Positions 1 to 64,000 of a stretch of 64,000 nt of DNA are shown here, one piece after another (the stretch's first letter is position 1; each line of letters starts with the position of its first letter). Source of the stretch: Algimonas arctica (GTDB taxonomy: Bacteria; Pseudomonadota; Alphaproteobacteria; Caulobacterales; Maricaulaceae); assembly GCF_014652695.1 (NCBI RefSeq), contig NZ_BMZH01000002.1, forward strand, positions 300,656 through 364,655. Reading direction: 5' to 3'. Under the pieces are notes generated by a model. That model made no database searches, was not told the DNA's origin, and was given only the letters and a program-made list of their open reading frames with translations. A program made the translations under genes and the position numbers.

Positions 1-115
1 GGGCCATCAGGCCCTTAACCGCGATGTCTTTGCACATGGGGCCTTATCGGCGGCGGATTGGCTTATCGGTCGCGCGCCGGGTCTTTATACGATGAACGAT
101 CTTATAAAGACTTGA
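1..115 (+). CDS. dapB: 4-hydroxy-tetrahydrodipicolinate reductase, C-terminal end (partial)
   Basis: Only the last 37 codons are in the window, read in frame 2 and ending in TGA at 113-115. The residues GHQALNRDVFAHGA followed by LIGRAPGLYTMNDL match the DapB C-terminus, in which a conserved FARGA stretch is followed by GRYxMxDVL. DapB reduces dihydrodipicolinate to tetrahydrodipicolinate in the lysine and meso-diaminopimelate pathway. dapF and dapD lie further along in this window. The end overlaps the convergent gene on the minus strand by 14 bases. The call rests on a short segment, but the motif is distinctive and a dapB-nth neighbourhood is common in alphaproteobacteria. Confidence 0.75.
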   Translation, partial: GHQALNRDVFAHGALSAADWLIGRAPGLYTMNDLIKT

Positions 116-569
116 GCTCATCTTCCAGTCGCCCCGGTGTGTGCGCATGGTAGCGCCGGGCGAAAACATAGGCGATGGCCGCCCACGCCCCGAACAAACC
201 AAAGAAGATAAAGAACGCCCAGACCAGGTAGCCGGGCTCAAACACGCGAGATTGGCCTGACGCCTGCCACAATAAATCCAACGCCACTTCCAATATTTTT
301 GCAATAATCGGGGTCGCCAGCAAAACGGACCATAAAGCCAAAGCCGCATAGGTGGATGTTCGGGGCCCATTGATACGGCGGTAAGTCTCTACAAAGGCGC
401 CCCGATCCACATCTGCCGGGATCATCCCGTGCTGCGTGCGATAGTCAAAATCCTCATGCGCATCGCGCGTAATCCCCATCCAACCGATCACCGCCCGCAC
501 CGAAAAAGCGAGCGCAACAAGTGCGACCGGACCAAAGACAGCCCAAAGAACAATATCCGCATAAACCAT
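102..569 (-). CDS. Small integral membrane protein of unknown function
   Basis: I do not recognise the family. The protein (about 155 residues from ATG at 569; a GTG at 599 would add ten) has about four hydrophobic stretches: one at the N-terminus (IVLWAVFGPVALVALAF), two in the middle (ALALWSVLLATPIIAKI and YLVWAFFIFFGLFGAWAAIAYVF), with a soluble charged loop (RDAHEDFDYRTQHG) between the first and second. It ends in a charged tail. It is convergent with dapB and divergent from the FMN reductase gene, so it is probably a single-gene transcript. Function cannot be inferred. Confidence 0.6.
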   Translation of the reverse strand: MVYADIVLWAVFGPVALVALAFSVRAVIGWMGITRDAHEDFDYRTQHGMIPADVDRGAFVETYRRINGPRTSTYAALALWSVLLATPIIAKILEVALDLLWQASGQSRVFEPGYLVWAFFIFFGLFGAWAAIAYVFARRYHAHTPGRLEDELKSL

Positions 570-662
570 AACCTTCGATATGGCGTATATAGGCTTCACT
601 TCAAGTCACTTGCCTCGTTAGAGCGTCTCATCTACGGGCGATGGCTCACTTAAGGGACCCAT

Positions 663-1229
663 ATGTCCAGACCTGTTTCAATTGCTTTCATTTGTGCCTC
701 GCTTCGCCACGGCTCGATCAATCAAAAGCTGGAAACAGCCTTGATGATCAAGGCGGCTGCCATGGGGGCCGCGCCCACTAAGGTGGATTTGAATGATTAC
801 GCTATGCCGCTGTTCCACGGCGATTTAAAAACGCCGGATACCGTCATAGCCTTGATTGAACATCTTAAAGGATTTGACGCGGTTGTGATCGTCACGCCGG
901 AATATAATGGATCCTTACCGCCTTTACTCAAGAATACGATTGATTGGACAACCACGGTCGAGACCGGACATTTGACCGGACCCATTTACGGGATCGCCTC
1001 TTGTACGCCCGGACCGATGAGCGGGATCATGTGCTTGCGACAGCTCCATTACATCCTAAACCGCGTCGGCGCGGATGTTGTGACAACGCATGTGGGTTGC
1101 GGTCACGCCGCCGCCGCGTTTGATGGCGAAGGCCGTCTCTCGGCGGAACCAGCCAAAGGCCTCGCGGATAAAATGTTCAGCCAAATCATCACGCGCGTTG
1201 AACAAACCCACAGCGTCAAACCCTCTTGA
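663..1229 (+). CDS. NAD(P)H-dependent FMN reductase family protein
   Basis: This is a flavodoxin-fold reductase of the ChrR/AzoR/SsuE type that reduces FMN, quinones or chromate with NAD(P)H. The N-terminal strand and loop (IAFICASLRHGSINQKL) form the FMN phosphate-binding site. The middle motif VTPEYNGSLPPLLKNTIDW is the family signature and contacts the isoalloxazine ring and the dimer interface. The 188-residue length is normal. An AAGGGA ribosome-binding site lies just before ATG 663. Its TGA overlaps the TTG start of nth by four bases, so the two are probably co-transcribed. The natural substrate cannot be told. Confidence 0.85.
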   Translation: MSRPVSIAFICASLRHGSINQKLETALMIKAAAMGAAPTKVDLNDYAMPLFHGDLKTPDTVIALIEHLKGFDAVVIVTPEYNGSLPPLLKNTIDWTTTVETGHLTGPIYGIASCTPGPMSGIMCLRQLHYILNRVGADVVTTHVGCGHAAAAFDGEGRLSAEPAKGLADKMFSQIITRVEQTHSVKPS

Positions 1230-1903
1230 AGGAAAAACTTTATAAAGATCTGCCGCGCCCAAAGCTAAACCGGGCGCAGGTTGCAGAGATTTATGAGCGG
1301 CTGTGCCGGGAAAACCCAAACCCGCGCACAGAGCTGAACTACACCAACCCCTATACGCTCGTCGTGGCCGTCGCACTCTCCGCGCAAGCCACGGATATTG
1401 GCGTCAATAAAGCCACACGTGCCCTGTTTGAAGCCGCCGATACGCCGCAAGCGATGGTTGATTTGGGCGAAGACGTCGTTCGCGATCACATCAAGACGAT
1501 TGGGCTTTATCGCAATAAGGCCAAGAACGTCGTCAAGCTCTCCCAGATGATCTTGGATGATTTTGGCGGCGAGGTTCCAACCACGCGCGACGATCTGGAA
1601 AAGCTCCCCGGCGTCGGGCGTAAAACGGCCAATGTCGTCATGAACGAAGCGTTTGGTCAGCCAACCATGGCGGTCGATACACATATTTTCCGCGTCTCTA
1701 ACCGGACGGGCATGGCCCCCGGGAAAAATCCGGTCGAAGTTGAGCTGAACCTGCTCCGCGTCACACCGGATCAATATCGGATGGGCGCCCATCACTGGAT
1801 ATTGCTACACGGGCGCTATACGTGCGTCGCGCGCACCCCAAAATGTTATGACTGCCGGATCGCAGATTTGTGTAGATACACGCCCAAGACACCCGATCCG
1901 TAA
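1226..1903 (+). CDS. nth: Endonuclease III
   Basis: A bifunctional DNA glycosylase/AP lyase that removes oxidised pyrimidines in base excision repair. The helix-hairpin-helix LPGVGRKTANVV (127-138) carries the catalytic Lys133, and VDTHIFRV carries the catalytic Asp151. Cys200, 207, 210 and 216 have the C-x6-C-x2-C-x5-C spacing of the [4Fe-4S] cluster. The start appears to be TTG at 1226, overlapping the upstream stop by four bases; no in-frame ATG or GTG lies nearby, and the residues after it align with the family N-terminus. The 225-residue length is typical. Confidence 0.95.
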   Translation: MKEKLYKDLPRPKLNRAQVAEIYERLCRENPNPRTELNYTNPYTLVVAVALSAQATDIGVNKATRALFEAADTPQAMVDLGEDVVRDHIKTIGLYRNKAKNVVKLSQMILDDFGGEVPTTRDDLEKLPGVGRKTANVVMNEAFGQPTMAVDTHIFRVSNRTGMAPGKNPVEVELNLLRVTPDQYRMGAHHWILLHGRYTCVARTPKCYDCRIADLCRYTPKTPDP

Positions 1904-1940
1904 TCCCTTGCCCGACCCGTACATTTTGAAAGGCTCTCCG

Positions 1941-2480
1941 ATGCGTTTTTTTCTCGCTACTATTTTAACAGTCTCCCTACCCGCATTCGCGCTCGCAGGC
2001 CCTGCAGACTTCAAAACCGGCCCGATCATCGACGGCTTTGGCCCGGTCGCCACAGTCGCTGAGGCGCAGACTTTGCCTGAAACCGCACATTTTAAAGTCG
2101 CGTTTGATACGGCCAAAGGCTCGGATGGCGACGCGCTGAACCGAACGCTGGAAAGCGCGGCACGGTTTATCAATATGCACGGCGCTGCAGGCGTTAAATC
2201 CGGGAATATCGACGTCGCCGTCGTGATTCACGGCGGAGCGGCGTTTGATCTACTCTCCACAGAGGCACACAAAGCGCGACGCGATGGCGCGGATAACCCG
2301 AATATTGTCTTGATTGACGCGCTCACTGATGCGGGCGTGCACATCATGCTGTGCGGACAAACCGCCGCTTACCGCGACATTACCAAAGCTGAGCTTCTAC
2401 CGCATGTTGAGATGGCACTATCCGCGATGACCGCGCACGCGCAGCTGCAACAAAGCGGCTACACGCTGAACCCGTTTTAA
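1941..2480 (+). CDS. Exported DsrE/DsrF-like family protein
   Basis: From ATG 1941 the protein has a clear signal peptide (MRFFLATILTVSLPAFALAG). A DsrE/YchN-like alpha/beta domain of about 150 residues follows, with IDVAVVIHGGAAFDLL and a late VHIMLCGQTA strand-Cys element. Cytoplasmic relatives relay sulfur; periplasmic versions are mostly uncharacterised. A longer reading frame starts upstream at 1848 but overlaps the nth end and would bury the signal peptide, so I reject that start. The gene follows nth in the same direction with a 37-base gap. The single Cys is in the expected late position, but sulfur-transfer activity is not shown. Confidence 0.75.
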   Translation: MRFFLATILTVSLPAFALAGPADFKTGPIIDGFGPVATVAEAQTLPETAHFKVAFDTAKGSDGDALNRTLESAARFINMHGAAGVKSGNIDVAVVIHGGAAFDLLSTEAHKARRDGADNPNIVLIDALTDAGVHIMLCGQTAAYRDITKAELLPHVEMALSAMTAHAQLQQSGYTLNPF

Positions 2481-2508
2481 GGGGCCGCCCGGCCTAACGG
2501 GGCGAACC

Positions 2509-3216
2509 CTACTCCCGCGTGAGGGAGTAGCCGCCCGCCTCAGTCAAAAGAATGCTTGCCTGCCCTTTCACGGGTTCAATTTTTTGGCGCAGCCGATAGA
2601 CATGGGTCTCCAGCGTATGGGTCGTAACCCCGCTATTATAGCCCCAGACTTCTTCTAATAGCTCATCACGCCCGACGGGTTTGCCGCCCGCGCGGTAGAG
2701 ATATTTCAGAATATTGGTTTCTTTTTCCGTCAGGCGGATATCGCGCACCACTTTGCCGTCATCCGGCTGTGGCGGGGTCATGCGTTTGGCCGAAGGTTTG
2801 AAAACATAGGGCCCTATGCGGAATGTTGCATCTTCGCTTTGCTCGAAACTGCGCAAATGCGCGCGGATTCGCGCGATCAGAACAGAGAGCCGGAACGGTT
2901 TGGTCACATAATCATTGGCGCCGCTGTTCAAGCCAAGGATTTCGGACGCTTCGCCCGTATTCCCCGTCAACATGATGATTGGCGCGGCGACACCGTGTTT
3001 GCGCATGACAGCGCAGGCATCTGTGCCTTGCATGTCTGGCAAGTCGATATCGAGCACGATGGCATCAAAATCACCCTCTTGGGCGGCTTTGATCCCCTCG
3101 GTCGCTGTCGCCACAGCCGTCGTTTCGAACTCGTCGAAAAAAGCAAATTGGGAGGTTAGCTCTTCGCGAAGAGCGTCATCGTCATCGACGATTAGGATAC
3201 GTTTTTTAACTGACAT
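2509..3216 (-). CDS. cenR: OmpR-family response regulator, CenR/OtpR-like
   Basis: An N-terminal receiver domain has the acidic pocket Asp11-14, phospho-acceptor Asp56 (IVLDIDLPDM), Thr84 and Lys106 (YVTKPF). A winged-helix DNA-binding domain follows, containing LTEKETNILKYLYRAGGKP and WGYNSGVTTHTLETHVYRL. The latter stretch is nearly invariant in the CenR/OtpR group, which controls envelope integrity in Caulobacter, Brucella and Rhizobium. The length (235) is standard. No histidine kinase is adjacent, consistent with CenK being encoded elsewhere. It is divergent from an L,D-transpeptidase gene, a possible envelope target. Assignment to CenR rather than another OmpR-type regulator is by motif recall, not by a search. 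Confidence 0.75.
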   Translation of the reverse strand: MSVKKRILIVDDDDALREELTSQFAFFDEFETTAVATATEGIKAAQEGDFDAIVLDIDLPDMQGTDACAVMRKHGVAAPIIMLTGNTGEASEILGLNSGANDYVTKPFRLSVLIARIRAHLRSFEQSEDATFRIGPYVFKPSAKRMTPPQPDDGKVVRDIRLTEKETNILKYLYRAGGKPVGRDELLEEVWGYNSGVTTHTLETHVYRLRQKIEPVKGQASILLTEAGGYSLTRE

Positions 3217-3294
3217 GGGGGCACTCTAGACCAACTCGTCTATTTGCGCCAATCAGCGTTTGGTCGGCAATGATCAAACAGATGTGAGATACGT

Positions 3295-3804
3295 GTGAAC
3301 GAGCCCCTCCAATTTGACACGAAAACAAGGCGCGTGACCCTCGGTCACTGGGCTGCACCGTTCGGATTGGGGCGCGACGGGACAATTTCGGCGTGTGAGG
3401 GCCGTGAAGGGGACGCAAAAACGCCGCTTGGGTCTTATGTCCTTCGGTTCGGTCTTTACCGCGCCGACCGCCTACCCGACCCCGCCTCACCTTTGACGAT
3501 GCACCCTTTGCATAAGGATGATGCGTGGTGCGACGCGCCAAATGATCCGGCCTATAATCGGTTTGTGAAGCGGCCTTACGCCGGCAGCCATGAAGTTTTG
3601 TGGCGAGAAGACAGCGTCTATGATGTTATTTTAGTGATGAGCCATAATGACAGTCCGCCTGTCGCAGGTCTTGGCTCCGCCGTCTTTATCCATTGCCGCC
3701 AACCGGATCACCGCCCCACATTGGGATGTCTGGCGCTCGCGGCACCGGATATGTGGACCTTGTTGCCGAATTTAAAATCCGGACTGTCAGTCGAGGTGAT
3801 CTAA
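3295..3804 (+). CDS. L,D-transpeptidase (YkuD) family protein
   Basis: The protein has the YkuD core: GSAVFIHC (His133) and PTLGCLAL (catalytic Cys145). Here the usual S-H/N-G-C reads T-L-G-C. The earlier DAKTPLGSYVLRFGLYRAD stretch is also typical of the small L,D-transpeptidase branch found in alphaproteobacteria. Such enzymes crosslink peptidoglycan peptides or attach proteins to them. No signal peptide is visible, so its location is unclear. The start is GTG at 3295, 78 bases from the divergent CenR-like gene, and the shared spacer is likely to hold both promoters. Confidence 0.8.
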   Translation: MNEPLQFDTKTRRVTLGHWAAPFGLGRDGTISACEGREGDAKTPLGSYVLRFGLYRADRLPDPASPLTMHPLHKDDAWCDAPNDPAYNRFVKRPYAGSHEVLWREDSVYDVILVMSHNDSPPVAGLGSAVFIHCRQPDHRPTLGCLALAAPDMWTLLPNLKSGLSVEVI

Positions 3805-3837
3805 AAGCCCGTCTATCGGGACGCGCACACAGCGAAA

Positions 3838-4515
3838 CTAAGTATAATCTCTCGCGCCAAACAGCGCGCTACCAACGCGAACATGAGTCGCTCCAAACGG
3901 AATCGCTGTTTCAAAATCCGCGCTCATCCCCATGGATAAACCTTTAAGTCCGGATATTTTCGCCATTTTTTCTAACCGCCAGAAATGCGGCGCGGCCGGC
4001 TCATTAATCGGCGGGATACACATGAGGCCTTCCGGCTCCAACTTATACTCTGAGCGTAGGCGGTCGAGAAACGCGGGCAGATTATCCGGCGCTACTCCGG
4101 CTTTTTGATCTTCTTCACCGAGATTGACCTGTATGAATACACGCGGCATCCGACCGACCGCATCCGCCGCATTTAACAGCGCTTTTGCCAGTTTCTCTCG
4201 GTCCAGCGTGTGAATAACATCAAATAGCGCCACCGCATCCTTGGCTTTGTTGGTCTGCAATGGGCCAATCAAATGAAGCTCAAGCGTATTGCGGTAACTC
4301 GCAAATGTCTCACCCCACCGAGTTTGAGCGTCTTGCACGCGGTTTTCACCAAATACGGTCAGCCCGGCATCAAGCCCGGCTTGAATACGGTTATCGGGCT
4401 GCACTTTAGACACCGCAATCAGGGTTGGGGTCGTAACGCCCGCCGTTTTGGACGCCGTGTCGATTCGTTGTAAAATTTCCGTGCGCGCGTCCGCTATGGT
4501 AAGATGATCATTCAT
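3838..4515 (-). CDS. YggS family pyridoxal phosphate homeostasis protein
   Basis: A PLP-binding protein of the YggS/PROSC family that buffers PLP and affects amino-acid homeostasis. The PLP lysine lies in TLIAVSKVQP near the N-terminus. FGENRVQDAQ, LHLIGPLQTNKAKDAV, VNLGEEDQKAGV and the C-terminal LSMGMSADFETAI phosphate-binding stretch are all characteristic. I chose ATG at 4515 (MNDHLTIADARTEI) because the frame upstream has no family similarity and runs through the divergent gene. Length is 225 residues, normal for the family. Its start codon shares two bases with a candidate start of the opposite gene. Confidence 0.92.
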   Translation of the reverse strand: MNDHLTIADARTEILQRIDTASKTAGVTTPTLIAVSKVQPDNRIQAGLDAGLTVFGENRVQDAQTRWGETFASYRNTLELHLIGPLQTNKAKDAVALFDVIHTLDREKLAKALLNAADAVGRMPRVFIQVNLGEEDQKAGVAPDNLPAFLDRLRSEYKLEPEGLMCIPPINEPAAPHFWRLEKMAKISGLKGLSMGMSADFETAIPFGATHVRVGSALFGARDYT

Positions 4516-5476
4516 GAGCGCGCCATACAAAACCAGACCCTCGCTGCAAAGCCGCCAAATGGTCCCGTTGGTAAAAACCGCGGCGGCATTCTCTGGGTCA
4601 CAGCTTAACCCGCTTGTTTTAATGAGCGATCCGATCCGGACCCCTGATTTACTGGCTCTCGCGGCACACATGCCGCCTCGATCCGCTCTTATTTACCGCC
4701 ATTTTGGCGCGCCAGGGCTCGAGACACGTCTGCGTCGCGTGACCGCATCGCGGGGCGTCCAGTTTCTGATTGGGAATGACCCACAACTGGCCGCTGCTTG
4801 CGGCGCGGACGGTGTCCATTTCACGCGGTCGACGCCCGGCACAACGCTGCAACAGTGGCGTTGGATAAAACCCGATTGGATTATCAGCGCCGCCGGGACA
4901 AAAGTCGAACTAGACACACGGCCCGTGGAGACTCTGGACGCGCTGTTCCTCTCACCGGTTTTTGCCTCAAATAGCCCGTCGGCTGGAACAGCCATTGGTG
5001 TTGACGCGTTAAGAGTTCTCACACGCCTTTACGCCTGCCCAATTTTTGCTTTGGGCGGGATCAACTCAGACAATGCTGCGACCCTCATCGGCAGCGGTAT
5101 TGCCGGGATCGCCGCCATCGACGGTTTCGCGACAGCGCTAAGGACTCAGAATATGAACGCCCCTATCCACGCCAAACCCGACGGATTTGTCACAGTCACG
5201 AAGCAAGAAGACGATGATTTGATCACGTTTACCGCCGATGTGATGGGCGAGACGGCCACGGGGGAACTCACTTTACGCCGCGTATCAGACGATGTCTGGA
5301 ATGCTGACCACACAGGTGTACCAAAAGCGATTGGTGGCCGTGGTGTCGGCAAAGCACTCGTCCGGGCCATGGTCGAAGACGCGCGCCTGCATGGCTACCG
5401 CGTCATTCCCGGCTGTCCTTTTGTGGCGAAACTATTTGAGCGAAAACCAGACTGGGCCAAAGGCGTCGCAGCCTAA
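4514..5476 (+). CDS. TenI/thiamine-phosphate-synthase-like domain fused to a YjdJ-type GNAT domain
   Basis: One uninterrupted frame encodes two domains. Residues about 34-210 resemble ThiE/TenI proteins: LVLMSDPIRTPD, GADGVHF, DALFLSPVFAS, and FALGGINSDNAATLIGSGIA for the phosphate-binding end of the barrel. Residues about 214-320 resemble the small YjdJ/NATD-type acetyltransferase family: TADVMGETATGELTLRRV, GGRGVGKALVRAMVEDAR and VIPGCPFVAKLFERKPDW. An in-frame ATG at 5153 sits at the domain boundary and could give a separate GNAT product. The barrel start is uncertain (4514, 4559 or 4622); the last would remove the first strand. The TenI domain need not have thiamine synthase activity. Confidence 0.75.
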   Translation: MSAPYKTRPSLQSRQMVPLVKTAAAFSGSQLNPLVLMSDPIRTPDLLALAAHMPPRSALIYRHFGAPGLETRLRRVTASRGVQFLIGNDPQLAAACGADGVHFTRSTPGTTLQQWRWIKPDWIISAAGTKVELDTRPVETLDALFLSPVFASNSPSAGTAIGVDALRVLTRLYACPIFALGGINSDNAATLIGSGIAGIAAIDGFATALRTQNMNAPIHAKPDGFVTVTKQEDDDLITFTADVMGETATGELTLRRVSDDVWNADHTGVPKAIGGRGVGKALVRAMVEDARLHGYRVIPGCPFVAKLFERKPDWAKGVAA

Positions 5477-5495
5477 GTAACGCCGCAGTTACGGC

Positions 5496-7730
5496 CTAAA
5501 AGGTAATCCCGGCTTCAATAAAGATTGCGGTGGCTTTTTCGTTCACGGTTTGCGCTGTGCCGGCGACATCTTGCACCGTGTCACGGTCAGAATATTGCAC
5601 GCCTGCGCCGAGGCGAATGCGCTCATTAACATCATATGTGACGCCACCGGTGATTTGATCGCTGGAGAGGCCGACATTGGCGTCATTCGCATGCCCGTAG
5701 CCCATGGTGAAGCCCAGCACGGACGGCTGCCACGTAAGGCCAACATCATATGCTTCGTAATCGCCGTTCATCAGCCCTTGATTAGAGTTAAGATAGGATC
5801 CTCCGAGCGTGAAATCATTCATCCGAAACTCGAGGCCCGTGCCAAAGGCTTGGAGGTCATCGAGCCCCGTCAAGCCGGATTGTTCACTGCCCCGGGCATA
5901 AGTGGCTGTCGCTTCAACGCTCATGCCTGGTGCGAAGGTCCGGTCCAGCGCGATCCCGGCTTCCATGATATCTTTCAGGTCCGGAGTGACGACATTTTGG
6001 ATCCCGTCGACATCGACACAATAATCAACGCCGCAGGCTTCTGCATCCAATGCATATGAGACCCCGAATTGCACACCGACGCCAACTTGATCGCCCAGCA
6101 AGCGCGGGCTCGTATAGGTGATTTTTTCTGAAAAGCCTGACGCATCATTCAGCGTTTTAACCGCGTCGAGCCCTGTATAATCAACGGATGAATTACTCGC
6201 CCCAACATTTAGGAGTGTCGGTGCGCCAAGACTAAACAAATAAGCCGCCCCATCGTCGCGCCCGATCGTCACATCGCCGTATGCGGAGCGAAGGAATAGG
6301 TGCGCTGATTCAAGCGCAATTTGCGTGTCTTTCCCGACATCAGGTCCAAACGTGTAGAATTGTGAGGTATGACCCCGAACCGATGTCGGCGTGCCTGCGA
6401 CAAGGATCGTTGAACAGCCGGCCAGCGTTGGCGGGCAATCCGGTAAGCGGCGTGTGAACCCTTTGCGGCCTTCATCATATTGCGCACGCACTTGACCATG
6501 CACACCCCATTCAAGACCGCCTTGGGTGAACGCACTCAACTCAAGTTCAATGTCGCCGTCGGCTACGAAAGCTTCTTCCCAACCATTATTTTCGCGCGCC
6601 GCTGCGCCGCCACGGATCGCGCCGCGGATTAAAGTTGAAAGCGCCCCCAACCCGATCCGATTGAAAAACCCTTGCTTCGGCGCGGGTCCGGATTGTGGGC
6701 CGGCTTGGGCATAGGGGTCTGGGTATTGTCCCGAATTCGGGCCCCGGTTCCCGGCTGTGCGCGGGTCCGCTGTGCCATAATGTCCATACTGGCTGTCAGT
6801 CGGCGTTCCGTTATTCGCCATAGCGTCGGGTTGAGGCTCCCCCGGGCGACGATAGCCATATTCATAGGCGGTCGGTTTTTGAGATTGGGACTCATATTGA
6901 CCCCATGAGCCCGTTGATGACCCGGCAGGGGCGGCATTCGCCTGTTGCCCCGGATAGGTCCGAACCGGATTCGCGAGTTTATGAACGGTCCAATCCGTTT
7001 CATTGTTCACCGCACGGGAAGGTGGCGAATTGACGGACCCACGCGGGACATTGCCGTAAGCGCCAGGATTGGAAGAGCTCGGGTTATTCGATGTCACACG
7101 ACTGGCGCTGGACCCAGGGGCGAGTTGCCAAAGTCCCGGTGTCACAGAGGGAGATGTGAGGGGGGGCGACGTTAAGGGCGGTGATGATGTGCCCGACGAG
7201 CGGTACACGTAGCTTTCAGTCGGGACAGTCTGAACGGGAGTGGTTTGAACCGATGCCTCTTGAACAGGAGCCGCTTGTATAGGGGATGTCTTGGACTGCA
7301 CGACTTGAGCCCGCGCGGCGGTTGTGGTTGGTTTTGACGCACCGGGAGGCGGAGCCGTCGCTGTCTCAGGACTCAGCGTCCGTGAGCGCAGCATTAAACC
7401 CTGTGTTTGAGTCGTGGACGACGTTGTTGTGGTTCGGCTCTGTGTCTGGGTTTTTGCCTGCGTTTCGACTTGTGTGTCTGTCTGGGTCGCAACGCCCGCT
7501 TGTGGCAATTCCCAAGCGTTCACTTTTTTCTTATTGGCGAACGGGCTGTTCGATTGGGCCGATGCCACGACCGTGGCGCCAAGGGCCAACATCAAAGTCG
7601 GGCCAATCGCAAACAGCAAACGGCCTTTCAACGATGAATGTCCACGCTGACTGGACCTGTCTTCAGCCACCATTGAACGCAAGGCGGGAGGTGCCAAGTA
7701 TGGACGGTTAGCGAAGGTTTGTCGGGCCAT
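5496..7730 (-). CDS. Outer-membrane porin with long low-complexity N-terminal region
   Basis: The C-terminal half (about residue 370 to the end) looks like a porin-type beta-barrel. Alternating amphipathic strands include SAYGDVTIGRDDGAAY, VGVGVQFGVSYAL and ITGGVTYDVNERIRLGAGVQ, and the protein ends in the outer-membrane sorting residue Phe (FIEAGITF). Before it lie a hydrophobic export segment (LLFAIGPTLMLALGATVVASA) and about 290 residues rich in Thr, Gln, Ser, Pro and Ala with short repeats such as PPLTSPPLTSPSVTP and PVQ units. ATG 7730 is preferred to TTG 7772. The export segment sits unusually far in, about 45 residues from the start. A general porin is the most likely role. Confidence 0.75.
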   Translation of the reverse strand: MARQTFANRPYLAPPALRSMVAEDRSSQRGHSSLKGRLLFAIGPTLMLALGATVVASAQSNSPFANKKKVNAWELPQAGVATQTDTQVETQAKTQTQSRTTTTSSTTQTQGLMLRSRTLSPETATAPPPGASKPTTTAARAQVVQSKTSPIQAAPVQEASVQTTPVQTVPTESYVYRSSGTSSPPLTSPPLTSPSVTPGLWQLAPGSSASRVTSNNPSSSNPGAYGNVPRGSVNSPPSRAVNNETDWTVHKLANPVRTYPGQQANAAPAGSSTGSWGQYESQSQKPTAYEYGYRRPGEPQPDAMANNGTPTDSQYGHYGTADPRTAGNRGPNSGQYPDPYAQAGPQSGPAPKQGFFNRIGLGALSTLIRGAIRGGAAARENNGWEEAFVADGDIELELSAFTQGGLEWGVHGQVRAQYDEGRKGFTRRLPDCPPTLAGCSTILVAGTPTSVRGHTSQFYTFGPDVGKDTQIALESAHLFLRSAYGDVTIGRDDGAAYLFSLGAPTLLNVGASNSSVDYTGLDAVKTLNDASGFSEKITYTSPRLLGDQVGVGVQFGVSYALDAEACGVDYCVDVDGIQNVVTPDLKDIMEAGIALDRTFAPGMSVEATATYARGSEQSGLTGLDDLQAFGTGLEFRMNDFTLGGSYLNSNQGLMNGDYEAYDVGLTWQPSVLGFTMGYGHANDANVGLSSDQITGGVTYDVNERIRLGAGVQYSDRDTVQDVAGTAQTVNEKATAIFIEAGITF

Positions 7731-7799
7731 TGTCGGGCTCCGGTCGCAGAAAGGGAAAACGGTTAACGCCAAAGTCGCATGCAGGCCCCTAAAATAGTG

Positions 7800-7815
7800 T
7801 TAACGGCCTGTTTAC
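7800..7815 (-). promoter_or_regulatory. Possible CtrA-like binding site upstream of the porin gene
   Basis: The plus strand reads TTAACGGCCTGTTTAC, which on the minus strand is TAAA-N7-TTAAC. This is one mismatch from the CtrA consensus TTAA-N7-TTAAC. It lies about 70 bases upstream of the porin ATG in the 257-base spacer between porin and the DUF3576 gene. It is a motif match only. A site this degenerate occurs by chance at an appreciable rate. Confidence 0.25.
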
Positions 7816-7987
7816 ATCTCGCTATTTCAGCAAAAATCCGTGCAAAGGCGTCAATTTGAAAATAACTCCCTCTTGCGCTTACAAGAAGTTTATGAAACCC
7901 GGCCTTTCGTTCCGCTGTTCGCTTTGGCATAAGCGCGCGAAATCTTCGGTGCGCATTTGGTGCACTCTCTGACAAAGGTCCGATCTA

Positions 7988-8452
7988 ATGGCCACTTTTC
8001 GCCGCATTGCGAGCCTTGCGCTCTGCACCACTGCCCTGATCAGCCTCTCCGCCTGCGGAACGCTCGGAATTGGCGGAAAATCTAAACAAGCGTCCTCCAC
8101 CAAAGGCGCGACAACGATTGCACCAACGAATGGCGTAAACAGCTTTCTCTGGCGTGCGACGCTTGAAACGCTCAACTTCCTGCCCCTTGACCAAGTCGAT
8201 CCCTATGGCGGCGTCATTATTACGGATTGGTTTGCCGATCCGGCGGCCCCTGATGAGCGTCTGCGCGCCACGGCTTATATTTTGGACCAGAACCTTCGTG
8301 CAGATGCGCTAAAAGTGAGCGTCTTCAAACAAATCCGCACCACAAGCGGATGGAATGATGCCCCCGTTGATGCCGATACAGCCCGTAAGTTGGAAAATGC
8401 AATCCTGACCCGCGCGCGTCAGCTTTACATTGCGACCGTTGATAACGCTTAA
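7988..8452 (+). CDS. DUF3576 domain lipoprotein
   Basis: A signal peptide ends in the lipobox LSAC (MATFRRIASLALCTTALISLSAC), so this is a predicted lipoprotein with Cys23 acylated. The mature part has the DUF3576 pattern: NSFLWRATLETLNFLPL, DPYGGVIITDWF and RATAYILDQNLRADALKVSVFKQ. The end is ARQLYIATVD. Its role is not established; these proteins are conserved single-copy envelope lipoproteins of alphaproteobacteria. The 154-residue length is usual. It is convergent with hemJ, with only three bases between the stop codons. Confidence 0.88.
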   Translation: MATFRRIASLALCTTALISLSACGTLGIGGKSKQASSTKGATTIAPTNGVNSFLWRATLETLNFLPLDQVDPYGGVIITDWFADPAAPDERLRATAYILDQNLRADALKVSVFKQIRTTSGWNDAPVDADTARKLENAILTRARQLYIATVDNA

Positions 8453-8455
8453 GCG

Positions 8456-8887
8456 TTAAAAGCCCGGTTTTACGATCGCCAGAATGACGATGGCGATCGT
8501 AACAAGCGCCGGAATCTCATTGATACGCCGGAAAAACTTTTCTGACCGTGGCCGCCCACCTGCCAGAAAGCCTTTGCGTGTTTTCGCCAGAAAGCCGTGA
8601 TAACCGATCAAGCCAAAGGCCAGAGCCACTTTAATCAAAAGCCAAATCGGCGGCGGCATATTATAGCCAAGCAATATCAAGCCGAGAAGAAACGCCACGA
8701 TCATTGCGGGATTCATAATGATCCGCAAAAGCTTGGCTTCAGCCTCTTCCATTCTATGCTCTAGCTCCCCGCCCGGTGTAGCAACAGAGTGATAGACAAA
8801 TAGGCGCGGCAAATAGAGCAGACCCGCCATCCAAAAAATGACGGCAATCAGGTGAAATGCTTTAATCCAAAGATAGGCGTTTGCCAT
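8456..8887 (-). CDS. hemJ: Protoporphyrinogen IX oxidase, HemJ type
   Basis: A 143-residue membrane protein with about four helices. It carries the HemJ N-terminal signature KAFHLIAVIFWMAGLLYLPR, whose histidine is functionally important in the family, and a later helix pair ending in a conserved KxxFR-type segment (SEKFFRRINEIPAL). It oxidises protoporphyrinogen IX to protoporphyrin IX, the penultimate heme step. It lies four bases downstream of hemE on the same strand, so the pair is very probably one heme operon transcribed away from the putative origin. Confidence 0.93.
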   Translation of the reverse strand: MANAYLWIKAFHLIAVIFWMAGLLYLPRLFVYHSVATPGGELEHRMEEAEAKLLRIIMNPAMIVAFLLGLILLGYNMPPPIWLLIKVALAFGLIGYHGFLAKTRKGFLAGGRPRSEKFFRRINEIPALVTIAIVILAIVKPGF

Positions 8888-8891
8888 GGGG

Positions 8892-9947
8892 TTAGCCTCT
8901 TAGCTCTGAGTAATCAAAATTACGGATCCGGTTGATCACCGCGTGGACATCATCAATTTGAACGTCCGGGGTTACCCCGTGACCCAGATTGAAAATATGC
9001 GGTCCATCCGCCCCGTCACGTAACACCTGATCCACGGCACGTAACAGAGGTCGGCCCCCCGTCCGCAGTGCCAACGGATCAAGATTGCCTTGCACGGCCA
9101 TACCGTCTGGGATCGTCGCCCTGAAATCGCCCAACGGAACATCTGTCCCGGCGGCAATGGCAGTGATCCCGGTTTCGTGGGCATAACGAATAGCATTTAA
9201 TCCGGCTCCGCGTGGGAAACCCATAATAGGAACCGTGATTCCGGCGGCCCGAACCTTGGTAATAATATCCGCTGTTGGGCGTAAAACGAGGCGATCAAAC
9301 AGGTCCGGCGATAGCCCTTCTGCCCAGCTCTCAAAAATTTTCAAGACATCTGCCCCTGCGCCGGCTTGTGCGATAAGATAATCGGCGGAGCTTTCGACGA
9401 GCGCGTGCATGAGGGCTGCCATGGCTTCGGGTTGCTCATAGGCGAAGCGCTTAGCCTGTTCCTTATTCGGGGTGCCCTTACCCTCGAGCATATAGGTCGC
9501 CACGGTCCACGGACCGCCACAAAAGCCGATTAGTGCTTTCGACGGATCAAGCTCTGCGCGGACCTTCGCCACTGTTTCGTAAACCTGTGACACCCGGTCA
9601 GCCGCTCCGCTTACGGTGAGCGCATCAATTCCAGCGGCATCAATCGGGTCCAATGTTGGACCGACGCCTTTGACGAATTCAACCTGACGTCCGAGACCAA
9701 TGGGGATCAACAGGATATCAGCAAACAAGATAGCTGCGTCCATATCGTATCGACGAACCGGTTGAAGTGTGACCTCTGCGGCTTTGTCCGGGGAGAAACA
9801 GAAATCTATGAAATCATGGGCGGTCGCCCTGATTTCCATATATTCCGGCAAATGGCGTCCCGCTTGGCGCATAAACCAAATCGGCACGCTTTCGACGCGT
9901 TCGCCCCGTAGAGCACGAAGGATAGGGTTGTTGAGATCAGTTTTCAT
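8892..9947 (-). CDS. hemE: Uroporphyrinogen decarboxylase
   Basis: Decarboxylates uroporphyrinogen III to coproporphyrinogen III. Visible motifs are PIWFMRQAGRHLPEY with the substrate-binding Arg pair, AILFADILLIP with the catalytic Asp, GFCGGPWTVATYMLEG, and the C-terminal FNLGHGVTPD. From ATG 9947 it is 351 residues, the normal size; a longer frame reaching 10085 runs into non-coding origin DNA and is rejected. hemE borders the chromosome origin in Caulobacter and many other alphaproteobacteria, and the divergent neighbour here is ppsR, as expected. Confidence 0.96.
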   Translation of the reverse strand: MKTDLNNPILRALRGERVESVPIWFMRQAGRHLPEYMEIRATAHDFIDFCFSPDKAAEVTLQPVRRYDMDAAILFADILLIPIGLGRQVEFVKGVGPTLDPIDAAGIDALTVSGAADRVSQVYETVAKVRAELDPSKALIGFCGGPWTVATYMLEGKGTPNKEQAKRFAYEQPEAMAALMHALVESSADYLIAQAGAGADVLKIFESWAEGLSPDLFDRLVLRPTADIITKVRAAGITVPIMGFPRGAGLNAIRYAHETGITAIAAGTDVPLGDFRATIPDGMAVQGNLDPLALRTGGRPLLRAVDQVLRDGADGPHIFNLGHGVTPDVQIDDVHAVINRIRNFDYSELRG

Positions 9948-10401
9948 CTTGGTGAACCTACTAACCGAAATATCCTTGTCACGTCCCCTCTCTTTCAAAC
10001 TTATTTTTAATATAGAGGAAGTAGTAGAGCCTGTGAATTTGGGGATGATCTTAAGGTTTTGGTAAGAGGTGTTAACGGAGCTCAATAATTCTGTGGATTT
10101 AGAAATCTTTTGTTATCCATTCCACAGACTGGGTGTATCATGACGAAACAGTTGATGGCACTTAACTATCAGGCTTGGGAGTAATTTGGGGATAAATGAG
10201 TCCAGCTTCGATCTATCCCCATAGTTCACGGGATTACGAGTTAACCTTTGGGCCCCGTGAATGAAATTGGGAGTCGTTTCGATTCCGTGCCCGATTCGAG
10301 TCCTCCGCCTGTGGAAGTCTATTCGACTTGTGGACAGAGATGGACAAGTGGGGCTAGAACAACGCTGACTTCTGAATGAAAGACGTGTCAAAATTTTAAA
10401 C
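9948..10401. other. Probable chromosomal replication origin (oriC)
   Basis: A 454-base non-coding gap between divergent hemE and ppsR (RP001/DUF299), the same position as Caulobacter Cori. Degenerate DnaA-box-like 9-mers are visible: TGTGGATTT at 10092-10100, TTATCCATT at 10113-10121, TGGGGATAA at 10187-10195 (8 of 9), CTATCCCCA at 10213-10221 and TGTGGACAG at 10329-10337. AATTTGGGGAT is repeated at 10036-10046 and 10183-10193. An AT-rich segment lies around 10000-10015. TTAA-N7-GTAA at 10051-10065 is a near-CtrA site. Five GANTC sites fall within 10198-10302. No perfect TTATCCACA is present, so the assignment rests mainly on synteny. Confidence 0.75.
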
Positions 10402-11274
10402 ATGCCCGAGCGAAATCTCAATATTTCGACATGTTTCCATGTCCATCTTGTCAGTGATTCGACAGGTGAGACGCTCGTGGGGATGATGAAAGCGTCGACG
10501 GCGCAATTCCGCAGCGCCACGGCGCTTGAGCATTTGCATGCTTTGGTTCGGTCCGATTCTCAGATGGAACGGACTTTACTCATGATTGAAAACAAACCTG
10601 GCGTTGTTTTATATACGCTGGTTGATCCTGAAAAACGCAAACGTCTGGAAGAGTTTTGCACTAATCTTCATATTCCGCATGTCTCTATTCTGGATTCTAC
10701 TCTGGCTATGATGGGGCGCTATCTCGGGGTTACGACGACGGCGGAGGTGGGTGCACAGCGGACTTTGGATGCGGCCTATTATAATCGGATTAGTGCGCTT
10801 GATTTTGCCATGGTCCATGATGACGGGCAGCATATGGAAGGATTGGTCGATGCGGATATTGTTCTTCTCGGGATATCTCGCACTTCGAAAACGCCAACTT
10901 CCATCTATCTTGCGAACCGGGGCTATAAAACGGGCAATATTCCTTTGGTCCCTGTTGCGCCAAACGGTATCCAACTTCCGCCCATTATTGATCAGTTAAA
11001 ACTCCCTTTAGTGATTGGTTTGGTGGCGTCTCCGGACCGAATTGTTGAAATCCGGACCAATCGGTTGAAAGGTCTCTCCGCAACAGGGCGGTCTAACTAT
11101 ACGGATCAAACCTCCGTTCGGGATGAAGTACGCGATGCGAAACGCCTTTTCTCTCGCCGCGGTTTTCCGATCATTGATGTTTCTCGTCGGTCCATTGAAG
11201 AGACGGCCGCGCAGATCATCAATCTCTATAAACTTCACCGCCCTGAACAGGCGCTAAAGAGAGCGATGCAATGA
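10402..11274 (+). CDS. ppsR: Pyruvate, phosphate dikinase regulatory protein (DUF299)
   Basis: A bifunctional serine/threonine kinase and pyrophosphorylase family that regulates PPDK or PEP synthase. Motifs are the N-terminal HLVSDSTGETL, the P-loop-like GISRTSKTPTSIYLANRG, and the C-terminal RDEVRDAKRLF with FPIIDVSRRSIEETAAQII. At 290 residues it is full length. It corresponds to RP001, the first gene to one side of the Caulobacter origin. Its TGA overlaps the maf ATG (ATGA), starting an operon of ppsR, maf, aroE and coaE. No PPDK gene is in the window, so which target it controls is unknown. Confidence 0.93.
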   Translation: MPERNLNISTCFHVHLVSDSTGETLVGMMKASTAQFRSATALEHLHALVRSDSQMERTLLMIENKPGVVLYTLVDPEKRKRLEEFCTNLHIPHVSILDSTLAMMGRYLGVTTTAEVGAQRTLDAAYYNRISALDFAMVHDDGQHMEGLVDADIVLLGISRTSKTPTSIYLANRGYKTGNIPLVPVAPNGIQLPPIIDQLKLPLVIGLVASPDRIVEIRTNRLKGLSATGRSNYTDQTSVRDEVRDAKRLFSRRGFPIIDVSRRSIEETAAQIINLYKLHRPEQALKRAMQ

Positions 11275-11864
11275 GCCGCCTTATTTTGGCCTCGGGTTCC
11301 GCTATTCGTCGTGAGATTATGACCGGTGCCGGTCTTGATTTTGAGGTTATTGTCAAACCTGTTGATGAATCGGCGATTAAAACCGCGATGTTGAATGACG
11401 GCGCGCGACCGCGCGATATTGCCGACGCGCTTGCTGAAGCTAAAGCCTTGCGGGTCTCGCGTCTTGAAGAGGGTCTTGTGATTGGGGCTGATCAAGTCAT
11501 GGTTATGCAGGGCGATCTTTTTGACAAGCCGACATCATTGGATGAAGCCCGTGAACGGCTAAAGAGAATGCGCGGACAGCGCCATGAACTCATCGGATCG
11601 GTTGTTGTCGCCAGCGGCGGGATTCCGGTCTGGCGCTATGTTTCTGAGACTAAGCTGTGGATGCGTGACTTCTCTGACGCGTTTCTGGATGAATATTTAT
11701 CGGGTGAGGGTGATCTTGTGACAAAAAGTGTCGGGGCTTATCGGTTTGAAGGCCCAGGATCACAATTGTTTTCCAGAGTTGAGGGCGACTTTTTCTCGAT
11801 CTTAGGGCTCAGCCTGTTGCCGTTGTTGCAATATTTACGGGATTGCGGGGCAATTGCGTCGTGA
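11271..11864 (+). CDS. maf: Maf family nucleotide pyrophosphatase
   Basis: House-cleaning pyrophosphatase for modified or non-canonical NTPs. It shows the N-terminal Maf signature LILASGSAIRREIM, then VIGADQVMVMQGDLFDKP, LKRMRGQRHELIGSVVV, and the C-terminal SVGAYRFEGPGSQLFSRVEGDFFSI, all conserved in the family. Length is 197 residues. Overlaps ppsR by four bases and the GTG start of aroE by four bases, so translational coupling is likely. The substrate class (dTTP/UTP-like or m7GTP-like) cannot be separated with confidence by eye. Confidence 0.93.
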   Translation: MSRLILASGSAIRREIMTGAGLDFEVIVKPVDESAIKTAMLNDGARPRDIADALAEAKALRVSRLEEGLVIGADQVMVMQGDLFDKPTSLDEARERLKRMRGQRHELIGSVVVASGGIPVWRYVSETKLWMRDFSDAFLDEYLSGEGDLVTKSVGAYRFEGPGSQLFSRVEGDFFSILGLSLLPLLQYLRDCGAIAS

Positions 11865-12712
11865 CGGCTCCATTGACGAAATTAGCGGGCGTGTGCGGGT
11901 GGCCGATCCATCATAGCCTCTCGCCCGTTTTGCATAATCATTGGTTGCGTGAATCTGGTGTCCGAGGGGCTTATGTCCCGTTTATGGTCAAACCGTGGGA
12001 GGCTGAGCAGGCATTCTCTTCTTTGAAAAAAACAACGATTTCAGGGGTTAACGTTACGCTTCCGCTAAAAACTGCGGCCTTTAAAGCGGCGGATGAGACC
12101 ACAGATGACGCGGATCGAATTGGGGCTGCCAATTGCCTATATGTTCGGCGCGGAAAACTCATTGCGCATAATACGGATTTAGAAGGGTTTTCCGGACCCT
12201 TGCGGCAACTACGGAATCAGACAGATTTTAAATCTATGACCGCTTTGGTTGTCGGTGCGGGCGGGGCTGCGCGGGCTGTCATCGCGGCCTTAATCGGAAT
12301 GGGTCTGCCGGAAATTATTCTTGTAAACCGCACGGACCACAAAGCGGAAAGATTGGTGTCGCAAGTGGGTCTACCGTCATTTTATGCGCTGCCCTGGGCC
12401 AATCGTAAACTCGCGGTCAAACGCGCGGGGTTGATCATTAATGCCAGTGCTGCCGGGATGAGCGGCCATCCCGCCTTGGACATGTCCCTCAAAGACGCCC
12501 CTAAAACGACGCTGATCTATGATTTGATTTATACGCCGGAAGTGACCCCGCTAATAGCGGAGGCGAATGCCAGAGGTTTAGAAACGCTCGGCGGTCTCAA
12601 TATGTTGATTGCGCAAGCGCGCCCTTCATTTCAGCTTTTTTACGGTGAACTGGCGCCGAGTTCTGATCCGAGCGATATTTTACGGCGGGCGCTCCTGACG
12701 GGACAGCGTTGA
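11861..12712 (+). CDS. aroE: Shikimate dehydrogenase
   Basis: Reduces 3-dehydroshikimate with NADPH in aromatic amino-acid synthesis. Motifs are GWPIHHSLSPVLHNHWL (shikimate binding), SGVNVTLPLKTAA with the catalytic Lys, GAANCLY, AHNTDLEGF with the catalytic Asp, the nucleotide loop VVGAGGAARAVIAAL, and the C-terminal LGGLNMLIAQARPSFQLF. I chose GTG at 11861, which overlaps the maf stop as GTGA; a TTG at 11843 would add six residues. Length is 283. The next gene, coaE, starts at the last base of the aroE stop codon. Confidence 0.95.
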   Translation: MTAPLTKLAGVCGWPIHHSLSPVLHNHWLRESGVRGAYVPFMVKPWEAEQAFSSLKKTTISGVNVTLPLKTAAFKAADETTDDADRIGAANCLYVRRGKLIAHNTDLEGFSGPLRQLRNQTDFKSMTALVVGAGGAARAVIAALIGMGLPEIILVNRTDHKAERLVSQVGLPSFYALPWANRKLAVKRAGLIINASAAGMSGHPALDMSLKDAPKTTLIYDLIYTPEVTPLIAEANARGLETLGGLNMLIAQARPSFQLFYGELAPSSDPSDILRRALLTGQR

Positions 12713-13305
12713 TGAAGATTATTGGTCTGACCGGATCTATCGGCATGGGGAAATCGACGACGGCTGGGATGTTCGAGTCCCTCGGCGTGCCGGTTTTTGA
12801 TGCGGATGCCGCTGTTCATACGCTCTATGCACCTGGGGGTCAGGCTGTACCGCTAATTCGGGCCGTTTTTCCGGACGCTATTGGTATCGACGGAGGGGTC
12901 AATCGCAAACGTTTGGGGGAGCATATGCGCGCCGACCCGCTTAACCTCGATGTTTTGAGCAGTTTTGTACATCCTTGGGTCGGGGACATGCGTGCCGATT
13001 TTATCGCCCAAGCTATCACCGAACAAGCTGATGCTGTTGTGTTTGATATCCCTCTTTTGTTTGAAACGGGCGGGGATTCCAAGGTGGATGTGACCGTCGT
13101 GGTGACAGCTCCGCCCGATATTCAACGTCAACGCGTGTTGGCGCGGCCGGGCATGACGGTTGATTTGTTTGAGAGCTTGTTAGTGCGACAAATGCCAGAT
13201 GCAGAGAAGCGCAAACGCGCTGATTTTATCATTTCGACGGCTGAGGGGCTGGAGGCGACACAGGCTCGGGTAAAAGAGGTGCTGGCAGAAATAATGGCGC
13301 GTTAA
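12712..13305 (+). CDS. coaE: Dephospho-CoA kinase
   Basis: Last step of coenzyme A synthesis: phosphorylation of dephospho-CoA. The P-loop GLTGSIGMGKST is at residues 5-16. DADAAVHTLY and VFDIPLLFETG follow, the latter being the CoaE substrate-lid signature, and then the adenine-side region QRVLARPGMT. Length is 197 residues. Its ATG at 12712 overlaps the aroE TGA by one base (TGATG), so it completes the ppsR-maf-aroE-coaE operon. dnaQ follows after 73 bases and may have its own promoter. Confidence 0.95.
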   Translation: MKIIGLTGSIGMGKSTTAGMFESLGVPVFDADAAVHTLYAPGGQAVPLIRAVFPDAIGIDGGVNRKRLGEHMRADPLNLDVLSSFVHPWVGDMRADFIAQAITEQADAVVFDIPLLFETGGDSKVDVTVVVTAPPDIQRQRVLARPGMTVDLFESLLVRQMPDAEKRKRADFIISTAEGLEATQARVKEVLAEIMAR

Positions 13306-13378
13306 TCCGTCCACAGTGGGTCACGATGATGCCGGGATCAACACTGGCATTCGGACGCGATATCAGTAGGATTCCGAC

Positions 13379-14098
13379 ATGGCAGGTCTTCGAGAAATTG
13401 TTTTCGATACGGAAACCACGGGCTTTGACAGTCAGGGGGCGGATCGGATCACCGAGATTGGCTGTATTGAGCTGATCGATTGGTTACCAACGGGTGAGCA
13501 ATTTCATGCCTATGTTGACCCTGAACGCGATGTCCCCGAAAAAGTTGTTCAAATTACCGGTTTGACGACGGGTTTCCTCCGCGGAAAGCCTAAGTTCTCC
13601 GAGCGGGCAGACGCTTTTTTGGAATTTGTGGGTGATTCCCCTCTTGTCGCGCACAATGCCAAGTTTGACATGGGTTTCATCAATGCGGAGCTTCGCCGTA
13701 TGGGTAGAGACGAGATACCGGATCACCGTTTTATTGACACATTGGCAATGGCGAATGCGGCCTTTCCGGGAAGCCCGGCGTCGCTGGATGCGCTGTGTAA
13801 ACGTTTCGATATAAGCCTGTCCGCACGGGATAAACACGGTGCGATTATTGACTCGGAGCTGCTCGCGCGCGTTTATCTTGAATTACGCGGGGGCCGGGAA
13901 CGGACCTTTGGCTTTGAACCTGAAGGCGACGCCCCGCAGAGTAGGTCATCAAAGCAAGCCGACGCCAAATTACGCCCGAACCCTCTACCGTCCCGCTTAT
14001 CAGATCAGGAGAAAACTGCGCATGCTGCTTTTCTCAAACAGATGGGCGGATCAGATATATGGGAGCGCGTTTTTAGGCGGATGGAAGGCCTGCGCTAA
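13379..14098 (+). CDS. dnaQ: DNA polymerase III epsilon subunit (3'-5' proofreading exonuclease)
   Basis: DEDDh-type exonuclease: ExoI motif FDTETTGFD (Asp and Glu ligands near residue 10), ExoII HNAKFDMGFINAEL, and ExoIII DKHGAIIDSELLARVYLEL with the catalytic His and Asp. A C-terminal tail of about 60 residues, GGRERTFGFEPEGD onward, should bind the alpha subunit. The epsilon subunit provides proofreading in the replicative polymerase. The 239-residue length is typical. This gene closes the ppsR-to-dnaQ block found next to the origin in Caulobacter relatives and is convergent with parB. Confidence 0.95.
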   Translation: MAGLREIVFDTETTGFDSQGADRITEIGCIELIDWLPTGEQFHAYVDPERDVPEKVVQITGLTTGFLRGKPKFSERADAFLEFVGDSPLVAHNAKFDMGFINAELRRMGRDEIPDHRFIDTLAMANAAFPGSPASLDALCKRFDISLSARDKHGAIIDSELLARVYLELRGGRERTFGFEPEGDAPQSRSSKQADAKLRPNPLPSRLSDQEKTAHAAFLKQMGGSDIWERVFRRMEGLR

Positions 14099-14111
14099 CT
14101 TCTGGTAGAGC

Positions 14112-15107
14112 CTAAGATGAGAGCAATCCCATCCGCGCGAGAAGCGCTTCCATGTGATCTAAGTCTTTGTATTTCAATCGAATTTCACCACCTCGAGCAC
14201 CGTGTCGTATATCGGCGGCATAGCCGATTGTGTCTCGTATCCGTTGTTCTAGAGCCTTAATATCAGCGGGTTTTCCGGGTTTGTGCGCATTGGGGTTACG
14301 GGCCGATTTATCATCACGGACCCAGCTTTCCGCCTGACGCACAGTCCAATCATTCTTGATGATGGCTTCTGCCAGCGCGTCTGGATCGGTTGCGACCAAT
14401 AGAGCCCGCGCGTGCCCCGCCGTGATTTTACCGCCCATTAATAACTCACGTCCGCGCTCGGTAAGTCCGGTCAGGCGTACGGTATTGGCGACATGGACCC
14501 GACTTTTCCCGATTGAGGTGGCGATGTCGGCCTGTGTGCGTCCGAACTCTTTGATTAGCCGTTCATAGGCGAGGGCTTCTTCCAGGGGGTTGAGATCGGC
14601 GCGTTGCACATTCTCAATGACACCAATTTCGAGTACATCCCGATCTGATAAATCGCGGATGATGATGGGGATTGATGTCAAACCCGCTTTAATCGCGGCG
14701 CGCCAACGACGTTCACCGGCCACAATCTGAAAATCAGCGCCGTCTTGCGCGGACTGGCTGTCAATTTTACGCACGAGGATGGGCTGTAAGACGCCCGTTT
14801 GTTGGATTGAGGCAATCAAATCGTCGAGTTTGTCTCGCTCAAACACTTTACGCGGTTGGGCCGAATTACGCATCAGGCGGGAGATGGCGACATTCTGTAC
14901 GCTGGGTTGTTGGCGCGGGGAGTCCGGGTCTTTGGGCGCATCAACAAGATTTGAAACGCTGTCTGGAACGGCCGATTTTGTTTCTAGCGACGTCTTGGCG
15001 TCGCTGATGGTTCCGTCGGTTTTAATTGGGCTGTCCGCGTCATTCAATCCAGCGTCATTCATTAACGCTGAGAGGCCACGGCCCAATCCTTTTTTACGTC
15101 CAGACAT
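14112..15107 (-). CDS. parB: Chromosome partitioning protein ParB
   Basis: CTP-dependent DNA clamp that loads at parS. The N-terminus KKGLGRGLSALMND is the ParA-interacting segment. The ParB/Srx domain includes IVAGERRWRAAIKAG, the arginine-rich CTP and DNA patch. A helix-turn-helix region follows (RTQADIATSIGKSRVHVANTVRL and ITAGHARALL), then a short linker and a C-terminal dimerisation domain. Length is 331 residues. It lies 24 bases downstream of parA. Three perfect copies and one near-perfect copy of its expected target TGTTTCACGTGAAACA lie 1-2 kb away. Confidence 0.96.
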   Translation of the reverse strand: MSGRKKGLGRGLSALMNDAGLNDADSPIKTDGTISDAKTSLETKSAVPDSVSNLVDAPKDPDSPRQQPSVQNVAISRLMRNSAQPRKVFERDKLDDLIASIQQTGVLQPILVRKIDSQSAQDGADFQIVAGERRWRAAIKAGLTSIPIIIRDLSDRDVLEIGVIENVQRADLNPLEEALAYERLIKEFGRTQADIATSIGKSRVHVANTVRLTGLTERGRELLMGGKITAGHARALLVATDPDALAEAIIKNDWTVRQAESWVRDDKSARNPNAHKPGKPADIKALEQRIRDTIGYAADIRHGARGGEIRLKYKDLDHMEALLARMGLLSS

Positions 15108-15131
15108 TATATAACCTTCTGATATATATAA

Positions 15132-15914
15132 TTAATTCTTACGTTCTGCGTGTTTACGCAGGATTTCACGGGCGAGACGGCGATAGGCTTTTGCGCCTTG
15201 GCTGGCAGGCTCATAGGTCGTGACAGGCTCGGCAAAACTGGGCGCTTCGGCGATCCTGACATTGCGTGGAATCACCGTTTCAAACACGGCGCGTCCAAGA
15301 TGGCTTCGGACATCATCGGCCACCTGCGCAGAGAGACGATTGCGCTTATCAAACATTGTCAAGACGACGCCGTCGATGGCCAATTTTGGATTGATGCTAA
15401 CCTTGGCCATTTCCACAGTTTTGAGTAGTTGTGACAGGCCTTCAAGGGCAAAAAACTCGCATTGCAAGGGGACGATGATAGACCGCGCGGCGGCTAAAGC
15501 ATTGAGAGTCAATAGATTTAGCGCGGGTGGGCAGTCGATCAGGACGTAATCAAACCCCATCTCTGCTTCATCGAGCTTTTGCGAAAGAATACGCGTTCGG
15601 CCTTCTGTTGTTCCGATTTCCATCTCTGCGGCGGATAAGTCTTGATGGCTTGGGAGGATGTAGAGGCCGCGTACGCGGGTCGGGCGGATGGCGTCATCCA
15701 ATGGCAAATCTTCCGTCATCACATGATAGGTCGATTTAGAGCGATCATCACGCGGGACCCCCAAACCTGTTGAGGCGTTGCCTTGCGGGTCCATATCGAT
15801 GAGCAGGACGCGTTGTTCCAACTCGGCCAGAGAGGCGGCAAGATTAATCGCGGTCGTCGTTTTGCCAACGCCGCCCTTCTGATTAACGATCGCCATGATG
15901 CGTTTAGGTGTCAC
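15132..15914 (-). CDS. parA: Chromosome partitioning ATPase ParA
   Basis: Deviant Walker A ATPase of the ParA/Soj family: KGGVGKTTTAINLAASL, then VLLIDMDPQGNASTGLG (Walker A'/switch I), VLIDCPPALNLLTLNAL (Walker B), and VVLTMFDKRNRLS. Together with ParB and parS it segregates origins. The start is best placed at GTG 15914 because an AAGGA sits eight bases upstream; GTG 15938 and ATG 15896 are alternatives. From 15914 it is 260 residues. It is the first gene of a parA-parB transcription unit, preceded by a spacer with two parS sites. Confidence 0.95.
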   Translation of the reverse strand: MTPKRIMAIVNQKGGVGKTTTAINLAASLAELEQRVLLIDMDPQGNASTGLGVPRDDRSKSTYHVMTEDLPLDDAIRPTRVRGLYILPSHQDLSAAEMEIGTTEGRTRILSQKLDEAEMGFDYVLIDCPPALNLLTLNALAAARSIIVPLQCEFFALEGLSQLLKTVEMAKVSINPKLAIDGVVLTMFDKRNRLSAQVADDVRSHLGRAVFETVIPRNVRIAEAPSFAEPVTTYEPASQGAKAYRRLAREILRKHAERKN

Positions 15915-16040
15915 AATGGCTGTCCTTAATGGCGTCACGACGGGGAAAACCTAGGGGCAGGAGCCCGAATCGTCTCGGATTTAATGCGCCTAAGCGTGGG
16001 CTCTGTCTATTGGACCAGATCGAATAGCGCTGAAAGACTG

Positions 16041-16056
16041 TGTTTCATGTGAAACA
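16041..16056. promoter_or_regulatory. parS: parS-like site 1 (15 of 16 bases)
   Basis: TGTTTCATGTGAAACA differs from the universal parS palindrome TGTTTCACGTGAAACA at one central base. It lies in the parA-rsmG spacer, 14 bases from a perfect copy. A single substitution at the centre may weaken ParB loading; it could instead be a secondary site. Confidence 0.8.
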
Positions 16057-16069
16057 TCGCGTGAGTTTA

Positions 16070-16085
16070 TGTTTCACGTGAAACA
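16070..16085. promoter_or_regulatory. parS: parS site 2 (perfect)
   Basis: Exact TGTTTCACGTGAAACA palindrome in the spacer between parA and rsmG. It ends one base before the rsmG stop codon region at 16087. A perfect 16-bp match beside parAB is essentially diagnostic of a ParB loading site. Confidence 0.95.
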
Positions 16086-16086
16086 T

Positions 16087-16707
16087 TTATTGTGGGGTTA
16101 AGCCTGAAATTGTCAAAATACAGCCGCTGTCATCCGATAGGCTCGGTGTTTGCTGCGCCTCAAAGCCCCAGTCTTTACGGGCTTCCGATAATTCAGCGCC
16201 GACTGCTTCCCCTTTAAGAAGAATTATCTGACCGTCTTTTGCGAGATGTTGCCACGCCAGCGGGAGGAGCCGGGGCAAGGGGGCAAAGGCACGCGCGGTG
16301 ATAACATCAGCATTCAATGTCGGAAGAGCCTCTATTCGGTCGGAATGGATGACTGTTGGGAGATTTGTTTCACGTGAAACAGTTTTCAAGAAGCTCGCCT
16401 TTTTTCCGGCGGACTCAATAAGGTGTACGGTTTGATCCGCGCCCTTATGTTTCGCCTCGATGGCAATCGCCAATCCAGGAAATCCAGCGCCGGATCCGAA
16501 ATCGACAATAGTCCGGGCTGAGTCAGATACGAGAGGTAAAACTTGTGCTGAATCAAGGGCGTGGCGTTGCCAGAAGTCAGGCAGTGATTTTGGCGCAACA
16601 AGATTTATCCGCGCATTCCATTTTTGTAGCAAGGCTTCCCACGTCCGATAATCCTCAAGACTATTCGGATGGATCGGCGCTTGGGCCGCAAATTGTTCTG
16701 GTGTCAT
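16087..16707 (-). CDS. rsmG: 16S rRNA (guanine527-N7)-methyltransferase
   Basis: Methylates G527 of 16S rRNA; loss gives low-level streptomycin resistance in several bacteria. The SAM-binding loop is IVDFGSGAGFPGLAIAIEA. The substrate-side motif HLIESAGKKASFLKTVSRET and VITARAFAPLPRLLPLAW are typical RsmG features. ATG 16707 gives 206 residues; a TTG at 16737 overlapping mnmG is less likely. Four bases separate it from the mnmG stop codon. The codons for VSRET are formed by a perfect parS palindrome at 16366-16381. Confidence 0.94.
   Translation of the reverse strand: MTPEQFAAQAPIHPNSLEDYRTWEALLQKWNARINLVAPKSLPDFWQRHALDSAQVLPLVSDSARTIVDFGSGAGFPGLAIAIEAKHKGADQTVHLIESAGKKASFLKTVSRETNLPTVIHSDRIEALPTLNADVITARAFAPLPRLLPLAWQHLAKDGQIILLKGEAVGAELSEARKDWGFEAQQTPSLSDDSGCILTISGLTPQ
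16366..16381. promoter_or_regulatory. parS: parS site 3 (perfect, inside rsmG)
   Basis: Exact TGTTTCACGTGAAACA embedded in the rsmG reading frame, where it supplies the residues V-S-R-E-T. It is about 280 bases from site 2. Confidence 0.95.
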
Positions 16708-16711
16708 GGGA

Positions 16712-18577
16712 TTAGGCCGCGAGTCTTTTTCGAACAAAGGCCAGGACGGCCATAAGGGAACCGGGCGTGACCCCTTCTATGCGTGAGGCCTGTCCCAAAG
16801 TTACCGGGCGGGCCGCGAGAAGTTTTTCACGCACCTCATTCGATAACCCGCCAATCGAGGCGTAATCTAAATCGTCCGGCAAGCGCAGACCTTCGTCGCG
16901 CCGAAACGCTTCAATATCTGACTGCTGCTTGTCAAGGTAATGCGCGTAAGTGGCATGAATTTCGGCATATTCACGGGCTCGTGGTGATAATGCCTCGAGC
17001 TCTGGAAAAATTGGCAGGAGATCGGGCATCGAAATATCTGGATAGGCCAGCAAGTCTTTGACGGTCCGCGCCTGCCCATCCTGATTAATTGAAAAGCCAG
17101 CGGTTTTTAGCTGGGACGGGGTTTTAGAGAGCGATCCAATAAGGGCTTTGGTCTCCGAAAACTCCTGTTGTTTCACGTGAAACATCGAGGTTCGGTGATC
17201 GGACACCATGCCCAGATCAATCGCCATCGGTGTGAGTCTCATATCGGCATTATCCGCGCGAAGGAGGAGGCGATATTCCGCCCGGCTTGTGAACATACGA
17301 TAGGGTTCGGTCACTCCTTTCGTAATCAAATCATCGATCATCACACCAATATAGGCTTGGCTACGATCCAGAATGAACGGCGCGCGCTTTTGGGAAGCTA
17401 AAGCCGCGTTCGAGCCCGCGATCAGGCCTTGAGCCGCTGCTTCTTCATATCCGGTTGTGCCGTTGATTTGTCCGGCAAGATATAGCCCCGGCAGAGATTT
17501 AACTTCCAGTGTCGCACGAAGCTCACGTGGATCGACATAATCATATTCGATCGCATAGCCGTAGCGTTGGACTTCGACAGATTCTAAGCCCGGTATAGTC
17601 CGTAAAAAAGCATCCTGAACATCTTCAGGCAGGGATGAGCTGACCCCATTGGGATAGACTGTGTCGCCATCTGGATTCCCCTGAAGCCCTTCAGGTTCTA
17701 GGAAAATTTGGTGGCGATTCCGATCAGCAAAGCGAACAACCTTATCCTCGATCGCGGGGCAATAGCGCGGCCCGCGCCCGGCGATTGACCCACCATAAAC
17801 TGCTGATTTATTTATATTTTTAGCAATTATCGCGTGCGTGTCTTCATTCGTATGGGTGATCCCACACGCAATTTGCGGTACAGTGATCCGGTCGCTCAGA
17901 AAACTAAACGGGACGGGGTCTGCGTCGGCGTCTTGAAGTTCAAGCGATGACCAGTCGATGGAGGACTTACGTAAGCGTGCCGGTGTTCCAGTCTTCAATC
18001 GACCCAAGCTCAGCCCCATACTGTAAAGCCGATCTGATAGGCCTTCTGCGGGGGCTTCACCCCAGCGACCCGCTGGCGTTCGGTCAGTCCCGATATGAAT
18101 GACGCCTTTAAGGAAAGTTCCCGTGGTGAGAACAATCCGATTGGACAAAAATTCGCGTCCATCTTCGGTCGTGAGACCTAAAAGTTGGCCATTATCCACG
18201 ATCAAATCATGGGCTGCGCCTTCAATAATCGTAAGATTATCTTGGGCCGCCATCTCGGCTTGCATCGCCGTGCGATAGAGAAAACGGTCGCTTTGCGTGC
18301 GCGGCCCTCGAACGGCCGGACCTTTGGAGCGATTCAGCAGTCGAAACTGTATGCCGGACGCATCGGCGACGCGGCCCATGACGCCGCCTAGCGCATCGAC
18401 TTCGCGAACCAGATGGCCTTTGCCGAGTCCGCCAATCGCTGGATTACAGCTCATTTCGCCAATCGTGGCCGCACGATGCGTTAAAAGGAGGGTCTTGGCA
18501 CCCAAACGGGCAGACGCACTCGCGGCATCGCAACCCGCATGGCCACCCCCAATAATTATGACGTCATAGGCATTCAT
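16712..18577 (-). CDS. mnmG: tRNA uridine-5-carboxymethylaminomethyl(34) synthesis enzyme MnmG
   Basis: FAD protein that with MnmE makes cmnm5U34 in tRNA wobble positions. The N-terminal dinucleotide loop [19 protein letters not shown] is followed by [37 protein letters not shown] and EGLNP-like [19 protein letters not shown] come next, and the C-terminal part includes [19 protein letters not shown] and [10 protein letters not shown]. Length is 621 residues, normal. A perfect parS palindrome at 17169-17184 encodes MFHVKQ here. It lies between mnmE and rsmG on the same strand, the classical order mnmE, mnmG, rsmG, parA, parB. Confidence 0.96.
17169..17184. promoter_or_regulatory. parS: parS site 4 (perfect, inside mnmG)
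   Basis: Exact TGTTTCACGTGAAACA in the mnmG frame, read as M-F-H-V-K-Q, a different frame from the site in rsmG. It is the copy furthest from parAB, about 800 bases beyond site 3. Confidence 0.95.
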
Positions 18578-18655
18578 GCGGGGCCTATAGGCCTGTGGAT
18601 AAGCAGAGGGAAGTGGACGTGTCAGGGTGGCTCGCCGTGTGGTTGAGAGGCTCAG

Positions 18656-19954
18656 TTATTTCCCGACACAAAATTGACTGAAAATCCGGTCAAACACTTC
18701 TTCAATGTCGCTTCGTCCCGCCAGCTCATCAATAGCACGTAAAGCGGTTCGAATATCTTCGCTGACCAGTTCGGGCGCGAGACCCAAATGGTTTTGCGCG
18801 GATTGTGTTGCGGCTAACGCGCGACGGGCGCATTCTGTGTGCCGGGCCCGGGTGAGGCCTGCGGGTTCCGCGCCCGTAAATCTATCCCGTATGATTGTCT
18901 CCAGCTGACGTAGAAGATCGTCAACTCCATAACCTGTTAGTGCATTGATTTCATTGTTATTTATAACGCCTTCGACATTCTTTAAAACGATATCTCCGTC
19001 TTGGGTGGGAGCATTAGTCTTCCCATCCCGATGAAGAATAATGCGAAGATGCGCATCTTTCGCCTTAGCTAGCGCGCGGCGAACGCCTTCCGCTTCAATA
19101 TCGTCATGTGTGTCACGCAGCCCGGCCGTATCCGCTAAGGTCACGGGCATTCCGGCGATAACCATGTGGACTTCGACAATATCGCGCGTTGTTCCGGCTT
19201 GGTGCGAGGTAATAGCGACATCGCGACCGACCAATTGATTGAGAAGGGTCGATTTACCCGCATTGGGCGCGCCGATAATAGCAATGTCGATGCCGGTCCG
19301 GACCGCGCGACCGCACTCTGCTCGGGCTAGGGCTGCCGTGATGTCGCTTGCGACCTGTTCCAAGTGCGGCCAAGCCGCGTGCGAGAGCGCGTCGGGAACA
19401 TCGGCTTCATCGGCAAAGTCGATCTCGCCTTCGACTTGCGCCAAGGCATCGAGTAAGCCGTTGCGCCACCCCTCATAAGTTTCGCGTAAGACCCCGCCCA
19501 TTTGTCGCAGGGCTTGTCGCCGTTGACCCGACGTTTGCGCGTCAATCAGGTCCATCAAACCTTCGGCTTCTGTCAGGTCCATCCGGCCATTTTCAACCGC
19601 GCGACGGGTAAATTCCCCGGCTTTGGCTTGTTGTAGACCCAGGTCTAACAGCGCAGACGAAATAGATTCGATCACAGCGTGGGAGCCGTGACATTGCAGC
19701 TCCACCACATCTTCACCGGTAAAACTATGGGGTCCTGGGAAGTATAGGAGTAGCGCTTCGTCGATAACCTCTTGATTATGTTGAAGTTTTCGTAATGTCG
19801 CCTGTCGGGCAGGCAGATTTTTTGCGCGGCTTAAGGCACAGGCTGCTGCGTGCGCGGACGGCCCGGACAGGCGGATAACGGCCACACCGGCTCGTCCGGA
19901 TGCCGTCGAGAGGGCAAAAATTGTCTCGTCCTGAAACCGTGTTTTGACAGTCAT
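18656..19954 (-). CDS. mnmE: tRNA modification GTPase MnmE
   Basis: Partner of MnmG in wobble-uridine modification. The N-terminal formyl-THF-binding domain starts at DETIFALSTASGRAGVAVIRLSG. The inserted G domain shows G1 GAPNAGKSTLLNQL, G2 GTTRDIVEV and G3 DTAGLRD. The C-terminal FSQFCVGK carries the conserved Cys-x-Gly-Lys. ATG at 19954 gives 432 residues; the open frame further upstream is not family-like. The G4 region, normally N/T/S-K-x-D, reads DIVLKNVEGVINNNE, so no clear guanine-specificity motif is visible. Apart from this it looks intact. Confidence 0.93.
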   Translation of the reverse strand: MTVKTRFQDETIFALSTASGRAGVAVIRLSGPSAHAAACALSRAKNLPARQATLRKLQHNQEVIDEALLLYFPGPHSFTGEDVVELQCHGSHAVIESISSALLDLGLQQAKAGEFTRRAVENGRMDLTEAEGLMDLIDAQTSGQRRQALRQMGGVLRETYEGWRNGLLDALAQVEGEIDFADEADVPDALSHAAWPHLEQVASDITAALARAECGRAVRTGIDIAIIGAPNAGKSTLLNQLVGRDVAITSHQAGTTRDIVEVHMVIAGMPVTLADTAGLRDTHDDIEAEGVRRALAKAKDAHLRIILHRDGKTNAPTQDGDIVLKNVEGVINNNEINALTGYGVDDLLRQLETIIRDRFTGAEPAGLTRARHTECARRALAATQSAQNHLGLAPELVSEDIRTALRAIDELAGRSDIEEVFDRIFSQFCVGK

Positions 19955-19979
19955 GACCGCGCCCTTATAGCCCGCCCTC

Positions 19980-20861
19980 ATGAACGCCAAGCACCTCGCC
20001 CTCTCTATGCCGCTTTTTGCCGTCCTTTTGACGGCATGTGCCAATGCCGGACCGCCGGTGCCGTCACCTTTTGCGGGTTTGGAGACATTGCCGCCGATCC
20101 GCACGGTGATGGAATGTTTGCCGAAGGACGCGGCCCTTGTTGCCGCGCACCGGGGAACATCGGCGGCTTATATTGAGCCTGAAAACTCGATCAGCGCTTT
20201 GGAGCGGTTAATTGCCAACAACACGATGATGGCTGAGATTGATATTGCCGCCATTAGCGATGGCACCCCGATTATTTTTCATGATGGTGTGTGGGATTAT
20301 CATACTGATCAATCCGGACCGGTTGTCTCAACCCGTCCTGAGGATTTTGCGCGTCTACGCCTAAGAAATACGAAAAATACGGTTACCGCAGAGCCTGTGC
20401 CGACGTTAGCGGCTATGCTTGATGCTGCAAAAGACCGTATTTATCTTGAGGTCGATTTTAAAACATCGTCAGACATAGAGACGACAATCCAGATGATCCG
20501 GGACCGCGACATGGTGGATCAAGTCATTTTGATTGCAACCGACGCGGCAGAGGCGATCGCTTTGAAACCCTATGCAGAGGAGTTTCTAATGTCGCTGCCA
20601 CAGGCGCCGAAAGGGACGGGGGCGGGGCCAAAACAGGGCGTCTGGATCGGGGCAAAATGGAAAGATGGCGGCGAAAAGCGTATTCAGGCGCGTAATTATG
20701 TGCTTGGCGCTCAGTGGCAGAAAAACCCCGCCGAGCTGACCAAAGCCGCGAGAGCGCTCGACATTCTCGTGACAGATCAAGCGCAGCGCTATGCGCCAGT
20801 TGCGAAACTCGACAAGGTTGCGGCGTTTCGAAACTGTTTGAAGGCCGCGGACGCCGCGTAA
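19980..20861 (+). CDS. Glycerophosphodiester phosphodiesterase family lipoprotein
   Basis: A signal peptide with a probable lipobox (LLTAC, Cys near residue 20) precedes a GDPD-type TIM barrel. The barrel motifs are VAAHRGTSAAYIEPENSISAL (catalytic His, Arg, and metal-binding Glu), MAEIDIAAISDGTPIIFHD (metal Glu/Asp and second catalytic His), and YLEVDFKTS. Such enzymes split glycerophosphodiesters to glycerol-3-phosphate and an alcohol, here probably on the periplasmic side. Its ATG is 25 bases from the divergent mnmE start. The exact substrate is unknown, and the late part of the barrel is less typical. Confidence 0.85.
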   Translation: MNAKHLALSMPLFAVLLTACANAGPPVPSPFAGLETLPPIRTVMECLPKDAALVAAHRGTSAAYIEPENSISALERLIANNTMMAEIDIAAISDGTPIIFHDGVWDYHTDQSGPVVSTRPEDFARLRLRNTKNTVTAEPVPTLAAMLDAAKDRIYLEVDFKTSSDIETTIQMIRDRDMVDQVILIATDAAEAIALKPYAEEFLMSLPQAPKGTGAGPKQGVWIGAKWKDGGEKRIQARNYVLGAQWQKNPAELTKAARALDILVTDQAQRYAPVAKLDKVAAFRNCLKAADAA

Positions 20862-20928
20862 ATAGGTCTTGCCCCACCCCATCGAAGTGGGAGGGTGCCA
20901 GATTGACAATAAGCCTAAACGTTCACCA

Positions 20929-21801
20929 TTAATCGTCCGCTTTGGCCATATGCACGACCCGTTGCGGGAAGGGTATTTCGACACCGGCGTCATCTAATGC
21001 GCGCTTAATGGCGATCCGCAAGGTCGTAACCCGCATGAGCCAGCCATCCCCGGGGAGCCAGCAGCGGCAGGACAGGTTGATGGCACTATCGCCAAAGCTC
21101 ATAACATAGACTTCTGGCGGTGAGGCGGCGGAATTATGCCCCGGCGTGACCCCGTCTTGATACGGAATCAAGTCCTCTTGGCCGGCCAAGATATCGAGGA
21201 GTAATTTTCGCACAGCCTCTAAGTCCGATCCATAGCCCACGCCGATATCAATAATCGCTTTGCGGTTCACATGGCGGCCAAAATTTTGGATACGATTGCC
21301 CCAAATCAAGCTGTTGGGCAGGTAGACGGCAATATTTTCTGTATTGCGGATCGTGGTCGTGAAGAGACCCACTTCTTCAACTGTTCCAAGTGTGCTTTGG
21401 CTAATATCGACAAAATCACCGACTTTGAGCGGGCGCAGGATCAATAGCATTACGCCTGCTGCAATGTTAGACAGTGTGTCGCGAAGCGCCAAACCAATGG
21501 CGAGCGCTGCGCCACCAAAAACAGCCAACAGGGATGTCGGCGGCACGCCAAGTTTGATGAGCACCGCATAGAGCGTCATGGCCAATATAAGGTAGAACAC
21601 GACAGAAGCCAAAACGGGACGCAAAGTTGCGTCTAAATGTGATCCGCCAAACTGGGATTTTCGCAATCGTTTGGATAAAAAGCGACCAAAGAATATACCC
21701 GCGATGAAGATCAGCAAGGCAGAAACAAGGTTCCCGCCTAAGATCAGCAAGATAGGAAAATCAGTCTGAGCTTGGGTCCAGAAATTGGCTAAAGCGTCCA
21801 T
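20929..21801 (-). CDS. Small-conductance mechanosensitive channel (MscS family)
   Basis: The protein has N-terminal hydrophobic helices (ILLILGGNLVSALLIFIAGIFFG and VFYLILAMTLYAVLIKLG). The MscS pore helix follows, with Ala/Gly packing: LLAVFGGAALAIGLALRDTLSNIAAGVMLLILRP. Next come the beta domain (FVDISQSTLGTVEEVGLFTTTIRN) and the C-terminal alpha/beta domain ending in EIPFPQRVVH. Length (290) matches E. coli MscS. It releases osmolytes on hypo-osmotic shock. A second, larger MscS-type gene lies at 29.0-30.3 kb. It ends convergent with the GDPD gene. Confidence 0.92.
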   Translation of the reverse strand: MDALANFWTQAQTDFPILLILGGNLVSALLIFIAGIFFGRFLSKRLRKSQFGGSHLDATLRPVLASVVFYLILAMTLYAVLIKLGVPPTSLLAVFGGAALAIGLALRDTLSNIAAGVMLLILRPLKVGDFVDISQSTLGTVEEVGLFTTTIRNTENIAVYLPNSLIWGNRIQNFGRHVNRKAIIDIGVGYGSDLEAVRKLLLDILAGQEDLIPYQDGVTPGHNSAASPPEVYVMSFGDSAINLSCRCWLPGDGWLMRVTTLRIAIKRALDDAGVEIPFPQRVVHMAKADD

Positions 21802-21823
21802 GAGGGGTCTCGATATTTAGAAT

Positions 21824-22882
21824 TTAGGCCGCATGTCGCCGGGCGGCGAATTTAGCAAGGCCGAACAACAACCGTTCTGTCAGGGCCTCTGCGGGTGCAC
21901 CGGTGCTTTTCAATTCGCGTTCAACAGTTTGACATTGGGTGAGAGCCGAGCGGAGCGCGCGCCCATTCCAGCGGTTCAGCGTGGCGACAAATGCGTCTTC
22001 TTGCATCCGAAAGATCGGCGGGCGGAGCGAGCGCGTCGCAGAGACGGCGCTTTCGCCCCGATCCATGCGCGCGGACGCCTCACACAGGCGTAAAATATGG
22101 CGTTGCAGGGCAAAATGAACAGCGATGGGGCTAGTTTTAGCCTCAACCGCCCGGCGAAAGCGCGAGTCCAAACTATCCACCCGTCCGGCCAACGCATCTT
22201 GGATGATGGGGTCAATGGCGGAACCTTGCGCCCCGGCCGCAACGGCGCGCACGTCATCCGGACTGACCGAGGCCCCTTTGTCCGCACCATAGCCTTTATA
22301 GAGCGCCATTTTTTCGACTTCCCCTTCGGCCAAGGCATGATCCCCTTCGAGCAAGGGAACCCAGAGGTCGAGCGCATCATTCGATATGCCGATGCTGAGG
22401 CTCTCAAGCTTATCTTTGATTTGTTGGCGGCGGTCGCGCAGGCCAAGTGGGTAACAGCCCAATGCGGCAATATGCTTAGCCGCTTCTGCGGCTTTACGAA
22501 TGGCGGATCGGGTCGAGAGATCGCCCGCTTCGATCACCAGTTTGGCTTCGACACGCATTGGTTCTGCGTCGATCTGCTTGATAATTTTGGCGATAGCCGC
22601 GCCGGACCGTTCATGATCAAGCCGCAACCGGACTAAGCGCGTTCCGCCTAACAGGCTCATCGCGCTCATTTCATCCATCAAGCGCGCGGGATCGGTGATC
22701 AGGTCATCAGAGGTGAGAACCGTCGCGCCAAAGGCGGGGTCCACATCGGGAGCCAAGGTCGAAATTAGGGCGGCGGAGCGGGCCTTGACCAAGCCGCGAT
22801 CCGGACCAAACAAAAGCGCCCCGAGTAAATCACGCGGCGGTTGGCACAGAAAACGGTCCTGACGGGCCCCAGTGACCTTCAT
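21824..22882 (-). CDS. holA: DNA polymerase III delta subunit
   Basis: Clamp-loader delta subunit, which opens the beta clamp. It shows GALLFGPDRGLVKARS near the start, then LDPAFG-like VDPAFGATVLTSDDLITDPARLMDEMSAMSLLGG, a strong match to alphaproteobacterial HolA. The C-terminal collar region includes SPIAVHFALQRHILRL. ATG 22882 gives 352 residues. It lies 13 bases downstream of lptE in a leuS-lptE-holA operon, the standard arrangement in this class. Divergence of HolA sequences means the call relies on the N-terminal signature plus context. Confidence 0.92.
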   Translation of the reverse strand: MKVTGARQDRFLCQPPRDLLGALLFGPDRGLVKARSAALISTLAPDVDPAFGATVLTSDDLITDPARLMDEMSAMSLLGGTRLVRLRLDHERSGAAIAKIIKQIDAEPMRVEAKLVIEAGDLSTRSAIRKAAEAAKHIAALGCYPLGLRDRRQQIKDKLESLSIGISNDALDLWVPLLEGDHALAEGEVEKMALYKGYGADKGASVSPDDVRAVAAGAQGSAIDPIIQDALAGRVDSLDSRFRRAVEAKTSPIAVHFALQRHILRLCEASARMDRGESAVSATRSLRPPIFRMQEDAFVATLNRWNGRALRSALTQCQTVERELKSTGAPAEALTERLLFGLAKFAARRHAA

Positions 22883-22895
22883 ATTGTGACCTTCA

Positions 22896-23405
22896 TTATA
22901 AAGTCGGGAGTTCGGCCAATTCAAGCGCGACTTCTGTCAGGAGTTTATCGGCTAACTCCCGGGCGGCCCGGTCTGTCGCTTCATTCGATGTGGATTGTAG
23001 ACGATAGGGGTCACGATCCGCCGAATAGGTCGCCGTGCTTTGGGTTTGGCCTCTCGCAACGATGGCTCCGTCCTCGCTTTTCCGAAGCGTCCATTTCGCG
23101 CTGACGAGACGGTCGTAGCGTGAAGCGAAATCGCCGCTGGTTAAGCCGAGGCCGATCCGTTGGGCTGTGGGCTCGATTAAGAGTTGGTATGTGGGTTTCT
23201 CGGGCGCACTGATCCGGTCTGCCAATCGCTGACGGATCAGATAGCCCGCCTCCCGGTCGCCTTCGTCTTTGCCGTCGCTAACCGTGACAGACATGTCAGA
23301 AAAGGCCGTTTGGGCCGATTGTGTGCCGTGCATGGGCTGAAAGCCTGCACAACCGACAAGGGGGATAGAGAGCGCAAAGGCTGTAGCGGTGAATAACTGT
23401 TTCAT
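22896..23405 (-). CDS. lptE: LPS-assembly lipoprotein LptE
   Basis: Lipoprotein plug of the LptD translocon. The signal peptide ends in a lipobox (IPLVGC, Cys19), followed by the AGFQPMHG segment usual after the acylated Cys in alphaproteobacterial LptE. The domain has a predicted two-helix/beta-sheet fold; conserved-looking parts are GYLIRQRLADRI, YQLLIEPTAQRIGLG and RYDRLVSAKWTLR. Length is 169 residues. Its ATG overlaps the leuS stop by four bases, and holA follows, which strongly supports the assignment. Confidence 0.9.
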   Translation of the reverse strand: MKQLFTATAFALSIPLVGCAGFQPMHGTQSAQTAFSDMSVTVSDGKDEGDREAGYLIRQRLADRISAPEKPTYQLLIEPTAQRIGLGLTSGDFASRYDRLVSAKWTLRKSEDGAIVARGQTQSTATYSADRDPYRLQSTSNEATDRAARELADKLLTEVALELAELPTL

Positions 23406-25984
23406 TGTGCGACTATATTCACAATCCGGCCAGGAACAACAATGACCTTTCGGATAGTCAGCCCCTCTAATGTCTTGGCAATATTGGGCTCCGCCATGGC
23501 GAGGGCTTCAATCTCGTCTTTGGGCATGTCTTTCGCGACAGAAATTTCGGCGCGGCGTTTACCATTGATCTGTATGGGCATGACCACTTCATCCTCAATC
23601 AGCATCGCCGGATCAACGTCTGGCCACTGCGCAGTCGCAATGAGGCCTACGCCGCCCAACTGTTCCCAACATTCTTCGGCCAAATGCGGCATGAACGGCG
23701 CAATCGCGCGGATCAAAATGCCGAGCGCTTCCATGCGGGCCGCATCTTGTCCGTTATATTTCAGCAGGGCGTTGGTCAGCTCATAAATCTGCGCGACGGA
23801 GGTGTTGAAGCGGAAAGCTTCAATCCCGACGGTGAGCTTTTCAAGCGCTTTATGGGCTGAGCGGCGCAAAGCGAGGGCGTCTCCCTTGGCGTCTGTCGCT
23901 AAAACGGTCGGGGCATGCTCGGACGCGTCCGTGGCTTCGACAATGCGCCAGACTTTTTTCTGAAAATTCCATGCGCCGCGCACGCCGTCTTCACTCCATT
24001 CAACGTCCCGTTCGGGCGGACTGTCGGACAGCACGAACCAGCGGGCGACGTCTGCGCCGTAGGTTTCAATGATGTCGTTGGGGTCGACCGTGTTTTTCTT
24101 GGACTTGGACATCTTGATGACGTCGCCTTGGGTCACAGCTTTGCCGGTCGGCATATGGATCAGCTTGCCGTCTTTGTCCGTGACGTCAGCAGGCACGACC
24201 CATTCCATTTTTCCGGACGCATCTTTGCCAATATTATACGTCGCGTGTGTGACCATGCCTTGGGTGAACAAGCCCGCGAACGGCTCGCCGTTTGGCAGGT
24301 CAAGCAAGCCGCAATCGCGCAGACCGCGGGTGAAGAAGCGTGAGTAGAGCAAGTGCAACACCGCATGTTCCACGCCGCCGACATATTGATCGACGGGCAA
24401 CCAGGCGGATGCCGCCGCTTTGTCGAACGGTGAGCCCTTTGGTCCAGCGAAACGGGCAAAATACCAGCTGCTATCGCCAAATGTGTCGAGCGTATCGGTC
24501 TCGCGCGTCGCGGCGTTGCCGCATTTTGGGCAATCAATGTGTTTGAACGTCGGGTGACGGTCGAGCGGATTGCCGGGAATGGTTAGGTCAATGTGATCAT
24601 AGGGCAGTTCGACGGGCAGCTGCTCTTCCGGCACAGGCACGGCGCCGCAGTCGTCGCAATGAATCACCGGAATGGGGCACCCCCAATAACGCTGTCGGCT
24701 CACGCCCCAGTCGCGCAAGCGATATTGGGTTGTACCCTTGCCGAGGCCCATCTCTTCAATCTTGGAAATGGCGGCGGAAATACCCTCATCCTTGGAGAGG
24801 CCATTCAAGACAATCGTTTCGCTCGCGGAATGAAACAGCGTGCCTTCGCCAGTGTAGGCGTCGTTTTCGACCGTATAAGTCGCCGCGTCTTCGCCGTCAG
24901 GTAGAACTACGGGAGTGACACTCAAGTCGTATTTGCGCGCGAAATCCAAATCGCGTTGATCATGTGCCGGACAACCGAAAACAGCGCCCGTGCCGTAGCC
25001 CATCAGGACAAAGTTCGCGACCCAAACGGGAAGTGTCTCGCCTGTAAACGGGTGTTTGACCCGCAGGCCTGTATCGATGCCGAGCTTAGGCGCTAGTGCG
25101 ATGGCTTCTTCGGACGTGCCGATCTTGGCGCATTCGGCGCGAAACGCGTCTAGTGCAGGTCTGGTCTCAGCCAATTGTTTCGTCAAAGGATGGTCAGAAG
25201 AGAGTGCAATGAAGCTCGCCCCAAAGAGTGTATCAGGACGGGTTGTGAAAGTTTCTATGTCAGCATCAGAATCACTCGCGGCCTCAAACCGCATCTGAAG
25301 CCCCTCAGACTTCCCGATCCAATTCGCCTGCATCGTCCGAACTTTCTCGGGCCAGCGGTCGAGCGTGTCCAAACCCTTCAGCAATTCTTCCGCATATTCT
25401 GTGATCTTATAAAACCACTGCTGCATGTCGCGCTGCTCGACGACAGCGCCGCTGCGCCAGCCCTTGCCGTCGATGACTTGTTCATTGGCGAGAACGGTAT
25501 TGTCGACCGGATCCCAATTTACTTTGGCCGTTTTGGAATAGACGAGGCCTTTGTCCCAGAATTTGAGGAAAATGCGCTGCTGCTCGGTGTAATACTCGAC
25601 GTCACAGGTCGCGAATTCACGGGACCAATCGAGCGCAAAACCGAGGCGCTTCATCGGGCCTTTCATCTGTTCAATATTGGCGTAGGTCCAATTTTTCGGA
25701 TGGCCACCTGTCGCAATCGCCGCATTCTCCGCCGGCATGCCAAACGCGTCCCAGCCCATCGGGTGCAAAACCTCAAAGCCGCGCGCGCGTTTATAGCGCG
25801 CGACGACATCCCCCATCGCATAGTTGCGGACATGGCCCATATGAATACGGCCGCTCGGATAAGGGAACATTTCGAGCGCGTAGAATTTCGGCTTAGGCGA
25901 GTGATCATCGGCCGTGAACACGTTGGCGTCGTCCCATAGGGATTGCCATTTCGGTTCGGTTTCGGATGGATTGTATGTGGGCAT
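23402..25984 (-). CDS. leuS: Leucyl-tRNA synthetase
   Basis: Class I synthetase charging tRNA-Leu. The N-terminal FYALEMFPYPSGRIHMGHVRNY contains the HIGH signature as HMGH. The editing (CP1) domain includes TTRPDTLFGASFIALSSDHP. A zinc-ribbon-like stretch follows (HCDDCGAVPVPEEQLPVELP and CPKCGNAATRETDTLDTF), and KMSKSKKNTVDPNDII is the KMSKS loop. ATG at 25984 (MPTYNPSETEPKWQ) yields 860 residues, the usual size. The frame upstream of it is open but unlike the family. First gene of the leuS-lptE-holA unit. Confidence 0.97.
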   Translation of the reverse strand: MPTYNPSETEPKWQSLWDDANVFTADDHSPKPKFYALEMFPYPSGRIHMGHVRNYAMGDVVARYKRARGFEVLHPMGWDAFGMPAENAAIATGGHPKNWTYANIEQMKGPMKRLGFALDWSREFATCDVEYYTEQQRIFLKFWDKGLVYSKTAKVNWDPVDNTVLANEQVIDGKGWRSGAVVEQRDMQQWFYKITEYAEELLKGLDTLDRWPEKVRTMQANWIGKSEGLQMRFEAASDSDADIETFTTRPDTLFGASFIALSSDHPLTKQLAETRPALDAFRAECAKIGTSEEAIALAPKLGIDTGLRVKHPFTGETLPVWVANFVLMGYGTGAVFGCPAHDQRDLDFARKYDLSVTPVVLPDGEDAATYTVENDAYTGEGTLFHSASETIVLNGLSKDEGISAAISKIEEMGLGKGTTQYRLRDWGVSRQRYWGCPIPVIHCDDCGAVPVPEEQLPVELPYDHIDLTIPGNPLDRHPTFKHIDCPKCGNAATRETDTLDTFGDSSWYFARFAGPKGSPFDKAAASAWLPVDQYVGGVEHAVLHLLYSRFFTRGLRDCGLLDLPNGEPFAGLFTQGMVTHATYNIGKDASGKMEWVVPADVTDKDGKLIHMPTGKAVTQGDVIKMSKSKKNTVDPNDIIETYGADVARWFVLSDSPPERDVEWSEDGVRGAWNFQKKVWRIVEATDASEHAPTVLATDAKGDALALRRSAHKALEKLTVGIEAFRFNTSVAQIYELTNALLKYNGQDAARMEALGILIRAIAPFMPHLAEECWEQLGGVGLIATAQWPDVDPAMLIEDEVVMPIQINGKRRAEISVAKDMPKDEIEALAMAEPNIAKTLEGLTIRKVIVVPGRIVNIVAQ

Positions 25985-26119
25985 AGCGGCGATCTTCGAA
26001 TGGCGCGTGAAACGGGGCAATAGCGGGCCAGACCGCAAGTCGAAAGTGCTTTGTGCGGACAGGGGTGAACTTCCGAGCGGTTTGATGCGTTCATTCATCA
26101 ACAGAGCAAAGGAAATCAC

Positions 26120-26383
26120 ATGGCAGGCGGATGGTCGAAAGACGGCGCGATACAAGATCAGATTGACGACAGTGTCAAAGATGCGGTGCGCCACGCAACC
26201 GCGCGACTCCCGAAAGGTGAAAGCGCGAAGTTTTGTGTCGAATGCGGCGACCCTATCCCGGAACGGCGACGCGCGGCCCTGCCGGGCGTGGAGACGTGTG
26301 TCCCGTGCCAAATGGAACGCGACGGCGCCAATACGGTCTCGGCCTTTAATCGACGCGGCTCTAAAGGCAGTCAAATGCGATAG
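26120..26383 (+). CDS. DksA/TraR family C4-type zinc finger protein
   Basis: An 87-residue protein with a C4 zinc finger (FCVECGDPIPERRRAALPG then CVPCQ; Cys-x2-Cys and Cys-x2-Cys). It ends in a short basic tail. It lacks the long coiled coil of true DksA and resembles the small TraR/YbiI group, whose members can act in the RNA polymerase secondary channel. It is divergent from leuS and ends 27 bases before a strong bidirectional hairpin. Function beyond family membership is not known. Confidence 0.88.
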   Translation: MAGGWSKDGAIQDQIDDSVKDAVRHATARLPKGESAKFCVECGDPIPERRRAALPGVETCVPCQMERDGANTVSAFNRRGSKGSQMR

Positions 26384-26410
26384 AATCCAGATTAATGCAG
26401 ATACAAAAAA

Positions 26411-26437
26411 GGGCGCCCCCGAGAGAGCGCCCTTTTT
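26411..26437. terminator. Bidirectional rho-independent terminator
   Basis: A six-base stem GGGCGC/GCGCCC (26411-26416 and 26427-26432) is flanked by six A on the left and five T on the right. It can end transcription of the zinc-finger gene and of the convergent ABM gene. Confidence 0.85.
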
Positions 26438-26458
26438 CATGTCTTTTGGACCGAAGGC

Positions 26459-26743
26459 TTAGACGGATTCAAACACTTCAATTTTTGGCACTCCGGCTAG
26501 GAGACCGCCAAGTGCCGGTTGTGCGGCAAGGAAATAATCCGTCTTGCCGTGGGCGTCGAGCGCGGCGCGGTCGGCGTAGCGTTCCAGCACGATATAGTCC
26601 GGCGTCCCGGGTGTCCGGTACAATTCATAGAGATGACAGCCAGCCTCATTCGCGTTCACCTTTTCGGCAAGCGCCCCAAAGACAGCTTCGAATTCCGCTT
26701 CCTTGCCGGCTTGAACCGGAAGGCGCGCTGTGACGCCGATCAT
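26459..26743 (-). CDS. Antibiotic biosynthesis monooxygenase (ABM/YgiN-like) family protein
   Basis: A compact 94-residue ferredoxin-like protein with the ABM pattern: a first beta strand MIGVTARLPVQAGKEAEFEAVF, then NEAGCHLYELYRTPGTPDYIVLERYADRAALDAHGKTDYF and a final strand. These dimeric proteins act as quinol monooxygenases or are of unknown substrate. Its TGA overlaps neighbouring coding on the same strand: the S9 peptidase stop... the ABM start ATG (26743) overlaps the peptidase TGA by four bases, so it is translated downstream of the peptidase gene in one operon. Confidence 0.85.
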   Translation of the reverse strand: MIGVTARLPVQAGKEAEFEAVFGALAEKVNANEAGCHLYELYRTPGTPDYIVLERYADRAALDAHGKTDYFLAAQPALGGLLAGVPKIEVFESV

Positions 26744-28935
26744 TGGTCGTCCGCCAATTTTTGCAACAGATACACATGTTGCAGCGCCAAACGGTTGGCC
26801 GTTTCCTTCAGGTTTGCCGCCGCAGAGTGACCGCCGTCGATATTCTCATAATAGAGGAAATCATGGCCTTGGTCTTCCATGCGCTTAGCAAACTTACGGG
26901 CGTGGCCCGGGTGGACGCGGTCATCCTTGGTTGAGGTGATGAGGAAGACTTCGGGGTAGTCCACGTCCGGACGGATATTGTGGTACGGCGAAATGCGGCG
27001 CAGGAACTTACCTTCGACCGGATCTTCAGGATTACCAAATTCGCCCATCCAACTTGCGCCCGCGAGCAGCGTATGGAACCGCTGCATATCGAGCAGCGGC
27101 ACAGCAATGATTGCCGCACCGAACAGATCAGGGCGTTGGGTCGTCATCACACCGGTGAGCAAGCCGCCATTAGAGCCGCCTTCAATCCCAAGGTGATCGG
27201 AACTGGTCAGACCTGTTTCAATCAGGTCTTCGCCAACCGCGATAAAATCGTCATAAATCCGCTGACGTTCCGTTTTTAGCCCCGCTTGGTGCCAATTGGG
27301 ACCATATTCGCCACCACCGCGGATATTGGCGAGCACGTAAACGCCGCCATTTTCCAGCCACAGCTTCCCGCGTGTGGCGGAGTAGCTTGGGTTGAGCGAA
27401 ATCTCGAAGCCGCCATAACCATAAAGCAAGGTCGGATTTTTGCCGTTCATGACTGTGTCTTTGGCGCGAACGACAAAATACGGAACCTGCGTTCCGTCTT
27501 TGGATGTCGCAAACTTTTGCTCGCTGACCATGTTGGAGGCGTCGAACCAATCCGGTAGCGATTTGGCGGCGACGGGGGTCAAATCAGCTTGTGATGTATC
27601 GATTGTGTAGAGTGTGTCCGGGGTGAGGAAGTCTTCAGCCGACAAGAAGGCGATGCTTTCTTTGCTGTTGGTTCCGCCGACACCCGCCGCGCCATTGGCG
27701 GGCAAAGAAATCGGTTTGGATGTCCATGTCTTGCCGTCCCAATCATAGGCGCGGACGGATCCTTTCACGTCGGTGGTTGTGGCGAGAAGGACTTTGTCCT
27801 TGGTCACGCCGTAACCGCCCATCGAGCTTTTCGCGTCAGGGCTATAGACGAGGTGCAACGTGTCAATCTCACCATTCTCAGCGAAATCATCCCACGCGAA
27901 ACTGACCAGATCGCCGGATTTATACCCGCGCCAGTCTTCATTCAGCGATAGCAACATCTGCCCTTTGAATTCAGACCCAAGGTTGGATTTGGTTGGCACA
28001 GGAATTTTCACCGCGTCGCCGACGCTGCCATCAGCGTTACGCGGGAACCAAAAGCTGTTCGTGTCGTAAAACGTCTCGCTTTGGCTGACCATGATTTCAC
28101 GGCGACCATCGGAGAGTTCCATCACGCCCGGCCAGTAGCCAACGTCGGTTTTATTCCCGCGTCCGATTTCAATCGAATCTTCCAGCGCTTGACCGCGCGT
28201 CCAGAGACGGGCTGTGCTGGGATAGCCACTATCGGTCATGGTGCCTTCCCCGAAATCAACGGCGACAACCATCGTGTCGGCATCAACCCAGTCGATTGTC
28301 CCTTTGGATTCCGGTGTGACGAAGCCGTCTTTGACGAATTCACCTGTTTCTGTGTTGAATTCACGACGCACAACGGCGTCTTTGCCGCCGTCCGAGAGGT
28401 TGATCATGCACATCGTAAAATCGGGCGACAGGCAGTTATTGCCTTTATAGACCCAGTTTTTATCTTCGGCTTCTGCGAGCTTATCGAAGTCTAAAACGGT
28501 TTCCCACTCTGTGTTATCGGAGAGGTAGCTATCCATGGTTGTCTTGCGCCAAACGCCGCGCACATTGGTTTCGTCCTGCCAAAAGTTATGCGCTGCACCG
28601 CCCCGATAAGACACATAGGCGATCCGGTCTTTGCTTTGCAGGATTTCCAGCGCGTCATTGTAAAGCGTATCGTAGCGCGGATCGGCCTTAAGGCGGTCCA
28701 GCGAGCGTTTGTTCCAGGCTTTGACGGTTGTCAGTGCGGCGTCGCCCTCGACCTCTTCCAGCCACAAATGGTCTTCGTCGCGCTGTCCGTCAGTGTCATA
28801 GACGACAGACACATAGTCGTCGGCCATAGAAGCGATTGTCTCAGATGTGTCACTCACTTGCGGGTCTTTCGTGTCAGAACAGGCGGCGAGGACCAAAGCC
28901 ATCGCGGTTGCTGTCAGAAGGGGTTTGAAGGTCAT
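26740..28935 (-). CDS. Prolyl oligopeptidase family serine peptidase (S9A-like), lipoprotein
   Basis: A signal peptide with lipobox (LVLAAC, Cys about 19) precedes a long beta-propeller domain (about residues 50-460) and a C-terminal alpha/beta hydrolase. The hydrolase carries the nucleophile in GIEGGSNGGLLTG, the Asp in STKDDRVHPGHARKF and the His in ENIDGGHSAA. NPTLLYGYGGFEISLNPSYS is the typical oxyanion-side strand. It should cleave short proline-containing peptides, here anchored in the envelope. Length (731) fits the family. It is followed at once by the ABM gene with a four-base overlap. Confidence 0.92.
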   Translation of the reverse strand: MTFKPLLTATAMALVLAACSDTKDPQVSDTSETIASMADDYVSVVYDTDGQRDEDHLWLEEVEGDAALTTVKAWNKRSLDRLKADPRYDTLYNDALEILQSKDRIAYVSYRGGAAHNFWQDETNVRGVWRKTTMDSYLSDNTEWETVLDFDKLAEAEDKNWVYKGNNCLSPDFTMCMINLSDGGKDAVVRREFNTETGEFVKDGFVTPESKGTIDWVDADTMVVAVDFGEGTMTDSGYPSTARLWTRGQALEDSIEIGRGNKTDVGYWPGVMELSDGRREIMVSQSETFYDTNSFWFPRNADGSVGDAVKIPVPTKSNLGSEFKGQMLLSLNEDWRGYKSGDLVSFAWDDFAENGEIDTLHLVYSPDAKSSMGGYGVTKDKVLLATTTDVKGSVRAYDWDGKTWTSKPISLPANGAAGVGGTNSKESIAFLSAEDFLTPDTLYTIDTSQADLTPVAAKSLPDWFDASNMVSEQKFATSKDGTQVPYFVVRAKDTVMNGKNPTLLYGYGGFEISLNPSYSATRGKLWLENGGVYVLANIRGGGEYGPNWHQAGLKTERQRIYDDFIAVGEDLIETGLTSSDHLGIEGGSNGGLLTGVMTTQRPDLFGAAIIAVPLLDMQRFHTLLAGASWMGEFGNPEDPVEGKFLRRISPYHNIRPDVDYPEVFLITSTKDDRVHPGHARKFAKRMEDQGHDFLYYENIDGGHSAAANLKETANRLALQHVYLLQKLADDQ

Positions 28936-29024
28936 AATGCGTCTCCACCAAAGCTACGGGAAATTCGGGTTAGAGATGATGTAGCGTAGCAACACAGCAA
29001 AACAAGGCGAACCTTGTGCGCGGG

Positions 29025-30326
29025 CTATTCCGGCGGGGCGCTATCGTCGAGTAGATCGGTCTGACCGTCAGGGGATTTACGTTCTTTCGCAACTTTATCA
29101 GTGATGGTCATATCGGCCTGAGTGTGCATGTTTTCGCTTTTGGGCTCATCCTTTTTTGGCTCTTTGCTTTGGCTTGGAGTCGGTCCGGTTGGCATCGCAC
29201 CATCAACTTTTAACCGGTAAATAGGCTCAGGGAGAGAGAAGCCATCGGCTTCCAACGCGTCCTTCACATCGCGAATAGCCTGACTACGGGCGGACCCGAA
29301 ATCTGTCTCTCGTTGGTCAACCCAGCCGTAAAAATCGATCAAAATAGAACTGTCGCCAACCTCGCGGATAATGCCTTTTGGTGCTGGATCGGATAGAATG
29401 AAGTCTAATTTTGCCATGACCGAAATCCCGAGGCGGATGGCCGCGACGGGGTCATCAGCACTATCAACACCGACGCCAAAACTGAACCGACGGGTGGGGT
29501 TCGTGGAATAATTCAAAATATCGGCTTTAAAAACTTTGGCGTTCGGGATGCGTAGATGGTTGCCATCAAGCGTCATGAGAATCGTGGCGCGCGTATTGAG
29601 TCGTACGACGATGCCTTCTTGCTTATCAATGATGACATGGTCTTTTGCCCGAAAGGGCTGGCGGATCGACAGTAAAAGCGACGCAACGTAATTCTCAACC
29701 GTGTCACGAATACCAAAGCCGAGCGCGATCCCAATAATCCCGGCCCCGCCAAGCACTGTCCCGATTAAGGCCGTCGCGCCGAGAATGTTTAGGGCCACGA
29801 TCAGGGCGATGATAATGAAAGCAAGATTCACCGCATTGGCGATGAGCTCGACCATGAAGGGATTTTTTGCAAACCGTTTAATCAAGGCATTGCGGCGCGA
29901 TAACCACCGCCCGAATAGAATGATGGCGATGAGGGAGATCAAGGCGGCCCCGATCAGCGGTAGCGCCCGGATAAACTCTAAGGTCTGATCACGAAACTCC
30001 GCCAGTAAAGGCGAGACATTATCGGATACGCCTAAGGTGCGGTTGATATCGTCCTGCACCGCAACGACGCCGTCGGTTCGAGAGGCTATGGCAATCGCGC
30101 GTTCCGCCACTTCAGTGTTGGCGACGTGTCCCGACAAGGTGACAACGCTGTTGTTGACTGCGACTGTGACGGCATGTGTATCCGTCAATTGTTGGTATAT
30201 ACCGGATAGGCGCGCCGTAATTTGCGCATCTGATGGGGTGCCCGCGACCGTAATGGGTGCGTCTTGTGCAAAGGCCGATAACGGCCAACAGAGACTGACA
30301 AAAAGCAGGATAATGAAGTGGCGCAT
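29025..30326 (-). CDS. Mechanosensitive ion channel protein with N-terminal BON domain
   Basis: The order is: signal peptide (LLFVSLCWPLSAFAQ), BON domain at about 30-95 (ITARLSGIYQQLTDTHAVTV and VVTLSGHVANTEVAERAI), three hydrophobic helices, the MscS pore and beta domain (GGAGIIGIALGFGIRDTVENYVASLLLSIRQPF, KDHVIIDKQEGIVVRLNTRAT), and the C-terminal domain with FSFGVGVDSADDPVAAI. A disordered, charged tail of about 50 residues ends the protein. The BON domain suggests contact with lipid or the outer membrane from the periplasm. This is the second MscS homologue in the window; it has its own promoter region opposite dapF. Confidence 0.92.
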   Translation of the reverse strand: MRHFIILLFVSLCWPLSAFAQDAPITVAGTPSDAQITARLSGIYQQLTDTHAVTVAVNNSVVTLSGHVANTEVAERAIAIASRTDGVVAVQDDINRTLGVSDNVSPLLAEFRDQTLEFIRALPLIGAALISLIAIILFGRWLSRRNALIKRFAKNPFMVELIANAVNLAFIIIALIVALNILGATALIGTVLGGAGIIGIALGFGIRDTVENYVASLLLSIRQPFRAKDHVIIDKQEGIVVRLNTRATILMTLDGNHLRIPNAKVFKADILNYSTNPTRRFSFGVGVDSADDPVAAIRLGISVMAKLDFILSDPAPKGIIREVGDSSILIDFYGWVDQRETDFGSARSQAIRDVKDALEADGFSLPEPIYRLKVDGAMPTGPTPSQSKEPKKDEPKSENMHTQADMTITDKVAKERKSPDGQTDLLDDSAPPE

Positions 30327-30454
30327 AAAGGGACTACGATCAGGAAGCGGTTTCGTTCAAATCAATTGTCCCCCATATAGACGAAAATGACAAACCAGCG
30401 ACAAAACATAATGTTGGGCGGCGCGCCGTCGATAGTGAGGCAAGGGCACAGACG

Positions 30455-31309
30455 ATGAACTTCCTCATCATGAACGGTGCGGGGAACCGCTTTGCGGTAT
30501 TTGACGCGCGCGAACGCGCGGATTTTAGCTTGTCTAACGCGCAGGTGAAAGTGATCTGCCAGCCGGGGTCGCCAGCGATGGGACCGCTCGGCGCGGACCA
30601 GCTGATAATTCTGCGTCAGCCAAAGCCAACCCCGTCAGAGGCCATTGACGCAGATATTTTTATGGAAATTCGTAACCGTGAAGGGTTCGAGGTCGATGCC
30701 TGCGGCAACGCGACTCGCTGCGCGGCGTGGTTGGTGATGGAAGAAACAGGCGACGACAGGGCCGTTGTGCAAACCAATGATGCCCTCTTATCCTGCACCC
30801 GGACAGGGCCGCTCTCGGTTGCCGTCGATATGGGCGAACCTAAGCTCGACTGGTCGCAAATTCCGCTCAAAGAGCCGATGCACACGCATCATATCGACGT
30901 GAAACTTGGCCCTATTGATAACCCAACGCTCAGTAATCCGGGCGCGGTCAGTATGGGCAATCCGCATTGTGTCTTCTTTGTCGAGGATTTCACTACGGTG
31001 AAGCCGCATCTGGCGGGACCGATGGTCGAATTCCACCCGTTGTTCCCAGAACAAGTCAATGTCGGCTTTGCCCGTATTGATGGGCCGTGTAAAATCCGTC
31101 TCAAAGTGTGGGAACGCGGCGTCGGCATGACCCAAGCCTGTGGTACGGGCGCTTGCGCTGCGGTCGTCGCCGCCCACCGCCAAAAACGCACCGACCGGAT
31201 GGTCGAGGTTGAGGTCGATGGCGGCACGCTCCAGATTCACTGGCGCGGTATCGACAATCACGTCATTATGAGCGGCCCGGTCGAGCTGGAGGGACGAGGA
31301 AAGCTTTAG
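30455..31309 (+). CDS. dapF: Diaminopimelate epimerase
   Basis: Interconverts LL- and meso-diaminopimelate. The two catalytic Cys are in EVDACGNATRCAAW and MTQACGTGACAAVVAAH. SMGNPHCVFFVED in the middle and the C-terminal strand are normal. The N-terminal motif reads MNGAGNRF where most relatives have MNGLGNDF, a small variation. Length is 284 residues. The stop codon overlaps the convergent lipoprotein gene by four bases. dapB and dapD are elsewhere in the window, so these genes are not in one operon here. Confidence 0.95.
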   Translation: MNFLIMNGAGNRFAVFDARERADFSLSNAQVKVICQPGSPAMGPLGADQLIILRQPKPTPSEAIDADIFMEIRNREGFEVDACGNATRCAAWLVMEETGDDRAVVQTNDALLSCTRTGPLSVAVDMGEPKLDWSQIPLKEPMHTHHIDVKLGPIDNPTLSNPGAVSMGNPHCVFFVEDFTTVKPHLAGPMVEFHPLFPEQVNVGFARIDGPCKIRLKVWERGVGMTQACGTGACAAVVAAHRQKRTDRMVEVEVDGGTLQIHWRGIDNHVIMSGPVELEGRGKL

Positions 31310-31935
31310 CCGTCCGTATCCGGTAGCTTGATTGACGGCCCAAGGTTTTCAATGACAGAACGCGCGTCAAAGGCGTTGCTGCGGTCCGCGGGTTTCGGCC
31401 CATTGCCAAACCGGACTTCGGCGTTGGCGCGGTATTTCGTGATTTCGCGGACATCAACATCATCGAAGAACGGATCATAGAAGGGATCGTAAAACGCCCG
31501 GTTGCCAAATCCCCGGCGATTGCGAAAGCCGCTAAACCGTGAATAGCGATAGGCGCTCGACCACCCATAGCTGGGGCGGAAAAAACTATAGCCAAAATAA
31601 GGGTCATAGCCGGACGATAGTCCCGGTGAAACGCGGACGCGTGTTTTGGTCTCCACGTCGCGTTCTTGTAGCTCAAACCAATCAAAGCCGCGCTCAACGG
31701 CGGTTTCTGCCGCGCGGTAGAGCATGTAATTTTCGACGGTGTCGCGACGGGTCAGCGAATTGCCGGCAAAGGTGATGCGGGCCCGGTCACTTTCAATCAT
31801 CTGTTGCGAAAACCCATCAAAAGCGCCGGGTTCGCTGGCGGGTTGATAGGGGGTGGCCGTGGCACAGGCTGCGAGTACGGCCGCGCTGGCACAGAGTAAG
31901 GCGTGTCGAGCGGTTGTCATTCCATGAAAGGTCAT
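31306..31935 (-). CDS. CC0125/CC1285 family lipoprotein
   Basis: The signal peptide ends with lipobox AVLAAC. The mature N-terminus TPYQPASEPGAFDGFSQQMI followed by RARITFAGNSLTRRDTVENYMLYRAAE and GFDWFELQERDVE is the hallmark of the CC0125/CC1285 group from Caulobacterales. A Tyr/Phe/Arg/Ser-rich stretch (YDPYFGYSFFRPSYGWSSAY) and FYDPFYDPFFDD follow. Function is unknown. ATG 31935 is chosen because AGGAG lies eight bases upstream; ATG at 31950 and 31920 are alternatives. 209 residues. Confidence 0.82.
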   Translation of the reverse strand: MTFHGMTTARHALLCASAAVLAACATATPYQPASEPGAFDGFSQQMIESDRARITFAGNSLTRRDTVENYMLYRAAETAVERGFDWFELQERDVETKTRVRVSPGLSSGYDPYFGYSFFRPSYGWSSAYRYSRFSGFRNRRGFGNRAFYDPFYDPFFDDVDVREITKYRANAEVRFGNGPKPADRSNAFDARSVIENLGPSIKLPDTDG

Positions 31936-32077
31936 CGGATGTCTCCTCATCTTATTGGCGCTTATAACGCGCGCTTCCTGAACCGTCGCTGCATGAAATA
32001 TGACGATAAGGTATGATTAGCTTAGCGATGGGCGCTCCTATGAGGCCAATCAACTTATCATGCTTCGCTGTTATGAC

Positions 32078-32542
32078 TTAACGGTCAGTACCACCGATGC
32101 GTTCCGAACTGTCTCGACTCAGCAAAATAATAGAGGCGATCGCCCAACATGCTGTCGGGAGGGCAATCAGCAGCGGCCCAACGCTCAACCATCCGGGCAT
32201 CCAGTCGGATCGGCTCGCAATCAGCGCGAGGCCGACCCAAGGGAGACTTAGGAGAAGCGACCAAACCCCATAGGACAGGACAAACCCGGTTCGCCAGGCC
32301 GTCCACGCCAGCCGTGCGATAAAAGCGCAGGGAATTATCGCGAACGCGCCGAGCATGAACGAGAGTAAGAAAGCCGAACTGGCGGGCGAAAACCCCGGAT
32401 CTGTCTCAGCAAACCCGATAAAAAACCAGAGCTTGGTGGCCAGTGATGCGATGAATCCAAGCGTCGCTAATCCTGCGATCATGCGGTCAACAGGGCGGCC
32501 TTGTGCGGCGGAGCGGGTGATAAGAGGGTCAGGCGCGGTCAT
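32078..32542 (-). CDS. Small integral membrane protein of unknown function
   Basis: From ATG 32542 this is about 154 residues with four hydrophobic segments: MIAGLATLGFIASLATKLWFF, AFLLSFMLGAFAIIPCAFIA, VLSYGVWSLLLSLPWVGLAL, and LSVGPLLIALPTACWAIASI. Short charged ends follow. I do not recognise a family. A start ten residues earlier (32572) is possible. It is divergent from the metallopeptidase-like gene and convergent with nothing close; its stop lies near 32078. The four-helix topology alone does not suggest a function. Confidence 0.6.
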   Translation of the reverse strand: MTAPDPLITRSAAQGRPVDRMIAGLATLGFIASLATKLWFFIGFAETDPGFSPASSAFLLSFMLGAFAIIPCAFIARLAWTAWRTGFVLSYGVWSLLLSLPWVGLALIASRSDWMPGWLSVGPLLIALPTACWAIASIILLSRDSSERIGGTDR

Positions 32543-32686
32543 AGAGCGCAGACTATACGACCGTCCCTTCATTACGGGTTAATTTTTTGGAAACCATAAG
32601 GCTTGCTCTGCCTGCATGAAGGCGGCAGGGACAAGGCCATTGGGATAAAGCCCAAGGATAAGGCAACGCGTTAGCAAAGGACGGGC

Positions 32687-33961
32687 ATGCCAAACTGGCA
32701 AACATTATTGGCAACGGGGCTGGCCTCGCTGTGTCTGAACGCCCCGGCGTTCGGTGCCGATGCCCCGTTGTATGATGACGCCCCTCTGCACTATATCGGT
32801 AGCGTAGAGTTCAAACCCGACGCGGGCGCTATGGGCGCAGGGTGGACAGTCATCGTCAAAGAACCCGATCTCGATACGATTGATTTCGCGCTAAATTCTG
32901 CCTTCGGTACGGCGATTGTGTCCGGTCCGGGCGTGCAAGCGCTGACAACACGTTTGGACCCCCAATTTGATGGCGCGGTTCGACTTTATTCAATTGATTT
33001 GACGCCGTCCATGAATGGGTCGGATCGGGTCGTGAAATTTGCCTATGGCGGTCCCTTGTTCCCCGAAGAACTGACCCTCCCGATAAATACGCTGAACGCG
33101 AATAAGATCGAACTGACGGTTGATAGTTTCTGGTTTCCTTTCGATGCGCGGTTTGAAACGGACCTCACGGCGGACCTCAATATCCGAATTGACGGCGATT
33201 GGTCGGCTGTTGGGGTTGGCGCGGTTTATCGAACCCCACGAGGATACCGGTTCGCGCAGGACGCGCCCGCACTCGATATTGCGTTCTCACTTCTGTCGAA
33301 TAGCGTCAAAGTCATGGCGGACGGCTATGTCATTCATGATGCCCGAACAGAGCCGGGGGCGAAAATGACGGAACTGTCCGCCGCTTTGGAAGGCTGCACC
33401 ACCTATCTCAATGCGCTGTCCGGTCCCGCCGGACCGTTGCCACAGGCCTCGGTTATCGTCACGGACCGCCCTGAAGGTGGCTACTCGCGCGGCACATTGA
33501 TCGCCCTCACCGATATTGAAAATGAAGACGAAGAAGGCTTGCACCAATTTATCTGTCACGAGCTGGCGCATTATTGGAGCAAGGCCAATGCAGGCGGTCC
33601 AGAAAATTGGATCAATGAAGGGATCGCCGACTATCTCGCCAATATGGCGATACGGGATGCGATGGGAACGGATGTGTTTGACGCGCGCATGGCGCGCTAT
33701 TCAGAGCAGTTGTCCGGGGAGGCTTTGCCCCCGATCTGGTCCCCGGATTTAACTGAGCGCCCGCCTTATCTCATCATGTACCGCGCCGCGCCGATGGTGT
33801 TGCAAGCGTTGGAACAACGGATGGGCGAAGTGGCGTTCGCAACCTTCATGCAACGCGTGATGATCGACCGGGTGAGGACGACGCCGGACTTACTGGCGCT
33901 GGTGGAAGCGCTATCGAGCGCCGAGACGCGCGATTGGTTTGAGGCGCAGTTGGCTGAATAA
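32687..33961 (+). CDS. Exported HELAH-motif metallopeptidase-like protein
   Basis: A signal peptide (MPNWQTLLATGLASLCLNAPAFGA) is followed by about 260 residues of beta-rich sequence without a recognised family. A zinc-peptidase helix pair then follows: ICHELAHYWSK (HExxH as HELAH) and, 19 residues on, WINEGIADYLANM, whose Glu would be the third ligand, as in gluzincins of the M1 type. The overall shape (N-terminal sheet domain, then catalytic domain) recalls M1-like aminopeptidases, but length (424) is short and the GxMEN exopeptidase motif is absent. Periplasmic peptidase is the best guess. Confidence 0.7.
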   Translation: MPNWQTLLATGLASLCLNAPAFGADAPLYDDAPLHYIGSVEFKPDAGAMGAGWTVIVKEPDLDTIDFALNSAFGTAIVSGPGVQALTTRLDPQFDGAVRLYSIDLTPSMNGSDRVVKFAYGGPLFPEELTLPINTLNANKIELTVDSFWFPFDARFETDLTADLNIRIDGDWSAVGVGAVYRTPRGYRFAQDAPALDIAFSLLSNSVKVMADGYVIHDARTEPGAKMTELSAALEGCTTYLNALSGPAGPLPQASVIVTDRPEGGYSRGTLIALTDIENEDEEGLHQFICHELAHYWSKANAGGPENWINEGIADYLANMAIRDAMGTDVFDARMARYSEQLSGEALPPIWSPDLTERPPYLIMYRAAPMVLQALEQRMGEVAFATFMQRVMIDRVRTTPDLLALVEALSSAETRDWFEAQLAE

Positions 33962-33971
33962 GGGTCCGGCC

Positions 33972-34883
33972 CTATTCTTTTGTGGTCAAGACCCGCACAT
34001 CATAACCTTTCGCGGCGAGCATAACCGGCACGCTATCCGGTCCGAGCAGATGGCCAGCGCCCACAGCGACGAAATCAACACCAGAGCCCTTGATTTCTTG
34101 GGTCAACCGTTCCGTCCAAGCCATGTTACGGTTGGTGAACATAATGGCATACATATCCGGTGCGCCGCGCTTCATAGTCGCAATCACTTCTTCTTCTAGC
34201 ATATCGACACTCCCCGTCGCCCAGCTCTGAGCCATGCGGGTTATCAATTCTGTGCCCTCTTCCATTCCGTCTAAAGTGAGTTTTAGCATATCGACCTGTG
34301 TCTTCTGGTCCATATCAGCAAAGAAACGCAATTGCTGTTCAGCAGTCTCAAAGGATTTGCGCGGCAAATATTCTACGCGGGGTTCCAACATGGCTTCGGC
34401 GCCAGCGGTCAGATCAAATCCAGCCCCCATCATTTGAACAACAGGAAGCGTGACAGATGCGAGCCAAGGCTGCATTTGATTGAGCGCTTCCATTGGCAAG
34501 CCGAGTTTTTCGGCTTCAGTTTCCAGTTGCGCCAATGTGACTGCGTCCAGCTTGCCTGAGAGGGGGTCTTGAGACATGCCGAATTGCATGGTTAGTTGCT
34601 GCAAAGCCGGATCGTCTTGTGCGCCTGCAGGCAGCTCGAACCAAGCTTCATCAGACCGTGCAATCGCGTCTGCTAGGGTTTGTGATTTCCACTCTATGTC
34701 CGTAGGCAGAATGTGAAATGTGCCAAACAGGATGATTTCTGAATCTTCATCCGTGACGGAAAACATTACAGGTTCACTGCGCAAGGTCGTTTCGTCCAAG
34801 TCGGCGAGATCGACGGTTGGTGCGCCGCCCGAGCAAGCGGCTAAGATCAAGGCCGTAGAGATCGCGAGAAGGATTCGGGTCAT
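33972..34883 (-). CDS. TraB/GumN family protein (lipoprotein)
   Basis: ATG 34883 gives a signal peptide with lipobox ILAAC. A TraB/GumN domain follows with SEIILFGTFHILPTDIEWKS near the N-terminus (the GTxH metal-binding-like motif) and GVDFVAVGAGHLLGPDSVPVML near the end (the GxGHL motif). These paired Gly-His motifs define the family, related to tiki-type metalloproteases; activity here is unproven. Length is 303 residues. Two upstream ATG codons would add short hydrophilic stretches before the signal peptide. It converges with the HELAH-peptidase gene with 10 bases between. Confidence 0.88.
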   Translation of the reverse strand: MTRILLAISTALILAACSGGAPTVDLADLDETTLRSEPVMFSVTDEDSEIILFGTFHILPTDIEWKSQTLADAIARSDEAWFELPAGAQDDPALQQLTMQFGMSQDPLSGKLDAVTLAQLETEAEKLGLPMEALNQMQPWLASVTLPVVQMMGAGFDLTAGAEAMLEPRVEYLPRKSFETAEQQLRFFADMDQKTQVDMLKLTLDGMEEGTELITRMAQSWATGSVDMLEEEVIATMKRGAPDMYAIMFTNRNMAWTERLTQEIKGSGVDFVAVGAGHLLGPDSVPVMLAAKGYDVRVLTTKE

Positions 34884-34950
34884 GGTGGGTTTTCGAATAT
34901 GTGCGTGCATTTTGCCGTCATGCCAGTCCATCGCTAGTCGCGCAAAGAAA

Positions 34951-34975
34951 AAGGCCGCCCAACTTGGGCGGCCTT
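34951..34975 (-). terminator. Rho-independent terminator of hppA
   Basis: A perfect stem of AAGGCCGCCCAA with its complement around one unpaired base (34951-34975), followed on the minus strand by a T-run. It lies 26 bases past the hppA stop. Confidence 0.85.
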
Positions 34976-35000
34976 CGTGTGTTGGGGCTGTCGGTTGCGT

Positions 35001-37118
35001 TTAGTGCGCGATGACGGCCAGCAATAGGAGTGCGATGATGTTCGTGATTTTGATCATCGGATTGACGGCTGGGCCGGCTGTATCCTTGTAAGGATCGCCG
35101 ACAGTATCGCCTGTGATCGAGGCTTTGTGAGCCTCTGAGCCTTTACCGCCGTGGTTGCCGTCTTCGATATACTTCTTGGCATTATCCCAAGCACCACCGC
35201 CCGCTGTCATAGACAGCGCGAGGAAGAGGCCTGTGACGATCACACCCATGAGCATCGCACCGAGTGAGGCGAGTGCCTGTTCCGTGCCGGCAATGAGGTA
35301 GATCGCGAAGTAAAGTACGATTGGCGCCAAGATTGGCAGCAAGCTTGGCTTGATCATTTCTTTGATCGCCGCACCTGTCAGCAGGTCAACCGCCCGTGCG
35401 TAATCAGGACGGGATGTGCCCGCCATGATACCGGGATCGGATTTGAACTGACGACGGACTTCTTCGACAATCGCCGTCGCTGCACGACCCACAGATTGCA
35501 TCGCCCACGCCCCGAAGAGGTAAGGCAGCAATCCACCGATGAACAGGCCGACAATGACGTAAGGGTTGGTCAGGCTGAAATCGACGACAACGCCAAACAG
35601 TTTACTGTCTGCTTGTGTGCTGAAATACAGGATATCCTGATAATAGGCCGCGAATAGCACCAACGCCCCGAGACCGGCAGAACCAATCGCGTAACCTTTG
35701 GTCACCGCTTTGGTCGTATTGCCAACGGCGTCCAACGTATCGGTCGTCTTGCGAACTTCCGGATCCAGTTGAGCCATTTCGGCAATCCCGCCCGCATTGT
35801 CCGTCACAGGACCAAACGCATCGAGCGCCACGATCATCCCGGCCACGCCGAGCATGGAGGTGACAGCGATGGCGATGCCGTAAAGACCCGCAAGGCTAAA
35901 GGTGACGATGATCCCTGTCACGATGATGAGCGCCGGAATAGCGGTTGCTTCCATTGAAACAGCGAGACCCGCAATCACGTTTGTACCGTGGCCAGACTCG
36001 GACGCTTCCGCGACTGAGCGAACCGGACGATAGTTTGTGCCCGTGTAATACTCAGTGATCATGACGATCAGGCCCGTGATGACCAAACCGACGATGCCGC
36101 AGAGGAACAACGCAAACCCAGTAAAGGCAACAGTGGTGTTCTCGCCAACACTGGTACGAGACGCTTCAATCGTATCGAAACCAATCTGAAAATGCGTCAC
36201 GGCGGCGATGGCAGCAATGGACAATACGCCTGTCGCAATCAGCCCTTTATAAAGTGCGCCCATCACATTGGTGGATCCTTTGCCAAGCTTGACGAAGAAT
36301 GTGCCGATGATGGAGGTAATGATACACGCGCCGCCAATCGCCATAGGATAGAGAATCAAATCAATCGCAGTAGGGAACAGGATGGAGCCGAGGATCATGG
36401 TGGCCGCAATGGTCACAACATAAGTCTCGAACAAATCCGCGGCCATACCAGCACAGTCACCAACATTGTCGCCAACATTATCGGCGATGGTTGCGGGGTT
36501 GCGGGGATCATCTTCGGGAATACCCGCTTCGATCTTACCGACCAAGTCACCGCCGACATCCGCACCCTTTGTGAAAATACCGCCGCCAAGACGCGCAAAC
36601 ACTGAAATCAATGACGCGCCGAGAGACAAGCTCACCAGACCATCAATCACACCGCGCGCATCCGCATTCATTGGACCCGTCAGGATCATGTAATAAACCG
36701 CAAGGCCCAGAAGCGCGAAACCCGCGACGAGCATGCCCGTGATGGCGCCTGCTTTGAACGCGATGTTCAGGCCAGCCCCCAGCGATGTGCGCGACGCTTC
36801 GGTCGTGCGAACGTTGGCTTGGACCGAGACCAGCATGCCGACATAACCGGCAATCCCCGACAGAACCGCGCCAATGACGAAGCCGACAGGTGCAATCAGG
36901 TTTTGAAATAACAGCGCAAGCAGGATGGTCACGACAACGCCCACAATGGCGATCGTTTTATACTGCTTGTTCAGATAGGCTTTCGCGCCTTCTTGAATAG
37001 CGCCGGCAATTTCGTTCATACGTTCATTGCCGGTGCTGGCCTTCATCAGGCTGGCACGGGTCAAAATCCCGTAAAGCACAGCGATTAACGCCGCGCCGAT
37101 AATAAGATAAAGTGTCAT
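35001..37118 (-). CDS. hppA: K+-insensitive pyrophosphate-energised proton pump
   Basis: Membrane H+-translocating pyrophosphatase with about 16 helices, 705 residues. Motifs are [18 protein letters not shown] and [20 protein letters not shown] (catalytic pyrophosphate and Mg sites), [16 protein letters not shown], and MSVGRAA-like [11 protein letters not shown]. The [10 protein letters not shown] segment has Lys at the position that is Ala in K+-dependent enzymes, which indicates the K+-independent type. It couples PPi hydrolysis to proton export. The gene is alone in its unit and ends in a clear terminator. Confidence 0.96.
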
Positions 37119-37477
37119 GAATATGTTTGCCCAACCCTTATAAGGTCGAGTCTCCCTCAGTTCCCCCGCGAACCCCCGCGGATTTCATGTCTGAAGTTGG
37201 CCGCCTGATGATCGTTCCGGTTAATCCAGAATCGTATCGGACGCTTCCCCTCGCGATATATGAAGTTGGCCGCTCTGTCCTACTCTCCCTTGGATCTAAA
37301 GCCCAAGTGGAGTCGCAGAATGCGCTTCCCTTCGCGATGGCGCATCTCTGGCCGATTTTTTATGCCATTTCAAGGGGGGTCCAAATGGCCCGCGCGGGCC
37401 TTGCTCACCAAGAGTTTATGGAACCCGTCCCTCATTTAAGTGTATGCGTCAGCAGACCATTCAGAACGGAGTCCCCC
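37119..37477. other. 359-base spacer without a recognised gene
   Basis: The spacer lies between the divergent hppA and sugar-dehydrogenase genes. The frame of the dehydrogenase stays open through it (about 117 codons from 37127), but the translation has no signal peptide or family similarity and puts the true signal peptide internally. GAAGTTGGCCGC occurs twice, 69 bases apart (37193 and 37262). No tRNA-like or strong hairpin structure was seen; it should contain promoters for both neighbours. Confidence 0.5.
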
Positions 37478-38653
37478 ATGCGGAACGCGATTTTATCCTC
37501 ACTGGCATTAACCCTCGCCTTGACCTGCCCGGCCTTCGCCCAGACGTCTGTTACGGGCACAGCCGGAACCACATTGACCCTGAAAGAGCTCGCGACGTTT
37601 GACGGGGCGTGGGCAATGACGTTTTTGCCGGATGGACGGGCCTTGGTCACAGAACAAGGCGGGACACTGTGGTTGCTGAGTACTAGTGGCGCTAAAATCG
37701 CACGGGTTGGTAATGTGCCGACGGTCACAGAGCGTGGCCAAGGCGGCCTGGGGGACATTATTATTGATCCGGATTTCGCCAGCAATGGCATGATCTATTT
37801 GTCCTACGTCGAACGCGATGCGGATGATGATAATCTCTCGGGCGCTGTTGTAGAGCGGGCAAAACTGAGCCTGACATCAAACGGCGGGACTTTGTCGGAC
37901 CGCGATGTGATCTGGCAGCAATATCCGAAAGTTACAGGCAATGGTCATTATGGTCACCGCCTCGCCATCTCGCCACAGGGCCATCTCTTTATTACGTCCG
38001 GAGATCGACAGAAATTCACGCCCGCGCAAAATATGGATATGAACCTGGGTAAAGTTCTTCGGATCAATACGGACGGCTCCATTCCTGACGATAATCCGTT
38101 CGCGGGACAAGGCGGCGTGACCAACCAAATTTGGTCGCTCGGCCACCGCAATCCGCTCGGCATCGATTTTGACGCGGACGGCGGATTATGGGTTCACGAG
38201 ATGGGCCCTAAACATGGGGACGAGCTCAACCGAATCATCCGCACGGAAAATTATGGCTATCCGGTCGTGTCCAATGGCGATCATTATTCGGGCAAAGAAA
38301 TTCCAGATCATGCGTCAAATCCCGTATTCGAAGGCCCGGCCGCCTATTGGGTGCCGGCGATCAGCCCGGCCGGCTTTGTCATCTATGATGGCGACCTTAT
38401 GGCGGACTTCAAAGGTGACGGCTTTATCGGCGGTCTCTCCAGCCAAGCGCTGGTTCGAGTTGTCTTCGAGACGGATAAAATCGATGCGGTTAGCGACTCG
38501 CCGTCAAAAACCGACATGCGTCGCACCATCGCGACCGAAGCCGAACGATTTGAATGGGGCAAACGCATCCGCGAGGTTGAACAAGGCCCGGACGGCGCGC
38601 TCTATGTGCTTGAAGATAATGACGGCCGCTTGTTGAAATTGACGCCGGGCTAG
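37478..38653 (+). CDS. PQQ-dependent soluble aldose-sugar dehydrogenase family protein
   Basis: ATG 37478 starts a signal peptide (MRNAILSSLALTLALTCPAFAQ) with ACGGAG upstream. The rest is a six-bladed beta-propeller of the YliI/Asd type: WAMTFLPDGRALVTEQGG, GQGGLGDIIIDPDFA, GHYGHRLAISPQGHLFITSGD (catalytic His region), IWSLGHRNPLGIDFDADG, and WVHEMGPKHGDELNRI. PQQ biosynthesis genes are not in the window. It would oxidise sugars in the periplasm and feed electrons to the respiratory chain. 391 residues, normal length. The longer upstream frame is rejected as argued for the spacer. Confidence 0.9.
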   Translation: MRNAILSSLALTLALTCPAFAQTSVTGTAGTTLTLKELATFDGAWAMTFLPDGRALVTEQGGTLWLLSTSGAKIARVGNVPTVTERGQGGLGDIIIDPDFASNGMIYLSYVERDADDDNLSGAVVERAKLSLTSNGGTLSDRDVIWQQYPKVTGNGHYGHRLAISPQGHLFITSGDRQKFTPAQNMDMNLGKVLRINTDGSIPDDNPFAGQGGVTNQIWSLGHRNPLGIDFDADGGLWVHEMGPKHGDELNRIIRTENYGYPVVSNGDHYSGKEIPDHASNPVFEGPAAYWVPAISPAGFVIYDGDLMADFKGDGFIGGLSSQALVRVVFETDKIDAVSDSPSKTDMRRTIATEAERFEWGKRIREVEQGPDGALYVLEDNDGRLLKLTPG

Positions 38654-38656
38654 GGC

Positions 38657-39196
38657 TTAGCCGATTAAAGGGTAGGTCGCTTCCAGTTCATAGCGGTTCG
38701 CCCCGCGGGCCTGTTGCCAGCTTGAATAAAGTCCGAATTGATCAATCAGGAACGGTCCGATGTTCGTTTGGGCGTGTCGTTGCTCATATTTGGCCAGCTT
38801 TTCCAAATCCGGAAACGGTTTGAGATAGGCCAGTGTGAGGTGCGGGACGAATCCACGCGCCTCCATTGGAATTATTAAATCGCGCGCCACGCGGCGGCAA
38901 TGGGCGTGGAGTTTCGTCAAACCCAAATTATCGTCGAGCCTAAGATGGATCTGGTGCGGCTCTGCCCGACCAAAGTGGCTCATGCCGCGCAAATGAAGCT
39001 CCAAAGAGGGCAGCGGCCTGCGGGCCAGCTCGGCGTCTAACTCTTCAGCCAAAGCGTCGGGCACGTTGCCGAAATAGCCGACCGTAATATGCAGCTTCTC
39101 CGGCTTACTCCAACGCGCGCCCGGCACACCTTTTTGAAGCCGTGTGACGGCTTTGATAACGCCGGATGGCGGTCGAATGGCAGCGAACAAGATCAT
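38657..39196 (-). CDS. thpR: RNA 2',3'-cyclic phosphodiesterase (2H family)
   Basis: Two His-x-Thr motifs, LHITVGYFGN and PHLTLAYLK, define the 2H phosphoesterase fold. They sit about 85 residues apart, as expected. The start RPPSGVIKAVTRLQ and the substrate-lining RGMSHFG are typical of ThpR/LigT. It opens 2',3'-cyclic phosphates on RNA to 2'-phosphate. Length is 179. The ORF is convergent with the sugar dehydrogenase gene with three bases between stops and is 24 bases downstream of the aldo/keto reductase gene. Confidence 0.9.
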   Translation of the reverse strand: MILFAAIRPPSGVIKAVTRLQKGVPGARWSKPEKLHITVGYFGNVPDALAEELDAELARRPLPSLELHLRGMSHFGRAEPHQIHLRLDDNLGLTKLHAHCRRVARDLIIPMEARGFVPHLTLAYLKPFPDLEKLAKYEQRHAQTNIGPFLIDQFGLYSSWQQARGANRYELEATYPLIG

Positions 39197-39220
39197 CGGC
39201 TTTCGCGGATAAACTCCAGT

Positions 39221-40270
39221 TTAGCGCCCTAACGGGCAGCGATAGGTTTCGTGGAGACGCGTGGCTTCGGCTTCCATCGCGTCTGTCCAAACGATGCTAT
39301 GCGCGTCAATGTTTTCGCGCAATTGGGCCATAGAGGTGGCGCCAATGATGTTCGCGGTGACAAATTCACGGCTTTCGACAAATTTCAGCGCAAACTGTGT
39401 AGGTGTCAGGCCGAGAGCCTGCGCCGTTTTGTTCGCGTCCATCCAGCTGTCGCTCGACTTTTTGTAATTCTCCATAAAGCCTTTGAAAAGCGCTCCGCGC
39501 GAACCTTCCGGTACGTCGCCCCCGTCATATTTCCCCGTTAGAACGCCCATGCCGAGCGGACTATAGGCCAAAAGCCCGACCTTTTCACGCATCGCTATTT
39601 CGGCACGATCATAATCAAACCGCCGCGCAATCAAGGAATAGACGCATTGGTTGGATTGCATGCGTGGTAAACCGTTCGCCTCCGCAATCTGGAGAAATTT
39701 CATCGTTCCCCAGGCGCTCTCATTGGACAGTCCGATATGGCGGATATTGCCTTTATCGACATGGCGCTGCAGACTTTGCAAAATTTCGAGCAGCGGCACC
39801 ATCTCGTCTTCGTCATAATCTTTATAAGAATGAAATCCGAAGCTAGGAATATCGCGGTCAGGCCAATGCAGCTGGTAGAGATCAATATAGTCGGTCTGTA
39901 GCCGTTTGAGAGAATTCTCGACCGCCATGTTGATCTGCTCCGCCGTATGACGGGTTTGGGACACCTTATCATCGCGGGTCCAGACCATGCCGGATCGACC
40001 GGCCACTTTTGTCGCAATAATCAGGTCATCGCGCTTGCCACGTGCCTTTAGCCACGTTCCGATATAATCTTCTGTTCGGCCTTGAGTTTCGCGCTTAGTG
40101 GGCACCGGATACATTTCCGCGGTGTCGATGAAATTGATCGCGCGCTCGTCCACGGCGTAGCTGAGTTGTTCATGCGCCTGCGCTTCTGTGTTCTGTTGGC
40201 CCCACGTCATCGTCCCGAGACAAATCGAGGTCACATCAATATCGGTCGTGCCGAGTTTACGCATATCCAT
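39221..40270 (-). CDS. Aldo/keto reductase, Tas-like
   Basis: NADP(H)-dependent TIM-barrel oxidoreductase. The start MDMRKLGTTDIDVTSICLGTMTWGQQN and NFIDTAEMYPVPTKRETQGRTEDYIG are close to E. coli Tas. Catalytic residues are the Asp and Tyr in DTAEMY, the Lys in IIATKVAG and the His in YQLHWPDRD. The C-terminal coenzyme site includes NIIGATSMAQLRENIDA. Length is 349 residues. The natural substrate is unknown. It is transcribed toward thpR and divergent from the Bax-inhibitor-1 gene. Confidence 0.93.
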   Translation of the reverse strand: MDMRKLGTTDIDVTSICLGTMTWGQQNTEAQAHEQLSYAVDERAINFIDTAEMYPVPTKRETQGRTEDYIGTWLKARGKRDDLIIATKVAGRSGMVWTRDDKVSQTRHTAEQINMAVENSLKRLQTDYIDLYQLHWPDRDIPSFGFHSYKDYDEDEMVPLLEILQSLQRHVDKGNIRHIGLSNESAWGTMKFLQIAEANGLPRMQSNQCVYSLIARRFDYDRAEIAMREKVGLLAYSPLGMGVLTGKYDGGDVPEGSRGALFKGFMENYKKSSDSWMDANKTAQALGLTPTQFALKFVESREFVTANIIGATSMAQLRENIDAHSIVWTDAMEAEATRLHETYRCPLGR

Positions 40271-40483
40271 GAAGTAAACGTCCTGTGGGGAATAGAGGGG
40301 AAAGATCTGGCTTCGTTTAACGCGATAGGCCGCGTACGCCTAGAGGTCTTACAGTGAGATTTAGGCTGACACCACACTCGCCTTGCGCCTTGATAGCGGC
40401 GGCATACTATGGTGAGATGTGCCGATTAAAGGCTAAGCCTATAGAGATCATAGGTAAATTCTCAGACGCTAACTCGCTTGTCA

Positions 40484-40513
40484 TTGGCATTTTGAGTCAT
40501 TTAAGCCTATATT
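40484..40513 (+). promoter_or_regulatory. Probable sigma-70-type promoter of the Bax-inhibitor-1 gene
   Basis: TTGGCA (40484-40489) and TATATT (40508-40513) are 18 bases apart, about 60 bases upstream of ATG 40575. A perfect six-base hairpin CAACGC-ATCA-GCGTTG (40529-40544) lies in the expected leader. The 304-base spacer up to 40270 holds no other feature I can support. Confidence 0.5.
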
Positions 40514-40574
40514 GATTGCAACTGCTTCCAACGCATCAGCGTTGCTGAAGCCGCCACACTTAACGGAGTTCATA

Positions 40575-41306
40575 ATGAACGATTACAACAATGGCGTCAT
40601 CGGCGGCAATGCCGATACCGATGTCGGCCTGAAAACTTTTATGCTGGGCACGTACCGCTGGATGGCTTTGGCGATGCTGACGACGGCTGGCACAGCTTAT
40701 ATTGTCGCACAAGCTATGCTGGCAAACCCGACCCTTATCGGTCTGGTTTATAACCCAGTAACGGCCATTGCGATGTTCCTCATTATCGTCTTTGGCTTTG
40801 GCGCGGTTGGCAAGAAATTGCACACCATGTCGATGGGGGGCGTGCTAACATTCTTGTTCGGTTTTGCGGGCTTTATGGGCGTGATGATGTCTGCTTATGC
40901 ATTCATGTACGACCCGATGATCGTTGCGCGGATCTTCTTCATGACGGTTGCGATGTTCGCCGGGCTTAGTCTATTTGGTTACACAACGGGCTTTAACCTC
41001 AACGCCATTGTCAAATACGCCTTTGCGGCGTTTATGGCGTTCGTGTTGATCGGACTTGTTGGTATGTTCGTGCCTGCGCTGAGCGTCTTTAGCGGCGGAA
41101 CATTCGGAATGATCATCAACTTTGTTGCATTGGCTGCGATTGCCGTGATCACCGCGTGGGAAACACAAACGCTTAAGCGGATCTATTACTCGCTGGGTAA
41201 TGATCAAGCGATGCTCGCGAAATATAGCGCCTTCGGTGCCGCCTCACTCTTGCTTGCCTTCATCAACATGTTCACCATCCTGATGAACCTGTTCGGTCGG
41301 GACTAA
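40575..41306 (+). CDS. Bax inhibitor-1/YccA family membrane protein
   Basis: From ATG 40575 (AACGGAG upstream) this 243-residue protein has seven hydrophobic segments, a usual count for the BI-1 family. RWMALAMLTTAGTAYIVAQAM opens the first helix; the internal GVLTFLFGFAGFMGVMMSAY and AAIAVITAWETQTLKRIYYSL, with the conserved Asp/Glu-containing last loop, fit the family. Such proteins are thought to be pH-sensitive calcium leak channels or membrane-protein quality factors. It is monocistronic, with a clear promoter and terminator. A longer frame starting at 40512 is rejected. Confidence 0.92.
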   Translation: MNDYNNGVIGGNADTDVGLKTFMLGTYRWMALAMLTTAGTAYIVAQAMLANPTLIGLVYNPVTAIAMFLIIVFGFGAVGKKLHTMSMGGVLTFLFGFAGFMGVMMSAYAFMYDPMIVARIFFMTVAMFAGLSLFGYTTGFNLNAIVKYAFAAFMAFVLIGLVGMFVPALSVFSGGTFGMIINFVALAAIAVITAWETQTLKRIYYSLGNDQAMLAKYSAFGAASLLLAFINMFTILMNLFGRD

Positions 41307-41346
41307 GCGTCCCGGGGCTTCGGCCACAGGAACTGAAATAAACAAG

Positions 41347-41372
41347 AGCCCCGCCACGTGCGGGGCTTTTTT
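41347..41372 (+). terminator. Rho-independent terminator after the BI-1 gene
   Basis: Stem AGCCCCGC/GCGGGGCT with a five-base loop (41347-41354 and 41360-41367), followed by a T-run to 41372. Confidence 0.9.
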
Positions 41373-41399
41373 ATGGTCGTTGTTTGTGAGGCGTGAAAC

Positions 41400-42392
<993 letters not shown>

Positions 42393-42445
42393 TCAGCTAG
42401 TGAGCGTCATTGTGAGGAGACAGGCCTATCCGTCAACGGTCATTC

Positions 42446-43516
42446 ATGCGTATCAAGGCAATGATGAACGTTTATCTCCATGGGTTGTCGACCTGCGTGC
42501 CGCCCCACGCCTTACCTCAAGACGAGGTCCGTGACCGGGCGCACGAAATATTGGGACCCCGGTTTAAGGGCTTTGATCGCCTCGCGCCTGTGTTTGATAC
42601 GTCTGGCGTGCGAATGCGCTATTCCGTGGCGCCGTTTGACTGGTTCGAAAATGCGGGCGGCTGGACCGACCGTAATAGCCGCTACATGGCGGGCGCGACC
42701 GACCTCTATGTCGAGGCCGCCACCAAAGCGCTGGCAGACGCCGACTGGTCCGCCGACGCCGTCGACATCCTCGTTACTGTGTCGTCAACAGGGATCGCCA
42801 CGCCCACGCTCGAAGCGCAAGCCAAAGGCCGTATGGGCTTTCGCGATGATTGTCTGCGCGTGCCGCTGTTCGGCTTGGGGTGCGCGGGTGGCGTATCGGG
42901 ATTGAATGTTTCACGCGAACTCGCGTGCGCCAACCCGGATGCGAAAGTACTGCTTGTCGTAATCGAAACCTGCACATTATCATTTCGCAAAGCGCGCCCC
43001 AAGAAGGCGGATATTATCGCGACGATCCTGTTCGGGGACGGTGCGGCGGCGGTCGCGCTCTCGGGTAAAAAGACCCATGTTCGGATCGGACGCGGCGCGT
43101 CCAAGACCTGGGACGACACATTACCGATTATGGGGTGGGAGGTCGATGAAGACGGGCTGGCCGTTGTGTTTGACCGCTCGATCCCTGATTTTGTCACGCA
43201 AGAGATGCGCGCAGCCACGGATACGGCGCTTGAGAGCATGAGTCTGTCCCGGGACACCATCGGGCGTCTAGTGAGCCATCCGGGCGGCGCCAAAGTTGTT
43301 GTGGCTCTCGAAGCTTCATTAGAGCTTGGCGAAGGCTCGCTTGACGTGGAGCGCGACGTGCTGCGTGATTTTGGCAATATGAGCGCGCCGACGGTGCTAT
43401 TTGTGCTCGACCGGATTCTAAAACGCGGCGACGCGAAAGGCTCCGGGAAACCCTTACTCGTGAGCGCTCTCGGCCCCGGCTTTTCCGCCGCTTTCACCCC
43501 GATTTATGTAGACTGA
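42446..43516 (+). CDS. Type III polyketide synthase
   Basis: Thiolase-fold homodimeric synthase of the chalcone-synthase superfamily. Counting from ATG 42446, the catalytic triad is Cys146 (LFGLGCAGGVSGL), His278 (LVSHPGGAKV) and Asn311 (RDFGNMSAPTV). The C-terminal ALGPGFSAAF matches the GPG loop. ATG at 42464 with AAGG five bases upstream may be the real start. It probably condenses a fatty acyl-CoA with malonyl-CoA to give alkylpyrones or alkylresorcinols. Three bases downstream lies an ICMT-type methyltransferase, a known partner in phenolic-lipid clusters. The product is not determined by the sequence alone. Confidence 0.9.
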   Translation: MRIKAMMNVYLHGLSTCVPPHALPQDEVRDRAHEILGPRFKGFDRLAPVFDTSGVRMRYSVAPFDWFENAGGWTDRNSRYMAGATDLYVEAATKALADADWSADAVDILVTVSSTGIATPTLEAQAKGRMGFRDDCLRVPLFGLGCAGGVSGLNVSRELACANPDAKVLLVVIETCTLSFRKARPKKADIIATILFGDGAAAVALSGKKTHVRIGRGASKTWDDTLPIMGWEVDEDGLAVVFDRSIPDFVTQEMRAATDTALESMSLSRDTIGRLVSHPGGAKVVVALEASLELGEGSLDVERDVLRDFGNMSAPTVLFVLDRILKRGDAKGSGKPLLVSALGPGFSAAFTPIYVD

Positions 43517-43519
43517 GCT

Positions 43520-44029
43520 ATGGATATTTCGCTGTCGATAAATTTTTGGGCCGTTCTCTTTATGGCCTACGTCATCGTGGAGCGCTTGATCGAACTTCCG
43601 ATCGCAACACGCAATACAAAGCGGCTCAAAGCGGTCGGCGGGGTGGAACATTCCCCCGGCCATTACCCGCTGATCGTCGCAGTCCATACGAGCTGGATCT
43701 TGGCGATGGTGTGGTTGGGCCACGACACATACCTAAATTACGTCTGGCTCGGGGTCTATGCCGTGTTACAAATCCTGCGCGTCTATATCTTGGGGACACT
43801 CGGGACGCGGTGGACCACACGTATCATTGTCCTCCCGGATGAGACAAAAGTGACCAAAGGCCCGTTCGGCCTTGTCCCGCATCCGAACTACCTGTTGGTA
43901 ATAGCCGAGATTATGGTCGCGCCGCTCGTGCTCGGCCTGTGGGAGGTGGCGGCGGTTTTTGGCGCACTGAATGCTGCCGTGCTGGTGATCCGAATTAGTG
44001 CTGAGGAGCGGGCCTGGGCGGCGCGCTAA
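43520..44029 (+). CDS. Isoprenylcysteine carboxyl methyltransferase family protein
   Basis: A 169-residue integral membrane methyltransferase with about four helices. The C-terminal part contains KGPFGLVPHPNYLLVIAEIMVAPLVLG; the HPNY and the following Glu form the SAM-binding signature of the ICMT/PEMT fold. RWTTRIIVLPDETK precedes it. It starts three bases after the type III PKS stop codon and is certainly co-transcribed. By analogy with srsB of Streptomyces it may O-methylate the polyketide phenol; this is inference. Its stop overlaps the convergent small gene by four bases. Confidence 0.88.
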   Translation: MDISLSINFWAVLFMAYVIVERLIELPIATRNTKRLKAVGGVEHSPGHYPLIVAVHTSWILAMVWLGHDTYLNYVWLGVYAVLQILRVYILGTLGTRWTTRIIVLPDETKVTKGPFGLVPHPNYLLVIAEIMVAPLVLGLWEVAAVFGALNAAVLVIRISAEERAWAAR

Positions 44030-44319
44030 GTCCGATCGAGCCGCTCTAAAACGGCGCGTTCAGCCGGGGACAGGTGAGCGGGATTGCCGATCAGCAGCAC
44101 ACCGCGATCGCCGTTTTCAGATTCCAGAAGGAATAATGTGGCCTCATCGCCGGGGTCTGTTCCGGCGTCTTTTTGTAGGGTCTCAATGAGCGTGAAGGTT
44201 TCGGACGTGTAAACTCGGCCCGATTTGCGACAAATGACGTCGTCTTCAATCATCTCAAAATTTAGGGTGAAACCGCGTGCGGCGGCCGCTTCCATCAGTT
44301 CTGGAATGTCTTTGGCCAT
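44026..44319 (-). CDS. Small acidic protein of unknown function
   Basis: 97 residues, soluble and acidic. It begins MAKDIPELMEAAAARGFTL and contains DPGDEATLFLLES and GDRGVLLIGNPAHLSPAE. The pattern (a helix with a [RK]G turn, then SDPGDE and a GVL strand) resembles a family of small proteins often mislabelled phosphoribosylpyrophosphate synthetase in Bacteroidetes, but there is no PRPP motif and I would not transfer that name. It lies 15 bases upstream of dapD on the same strand... in transcription order dapD follows it, so it may be translated together with dapD. Confidence 0.65.
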   Translation of the reverse strand: MAKDIPELMEAAAARGFTLNFEMIEDDVICRKSGRVYTSETFTLIETLQKDAGTDPGDEATLFLLESENGDRGVLLIGNPAHLSPAERAVLERLDRT

Positions 44320-44334
44320 AGTGTCCCTTTAAGT

Positions 44335-45174
44335 TTAGTCTCGCAGCAACTCATTCACGCCGGTTTTGGCACGGGTTTGCGCATCGACCGTTTTGACAAT
44401 CACGGCACAGGCCAGACTGTGACTCCCATCTTTAGAGGGCAGTGCGCCGGGCACAACAACAGAATAGGCCGGGACTTCGCCGTAGCTAATCTCGCCAGAC
44501 ATGCGGTTATAAATCTTGGTCGATTTGGAAATGAACACGCCCATCGCGAGAACGGCGCCCGTGCGGACGATAACGCCTTCGACGACTTCGGACCGCGCGC
44601 CGATGAAACAGCCATCTTCAATGATCGTGGGGTTCGCCTGTAACGGCTCCAATACACCGCCAATGCCGGCGCCGGCGCTGATGTGGCAGTCTTTGCCTAC
44701 TTGCGCGCAAGACCCGACGGAGGCCCATGTGTCGATCATCGTACCTTCGCCAACTCGCGCGCCCAGATTAACGTAAGAGGGCATGAGGACAGCGCCGGGG
44801 GCGATATAGGCGCCGCGCCTGACGGCGGCAGGCGGAACAACGCGAATGCCGGCTCTGGCAAAATCAGCTTCTGTCCAGCCAGAAAACTTGCTTGGGACTT
44901 TGTCAAACCAGGCGCCGTTCGCCGGGCCACCGGGCATGATTTGATTGGCTTCTAATCGAAACCCAAGCAGCACGGCTTTCTTGAGCCATTGATGGACGAC
45001 CCAACCGCCATTCCCCTGACCCTCGACGGGTTCAGCGACGCGGAATGACCCATTGTCGAGCCCCATTATAGCGGCTTCGATCGCGTCGCGGCGTTCCCCC
45101 GTTGTATCTGGCGTGAGAGAGGTGCGGTCATCCCATGCGGCTTCGATGGTGGTTTTGAGTTGAGTGGTATCCAT
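44335..45174 (-). CDS. dapD: 2,3,4,5-tetrahydropyridine-2,6-dicarboxylate N-succinyltransferase
   Basis: Succinylates tetrahydrodipicolinate in the succinylase branch of meso-DAP and lysine synthesis. ATG 45174 ([17 protein letters not shown]) gives 279 residues. The left-handed beta-helix is visible as hexapeptide repeats: [20 protein letters not shown], then [20 protein letters not shown], followed by [20 protein letters not shown]. The C-terminal part carries [21 protein letters not shown]. The long upstream frame to 45657 is spurious because it overlaps the divergent sigma-factor gene. It is transcribed before the small acidic gene, or rather its mRNA continues into it (dapD 5', small gene 3'). 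Confidence 0.95.
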
Positions 45175-45321
45175 AAGGCGAGCGAATAAGCGCGGAGGCT
45201 CGGTCGGGTCAACGGATCGTGTGTGGTGTTCGCTAAAAAACTTTAGATTCTTACGAACCTTTTCGTGGGTTTGACGGACTACCCTATACACATCGCTCAA
45301 GAGAGGGCGCTTAAGGGGATC

Positions 45322-45900
45322 ATGTCCGACCGAATTCGACAGATACAGCTGAATGACGCGCTCGATGCCTATCAGGCGAGTCTGGCCGCAGACGGCGACG
45401 CCCGCGCCTTTGATCTGCTCTATCGTCGGTGGCACCCTAAATTGCTGCGGCTGGCCCAGCGGCTGACACGGAACCCAGACGAAGCCCGTGACGTGATGCA
45501 AGACGCCGCACTGACGATGGCCCGCGATATACGAAAGCTGAAAGACCCGGCGCGGTTCTCGGCTTGGGCGTGTACCATCGTGCGCCGCCGCACAGCGGAC
45601 CATATCGACAAAGCCGTACGCAGACGGGCGGGCCTCACGGGTTGGCCAGACGCGCACGACGCATCGGGAGCGTCAGGGGATGTCGGTCCTGAATCCGCCC
45701 TGTCATTAAAACAGGCGCTCTCGCGTTTACCGGAAACGGAGCGCTTGATGCTCAACCTCGTCTATCTCGACGGGTTTCGAGGCCATGAAATCGCCGCCGC
45801 GCTGGGCATTCCGCTCGGCACGGTCAAATCGCGGCTCTTTGCTGCGCGCCAAGCCCTCAAGACATTTTACACGCAAGGAGACGACCATGACGAACTTTGA
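45322..45900 (+). CDS. ECF-type RNA polymerase sigma factor
   Basis: ATG 45322 has AAGGGG upstream. Region 2 is at about 25-90 ([60 protein letters not shown]) and region 4 is near the C-terminus ([41 protein letters not shown]). These are standard for ECF sigma factors. 192 residues. Its TGA lies within the start of the downstream DUF6768 gene (14-base overlap), so the two are tightly coupled. No classical anti-sigma zinc motif is present in the neighbour. Confidence 0.9.
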
Positions 45901-46249
45901 CACTGACCTCAAAGCCTTACTCAGCGAAGAGGACGAAGCCTTCATCGGTGATGCCGTCGATGAAACGGGCTATTACCAATATGCGTGGAGCAGTTTTCGC
46001 GGGCGCGGCGCAGGCATGCGAATCCTCGCGTGGGGCGGCATCTTGCTCTGGGGGGGACTGACGATCCTGTGTCTCTATCTCATGTTCACGGCGGACACGA
46101 CCCGAGCGCAAATCAATTATGGTGTGCTGGCCGTAATGCTCAATAGCGCGCAGATCGCGCTGAAACTCTGGTTCAATATGCAGATCAACCGTATAGCACT
46201 GTCGCGTGAATTGCGGCGTTTGCAAGTGGTCGTCGCAAGCCGCGCTTAG
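45887..46249 (+). CDS. DUF6768-like membrane protein coupled to the ECF sigma factor
   Basis: ATG 45887 has AAGGAG seven bases upstream, so this is preferred over an earlier in-frame start at 45785. 120 residues: an acidic N-terminal part (DLKALLSEEDEAFIGDAVDE), a linker WSSFRGRGAGM, two hydrophobic helices (ILAWGGILLWGGLTILCLYLMF and INYGVLAVMLNSAQIALKLWF), and a C-terminal basic helix (INRIALSRELRRLQVVVAS). The layout (cytoplasmic N-part, two helices) and the position after an ECF sigma gene suggest a regulator or target of that sigma. The family name is from recall and function is not established. Confidence 0.7.
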   Translation: MTNFDTDLKALLSEEDEAFIGDAVDETGYYQYAWSSFRGRGAGMRILAWGGILLWGGLTILCLYLMFTADTTRAQINYGVLAVMLNSAQIALKLWFNMQINRIALSRELRRLQVVVASRA

Positions 46250-46252
46250 GCG

Positions 46253-46717
46253 TTATTTTGCGCCGCGCTTCATCTGCTCGACCATCAGGTGAAGCGCTTC
46301 CAAGTACCGAGAGCGGTCACGCGGGCTAAAAGGCGGGGGGCCGCCAACCGTGGGCTGGTCTGCGCCGTCGCGCAGATCGGCCATGATGGCGCGGACCGCG
46401 ATTTGTGAGCCGATAGTGTCATTATCCATCGGCTTGCCGTTTGATCCGAGCACCCGTGCGCCCGCTTTCAAACAGCGCTCTGCTAGTAAGATGTCTGACG
46501 TAATGACGATGGCGGCGCTATTGGCGCGTTCTGCAATCCAATCGTCGGCGGCATCGAAACTGTCTGTCACCATTTGAAAATCAATGTCGGTCTCTCTGGG
46601 GGTCCGAATATAGCTATTGGCCACAACGGTGACGGGAACCCTGTGCCTGCGCGCAATTTTATAGGTTTCATCCCGTACGGGGCAGGCGTCAGCGTCGATA
46701 TAGATGTGGAGACTCAC
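46253..46717 (-). CDS. YaiI/YqxD family (UPF0178/DUF188) protein
   Basis: A 154-residue PIN-like protein. The start IYIDADACPVRDETYKIARRHRVPVTVVANS carries the family signature IDADACPV. VTDSFDAADDWIAERANSAAIVITSDILLAERCLKAGA follows, and the C-terminal NGKPMDNDTIGSQIAVRAIMADLRDGA then GPPPFSPRDRSRYLEAL complete the pattern. Acidic residues suggest a nuclease-like metal site, though activity is unproven. The start codon is GTG at 46717. Convergent with the DUF6768 gene. Confidence 0.92.
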   Translation of the reverse strand: MSLHIYIDADACPVRDETYKIARRHRVPVTVVANSYIRTPRETDIDFQMVTDSFDAADDWIAERANSAAIVITSDILLAERCLKAGARVLGSNGKPMDNDTIGSQIAVRAIMADLRDGADQPTVGGPPPFSPRDRSRYLEALHLMVEQMKRGAK

Positions 46718-46826
46718 AAGAGCGCCCTAATCTGTGCGGCAATCGTCGACAATTCTTTCCTACAGGTTTTTACCCCACCATACATGAATGACTTGACCAA
46801 TTTTCATGCGTGTTTATAGGTTTTGC

Positions 46827-47831
46827 ATGAACACAAATTGGTCTGATTACCCTGTTTTTCTGGCTGTGGCGCAAGCCGGGTCGCTCACAGCCGCAGGCAA
46901 AAAACTTGGCATGAGCCAGCCGACGGTGGGCCGTCGCATTCGCGCGCTCGAAGATCACTTCAACACTAATCTGCTTAAACGCCAAGATGGGCAATTGATC
47001 CCAACCACATTTGGGCAAAGCATGCTCGATCATATCAGCCGGATGCAGGATGAAGCCGCCGCAATTGACCGTTCGTCTGCGACATTGGAAGACTCGCTAT
47101 CGGGTGTCGTGCGCCTTTCGGCGACGGAAGGGATCGGAACGGCGTGGCTGCCCGGTGTGATGCAACGTTTCCGCTCTGAACATCCGGATGTCCTCGTCGA
47201 TATTGGGATTTCGTTTGAAAGCCATAATCTCGCCCAGCGCGAAGCAGATATTGCCCTGCGATGGAATAATCCGGGCGAGCAGAACTCACTCATTGGTCGC
47301 AAGGTCGCCAGTGTTGGCTTTGGCATGTTCGCCAGTCCGGAATATTTGGCGTTGGCGGGCGTTCCGACCACGTTGGAGGATCTATCAAAGCATGACGGCG
47401 TTGTCGCAGCGATCATGGATGGGAAAATTCTCTGGCTGACAGACCCGGACACGGATGAGCCTATTCATCTCCCGGGACGTATCACATTTAAGTCCAATTC
47501 TATTTGGGCTTTCTATGAAGGGCTAGAGCAAGGCTACGGAATTGGCATGTTGCCGCTCTGTGGGGCCGATAGTCGAGGTCTCCATCTGAGCCGCATCATG
47601 TCGGAAATGGAACATAAGGAAGACCTTTACCTGGTGGCCCACCAAGATTTGAAACGCTCAGCCCGTATTCGCGCCGTATTTGACTATCTCGTCGAAGCCT
47701 TTCGTCAGGATAGTGCCTTTTTCGATGGGGGCGGAGAAAGCGTCTTTTCTCCCGGTCGGTTCGATATTGCGCCGCCCTCCGCCTGTCGGGAAGAGCGTGC
47801 ACATAGCCACCTCACGGTCGCGGCAGAATAG
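46827..47831 (+). CDS. LysR family transcriptional regulator
   Basis: A winged helix-turn-helix at residues about 5-60 (WSDYPVFLAVAQAGSLTAAGKKLGMSQPTVGRRIRALE) is followed by the LysR effector-binding domain. DSLSGVVRLSATEGIGTAWLP links them, and ADIALRWNNPGEQNSLIGRKVASVGFGMFAS and GLEQGYGIGMLPLCGADS are in the effector domain. 334 residues; the C-terminal tail of about 40 residues (QDSAFFDGGGESVFSPGRF) is longer than usual. ATG 46827 is chosen over ATG 46806. It reads toward ubiE with 84 bases between. The regulated genes and inducer are unknown. Confidence 0.9.
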   Translation: MNTNWSDYPVFLAVAQAGSLTAAGKKLGMSQPTVGRRIRALEDHFNTNLLKRQDGQLIPTTFGQSMLDHISRMQDEAAAIDRSSATLEDSLSGVVRLSATEGIGTAWLPGVMQRFRSEHPDVLVDIGISFESHNLAQREADIALRWNNPGEQNSLIGRKVASVGFGMFASPEYLALAGVPTTLEDLSKHDGVVAAIMDGKILWLTDPDTDEPIHLPGRITFKSNSIWAFYEGLEQGYGIGMLPLCGADSRGLHLSRIMSEMEHKEDLYLVAHQDLKRSARIRAVFDYLVEAFRQDSAFFDGGGESVFSPGRFDIAPPSACREERAHSHLTVAAE

Positions 47832-47915
47832 GTCGCGTCCGTTAGATCGCAACCCGACCGCGTGCCGTAATGCCGCCTTGGCTTGCTCGCGCGCGCCGCT
47901 TATAGCCGCCCCGAT

Positions 47916-48701
47916 ATGAGCGCATCACCCAAAACACCAAAAGAGACCATTGATTTCGGGTTCGAAACTGTTCGGACTGAGGATAAGCAAGGCCGCGTAA
48001 AGCAGGTCTTTGACTCTGTTGCGCGGGACTATGACCGGATGAACGACGCGATGAGCGTCGGTCTGCACCGTGTTTGGAAAGACATGGCGATCACAACTCT
48101 CAACCCGCAACCGGGCGAGCGCCTGCTCGATGTGGCGGGCGGCACGGGCGACATTGCCCGGCGCTTTATAAAAGCGGCGGATACGGTCCGGGATCGTCGC
48201 GGTGGAGAGACAGCCAGCGCGGTCATCCTCGACATTAATGATGAAATGCTATTGGCGGGAATCGATCCGAAAAAAGATGCCGGACTCTCCCTCTCGCGCG
48301 TGTGTGCCAATGCGCAGATTCTACCGTTTGAGGACGCGCAATTCGATGTGGTGACGATCGCTTACGGCATACGTAACGTCACCGACCGTCTTGCGGCGCT
48401 ACGCGAATTTCACCGCGTGCTGAAACCGGGTGGCCGTCTGGGTGTGCTGGAGTTTTCGACGCCGCCAGAGCCGTTGATCCGAAAATTCTACGATGCCTAT
48501 TCGTTCGCCGTTATTCCGCGCTTGGGCCAAGCGATTGCAGGCGACCGAGATAGCTATCAATATCTCGTCGAGAGCATTCGAAAATTTCCGAAACAAGCCC
48601 AATTCGTCGCCTTGATCGAAGAGGCGGGCTTCGCAAAGGTCGGCTGGACGGATTACAGCGCGGGCGTCACGGCCTTTCACACAGGATGGAAAATAACGTG
48701 A
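47916..48701 (+). CDS. ubiE: Ubiquinone/menaquinone biosynthesis C-methyltransferase
   Basis: SAM-dependent methylase of 2-polyprenyl-6-methoxy-benzoquinol in ubiquinone synthesis. ATG 47916 opens a 261-residue protein with VFDSVARDYDRMNDAMSVGLHRVWK, then the SAM loop LLDVAGGTGDIARRF, DVVTIAYGIRNVTDRLAALREFHRVLKPGGRLGVLEFSTP, and RDSYQYLVESIRKFP toward the end, all UbiE signatures. It overlaps the yciB start. The frame to 47883 upstream is rejected since the family N-terminus aligns from 47916. Confidence 0.95.
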   Translation: MSASPKTPKETIDFGFETVRTEDKQGRVKQVFDSVARDYDRMNDAMSVGLHRVWKDMAITTLNPQPGERLLDVAGGTGDIARRFIKAADTVRDRRGGETASAVILDINDEMLLAGIDPKKDAGLSLSRVCANAQILPFEDAQFDVVTIAYGIRNVTDRLAALREFHRVLKPGGRLGVLEFSTPPEPLIRKFYDAYSFAVIPRLGQAIAGDRDSYQYLVESIRKFPKQAQFVALIEEAGFAKVGWTDYSAGVTAFHTGWKIT

Positions 48702-49363
48702 GCGATGATTTAGACAAGGTTGTCACTGCCGTGGACGCCGCGAACCCTGCGCCGCCCCCAAACGCTGTCAGGCCGAATAATTTTTGGCTCGATTTTGGTC
48801 CCTTACTGGTCTTCTTTGTGGCGTTCCAATGGTTGAAGCGCAAAAATCCTGATGACGCGATGTTATGGGCGGCCGGAATCTTTGCTGTCGCCGCCGTGAT
48901 CGCTTTGGCGATCGGCTGGCTCCGACACAAACGATTGTCCGGCATGTTAATTTTTTCGACAGTCGTCATTGTCGGGTTTGCCGCGCTGGCGCTGTTTTCT
49001 GGCAACAAAACCATATTTTACATGAAGCCAACCATCATGAACGGGTTGTTTGGTGTCGCGGTTATCGGCGGGGTGATTGTCAAACGAAATGTGATCAAAT
49101 TGATGATTGGCGACGCGTTTACGCTGCCGGAAAAAGTGTGGAATATCTTAGCCATTCGGTGGGGTTTGTTTTTCTTTGCCTTGGCGATTGTGAACGAAGT
49201 TGTCTGGCGGACGACGACGGGTGACGGGCAAACAGACGATTTTTGGGTGAATTTTAAAGTGTTTGGTTTCTTGCCGCTCACGATCCTTTTCACCTTATCG
49301 CAAATTCCCTTGATCAACCGTCACGGCGGCTTGGCCGGGCTAGAAAAACCGTCGGACAGTTAA
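48698..49363 (+). CDS. yciB: Inner membrane-spanning protein YciB (septation protein A family)
   Basis: A 221-residue membrane protein with five or six hydrophobic helices. The N-terminal WLDFGPLLVFFVAFQWL and RHKRLSGMLIFSTVVIVGFAALALFS, with the middle FYMKPTIMNGLFGVAVIGG and RWGLFFFALAIVNEVVWR, are typical YciB/IspA motifs. NFKVFGFLPLTILFTLSQIPLI closes it. GTG 48698 is likely because it overlaps the ubiE stop as GTGA and has GGA about 10 bases upstream; ATG 48686 is the alternative. Involved in envelope integrity or intracellular septation. Confidence 0.9.
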   Translation: MSDDLDKVVTAVDAANPAPPPNAVRPNNFWLDFGPLLVFFVAFQWLKRKNPDDAMLWAAGIFAVAAVIALAIGWLRHKRLSGMLIFSTVVIVGFAALALFSGNKTIFYMKPTIMNGLFGVAVIGGVIVKRNVIKLMIGDAFTLPEKVWNILAIRWGLFFFALAIVNEVVWRTTTGDGQTDDFWVNFKVFGFLPLTILFTLSQIPLINRHGGLAGLEKPSDS

Positions 49364-49503
49364 GACTAATGGCTTGTTAACCCTGTAAGTGGGCACGGCT
49401 GGACCCGAAGCATTGGCTTGATACCAGCCCCTGGAACGAAAGAGCTGATCGAATCACTTCGGGGAGCCTTCAACAGGCCTGGGCGGGCGGAAAGTCTATT
49501 GTC

Positions 49504-49800
49504 ATGCAGATCAAGTTTCTGCGCGTTGCGCGGGCAATTGCGCGCCTAGACCCGGACAAGGATTACCCGCGGGCGAGCTCTGAGGACGCGACATATTTGT
49601 ATCAATTGGGCGCGGCGCAACAATATGGTCTATTTGCCCCCTTTAGCGATGAGGCGCAGGAATTGAACGACTGGCTGACGTCGGTCCGGGCGGGGCGGTT
49701 GCTTTGCCGTGAAGTATGGGGGGCTTTCATGCTCAGCGATCCGAAACATCAGCCCCTTAGTCCCCCGTTAAAGTCGGCCGCGGTGAAAAAGCGCGGTTAA
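49504..49800 (+). CDS. Small hypothetical protein
   Basis: 98 residues, no signal peptide or membrane segment. It starts MQIKFLRVARAIARLDPDKDY and carries DATYLYQLGAAQQYGLFAPF and LNDWLTSVRAGRLLCREVWGAF. The ends are basic. I do not recognise the family. It lies alone between yciB and acnA with about 140 and 95 bases of spacer. The steady coding signal and ATG with downstream in-frame continuity argue that it is a real gene, but nothing more can be said. Confidence 0.55.
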   Translation: MQIKFLRVARAIARLDPDKDYPRASSEDATYLYQLGAAQQYGLFAPFSDEAQELNDWLTSVRAGRLLCREVWGAFMLSDPKHQPLSPPLKSAAVKKRG

Positions 49801-49895
49801 GTCCCAGATAAAGTCCGGCTTAAGCCATTGAAAACGTGACCGTGCTTGCTATAAGCTGGCGCAACAGTTTTGACCTTTTATTTTAAGGATTTCAC

Positions 49896-52586
49896 ATGGC
49901 GTCTTTGGACAGTTTCGGCTGCGAACGCGAGCTTACCGTTGGCTCAAAAACTTATAGCTATTTCGATCTGGCCGTCGCGGAAGCGAATGGCTTGGCCGGG
50001 ATTTCAAAATTACCGCGCTCGCTCAAGGTACTGTTAGAAAACCTGCTGCGTCACGAAGATGGCAAAACAGTCAAAAAGGCCGATATCGAAGCGATGGCCG
50101 GTTGGCTGAGTGAACGTCGCTCGTCACATGAAATTGCCTATCGTCCGGCGCGTGTGCTGATGCAGGATTTCACCGGCGTCCCCGCCGTGGTCGATCTCGC
50201 CGCGATGCGCGATGCGATGCAGGCCTTTGGTGCCAATCCAGAAAAGATTAACCCGCTTGTGCCCGTTGACCTCGTCATCGATCACTCCGTTATGGTCGAT
50301 TTCTTCGGCACGGAAGACAGCTATGAGAAAAACGTTGAACGCGAATATGAGCGTAACGGCGAACGGTATGATTTTCTGAAATGGGGTCAAACGGCGTTTG
50401 ATAATTTTGCGGTTGTGCCTCCGGGTACGGGCATTTGTCACCAAGTGAACCTTGAAAACCTGGCGCAGACCGTTTGGACAAAAGACGAAAACGGTAAGAC
50501 TTACGCCTATCCGGATACGCTGGTTGGGACAGACTCCCACACAACCATGATCAATGGTCTTGGCGTATTGGGTTGGGGCGTTGGCGGAATCGAAGCCGAA
50601 GCCGCGATGCTCGGACAGCCAGTCTCCATGTTGATCCCCGAAGTTGTCGGGTTTGAGCTGACGGGCAAATTGCCCGAAGGTGCGACGGCGACTGATCTCG
50701 TGCTGCGCGTCGTTGAAATGTTGCGCGAAAAAGGCGTCGTCGGCAAATTTGTTGAATTTTTCGGCGAAGGCCTCAATAATTTGGCGCTCGAAGATTGCGC
50801 CACGCTGGCCAACATGGCGCCGGAATATGGCGCGACCTGCGGCTTCTTCCCTGTCGCCAAAGATACGCTGCGTTACTTGACGGCGACAGGCCGCGATGAA
50901 GACCGCGTCGCCTTGGTCGAAGCCTATACGAAAGCACAAGGTCTGTTCCTGACAGACGATGTGCCGTCCTTCACAGATTCGATGCATCTCGACATGAAAT
51001 CCGTTAATCCGTCCTTGTCCGGGCCAAAGCGCCCACAAGATCGGTTCGATCTCAAAGGCTCTGCGAACACCTTTAAAAAGATCATGACCAAGGATTTCGA
51101 TAAAGCCGGTGATGCGAGCAAACCGACCGCTGTCGAGGGTCAAGCTTACACGATTGATCATGGCCACGTCATGATCGCGGCGATTACGTCATGTACCAAT
51201 ACATCCAACCCATCCGTCATGATGGCGGCGGGCCTCGTCGCCAAGAAAGCGAACGCGGCAGGCCTAATGTCCAAGCCTTGGGTGAAGACTTCAACCGCAC
51301 CCGGTTCACAGGTCGTCGGTCAATATCTCGAACGCTCCGGCTTGCAAGATGAGCTCGACAAGATCGGCTTTGACGTTGTTGGCTATGGTTGCACAACCTG
51401 TATCGGGAACTCTGGCCCGCTCGCACCGAGCTTTGTTAAAGCGATTGCCGATGGCGATCTGGTCTCTTGCTCTGTCCTGTCGGGTAACCGCAACTTCGAA
51501 GGCCGGATCGGTCCGGATATCAAGGCGAACTTCCTGGCCTCACCGCCGCTCGTCGTCGCCTATGCGCTCGCCGGGACGATGCATCATGATTTCGACAATG
51601 ATCCGCTGGGTCAGGATAAAGAGGGCAAAGACGTCTATCTTCGCGATATTTGGCCGACCAGCCATGAAATCGCCGAAGCCGTCCGCGGGTCTGTCACGCG
51701 GGATCTGTTCGTGTCGGAATATGCCAATGTCTTTGAAGGCGATGCGCGTTGGGCCGATATTAAAGTCGAAGGCGGCAAGGTTTATAACTGGAACCCGGCC
51801 TCGACCTATGTCCGTAACCCGCCCTATTTCGAAGGCATGGGCATCGAGCCTGCGCCGATTCTCGACGTTAAAAACGCGAATATCTTAGCGTTGCTCGGCG
51901 ATTCGATCACGACCGATCATATCAGCCCTGCGGGTTCGATTGCCTATGAAGGCCCGGCCGGTCGTTATCTGCAAGAACGCCAAGTGCCTCGGAATGAGTT
52001 TAACAGCTATGGCTCGCGTCGCGGCAATCACGAAGTGATGATGCGCGGCACGTTCGCCAATATCCGGATCAAAAACCTGATGGCCCCCGGCACAATGGGC
52101 GGTGTGACCAAATATGTCCCTACCGGCGAAGTGATGAGCATGTTTGATGCGGCTCAGAACTATAAGGCCGAAGGGCGCGACCTCGTCGTGTTCGCGGGCT
52201 CGCTTTACGGCAATGGCTCCTCACGGGATTGGGCGGCTAAAGGCACGATCCTGCTCGGAGTTCGGGCCGTAATCGCGGAATCATTTGAACGTATCCACCG
52301 CTCCAACCTCATCGGGATGGGCGTGCTGCCGTTAGAGTTTAAAGATGGCAACAGCTGGGGCGCACTGGGCTTAACCGGGGATGAGACAGTCTCGATTGGC
52401 GATATCGACACAATCCGTCCGCTTGATGATATCGACGTCCACGTCACAATGGGCGACGGCACGAAGAAAACATTCCAAGCCAAGATCCGGATCGATACGG
52501 AAAACGAACTGGAATATTATAATAATGGCGGCATCCTGCACTATGTGTTGCGGAACCTCGCCAAGGAAGACCGCGCTGTGGCGTAG
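49896..52586 (+). CDS. acnA: Aconitate hydratase A
   Basis: Interconverts citrate and isocitrate in the TCA cycle. The [4Fe-4S] Cys ligands are in [13 protein letters not shown] and [44 protein letters not shown] and [35 protein letters not shown] are conserved, and the C-terminal domain has [38 protein letters not shown] and [17 protein letters not shown]. Length (896) fits AcnA/IRP-type aconitase. It starts at ATG 49896 with AAGGAT upstream and ends in a strong terminator. Confidence 0.97.
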
Positions 52587-52610
52587 TCAGCCCGCGTTAT
52601 ATGACTTGAA

Positions 52611-52636
52611 AAACCCCGCTTTTGCGGGGTTTTTTT
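52611..52636 (+). terminator. Rho-independent terminator of acnA
   Basis: Stem AAACCCCGC/GCGGGGTTT with a TTTT loop (52611-52619 and 52624-52632), continuing into a T-run. Confidence 0.9.
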
Positions 52637-52695
52637 ATGTCTGCGGAAAATGCGCGGGAGGGAACTTGCGGTGACAGAAGGCCACTGTATTGCTT

Positions 52696-52742
52696 TTGCA
52701 TAGTATTCGCATTCGCTATTGTTATTGCAAATAACTCGCATT
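52696..52742. promoter_or_regulatory. Two Fur-like iron boxes upstream of the TonB receptor
   Basis: TTGCA-N6-TCGCATT occurs twice, at 52696-52713 and 52725-52742, with a 29-base step. The second overlaps a perfect inverted repeat GTTATT-GCA-AATAAC (52721-52735). The last copy ends 35 bases before ATG 52778, over the expected core promoter. The form recalls Fur operator arrays in front of iron-uptake genes; no direct proof is possible from sequence. Confidence 0.6.
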
Positions 52743-52777
52743 AAGGCCCGTTCAACTTCATTCAACGGACTTCTCTG

Positions 52778-54895
52778 ATGCGTAAAACGGCTCTCATTCT
52801 TACGACAATTCTGTCTCCCCTCACCGTGATCGGGACAGCCCAGGCTGAAAGCCCCTTTGGGGATGAAATTATCGTCACGGGACAATATCTCTCGATCGAT
52901 AAGGTCAATGCGGTCAAAACGCCGACGCCAATTATTGACGTGCCACAGTCGCTGACGATCATCACTGCAGACGACATTGCGGCGCAATCCTTTCTCAGCT
53001 TGGCTGATATTACGCGCTATACGCCCGGGGTAAATATTAGTCAGGGCGAAGGCCACCGCGACGCAATCATCATTCGGGGCAATCAAACGACAGCGGATTT
53101 CTTCCAAGATGGTCTGCGCGATGATGTGCAATATTTCCGTCCGCTCTATAACCTCGCGCAGGTCGAAGTTCTACGCGGGGCCAATGCATTGTTATTTGGG
53201 CGCGGGGGCGTGGGCGGGATCATTAATCGCGTGACCAAGACGCCGGATATGGCCGGTCAATTTACGGATTTGACGGCCAGTGTTGACACGTTTGGCGCCT
53301 ATTATGGGGCGCTTGATATCAATGCGCCCGTTAACGACACAGTCGGTGTGCGCATCAATGGGTTCTATGAAGGCTTGAATAACCATCGTGATTTTGTCGA
53401 TGGCACCCGTTTCGGGATCAACCCGACATTGTCCATCGCGATTACGCCGCAAACCTCCGTCGACCTATCCTATGAATATCTTGATGATGACCGCGTCGTC
53501 GACCGCGGTGTGTCGTCAGTTGCTGTTGCAAACGGCCCCGATGTTCCGCTTGAGGGCTTCGATACGACATTCTTTGGCTCACCGGACCAAAATAATACGA
53601 CGCTTCAAGCGCATATCTTACGGGCCAAGGTCGATCATCGCTTTAGTGAAAAGCTGCGCGGCAATGCCTCTGTGCAATATGCAGATTATGATAAAGCCTA
53701 CCAGAACCTCTATGCCAGTGAGAGCGTAACCCTCAATAACGGAACCATCCCGCAGGTCGAATTGGACGGCTATAGCGACACGACCCAACGCGATAACTTT
53801 CTCGCTCAAGCCAACCTGGTCGGAGAATTTGAGACGGGATCTATCGAGCACACAATTTTAGTGGGGGCTGAATATGCGTCTCAGCATTCTGATAATGCCC
53901 GTTTCGACAATGTGTTCGCGCAGAATAACGATGACCAACTCCTTTTCCCGTTCACCGATCCGCTCACAATTCCGGCCTTTGGTTTCACCTCGCCCGCGCG
54001 CAACCGCAAATCCAACGTCTATGTGTTCTCAGCCTATGCGCAGAACCAGATCGCGCTGACAGAGCAGTTTAAAGTGGTGATTGGCGGCCGGTTTGACAGT
54101 TTCGATATTGATGCGACGGACATTGCCGGAAACACGCAATTTACCCGCAAGGATGAAGAAATTACACCGCGTCTAGGCGCTATATATAAGCCCGCCGAAA
54201 ATGTTTCAATTTACACCAGTTATAGCGAAACCTTTACGCCGCGCTCTGGAGATCAATTTCTCAGCCTCACTCTTGATACAGCATCGACCCGTCCGCAATT
54301 CACAGAAAATCTTGAAGGCGGGATAAAATGGGATGTCCAACCGAACCTAAGTGTCACGGCGGCCATCTTCTCGCTAAATCGCGAAGGCTTCACAACGGTT
54401 GATCCGAATAATCAGCAAAATCTGATCACGATTGATGGGTCCAAGGTCAAGGGTGTTGAGTTGCAATTGATCGGTCAGTTAACGGATGAATGGGCTCTCA
54501 ATGCGGGTTATTCCTATTTGGATGGAGAAGTTGAGGACCTGAGTGCAACAGGGAGTATCATCGGCGTTGGGTCGCTTAACGGCAACAAACCCCGTCAGAC
54601 ACCCGAGCACACGCTCTCAGTTTGGAACACTTACGCCGTGAATGACAAGCTGGAACTCGGTCTCGGCGCAACCTATCAAGACAGCTTTTTTGTCAATGAA
54701 GACAATAGTGTTGAAGTCCCTGATTATGTCCGCTTCGATGCGGCCGCTTACTATGATGTGTCGGACACGTTGCGGTTACAGCTCAATGTCGAAAACCTGT
54801 TTGATGCAAACTATTTCCCGGACGCACACAGCAATACCAATATTTCAACGGGTGAACCGTTAAATGCCCGGATCACCGTGCAAACACGGTTCTAG
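52778..54895 (+). CDS. TonB-dependent siderophore receptor
   Basis: Outer-membrane ferric-siderophore transporter. A signal peptide (MRKTALILTTILSPLTVIGTAQA) is followed by the TonB-box/plug region: IVTGQYLSIDKVNAVKTPTPI, VPQSLTIITADDIAAQSFLSLADITRYTPGV and the plug strand VEVLRGANALLFGRGGVGGIINRVTK. A 22-strand-type barrel then runs to the end, closing in ARITVQTRF with a terminal aromatic residue. The FhuA/FpvA-type SLTIIT and TPGV motifs favour a hydroxamate or mixed siderophore, but the ligand is not set. Length is 705. Preceded by Fur-like sites and ended by a terminator. Confidence 0.94.
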   Translation: MRKTALILTTILSPLTVIGTAQAESPFGDEIIVTGQYLSIDKVNAVKTPTPIIDVPQSLTIITADDIAAQSFLSLADITRYTPGVNISQGEGHRDAIIIRGNQTTADFFQDGLRDDVQYFRPLYNLAQVEVLRGANALLFGRGGVGGIINRVTKTPDMAGQFTDLTASVDTFGAYYGALDINAPVNDTVGVRINGFYEGLNNHRDFVDGTRFGINPTLSIAITPQTSVDLSYEYLDDDRVVDRGVSSVAVANGPDVPLEGFDTTFFGSPDQNNTTLQAHILRAKVDHRFSEKLRGNASVQYADYDKAYQNLYASESVTLNNGTIPQVELDGYSDTTQRDNFLAQANLVGEFETGSIEHTILVGAEYASQHSDNARFDNVFAQNNDDQLLFPFTDPLTIPAFGFTSPARNRKSNVYVFSAYAQNQIALTEQFKVVIGGRFDSFDIDATDIAGNTQFTRKDEEITPRLGAIYKPAENVSIYTSYSETFTPRSGDQFLSLTLDTASTRPQFTENLEGGIKWDVQPNLSVTAAIFSLNREGFTTVDPNNQQNLITIDGSKVKGVELQLIGQLTDEWALNAGYSYLDGEVEDLSATGSIIGVGSLNGNKPRQTPEHTLSVWNTYAVNDKLELGLGATYQDSFFVNEDNSVEVPDYVRFDAAAYYDVSDTLRLQLNVENLFDANYFPDAHSNTNISTGEPLNARITVQTRF

Positions 54896-54910
54896 CCGGC
54901 GTCAGATATA

Positions 54911-54938
54911 AAAAAGCCCGCCATTGAGCGGGCTTTTT
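54911..54938. terminator. Bidirectional rho-independent terminator
   Basis: Stem AAAAAGCCCGC/GCGGGCTTTTT with a six-base loop (54911-54921 and 54928-54938). A- and T-runs on both sides serve the TonB receptor gene and the convergent BLUF gene. Confidence 0.9.
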
Positions 54939-54955
54939 TTGATGCTGGCGGAGGC

Positions 54956-55426
54956 TTAAGCGTTAACGGTCTCTTTGGCCTCGGGTTCATCCGTGTAAAA
55001 CTCATCCATAAACAGCGTGAATATCCGACGCCCTGCACTCATATCTTGGTCTAGTTCTGTCCCCAGAGAGCTCCGGTGGATCGCTCGGGTTAAGGTTGGC
55101 AAAAGGCCCGATGGGATCGGTTCATAAGCCATTTTCCAATCATTAAAGGCGCGAACGTCAATGTCGCCTTCATGGAGAATACGAACATTCGTGTGACGTG
55201 GGTCGTTTTGAATGGTGTGAAACAAATCCATAATGACGTCTGTCTCTCCCTCAATAATTTGGAGAAACTGTTTATGATCGTAACACAGTAAGCCCGTGAC
55301 GTTCCATTTTGCGTTTTTCTGGCGGGCCTGATCGAGCAGAGACCTGACGCCTTCCGCTGTCAGCGGGACGGGCGTCTCGCTGCTGTAGACAAGCTCAAGT
55401 AACAGAGGGGTAGGGTCAGGGGTCAA
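54956..55426 (-). CDS. BLUF domain blue-light sensor protein
   Basis: A 156-residue BLUF protein; the domain fills residues about 8-102. Key flavin-pocket residues are present: Tyr14 (LVYSS), Asn38 (QKNAKWNVTGLL), Gln56 (FLQIIEG) and Trp97 (DWKMAY). These correspond to Tyr21, Asn45, Gln63 and Trp104 of AppA. A C-terminal helical extension of about 55 residues (FTLFMDEFYTDEP) lacks an enzymatic output domain. The start codon is TTG at 55426, because an in-frame stop lies just upstream. It may pass a blue-light signal to a partner. It follows the LRAT-like gene on the same strand. Confidence 0.9.
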   Translation of the reverse strand: MTPDPTPLLLELVYSSETPVPLTAEGVRSLLDQARQKNAKWNVTGLLCYDHKQFLQIIEGETDVIMDLFHTIQNDPRHTNVRILHEGDIDVRAFNDWKMAYEPIPSGLLPTLTRAIHRSSLGTELDQDMSAGRRIFTLFMDEFYTDEPEAKETVNA

Positions 55427-55526
55427 ATGTCAGATCCAGATTTTAGCCGTCAAACGTGACGTCGTCATAAGCTCATACGCAACAGCGGCCAGACGAGTTT
55501 TCATTTTTACAAAATCGCCGCGTGAT

Positions 55527-55898
55527 TTACCTAAGATGGCGGCCAAGATCAAACGGGCCGAGTTGCGAAGACCGGGCCTCACCTGACACGCACCAACTGA
55601 CAAAATGCTCGCAATTCCGGGCGATCGGATTGTACCGCTGGCCCATACGGCCACGCGCCCGAACGACGACTTCTGTGCCGGAGAGGGATGAGGCGTAGGC
55701 GACGGCGCGGACAGCCCGCCCGCCGGAAAAATCGGCAAGATCAGTTTCCATTACCCGCCCATATCGGGCGGAACTATGGATAACGGTGCCATATCCTGTG
55801 GCAATTCCAACATGGTCAAACAGGCCGCGAATACGGATCGCGAGCAGTGAGCCTGCCGGATAGAGGCGGGTAGCGCGTTCATAAGGGTAGCGGCTCAT
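55527..55898 (-). CDS. Lecithin retinol acyltransferase (LRAT)-like NlpC/P60-superfamily protein
   Basis: A 123-residue protein from ATG 55898 with the LRAT/HRASLS pattern: GLFDHVGIATGYGTVIHSS (catalytic His) and RNCEHFVSWCVSGEARSSQ (the NCEHF box with catalytic Cys). Such circularly permuted NlpC/P60 enzymes act as phospholipid acyltransferases or amidases. The frame ends soon after the Cys box; a +1 frame that stays open to 55430 would extend it by about 40 residues to the immediate start of the BLUF gene. Either a real short C-terminus or a frameshift is possible. Confidence 0.72.
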   Translation of the reverse strand: MSRYPYERATRLYPAGSLLAIRIRGLFDHVGIATGYGTVIHSSARYGRVMETDLADFSGGRAVRAVAYASSLSGTEVVVRARGRMGQRYNPIARNCEHFVSWCVSGEARSSQLGPFDLGRHLR

Positions 55899-55934
55899 CA
55901 GAGGATGATAGCTATTCCGGTCCAAAACGCAAAC

Positions 55935-55949
55935 CCCCGGCCTTCGGGG
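55935..55949 (-). terminator. Possible terminator of the glycine-zipper gene
   Basis: Hairpin CCCCG/CGGGG with a five-base loop (55935-55939 and 55945-55949), followed on the minus strand by a T-rich stretch. It is short but well placed after the stop at 55996. Confidence 0.45.
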
Positions 55950-55995
55950 ATGATCGAAGACCGGGCGTTACGCCTGAAATCAGGGTCGGATAGGT

Positions 55996-56364
55996 TTAAG
56001 AGCGGCGTTCGCCATTCTCATAAAACGTCCGGCTCGTCCCTTTTTCAAAATAGTAGTAGCGTTGTGAGTTATTGTCGTAATAACGCGTTGTTTTGTCTAG
56101 CATAGGCGCTTGGACTGTCGCACCAACAACGGCTTTGTCTTTGTTGTTGCCGTGAATGGCACCAATAATGCCGCCGACAACGGCACCCGCTGCGGCGCCT
56201 TCACCAACTTTAACGTCGCCAGATACAGCGCCTACACCAGCGCCAACTGCGGCACCTGCGGCCGCACCACCGAGCGCGTTACGCTCGACATTACCCGTAG
56301 TAGAACATGCCGCAATTGACAGAGCAGCAAGCGAAAGAACACCAGTTTTGATAAGGGTTGTCAT
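55996..56364 (-). CDS. Glycine-zipper lipoprotein
   Basis: ATG 56364 gives a signal peptide with lipobox SIAAC. Gly/Ala-rich zipper repeats follow (NALGGAAAGAAVGAGVGAVSG and EGAAAGAVVGGIIGAIHGNN), typical of YMGG/SlyB-like outer-membrane lipoproteins. A short Tyr-rich C-terminal part is RYYDNNSQRYYYFEKGTSRTFYENGERR. 122 residues. It probably packs in the membrane or helps assembly of surface structures. An ATG at 56376 would add four residues before the signal peptide. Confidence 0.8.
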   Translation of the reverse strand: MTTLIKTGVLSLAALSIAACSTTGNVERNALGGAAAGAAVGAGVGAVSGDVKVGEGAAAGAVVGGIIGAIHGNNKDKAVVGATVQAPMLDKTTRYYDNNSQRYYYFEKGTSRTFYENGERRS

Positions 56365-56512
56365 AATAATCTCCATTGTCCCATAAGCGGGAAGGCCCCA
56401 AAGCCTCGTTCAGGTATGTAACGTCTAATTCTGTGAACGGTTCCTACGCGTATATATATGACGAGAAAATGAGCCGATCCTAAAATTTGCGTCATAAACA
56501 TAAAGGGCGAGT

Positions 56513-56959
56513 ATGATCGTTGACCCCATCCACCAGACTCTCTTGAGTTCAATAAACTTTGCGGTCATGCCCGCGTGGGCCTTGTTGATTGTCGCGCCGC
56601 GATGGCGCTGGACTGATCGGCTCATACATAGTGGGCTTTACCCCGTGATATTGGGCCTCACCTATATCGGGTTTATGGTCTGCGCGATAAAATTTGGGAC
56701 GAATAGCGAACCCGTTAATTTCACCACGGTTGAAGGAATCGCGGCAATCTTCACGCATCCGTTTGGTCTATTGACCGCGTGGGTGCATTATCTGGTTTTC
56801 GATTTGTTTGTGGGCATGTGGGAAGCCCGCGATGCGCGGCGACGCGGCATGAGCCATTTTGCGCTTATTCCCTGCCTCGTCCTGACCTTTATGGCCGGAC
56901 CGGCAGGATTGCTGCTCTATTTCGGGCTGCGCCGAAAATGGGCGCTTGAGACAGACTAA
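56513..56959 (+). CDS. ABA4-like (DUF4281) membrane protein
   Basis: A 148-residue protein with four hydrophobic helices. Its middle part EGIAAIFTHPFGLLTAWVHYLVFDLFVGMWEARDARRRGMSHF is the ABA4/DUF4281 signature, named for the plant protein needed for neoxanthin formation. In bacteria the role is unknown and may be carotenoid- or lipid-related. No carotenoid genes are visible in this window. It is divergent from the glycine-zipper gene and convergent with the IalB gene with ten bases between stops. Confidence 0.8.
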   Translation: MIVDPIHQTLLSSINFAVMPAWALLIVAPRWRWTDRLIHSGLYPVILGLTYIGFMVCAIKFGTNSEPVNFTTVEGIAAIFTHPFGLLTAWVHYLVFDLFVGMWEARDARRRGMSHFALIPCLVLTFMAGPAGLLLYFGLRRKWALETD

Positions 56960-56969
56960 CGCCGGCTCA

Positions 56970-57485
56970 CTATCCGCACAGAGATTTGGACTGGCGCAAG
57001 GCGGCAGTCACACCTTTAAGACTGAAATTATAGGACACTTCAGTCCCACGCGCAGAGACGGCTTCGACCGTCATATTGGCGCCGGACCGCATTTGGTTGA
57101 CTAAACGGCGTTCATCCGATGTTTCGGAAATAAAGGCTTCATTCGCGGCACCATACATGGTGACAGCGGTCGATCCGACGCGTGCCTTCGGGGACCGGGC
57201 GGGTTTCAGCTCAAACCCGGTCATGAGGGAGGGTTGTTCCGTGGCTTCGCCGTTGGCCCAGTTGGACAATAAAAAGAAAATATCGCCGTGATTAACACTG
57301 GTCGGCGCCAATGTTGTGGCGCGACTGACAGCGTAGCAAGTTTTGGCCCGTCCATCCCCGCGCGTATAAACCGTCCAGTCACTATGTTGGCCTTCGAGCT
57401 TCGGCGTATTGGCCAATGCGGACACAGGGATAAGCGCGGGAGACAGGCTCGCAGTGATGAGGGCGGAGAGGATGAGGCGTTTCAT
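56970..57485 (-). CDS. Invasion-associated locus B (IalB) family protein
   Basis: A signal peptide (SALITASLSPALIPVSALA) is followed by an IalB-type domain: SDWTVYTRGDGRAKTCYAVSRATTLAPTS, FFLLSNWANGEATEQPSLMTGFEL and MRSGANMTVEAVSARGTEVSYNFSLKG. It ends in ALRQSKSLCG. 171 residues, periplasmic. Despite its name the family is widespread in free-living alphaproteobacteria and its role is unclear. Confidence 0.85.
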   Translation of the reverse strand: MKRLILSALITASLSPALIPVSALANTPKLEGQHSDWTVYTRGDGRAKTCYAVSRATTLAPTSVNHGDIFFLLSNWANGEATEQPSLMTGFELKPARSPKARVGSTAVTMYGAANEAFISETSDERRLVNQMRSGANMTVEAVSARGTEVSYNFSLKGVTAALRQSKSLCG

Positions 57486-57563
57486 AAGGCCATATAGAGC
57501 GCGAACAGGCTTAATTGTCGCTTAACATCCGCATGATTTCTGCAGTGGACAGCAGTGAGACAG

Positions 57564-58085
57564 TTATCCGTTTTGGCCAAGTCCCGTTCTTTTCTTGATC
57601 CCCGGTTGGCCTCGACGCCTTTGAACCAAGGGCCGCGGCGCGTGGCTGCCAAACAGGATTGAGCGATCATAAAGCGTTATTGCGGCGGCCAACCCGACAT
57701 TCAAGCAAAACGCCGTCGGGATTTTGACAATATGGGCGCAAGCCGCCTGCACGGGTTGGGAAAGAGAGCCTTTTTCAGGCCCCAAAATATAAGCGGCATT
57801 GAGCGGATGACGAAAACTGGGCAGATCAATCGCATCCTCGGTCAGTTCTACCCCGACCAGAACGCAGTTCTCAGGCAATACCATAGCGTCAAAACTCGGA
57901 CATTGATAATAAGGCAAATGCGTAGACGACCCGGAGGTATCCGTCTGTCGCACGCTTTTATCGTCGAGCTCAGACCCCACCGTAAACGCAAAGCTGGCTC
58001 CGAACGCATGGCCTGTACGTAGGATCACGCCGAGATTATGCGCCTTGCTGAGGCCTTCGCTGCCAATACCAAAATAACCGCGCAT
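57564..58085 (-). CDS. TrmH/SpoU family RNA methyltransferase
   Basis: A knotted-fold 2'-O-methylase: NLGVILRTGHAFGASFAF (motif 1, Asn and Arg), AAYILGPEKGSLS (motif 2, Glu) and VKIPTAFCLNVGLAAAITLYDR (motif 3). 173 residues, near the minimum for the family and without an N-terminal extension. It probably methylates a tRNA ribose (TrmL/TrmH-like); the target is not evident. Its ATG lies three bases past the stop of the MFS gene, and both are on the minus strand. Confidence 0.9.
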   Translation of the reverse strand: MRGYFGIGSEGLSKAHNLGVILRTGHAFGASFAFTVGSELDDKSVRQTDTSGSSTHLPYYQCPSFDAMVLPENCVLVGVELTEDAIDLPSFRHPLNAAYILGPEKGSLSQPVQAACAHIVKIPTAFCLNVGLAAAITLYDRSILFGSHAPRPLVQRRRGQPGIKKRTGLGQNG

Positions 58086-58087
58086 GA

Positions 58088-59410
58088 TTATGCCACTCCC
58101 GGCTGTTGTCGTTCGACTGGTTTGATGGAGCGGTAGACGGCGTAACTGGCGACACAGAGGCTTCCCAGTATTATCAGCCAGAACGGCACGGTCGGTCCAA
58201 GCGCGAGCGCGCCCAAACCGATTAGACCAAAAGTGGTGAGGTTGACGAATAGGTTGAGTAAGACAGACCCCGCGCTCATCAACCGGGCGCGGATTGCAGG
58301 ATCACTGCGACGCTGAGCCATGGCTTGCAACGGCACGACGAAGATTCCGTTACAAATGGATGCGCCAACCAGCATCATGATAAAAACGGGGGAATGTGGG
58401 TCGGCGATAAAATCACCAACCGGGCCAAATTCGGCCTCTCCCTGATAAAGCGGCATCGGCACGAGGACGAGGGCGAGCGTGAATAGTGTCACGCCAATAA
58501 TTCCAAAGGCCGACAGGCGCACGGCTTCGGGTCCCCAGATTCTCATATTCCCGACGACCAACACGAACAGCGACCCGACGAGAATGCCAATGGTGGAACT
58601 CGCCAACAAGATTTGTAGTGCTTGCTCATTATAGCCCATCGTTCCTCCGACTAAATCCGGCAAGGTCGTCACGAACACGGTCGACAGGCCGTAGAACCAC
58701 GCCACCCCCAATAAGGGGCGCAACACGTCGGGATGGGAGAAGGCTTTTTTGAGCACGCTGATTGTGGCTGTAATCGGCTCATAATTGATCTTGAGGTCCG
58801 GCGTTGGCGCCGGGGCGGCCGGCGTGAATTCAGCGGCAAACCAGCCAAAAACGGCGAAAATGACGAGGATAAGACTTAAGGTCGCGCTCCCCATCGACAG
58901 TACGAACAGACCGACGATGGTTGCAATCAATAAAGTCGCGAATTGAAACCCACTCATCAGCGCATTGCCGCGGATGAGTTCTTTTTCGGTTAGCCATTGC
59001 GGCAGGACGGCATTTTTTGTCGGGGAAAAGAACGCCGATTGTGCGCCCATTAAGCCCAATGCCAGTGCGAGAATATGAATGTTCTCGAAATAAAACCCGA
59101 GAGCGGCAATCAACATAATCACGACTTCGGCCCGTTTGACCCAGCGGAAGATCACACCCCGGTCGACCTTATCAGCAATCTGTCCGGCAATGGCGCAAAG
59201 AATCGTGAACGGTCCGGTGAAGATGAGAGCCGCGACAGGGACTCGCACTCCGCTGGGCAGATCGGAGAGGAAAATAACCCCGCCAAATGTAATCAGAGCA
59301 ATCAGAGCATTTTTTAGCGCATTATCGTTGAAGGTCCCCAGCTGAAACAGGGTGAAGAGTGGCAAAAATCGCCGAGAAAACGTCAGCCCGGTCTCTGGAT
59401 GTCGGCTCAT
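58088..59410 (-). CDS. MFS transporter, LplT-like (lysophospholipid transporter family)
   Basis: A 440-residue protein with 12 predicted helices. The LplT/Aas-type motifs are FQLGTFNDNALKNALIALI at the N-terminus and LGLMGAQSAFFSPTKNAVLPQWL after helix 4. FRWVKRAEVVIMLIAALGF lies between. Known members flip lyso-phospholipids across the inner membrane for re-acylation. The presence of a PlsC-type acyltransferase at 60.3-61.1 kb fits a lipid role, though two genes lie between. It heads an operon with the TrmH-family gene. Confidence 0.85.
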   Translation of the reverse strand: MSRHPETGLTFSRRFLPLFTLFQLGTFNDNALKNALIALITFGGVIFLSDLPSGVRVPVAALIFTGPFTILCAIAGQIADKVDRGVIFRWVKRAEVVIMLIAALGFYFENIHILALALGLMGAQSAFFSPTKNAVLPQWLTEKELIRGNALMSGFQFATLLIATIVGLFVLSMGSATLSLILVIFAVFGWFAAEFTPAAPAPTPDLKINYEPITATISVLKKAFSHPDVLRPLLGVAWFYGLSTVFVTTLPDLVGGTMGYNEQALQILLASSTIGILVGSLFVLVVGNMRIWGPEAVRLSAFGIIGVTLFTLALVLVPMPLYQGEAEFGPVGDFIADPHSPVFIMMLVGASICNGIFVVPLQAMAQRRSDPAIRARLMSAGSVLLNLFVNLTTFGLIGLGALALGPTVPFWLIILGSLCVASYAVYRSIKPVERQQPGVA

Positions 59411-59600
59411 AAGGGGGCTTTCAATGTCTTTGATTCAGGATGGGGGTCTTTTGGGTCAAAATCGGCCATAAATTATGCCCGAGAGACCTATCCATTGTTG
59501 TGTTCGTTGAAGAATCTTTACCGTAAAAAGTCAGATTGTCGAAATTTAACTGACAATCGTCACGTTCGATCGTGAAATGGGAATTTTACATCAAACATAC

Positions 59601-59644
59601 AAAAGTAACCTTGACGTTACATATGTAACGTATAGGTTACTTTT
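59601..59644. promoter_or_regulatory. 44-bp near-perfect inverted repeat, probable operator of the downstream XRE module
   Basis: Left half 59601-59622 and right half 59623-59644 are reverse complements except at two positions. The core CGTTACATATGTAACG (59615-59630) is flanked by AAAAGTAACC and GGTTACTTTT. The repeat ends 17 bases before the ATG at 59662; AAAGGAG lies at 59650-59656. It therefore covers the expected promoter or leader. A further 7-base inverted repeat GATTGTC/GACAATC lies upstream at 59534-59558. Confidence 0.75.
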
Positions 59645-59661
59645 CAATAAAGGAGATTTGC

Positions 59662-60105
59662 ATGGCCGATATCGAAAAACTGGTTCAAGATCGCACCCGT
59701 ATTGTCTTCATAATGGCGAGCACATTCGCCTTATGGCAAGGAAGTGATATCGTTACGCAAGTCGCTGCGATGGATAGCGTCCTCTTTTTATACGCCAGTC
59801 TCGCGAAAATATTTGGAGCCATAGCCTACGCACTTTCCGCCTTGCTTCTCTTGCTATTTTACAAACGTGTAAACAGAGCCAAGGCGGCCATGACCCTCAA
59901 AGACGACTGGAATAGGCTGTCGAAAGGTTTAGCCGTGCAATACGGATTTTTCTTTATGATCGCCGCAACCGTAATCATGTATGCGGTGGCAATGTTTTGG
60001 GACCTGCCTGTAATGGCGGTTTTACAAGGATTAATACTTGTTGGCGTTACGGCGACCCTTCTTGCGTTTGGGATATTGCAAGGCTCAAGTGACGGCGTAA
60101 AATGA
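59662..60105 (+). CDS. Four-helix membrane protein of unknown function (XRE partner)
   Basis: 147 residues with four hydrophobic helices (about 12-32, 40-66, 90-115, 117-140). It starts MADIEKLVQDRTRIVFIMA; a cytoplasmic loop holds NRAKAAMTLKDDWNRLSKG between helices 2 and 3. It resembles the DUF2178/DUF2975-type membrane proteins that precede small XRE regulators, but I cannot confirm the family. Its TGA overlaps the XRE gene ATG (ATGA). The 44-bp inverted repeat lies directly upstream. Possible membrane sensor or target of the XRE regulator. Confidence 0.72.
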   Translation: MADIEKLVQDRTRIVFIMASTFALWQGSDIVTQVAAMDSVLFLYASLAKIFGAIAYALSALLLLLFYKRVNRAKAAMTLKDDWNRLSKGLAVQYGFFFMIAATVIMYAVAMFWDLPVMAVLQGLILVGVTATLLAFGILQGSSDGVK

Positions 60106-60329
60106 GCACACCACGCCCGCCGTCTTTAGAAAACAAGTTGCGACAATTTCGTGTTGACGCTGGATTAACGCAACAAGGTCTTGCGGAAAAAGTGGGTGTA
60201 ACCCGCAAAACCATTAATACTGTTGAAAATTCAATTTTTATTCCTTCGACGGTTTTATCGCTTAAGCTGGCCCGCGCCCTGAATACAGACGTTCATTCTC
60301 TATTCCAATTGCCCGACATATTGGAATAA
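60102..60329 (+). CDS. Small XRE/YozG-type helix-turn-helix regulator
   Basis: 75 residues, almost entirely one HTH domain: LENKLRQFRVDAGLTQQGLAEKVGVTRKTINTVENSIFIPSTVLSLKLARAL. The family usually reads ENGRYxPS at the turn; here it is ENSIFIPS, so contacts may differ. Translationally coupled with the membrane gene by ATGA. Likely represses or activates its own operon through the 44-bp repeat, by analogy with YozG-like pairs. Confidence 0.88.
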   Translation: MSTPRPPSLENKLRQFRVDAGLTQQGLAEKVGVTRKTINTVENSIFIPSTVLSLKLARALNTDVHSLFQLPDILE

Positions 60330-60338
60330 CGCGGATAA

Positions 60339-61130
60339 TTATACTTTCCGATTAATCCTATCTTGCGCAACGGAATTGAGTTCCATTTTGCCAATCTTGG
60401 CCGGATCCAGCGCGCCAAGGTTGTCCAGATCAAGCAGTTCGATGGAGCGCGTTTCGATCCGGTCTTGCAAAATTACCATAAACTCATCCTTTCCCAGTCC
60501 GGGCGGGATCGGCGCTAGAAATTCAAGCTTAGCAAGACCGGGGTGTTTCACCCAATCGGTCATGTTCCAGCGTTGGCCCAGATTGGTCGCAACGGGCACG
60601 ACCGGGCAGTTGAAATCCTCCTGCATATGCCAGACCCCCTTCTTATAGGGGTGATGGGTCCCGACTTGTGAGAGGTGCCCTTCGGGATAGATTAAGATGC
60701 GCCGCCCTTGTTCGCGCACGGTTTTACTGACCTCGGCCATGCGGGCGCGGGTCGCGGGGCCACCGCAGCTTTCCACAACAATGGCGTTCATTTTCGCCAG
60801 AATGACTTTGATCAGCCAGAATTTCTCTAAATGATCGCCTGTCACAAATGACAGATCATCAAATTGATGAAACATGATGAGGCCGTCACCATAGGACTGA
60901 TGTTTGGCCGCAAGAATGACAGGGCCGTCCGTCGGGACGTTCGCGTGACCTGTGACCTCGACTTTGATTCCGGCAATCACGCGCATCGCCCAGCGCATAA
61001 GCTTGGTGTAATGCCGGAGGCTACTCATCAACAATTTTCGGCCTGGAACAAGGCTGAAGACGACGCCGATTACAGCATAAAGCGCCGTTACCGCGTAAAA
61101 GAAGAGATTGAAAAGTGTCGAGCGAACCAT
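60339..61130 (-). CDS. plsC: 1-acyl-sn-glycerol-3-phosphate acyltransferase family protein
   Basis: PlsC-type membrane acyltransferase of phosphatidic acid synthesis. An N-terminal hydrophobic helix (LFNLFFYAVTALYAVIGVVFS) precedes the HX4D motif in AKHQSYGDGLIMF, the acceptor motif in ILIYPEGHLSQVG (usual FPEGTRS), and the later CPVVPVATNLG block. 263 residues. A C-terminal extension IETRSIELLDLDNLGALD is present. It is convergent with the XRE gene with nine bases between stops. Substrate may be lysophosphatidate or another lysolipid. Confidence 0.88.
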   Translation of the reverse strand: MVRSTLFNLFFYAVTALYAVIGVVFSLVPGRKLLMSSLRHYTKLMRWAMRVIAGIKVEVTGHANVPTDGPVILAAKHQSYGDGLIMFHQFDDLSFVTGDHLEKFWLIKVILAKMNAIVVESCGGPATRARMAEVSKTVREQGRRILIYPEGHLSQVGTHHPYKKGVWHMQEDFNCPVVPVATNLGQRWNMTDWVKHPGLAKLEFLAPIPPGLGKDEFMVILQDRIETRSIELLDLDNLGALDPAKIGKMELNSVAQDRINRKV

Positions 61131-61287
61131 AAAGCGCGTTTGGCGGGCGTTTTGCGCCTTGTCCAGCTTTGCCCCGTCGATGTTCGCTTTGTCCCCGCCT
61201 GTCCTGCCTTTGCCCTAGCTTGTCTTCCCTTTGCAATGTGGGTGACAGCCTCTATGCCTATTCCAAACATAAGTCGGGGAAGAGGTT

Positions 61288-62361
61288 ATGAAGGCGTTTT
61301 TACTGGGCCTATTGGGGTTGGTCGCGCTGCTCGCGGCCTATTTATTGCTTTGGCCGGTTCCGATTGCGCCCGCCGCGTGGGACGCGCCATACGATTTCGG
61401 CTATGTTGGGGCGTATACGCCAAACCGGGACTTAACGGACCTGACAGAAATTGATCTCGGGACGCATCACGGACCGGAAGACATTGTCGCCCTGCCTGAC
61501 GGACGGCTGCTGACGGCGACGCAAGAAGGCTTTATTCTGACGGTGGACCCGCAAACGGGCGCGGTTAATGTGCTGGCCGATACGGGCGGCGTGCCCTTGG
61601 GGTTGGAAATGGATCCAACGAGCGGGCGATTGATCGTCGCCGATGCGCATAAGGGGCTCGTCTCTGTCGGGCTGGACGGCTCTGTCGAGGTTTTGACCGA
61701 CACGGTGGATGGGACGCCGATCCTCTATGCTGATGATCTCGACATTGCCGATGACGGCATCATTTACTTCTCCGACGCGTCGACCAAATTTGGCGCGAAG
61801 GCCAGCGGCTCGACGATGGCGGGAAGCTTGCTGGAACTGATGGAGTCCAAGGGCACGGGCCGCTTGCTGGCCTATGATCCTGCGACCAAGGCCACACGCG
61901 TTGTGGCGGATGGCTTTGTCTTTTCCAATGGTATCGCGATTGCGCCGGACGGCGATATTTTGATGAATGTCACCGGGCGTTATCAAGTTCTGAAAATCAA
62001 TCCGGAGACGGGCGCTCAGACTGTGCTGATCGATAACCTTCCCGGCTTTCCCGACAATATTAATCGCGGTCCGGACGGTACATTCTTTATTGGGATCGTC
62101 TCACCGCGCTCGGAATGGCTGGATAAAAATTCGGGCAATGTCATGGCGCGTAAAATTGCTATGCGTTTGCCCGCCGCCTTGCGTCCGCAAGCGCAATCCT
62201 ACGGCTTGATCCTGCAAATTGGCGCGAGTGGGCAGGTGTTCCGGACGTGGCATGATCCGGACGGCAATTATTTGACGCCCACAGGTGCCGTTGTCGTGGG
62301 CGATCGTCTGTATATTACCTCATTGCTGTCGCCGACTCTCGGCTACCGCCCCTATCCATAA
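61288..62361 (+). CDS. SMP-30/strictosidine-synthase-like beta-propeller protein
   Basis: An N-terminal membrane anchor (MKAFLLGLLGLVALLAAYLLLW) is followed by a six-bladed propeller. Diagnostic stretches are GPEDIVALPDGRLLTATQEG, LGLEMDPTSGRLIVADAHKGL, DDLDIADDGIIYFSDAST, LLAYDPATKATRVVADGFVFSNGIAIAPDGD and LPGFPDNINRGPDGTFFIG. These match the strictosidine synthase-like / gluconolactonase family, mostly hydrolases. 357 residues. Reads into a saccharopine-dehydrogenase-like gene with 13 bases of spacer. Substrate unknown. Confidence 0.88.
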   Translation: MKAFLLGLLGLVALLAAYLLLWPVPIAPAAWDAPYDFGYVGAYTPNRDLTDLTEIDLGTHHGPEDIVALPDGRLLTATQEGFILTVDPQTGAVNVLADTGGVPLGLEMDPTSGRLIVADAHKGLVSVGLDGSVEVLTDTVDGTPILYADDLDIADDGIIYFSDASTKFGAKASGSTMAGSLLELMESKGTGRLLAYDPATKATRVVADGFVFSNGIAIAPDGDILMNVTGRYQVLKINPETGAQTVLIDNLPGFPDNINRGPDGTFFIGIVSPRSEWLDKNSGNVMARKIAMRLPAALRPQAQSYGLILQIGASGQVFRTWHDPDGNYLTPTGAVVVGDRLYITSLLSPTLGYRPYP

Positions 62362-62374
62362 TTAAGGAAATCCT

Positions 62375-63556
62375 ATGTCCGAACGTGAATATGAACTGAT
62401 TGTCTTTGGCAGCACGGGCTACACAGGCCGGCTTGTTGCAGAATATTTGCAGAGTGAATATGGCGATAGCCTCCGCTGGGCGATGGCGGGCCGGTCGATG
62501 GATAAGCTGACATCTGTCCGCGCTGAAATGGGTTTGCCGGACAGTGTTGATTTGATTGTCGCGGACTCTTCCGATCCAGATAGCCTTGCGGCCATGTGTG
62601 CACGGACCCAAGCTGTGATCACGACAGTAGGCCCGTATCAGCTTTACGGCGAGCCGTTGGTCAAAGCCTGCGTTGACGCCGGAACAGACTATGTTGATCT
62701 GTCAGGCGAGCCCGCGTGGATGGTGGATATGATCGCGCGGTACGATGCGAAGGCCAAAGAGACCGGTGCACGCATCGTTCATTCTTGCGGCTTTGATTCC
62801 ATTCCGTTCGATATGGGCGTCTATATGTTGCAGCGCGAAGCCCAAGCCAAAAATGGCAAACCCTTTGCGCGCGTGCGGGGTCGTGTGCGCAAGATGCAAG
62901 GGACATTCTCGGGCGGGACTGCGGCGTCTTTCGCGGAAACGATGAAACGGGCGCAAAAAGAGCCACAAATTCTGGATTGGCTGAAAAACCCGTTTTCGCT
63001 GACAGATGGCTTTAAAGGCCCGAACCAGCCCACGGGCCATAAGCCGATCTTTGATGAAGATCTAAACAGTTGGGCCGCCCCTTTCGTAATGGCGGCGATC
63101 AATACGAAAAACGTCCACCGCTCCAACGCCCTGATGAACCATATTTATGGTGAGGATTTCACCTATGATGAGATGGTCATGACGGGTCCGGGCGACAAAG
63201 GCGAAGCAGCCGCGACCTATGTCGCTAAGCAAGATACGTTCGGCGACAATCCCCCTAAGCCGGGCGAAGGCCCGACTAAAGAGGAACGCGAAGCCGGCTT
63301 TTATGAGGCGGCGTTTTATGGCGGCACTAAGAATTCAGAGGGTGATGACATGATGGTTTGTGTCGTCACAGGCGACAAAGACCCGGGCTATGGCTCCACG
63401 TCTAAAATGATCTCGGAAGCGGCGCTTTGCCTGACTCGCGACGTTGACCGAAACACAACAGGCGGCGGCGTTTATACAACAGCCCTCGCCATGGGATCGG
63501 CGCTCATCAACCGGCTAGAGGACCATGCCGGGCTGACGTTTAAAATTGAGGGTTAA
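62375..63556 (+). CDS. Saccharopine dehydrogenase family / trans-acting enoyl-reductase-like protein
   Basis: Rossmann-fold protein of the saccharopine dehydrogenase NADP-binding group. ELIVFGSTGYTGRLVAEYL is the nucleotide loop; VITTVGPYQLYGEPLVKACVDAGTDYVDLSGEPAW follows, then ARIVHSCGFDSIPFDMGVYML and GTFSGGTAASFAETMKR. These match the mycobacterial trans-acting enoyl reductase (TER) type. 393 residues. AAGGAA lies upstream of ATG 62375. Probably co-transcribed with the propeller gene. Lysine or lipid metabolism cannot be told apart by sequence. Confidence 0.88.
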   Translation: MSEREYELIVFGSTGYTGRLVAEYLQSEYGDSLRWAMAGRSMDKLTSVRAEMGLPDSVDLIVADSSDPDSLAAMCARTQAVITTVGPYQLYGEPLVKACVDAGTDYVDLSGEPAWMVDMIARYDAKAKETGARIVHSCGFDSIPFDMGVYMLQREAQAKNGKPFARVRGRVRKMQGTFSGGTAASFAETMKRAQKEPQILDWLKNPFSLTDGFKGPNQPTGHKPIFDEDLNSWAAPFVMAAINTKNVHRSNALMNHIYGEDFTYDEMVMTGPGDKGEAAATYVAKQDTFGDNPPKPGEGPTKEEREAGFYEAAFYGGTKNSEGDDMMVCVVTGDKDPGYGSTSKMISEAALCLTRDVDRNTTGGGVYTTALAMGSALINRLEDHAGLTFKIEG

Positions 63557-63598
63557 GTCTTAAAACTACCCCAACGTAAGCAAAAACCCGATGACATG

Positions 63599-63630
63599 AA
63601 GAGCCGAGCCGTCCTGCGGTTCGGCTCTTT
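63599..63630. terminator. Terminator between the saccharopine-dehydrogenase-like gene and oxyR
   Basis: Stem AAGAGCCGA/TCGGCTCTT (63599-63607 and 63621-63629), followed by only a short T-run. It can end transcription in the plus direction; the opposite side is weaker. Confidence 0.65.
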
Positions 63631-63645
63631 GTTATGAGGTCAATC

Positions 63646-64000
63646 TTATTGAGACACGCTGACTGTGTCCGGCAAACCGCTCCGGATGATATCTGCGATC
63701 CGGCCTGCGAGTGCGCGTCTCGATGTGCTGCGCCGGATCGTGAAGCTGATGTCCCTGGCCGCGCCGATGTCTTCCAGCTTACGGTCCACAAGACCTAAAT
63801 CATCGGACAGGCCCGCCATGGCCAAAGACGGGACCAAGGTCACGCCTTGCCCTTGGGCGACCAAATTGATCAGGGTTTCGAGCGATGTTGCGCGCAAAGA
63901 TGTCGTGTTCTTTGTGCCTTTGGTCGCGGGCGTCTCACAAATCGCTAGCGCCTGATCGCGAAAGCAGTGCCCTTCAGTGAGCAAGAGCACATCTTTACGG
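63646..64000 (-). CDS. oxyR: Hydrogen peroxide-sensing LysR regulator OxyR, C-terminal part (partial)
   Basis: The gene runs off the right edge; its 5' end is outside. The visible part is the effector domain: LLLTEGHCFRDQALAIC contains two Cys nine residues apart, matching redox Cys199 and Cys208 of E. coli OxyR. SLRATSLETLINLVAQGQGVTLVPSLA follows, as in OxyR. The C-terminus IADIIRSGLPDTVSVSQ is normal. The protein should activate peroxide-defence genes on disulfide formation. Confidence 0.88.
   Translation of the reverse strand, partial: RKDVLLLTEGHCFRDQALAICETPATKGTKNTTSLRATSLETLINLVAQGQGVTLVPSLAMAGLSDDLGLVDRKLEDIGAARDISFTIRRSTSRRALAGRIADIIRSGLPDTVSVSQ

Follow-up and report, generated by a model that had tools for sequence, protein, structure and literature searches.

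Does the 454-bp gap between the divergent genes hemE and ppsR hold the origin of chromosomal replication, and if so, which of its elements would open the DNA and which would keep it closed? Our analysis indicates with high confidence that the gap is a chromosomal oriC of the known hemE-COG1806 kind in a clade-specific arrangement; this confidence concerns the origin only and does not extend to the CtrA brake discussed below. The window, meaning the whole stretch of 64,000 nucleotides analysed here, corresponds to C2:300656-364655 of a draft genome of 49 contigs and 3.25 Mb. The gap is flanked exactly by the hemE start and the ppsR start and, with a G+C content of 0.43, is more AT-rich than the 4-kb profile of the window (0.515-0.581). 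The divergent arrangement of the two genes around 9948-10401, from which the original prediction set out, is confirmed by PF01208 and PF03618, as is its maf-aroE-coaE-dnaQ series beyond ppsR: Pfam assignments give maf, aroE, coaE and a dnaQ-type exonuclease, followed by parB and parA on the other strand. It had also correctly put parAB-parS about 4-7 kb away. By synteny, the gap occupies the same position as Caulobacter Cori. The main features of the locus are:

9948-10401, no strand: intergenic gap, probable oriC (contig skew minimum, box density, conserved module)
8892-9947, minus strand: hemE, uroporphyrinogen decarboxylase, left boundary (PF01208, E 1.3e-104)
10402-11274, plus strand: ppsR (COG1806, DUF299), kinase-pyrophosphorylase, right boundary (PF03618, E 5.1e-82)
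14112-15938, minus strand: parB and parA (Pfam)
16041-17184, no strand: parS cluster, with perfect 16-mers at 16070, 16366 and 17169 and a one-mismatch copy at 16041

The perfect parS copies at 16366 and 17169 fall within the rsmG and mnmG reading frames.

The gap is rich in weak DnaA-box-like sites. With up to 2 mismatches to TTATCCACA allowed, six sites are found where the overall density of the window predicts 1.1; six is the top count among the window's 454-bp stretches stepped every 50 bp. Only one site lies within 1 mismatch. The absence of a perfect TTATCCACA from the gap had been stated beforehand and holds, and the 9-mers listed at the time are all present (TGTGGATTT at 10092, TTATCCATT at 10113, TGGGGATAA at 10187, CTATCCCCA at 10213 and TGTGGACAG at 10329). 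Outside the module described below, the individual boxes are:

10092-10100, minus strand: DnaA-like box AAATCCACA, 2 mismatches
10113-10121, plus strand: DnaA-like box TTATCCATT, 2 mismatches
10187-10195, minus strand: W-type box TTATCCCCA, at the second AATTTGGGGAT, 1 mismatch
10213-10221, plus strand: W-type box CTATCCCCA, facing the 10187 box, with ATCC occupying this position in many of the aligned relatives
10329-10337, minus strand: DnaA-like box CTGTCCACA, the best-conserved single box (genus alignment)

The 11-mer AATTTGGGGAT does recur at 10036 and 10183, as predicted, and these are its 2 copies in the 3.25-Mb draft genome. The proposal attached to it, an origin-specific repeat in which GGGGAT replaces GTGGAT, fared less well. 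The GGGGAT repeat is present, but it is of the W-box type: TCCCCA is the known W-box of Caulobacter Cori (PMC4285127, quoting Taylor 2011), which rules out a new code. Alignment of the gap also spoke against conservation of the repeat. At site 1, TGGGGA is kept in the three nearest relatives (L004-L006), most other genus gaps having TGTGG or TGTGA, and site 2 is variable among the aligned genus gaps. Because both sites vary among relatives, we regard AATTTGGGGAT as a local match of two W-type sites rather than a conserved repeat. TCCCCA itself occurs three times in the gap (L003), and the 16 genus gaps together hold 11 copies of ATCCCCA, compared with 1.6 after shuffling.

The box at 10329 is far more constant. 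Its alignment column holds TGTGGACA in 14 of the 17 genus sequences (TGTGGACAG in 13) and TGTGGATA in two (L010, L011), while L006 has lost the box. More generally, TGTCCACA is found in all 16 genus gaps with hemE (0.3 expected from shuffles), with 17 of 18 copies in one orientation; CTGTCCACA occurs in 14 of these 16 gaps and a perfect TTATCCACA in 2, and the copies of the three words do not all stand at one place. The G at position 3 of the 10329-type box recalls the actinobacterial DnaA box TT(G/C)TCCACA (PMC4285127). The Caulobacter G-box TGATCCACA is absent from the 16 genus gaps, the window's included. As genome-wide markers of the origin, both perfect TTATCCACA (10 copies against 12 in the reversed control, none in the gap) and CTGTCCACA (18 against 22 in the control) were rejected; for the latter, only conservation within the gap is therefore informative. 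Conservation is highest in two parts of the gap, a module spanning roughly 10006-10089 and the TGTGGACA box close to ppsR. The original prediction had listed TGTGGACAG and the first AATTTGGGGAT without singling them out.

Three further features were considered. The DnaA of this genome carries the helix-turn-helix signature GGRDHTTV; judged by eye only, it is ordinary, and an altered DNA-binding domain was set aside. The IHF consensus has only one-mismatch matches, at 10052 and 10386, and we claim no IHF site. A single-strand hairpin of 10160-10330 reached a z of -2.2.

The 84-bp module (10006-10089) combines TAG DnaA-trios, tandem DnaA-like boxes that include the first AATTTGGGGAT, and a CtrA-like operator:

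9995-10017, no strand: AT-rich DNA flanking the trios, probably the first to melt judging from sequence, AT-rich at this position in the relatives examined too
10019-10027, plus strand: DnaA-trio-like AAG-TAG-TAG, 3'-GAT-5' when read away from the boxes (conserved block)
10032-10048, minus strand: tandem DnaA-like boxes with an 8-bp step, holding the first AATTTGGGGAT, their spacing kept in most aligned relatives
10051-10075, plus strand: CtrA-like operator TTAA-N7-GTAA-N6-TTAA, one mismatch to TTAA-N7-TTAA

The strongest conserved block lies on the hemE side and reads GAAGTAGTAGAG-CC-TGTGAATT-TGGGGATG at 10018-10047, with AT-rich DNA ahead of it. On the opposite strand, it comprises TCATCCCCA (10040-10048, 2 mismatches), AAATTCACA (10032-10040), GGCT (the AGCC spacer at 10028-10031 between trios and boxes) and then CTA CTA CTT. 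The box nearest the trios, AAATTCACA, has 3 mismatches, which counts against the assignment. As worded in PMC8287927, the rule for the basal unwinding system (BUS) calls for a DnaA box with at most 2 mismatches and, no more than 16 bp away, three or more NAN trios, 3'-GAT-5' being the commonest. Judged by eye, the module falls within this permissive rule, with a spacer of 12 bp and the trios TAG, TAG and AAG. TAGTAG itself shows no enrichment in genus or family gaps. Since the rule is permissive and TAGTAG by itself is not enriched, the case for the unwinding module rests on conservation.

We examined the gap in 70 family genomes (30 + 40 loci); ppsR is found in 127 of the 137 genomes of the family. 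Of these gaps, 63 have hemE opposite, one (L008) lies at a contig end, and six, all of genus g17, have no hemE in the stretch. Among the 80 loci listed for named genomes, 63 have hemE upstream and 17 lack it in the available stretch. A module matrix built from 17 genus sequences placed its best plus-strand match at a distance of 25-130 bp from the start of hemE in 52 of the 63 family gaps against 16.3 expected (16 training gaps included), and did so in 33 of 61 non-family gaps against 16.9 expected. Its score exceeded the best of 20 shuffles in 40 of 70 family gaps (17 training gaps included) and in 15 of 63 named gaps, with 9 of those 15 on the expected strand and with L111 and L112 belonging to the family; module scores are thus weak evidence outside the family. 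More specifically, L112 is a Robiginitomaculum-labelled MAG of the family whose module sequence equals that of L040 (G100:C60), and L111 is a Hellea-labelled MAG whose module sequence equals that of L027 (genus g7). In another assembly, G055:C20 and C13 carry one full and one partial ppsR, each with a module; this assembly is incomplete and perhaps a strain mixture.

For the 84-bp module in its entirety, a sequence model (R1) was derived from 37 sequences. At E<=10, it had one match in the genome studied here, in the gap itself (1.2e-14; 150 of 215 first-pass candidates scored). Across the family, E<=5e-5 gave 52 matches in 51 of the 137 genomes with 33 candidates scored per genome, and 14 of the 51 lie outside the training set of the model. 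All 52 matches share the strand of ppsR and precede it by 277-414 bp. The other 86 genomes gave no strong R1 match under stricter filters and 33 candidates per genome, some of these assemblies being without ppsR. Because of these 86 genomes, we consider the module layout confined to part of the family. Genera g4, g6, g8, g10-g15, g18 and g19 are R1-negative throughout, and some of their gaps carry an exact TTAA-N7-TTAA elsewhere. The TAG trios, the TTAA pattern at 10051-10075 and the GANTC cluster described below had not figured in the original prediction.

The third part of the module, the TTAA operator, starts two bases past the loading boxes. The gap has no exact TTAA-N7-TTAA, only the one-mismatch form at 10051. 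Most genus sequences follow TT[ACT]A-N7-[GT]TA[AG]-N6-TTAA. The pattern is locked to the module in the rest of the family: among the 42 family gaps outside the genus in which the module could be placed, TTAA-N7-TTAA with at most 1 mismatch stands at offset 33 in 16 gaps and at offset 54 in 16, against a median of 0 over offsets 0-199. Counted from the start of the module, the TTAAs of the window likewise stand at 33 and 54. Among 15 genus gaps, the form with at most 1 mismatch occurs at 33 in 4, and a TTAA at 53 or 54 in 13. No such offset lock was seen in the gaps outside the family. Searched genome-wide, TTAA-N7-KTAR-N5-7-TTAA occurs at 3 places, the gap and an identical word on two small contigs, with 11 in the reversed control. 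That word, TTAATGAAGCCTTAGTCGAGGTTAA, on contigs G000:C23 and C31 (L225, L226), is perhaps a repeated element. A looser form of the operator was found once in 760 kb of G045 and G000 stretches, at the origin gap of G045.

Which regulator would occupy this operator? The genome encodes CtrA (NF045991, 420.6 bits, cut-off 350) and a GcrA domain protein that scores above the Pfam cut-off and below the NCBIfam cut-off. Given that the gap is the origin, the operator is probably bound by phosphorylated CtrA. In Hyphomonas neptunium, CtrA recognises TTAA-N7-TTAAC and also binds beside the origin, as stated in PMC7200025, and exact TTAA-N7-TTAA sites stand at the two module offsets in other genera (5 and 4 of the 42 gaps). 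Both observations argue against another regulator, shared with the ccrM promoter, as the binder at an otherwise genuine oriC. Such a regulator would fit with the departure of most genus sequences from TTAA-N7-TTAA(C), and with exact sites at background in the genus gaps (1 of 16, against 0.5 expected); if the gap is oriC, we regard this alternative as less likely than CtrA. We retain CtrA as the probable binder.

In relatives, the operator part of the module recurs away from the gap. Off-gap R1 matches at E<=0.1, weaker and partial, that cover most of the operator part number 25, and a ccrM gene lies near 17 of them and not near the other 8. A narrower selection (model start 40-45, end 71-81; n=18) holds 16 matches with a ccrM homologue and two without (L229, L232); by extrapolation, these 16 homologues start no more than about 115 bp away, and they run on the opposite strand from the match. 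Among the remaining 7 wider or shifted matches, six have no ccrM nearby; at the seventh, L239, the gene lies at a distance of about 150 bp and in the reverse relative orientation. In L212-L223, L227, L228, L230, L231 and L239, the operator part is directly upstream of ccrM, often followed by ATATCCAC, a DnaA-box-like word. Ten of these ccrM products were compared with the NCBIfam CcrM model, and all ten match it at 596-610 bits, below its curated cut-off of 830; the CcrM-like enzyme of the genome studied here, which has a RAMA domain, scores 602 bits against the same cut-off. Upstream of its own ccrM gene, the operator pattern was not found, which, like the 8 matches away from ccrM, counts against the CtrA reading. 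In Caulobacter, both ccrM and the origin are CtrA targets, as noted in PMC2877005.

The gap itself contains 5 GANTC sites against 0.81 expected:

10271-10302, no strand: four GANTC (CcrM-type) sites in 32 bp, with the fifth at 10198

In the aligned block, GANTC occurs four times in L004, three times in L006, once in L005 and 0-2 times in the other 13 genus sequences. Family-wide counts (113 against 100.6 expected) rule out GANTC enrichment as a general feature of the family; outside the family, the counts are 214 against 110.5.

The position of the origin was assessed by GC skew and parS. Over 204 kb of its own contig (C2:180656-384655), the cumulative GC skew has its minimum of -2148 at 307333, 3.3 kb from the gap, where the value is -2146, and it rises afterwards. 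At contig scale, the expected skew minimum is thus in place, and together with parS and the conservation of the gap in relatives it supports the predicted oriC between hemE and ppsR. The distance from the start of ppsR to the three perfect parS is 5.7-6.8 kb. G045, a genome of the same genus in a single contig of 3.17 Mb, also has three perfect parS 5.7-6.8 kb from ppsR, with no further parS within 2 mismatches elsewhere in 31 sampled 20-kb stretches. On the terminus side, its skew has switched sign by the stretch that begins at 1.96 Mb relative to the one that begins at 1.92 Mb, and the antipode of ppsR is at 1.943 Mb. Its origin-side minimum lies at 292 kb and ppsR at 358 kb, an offset of 66 kb that counts against the gap (L098, L099, L075, L076). 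No rRNA operon that could account for this offset was found within 280-340 kb; the offset possibly reflects a local rearrangement.

An origin elsewhere in the genome, with the gap as a fossil or a DnaA-regulated locus, would draw on this 66-kb offset and on the fact that the skew was computed on one contig of a 49-contig draft. We consider it very unlikely in view of the skew minimum so close to the gap on its own contig, the parS adjoining the gap both here and in G045, and the synteny with the experimentally mapped Cori, which at the time of PMC1914354 was the sole alphaproteobacterial origin mapped by experiment according to that source.

A separate line of evidence comes from loci in which the boundary gene has changed. 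In eight g17 loci (L191-L198), other genes stand in for hemE: of the ORFs of at least 150 aa on the far side of the gap, the nearest is rho in five loci, a glutathione S-transferase gene in two and a response regulator gene in one. Two other g17 loci fall outside this count, L199 being cut by a contig end and L049 retaining hemE. In the eight loci without hemE, the module stays beside ppsR. Its retention after hemE was swapped speaks against the module as part of the hemE promoter and suggests that what remains constant across such exchanges is the unwinding module rather than hemE. It is highly improbable, then, that the gap is a mere divergent promoter region with regulatory or chance box-like words: two divergent genes do share it and most of its boxes carry two mismatches, but the module outlasts hemE in g17, and skew and parS converge on the same place.

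As a whole, these elements suggest how an oriC of this kind could work. The tandem boxes at 10032-10048 would be the loading site of DnaA, with the weak W-type boxes and the CTGTCCACA box at 10329 assisting; from there DnaA would extend along the TAG trios at 10019-10027 and open the AT-rich DNA towards hemE. Phosphorylated CtrA on the TTAA operator would block DnaA and hold off replication in the non-replicating cell type, and GANTC methylation by CcrM may mark the replication state. The grounds seen here are sequence, conservation, fixed spacing, skew and gene complement, and from these we infer every binding event, CtrA as the binder and the activity of the origin. We tentatively propose that the 84-bp module acts as an origin lock of fixed geometry, in which trios and tandem boxes are abutted by a CtrA-type operator whose half-sites stand about two helical turns apart, and that the operator also serves the ccrM promoter; a single regulator state might then directly gate both strand opening and replication-recording methylation. 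The genera concerned are g1, g2, g3, g5, g7, g9, g16 and g17, with Hellea- and Robiginitomaculum-labelled MAGs among the members of g7 and g16. Closure of origins by CtrA has been studied mainly in Caulobacter. A module of less than 100 bp, with a putative brake in fixed phase against a putative opening element, offers a substrate for the question of CtrA versus DnaA loading.

Within the literature covered, which included few subscription papers, no report came up, for this clade, of a DnaA-trio module with a CtrA site directly adjoining it. Comparison with the DnaA-trio BUS described in PMC8287927 shows a shared two-mismatch box, a second weaker box, the 12-bp spacer, three NAN trios and AT-rich DNA; here, in contrast, the boxes overlap by one base, only two trios are perfect TAG, and a TTAA operator lies on the inner side. 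With Caulobacter crescentus, the locus shares the hemE-COG1806 pair at Cori (PMC1914354), the W-box core TCCCCA (PMC4285127), and a genome that also encodes CtrA, a CcrM-like enzyme and GcrA. It differs from Cori in having CTGTCCACA in place of the TGATCCACA G-box and in lacking an exact CtrA site in the gap, whereas CtrA sites span the whole of Cori, as described in PMC1914354. One gap from a Caulobacter-labelled MAG (L162; not the C. crescentus Cori) has exact TTAA-N7-TTAA at 208, 256 and 465 of its 518 bp; unlike there, the CtrA-like operator here lies directly against the predicted unwinding module. The origin of Hyphomonas neptunium, compared on CtrA binding alone, has a CtrA site next to it by ChIP-seq (PMC7200025). 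Finally, PMC4468827 puts forward that CtrA is used at some marine Caulobacter origins and that this use probably evolved independently, and the clade-specific layout described here fits with such independently evolved use of CtrA at the origin.
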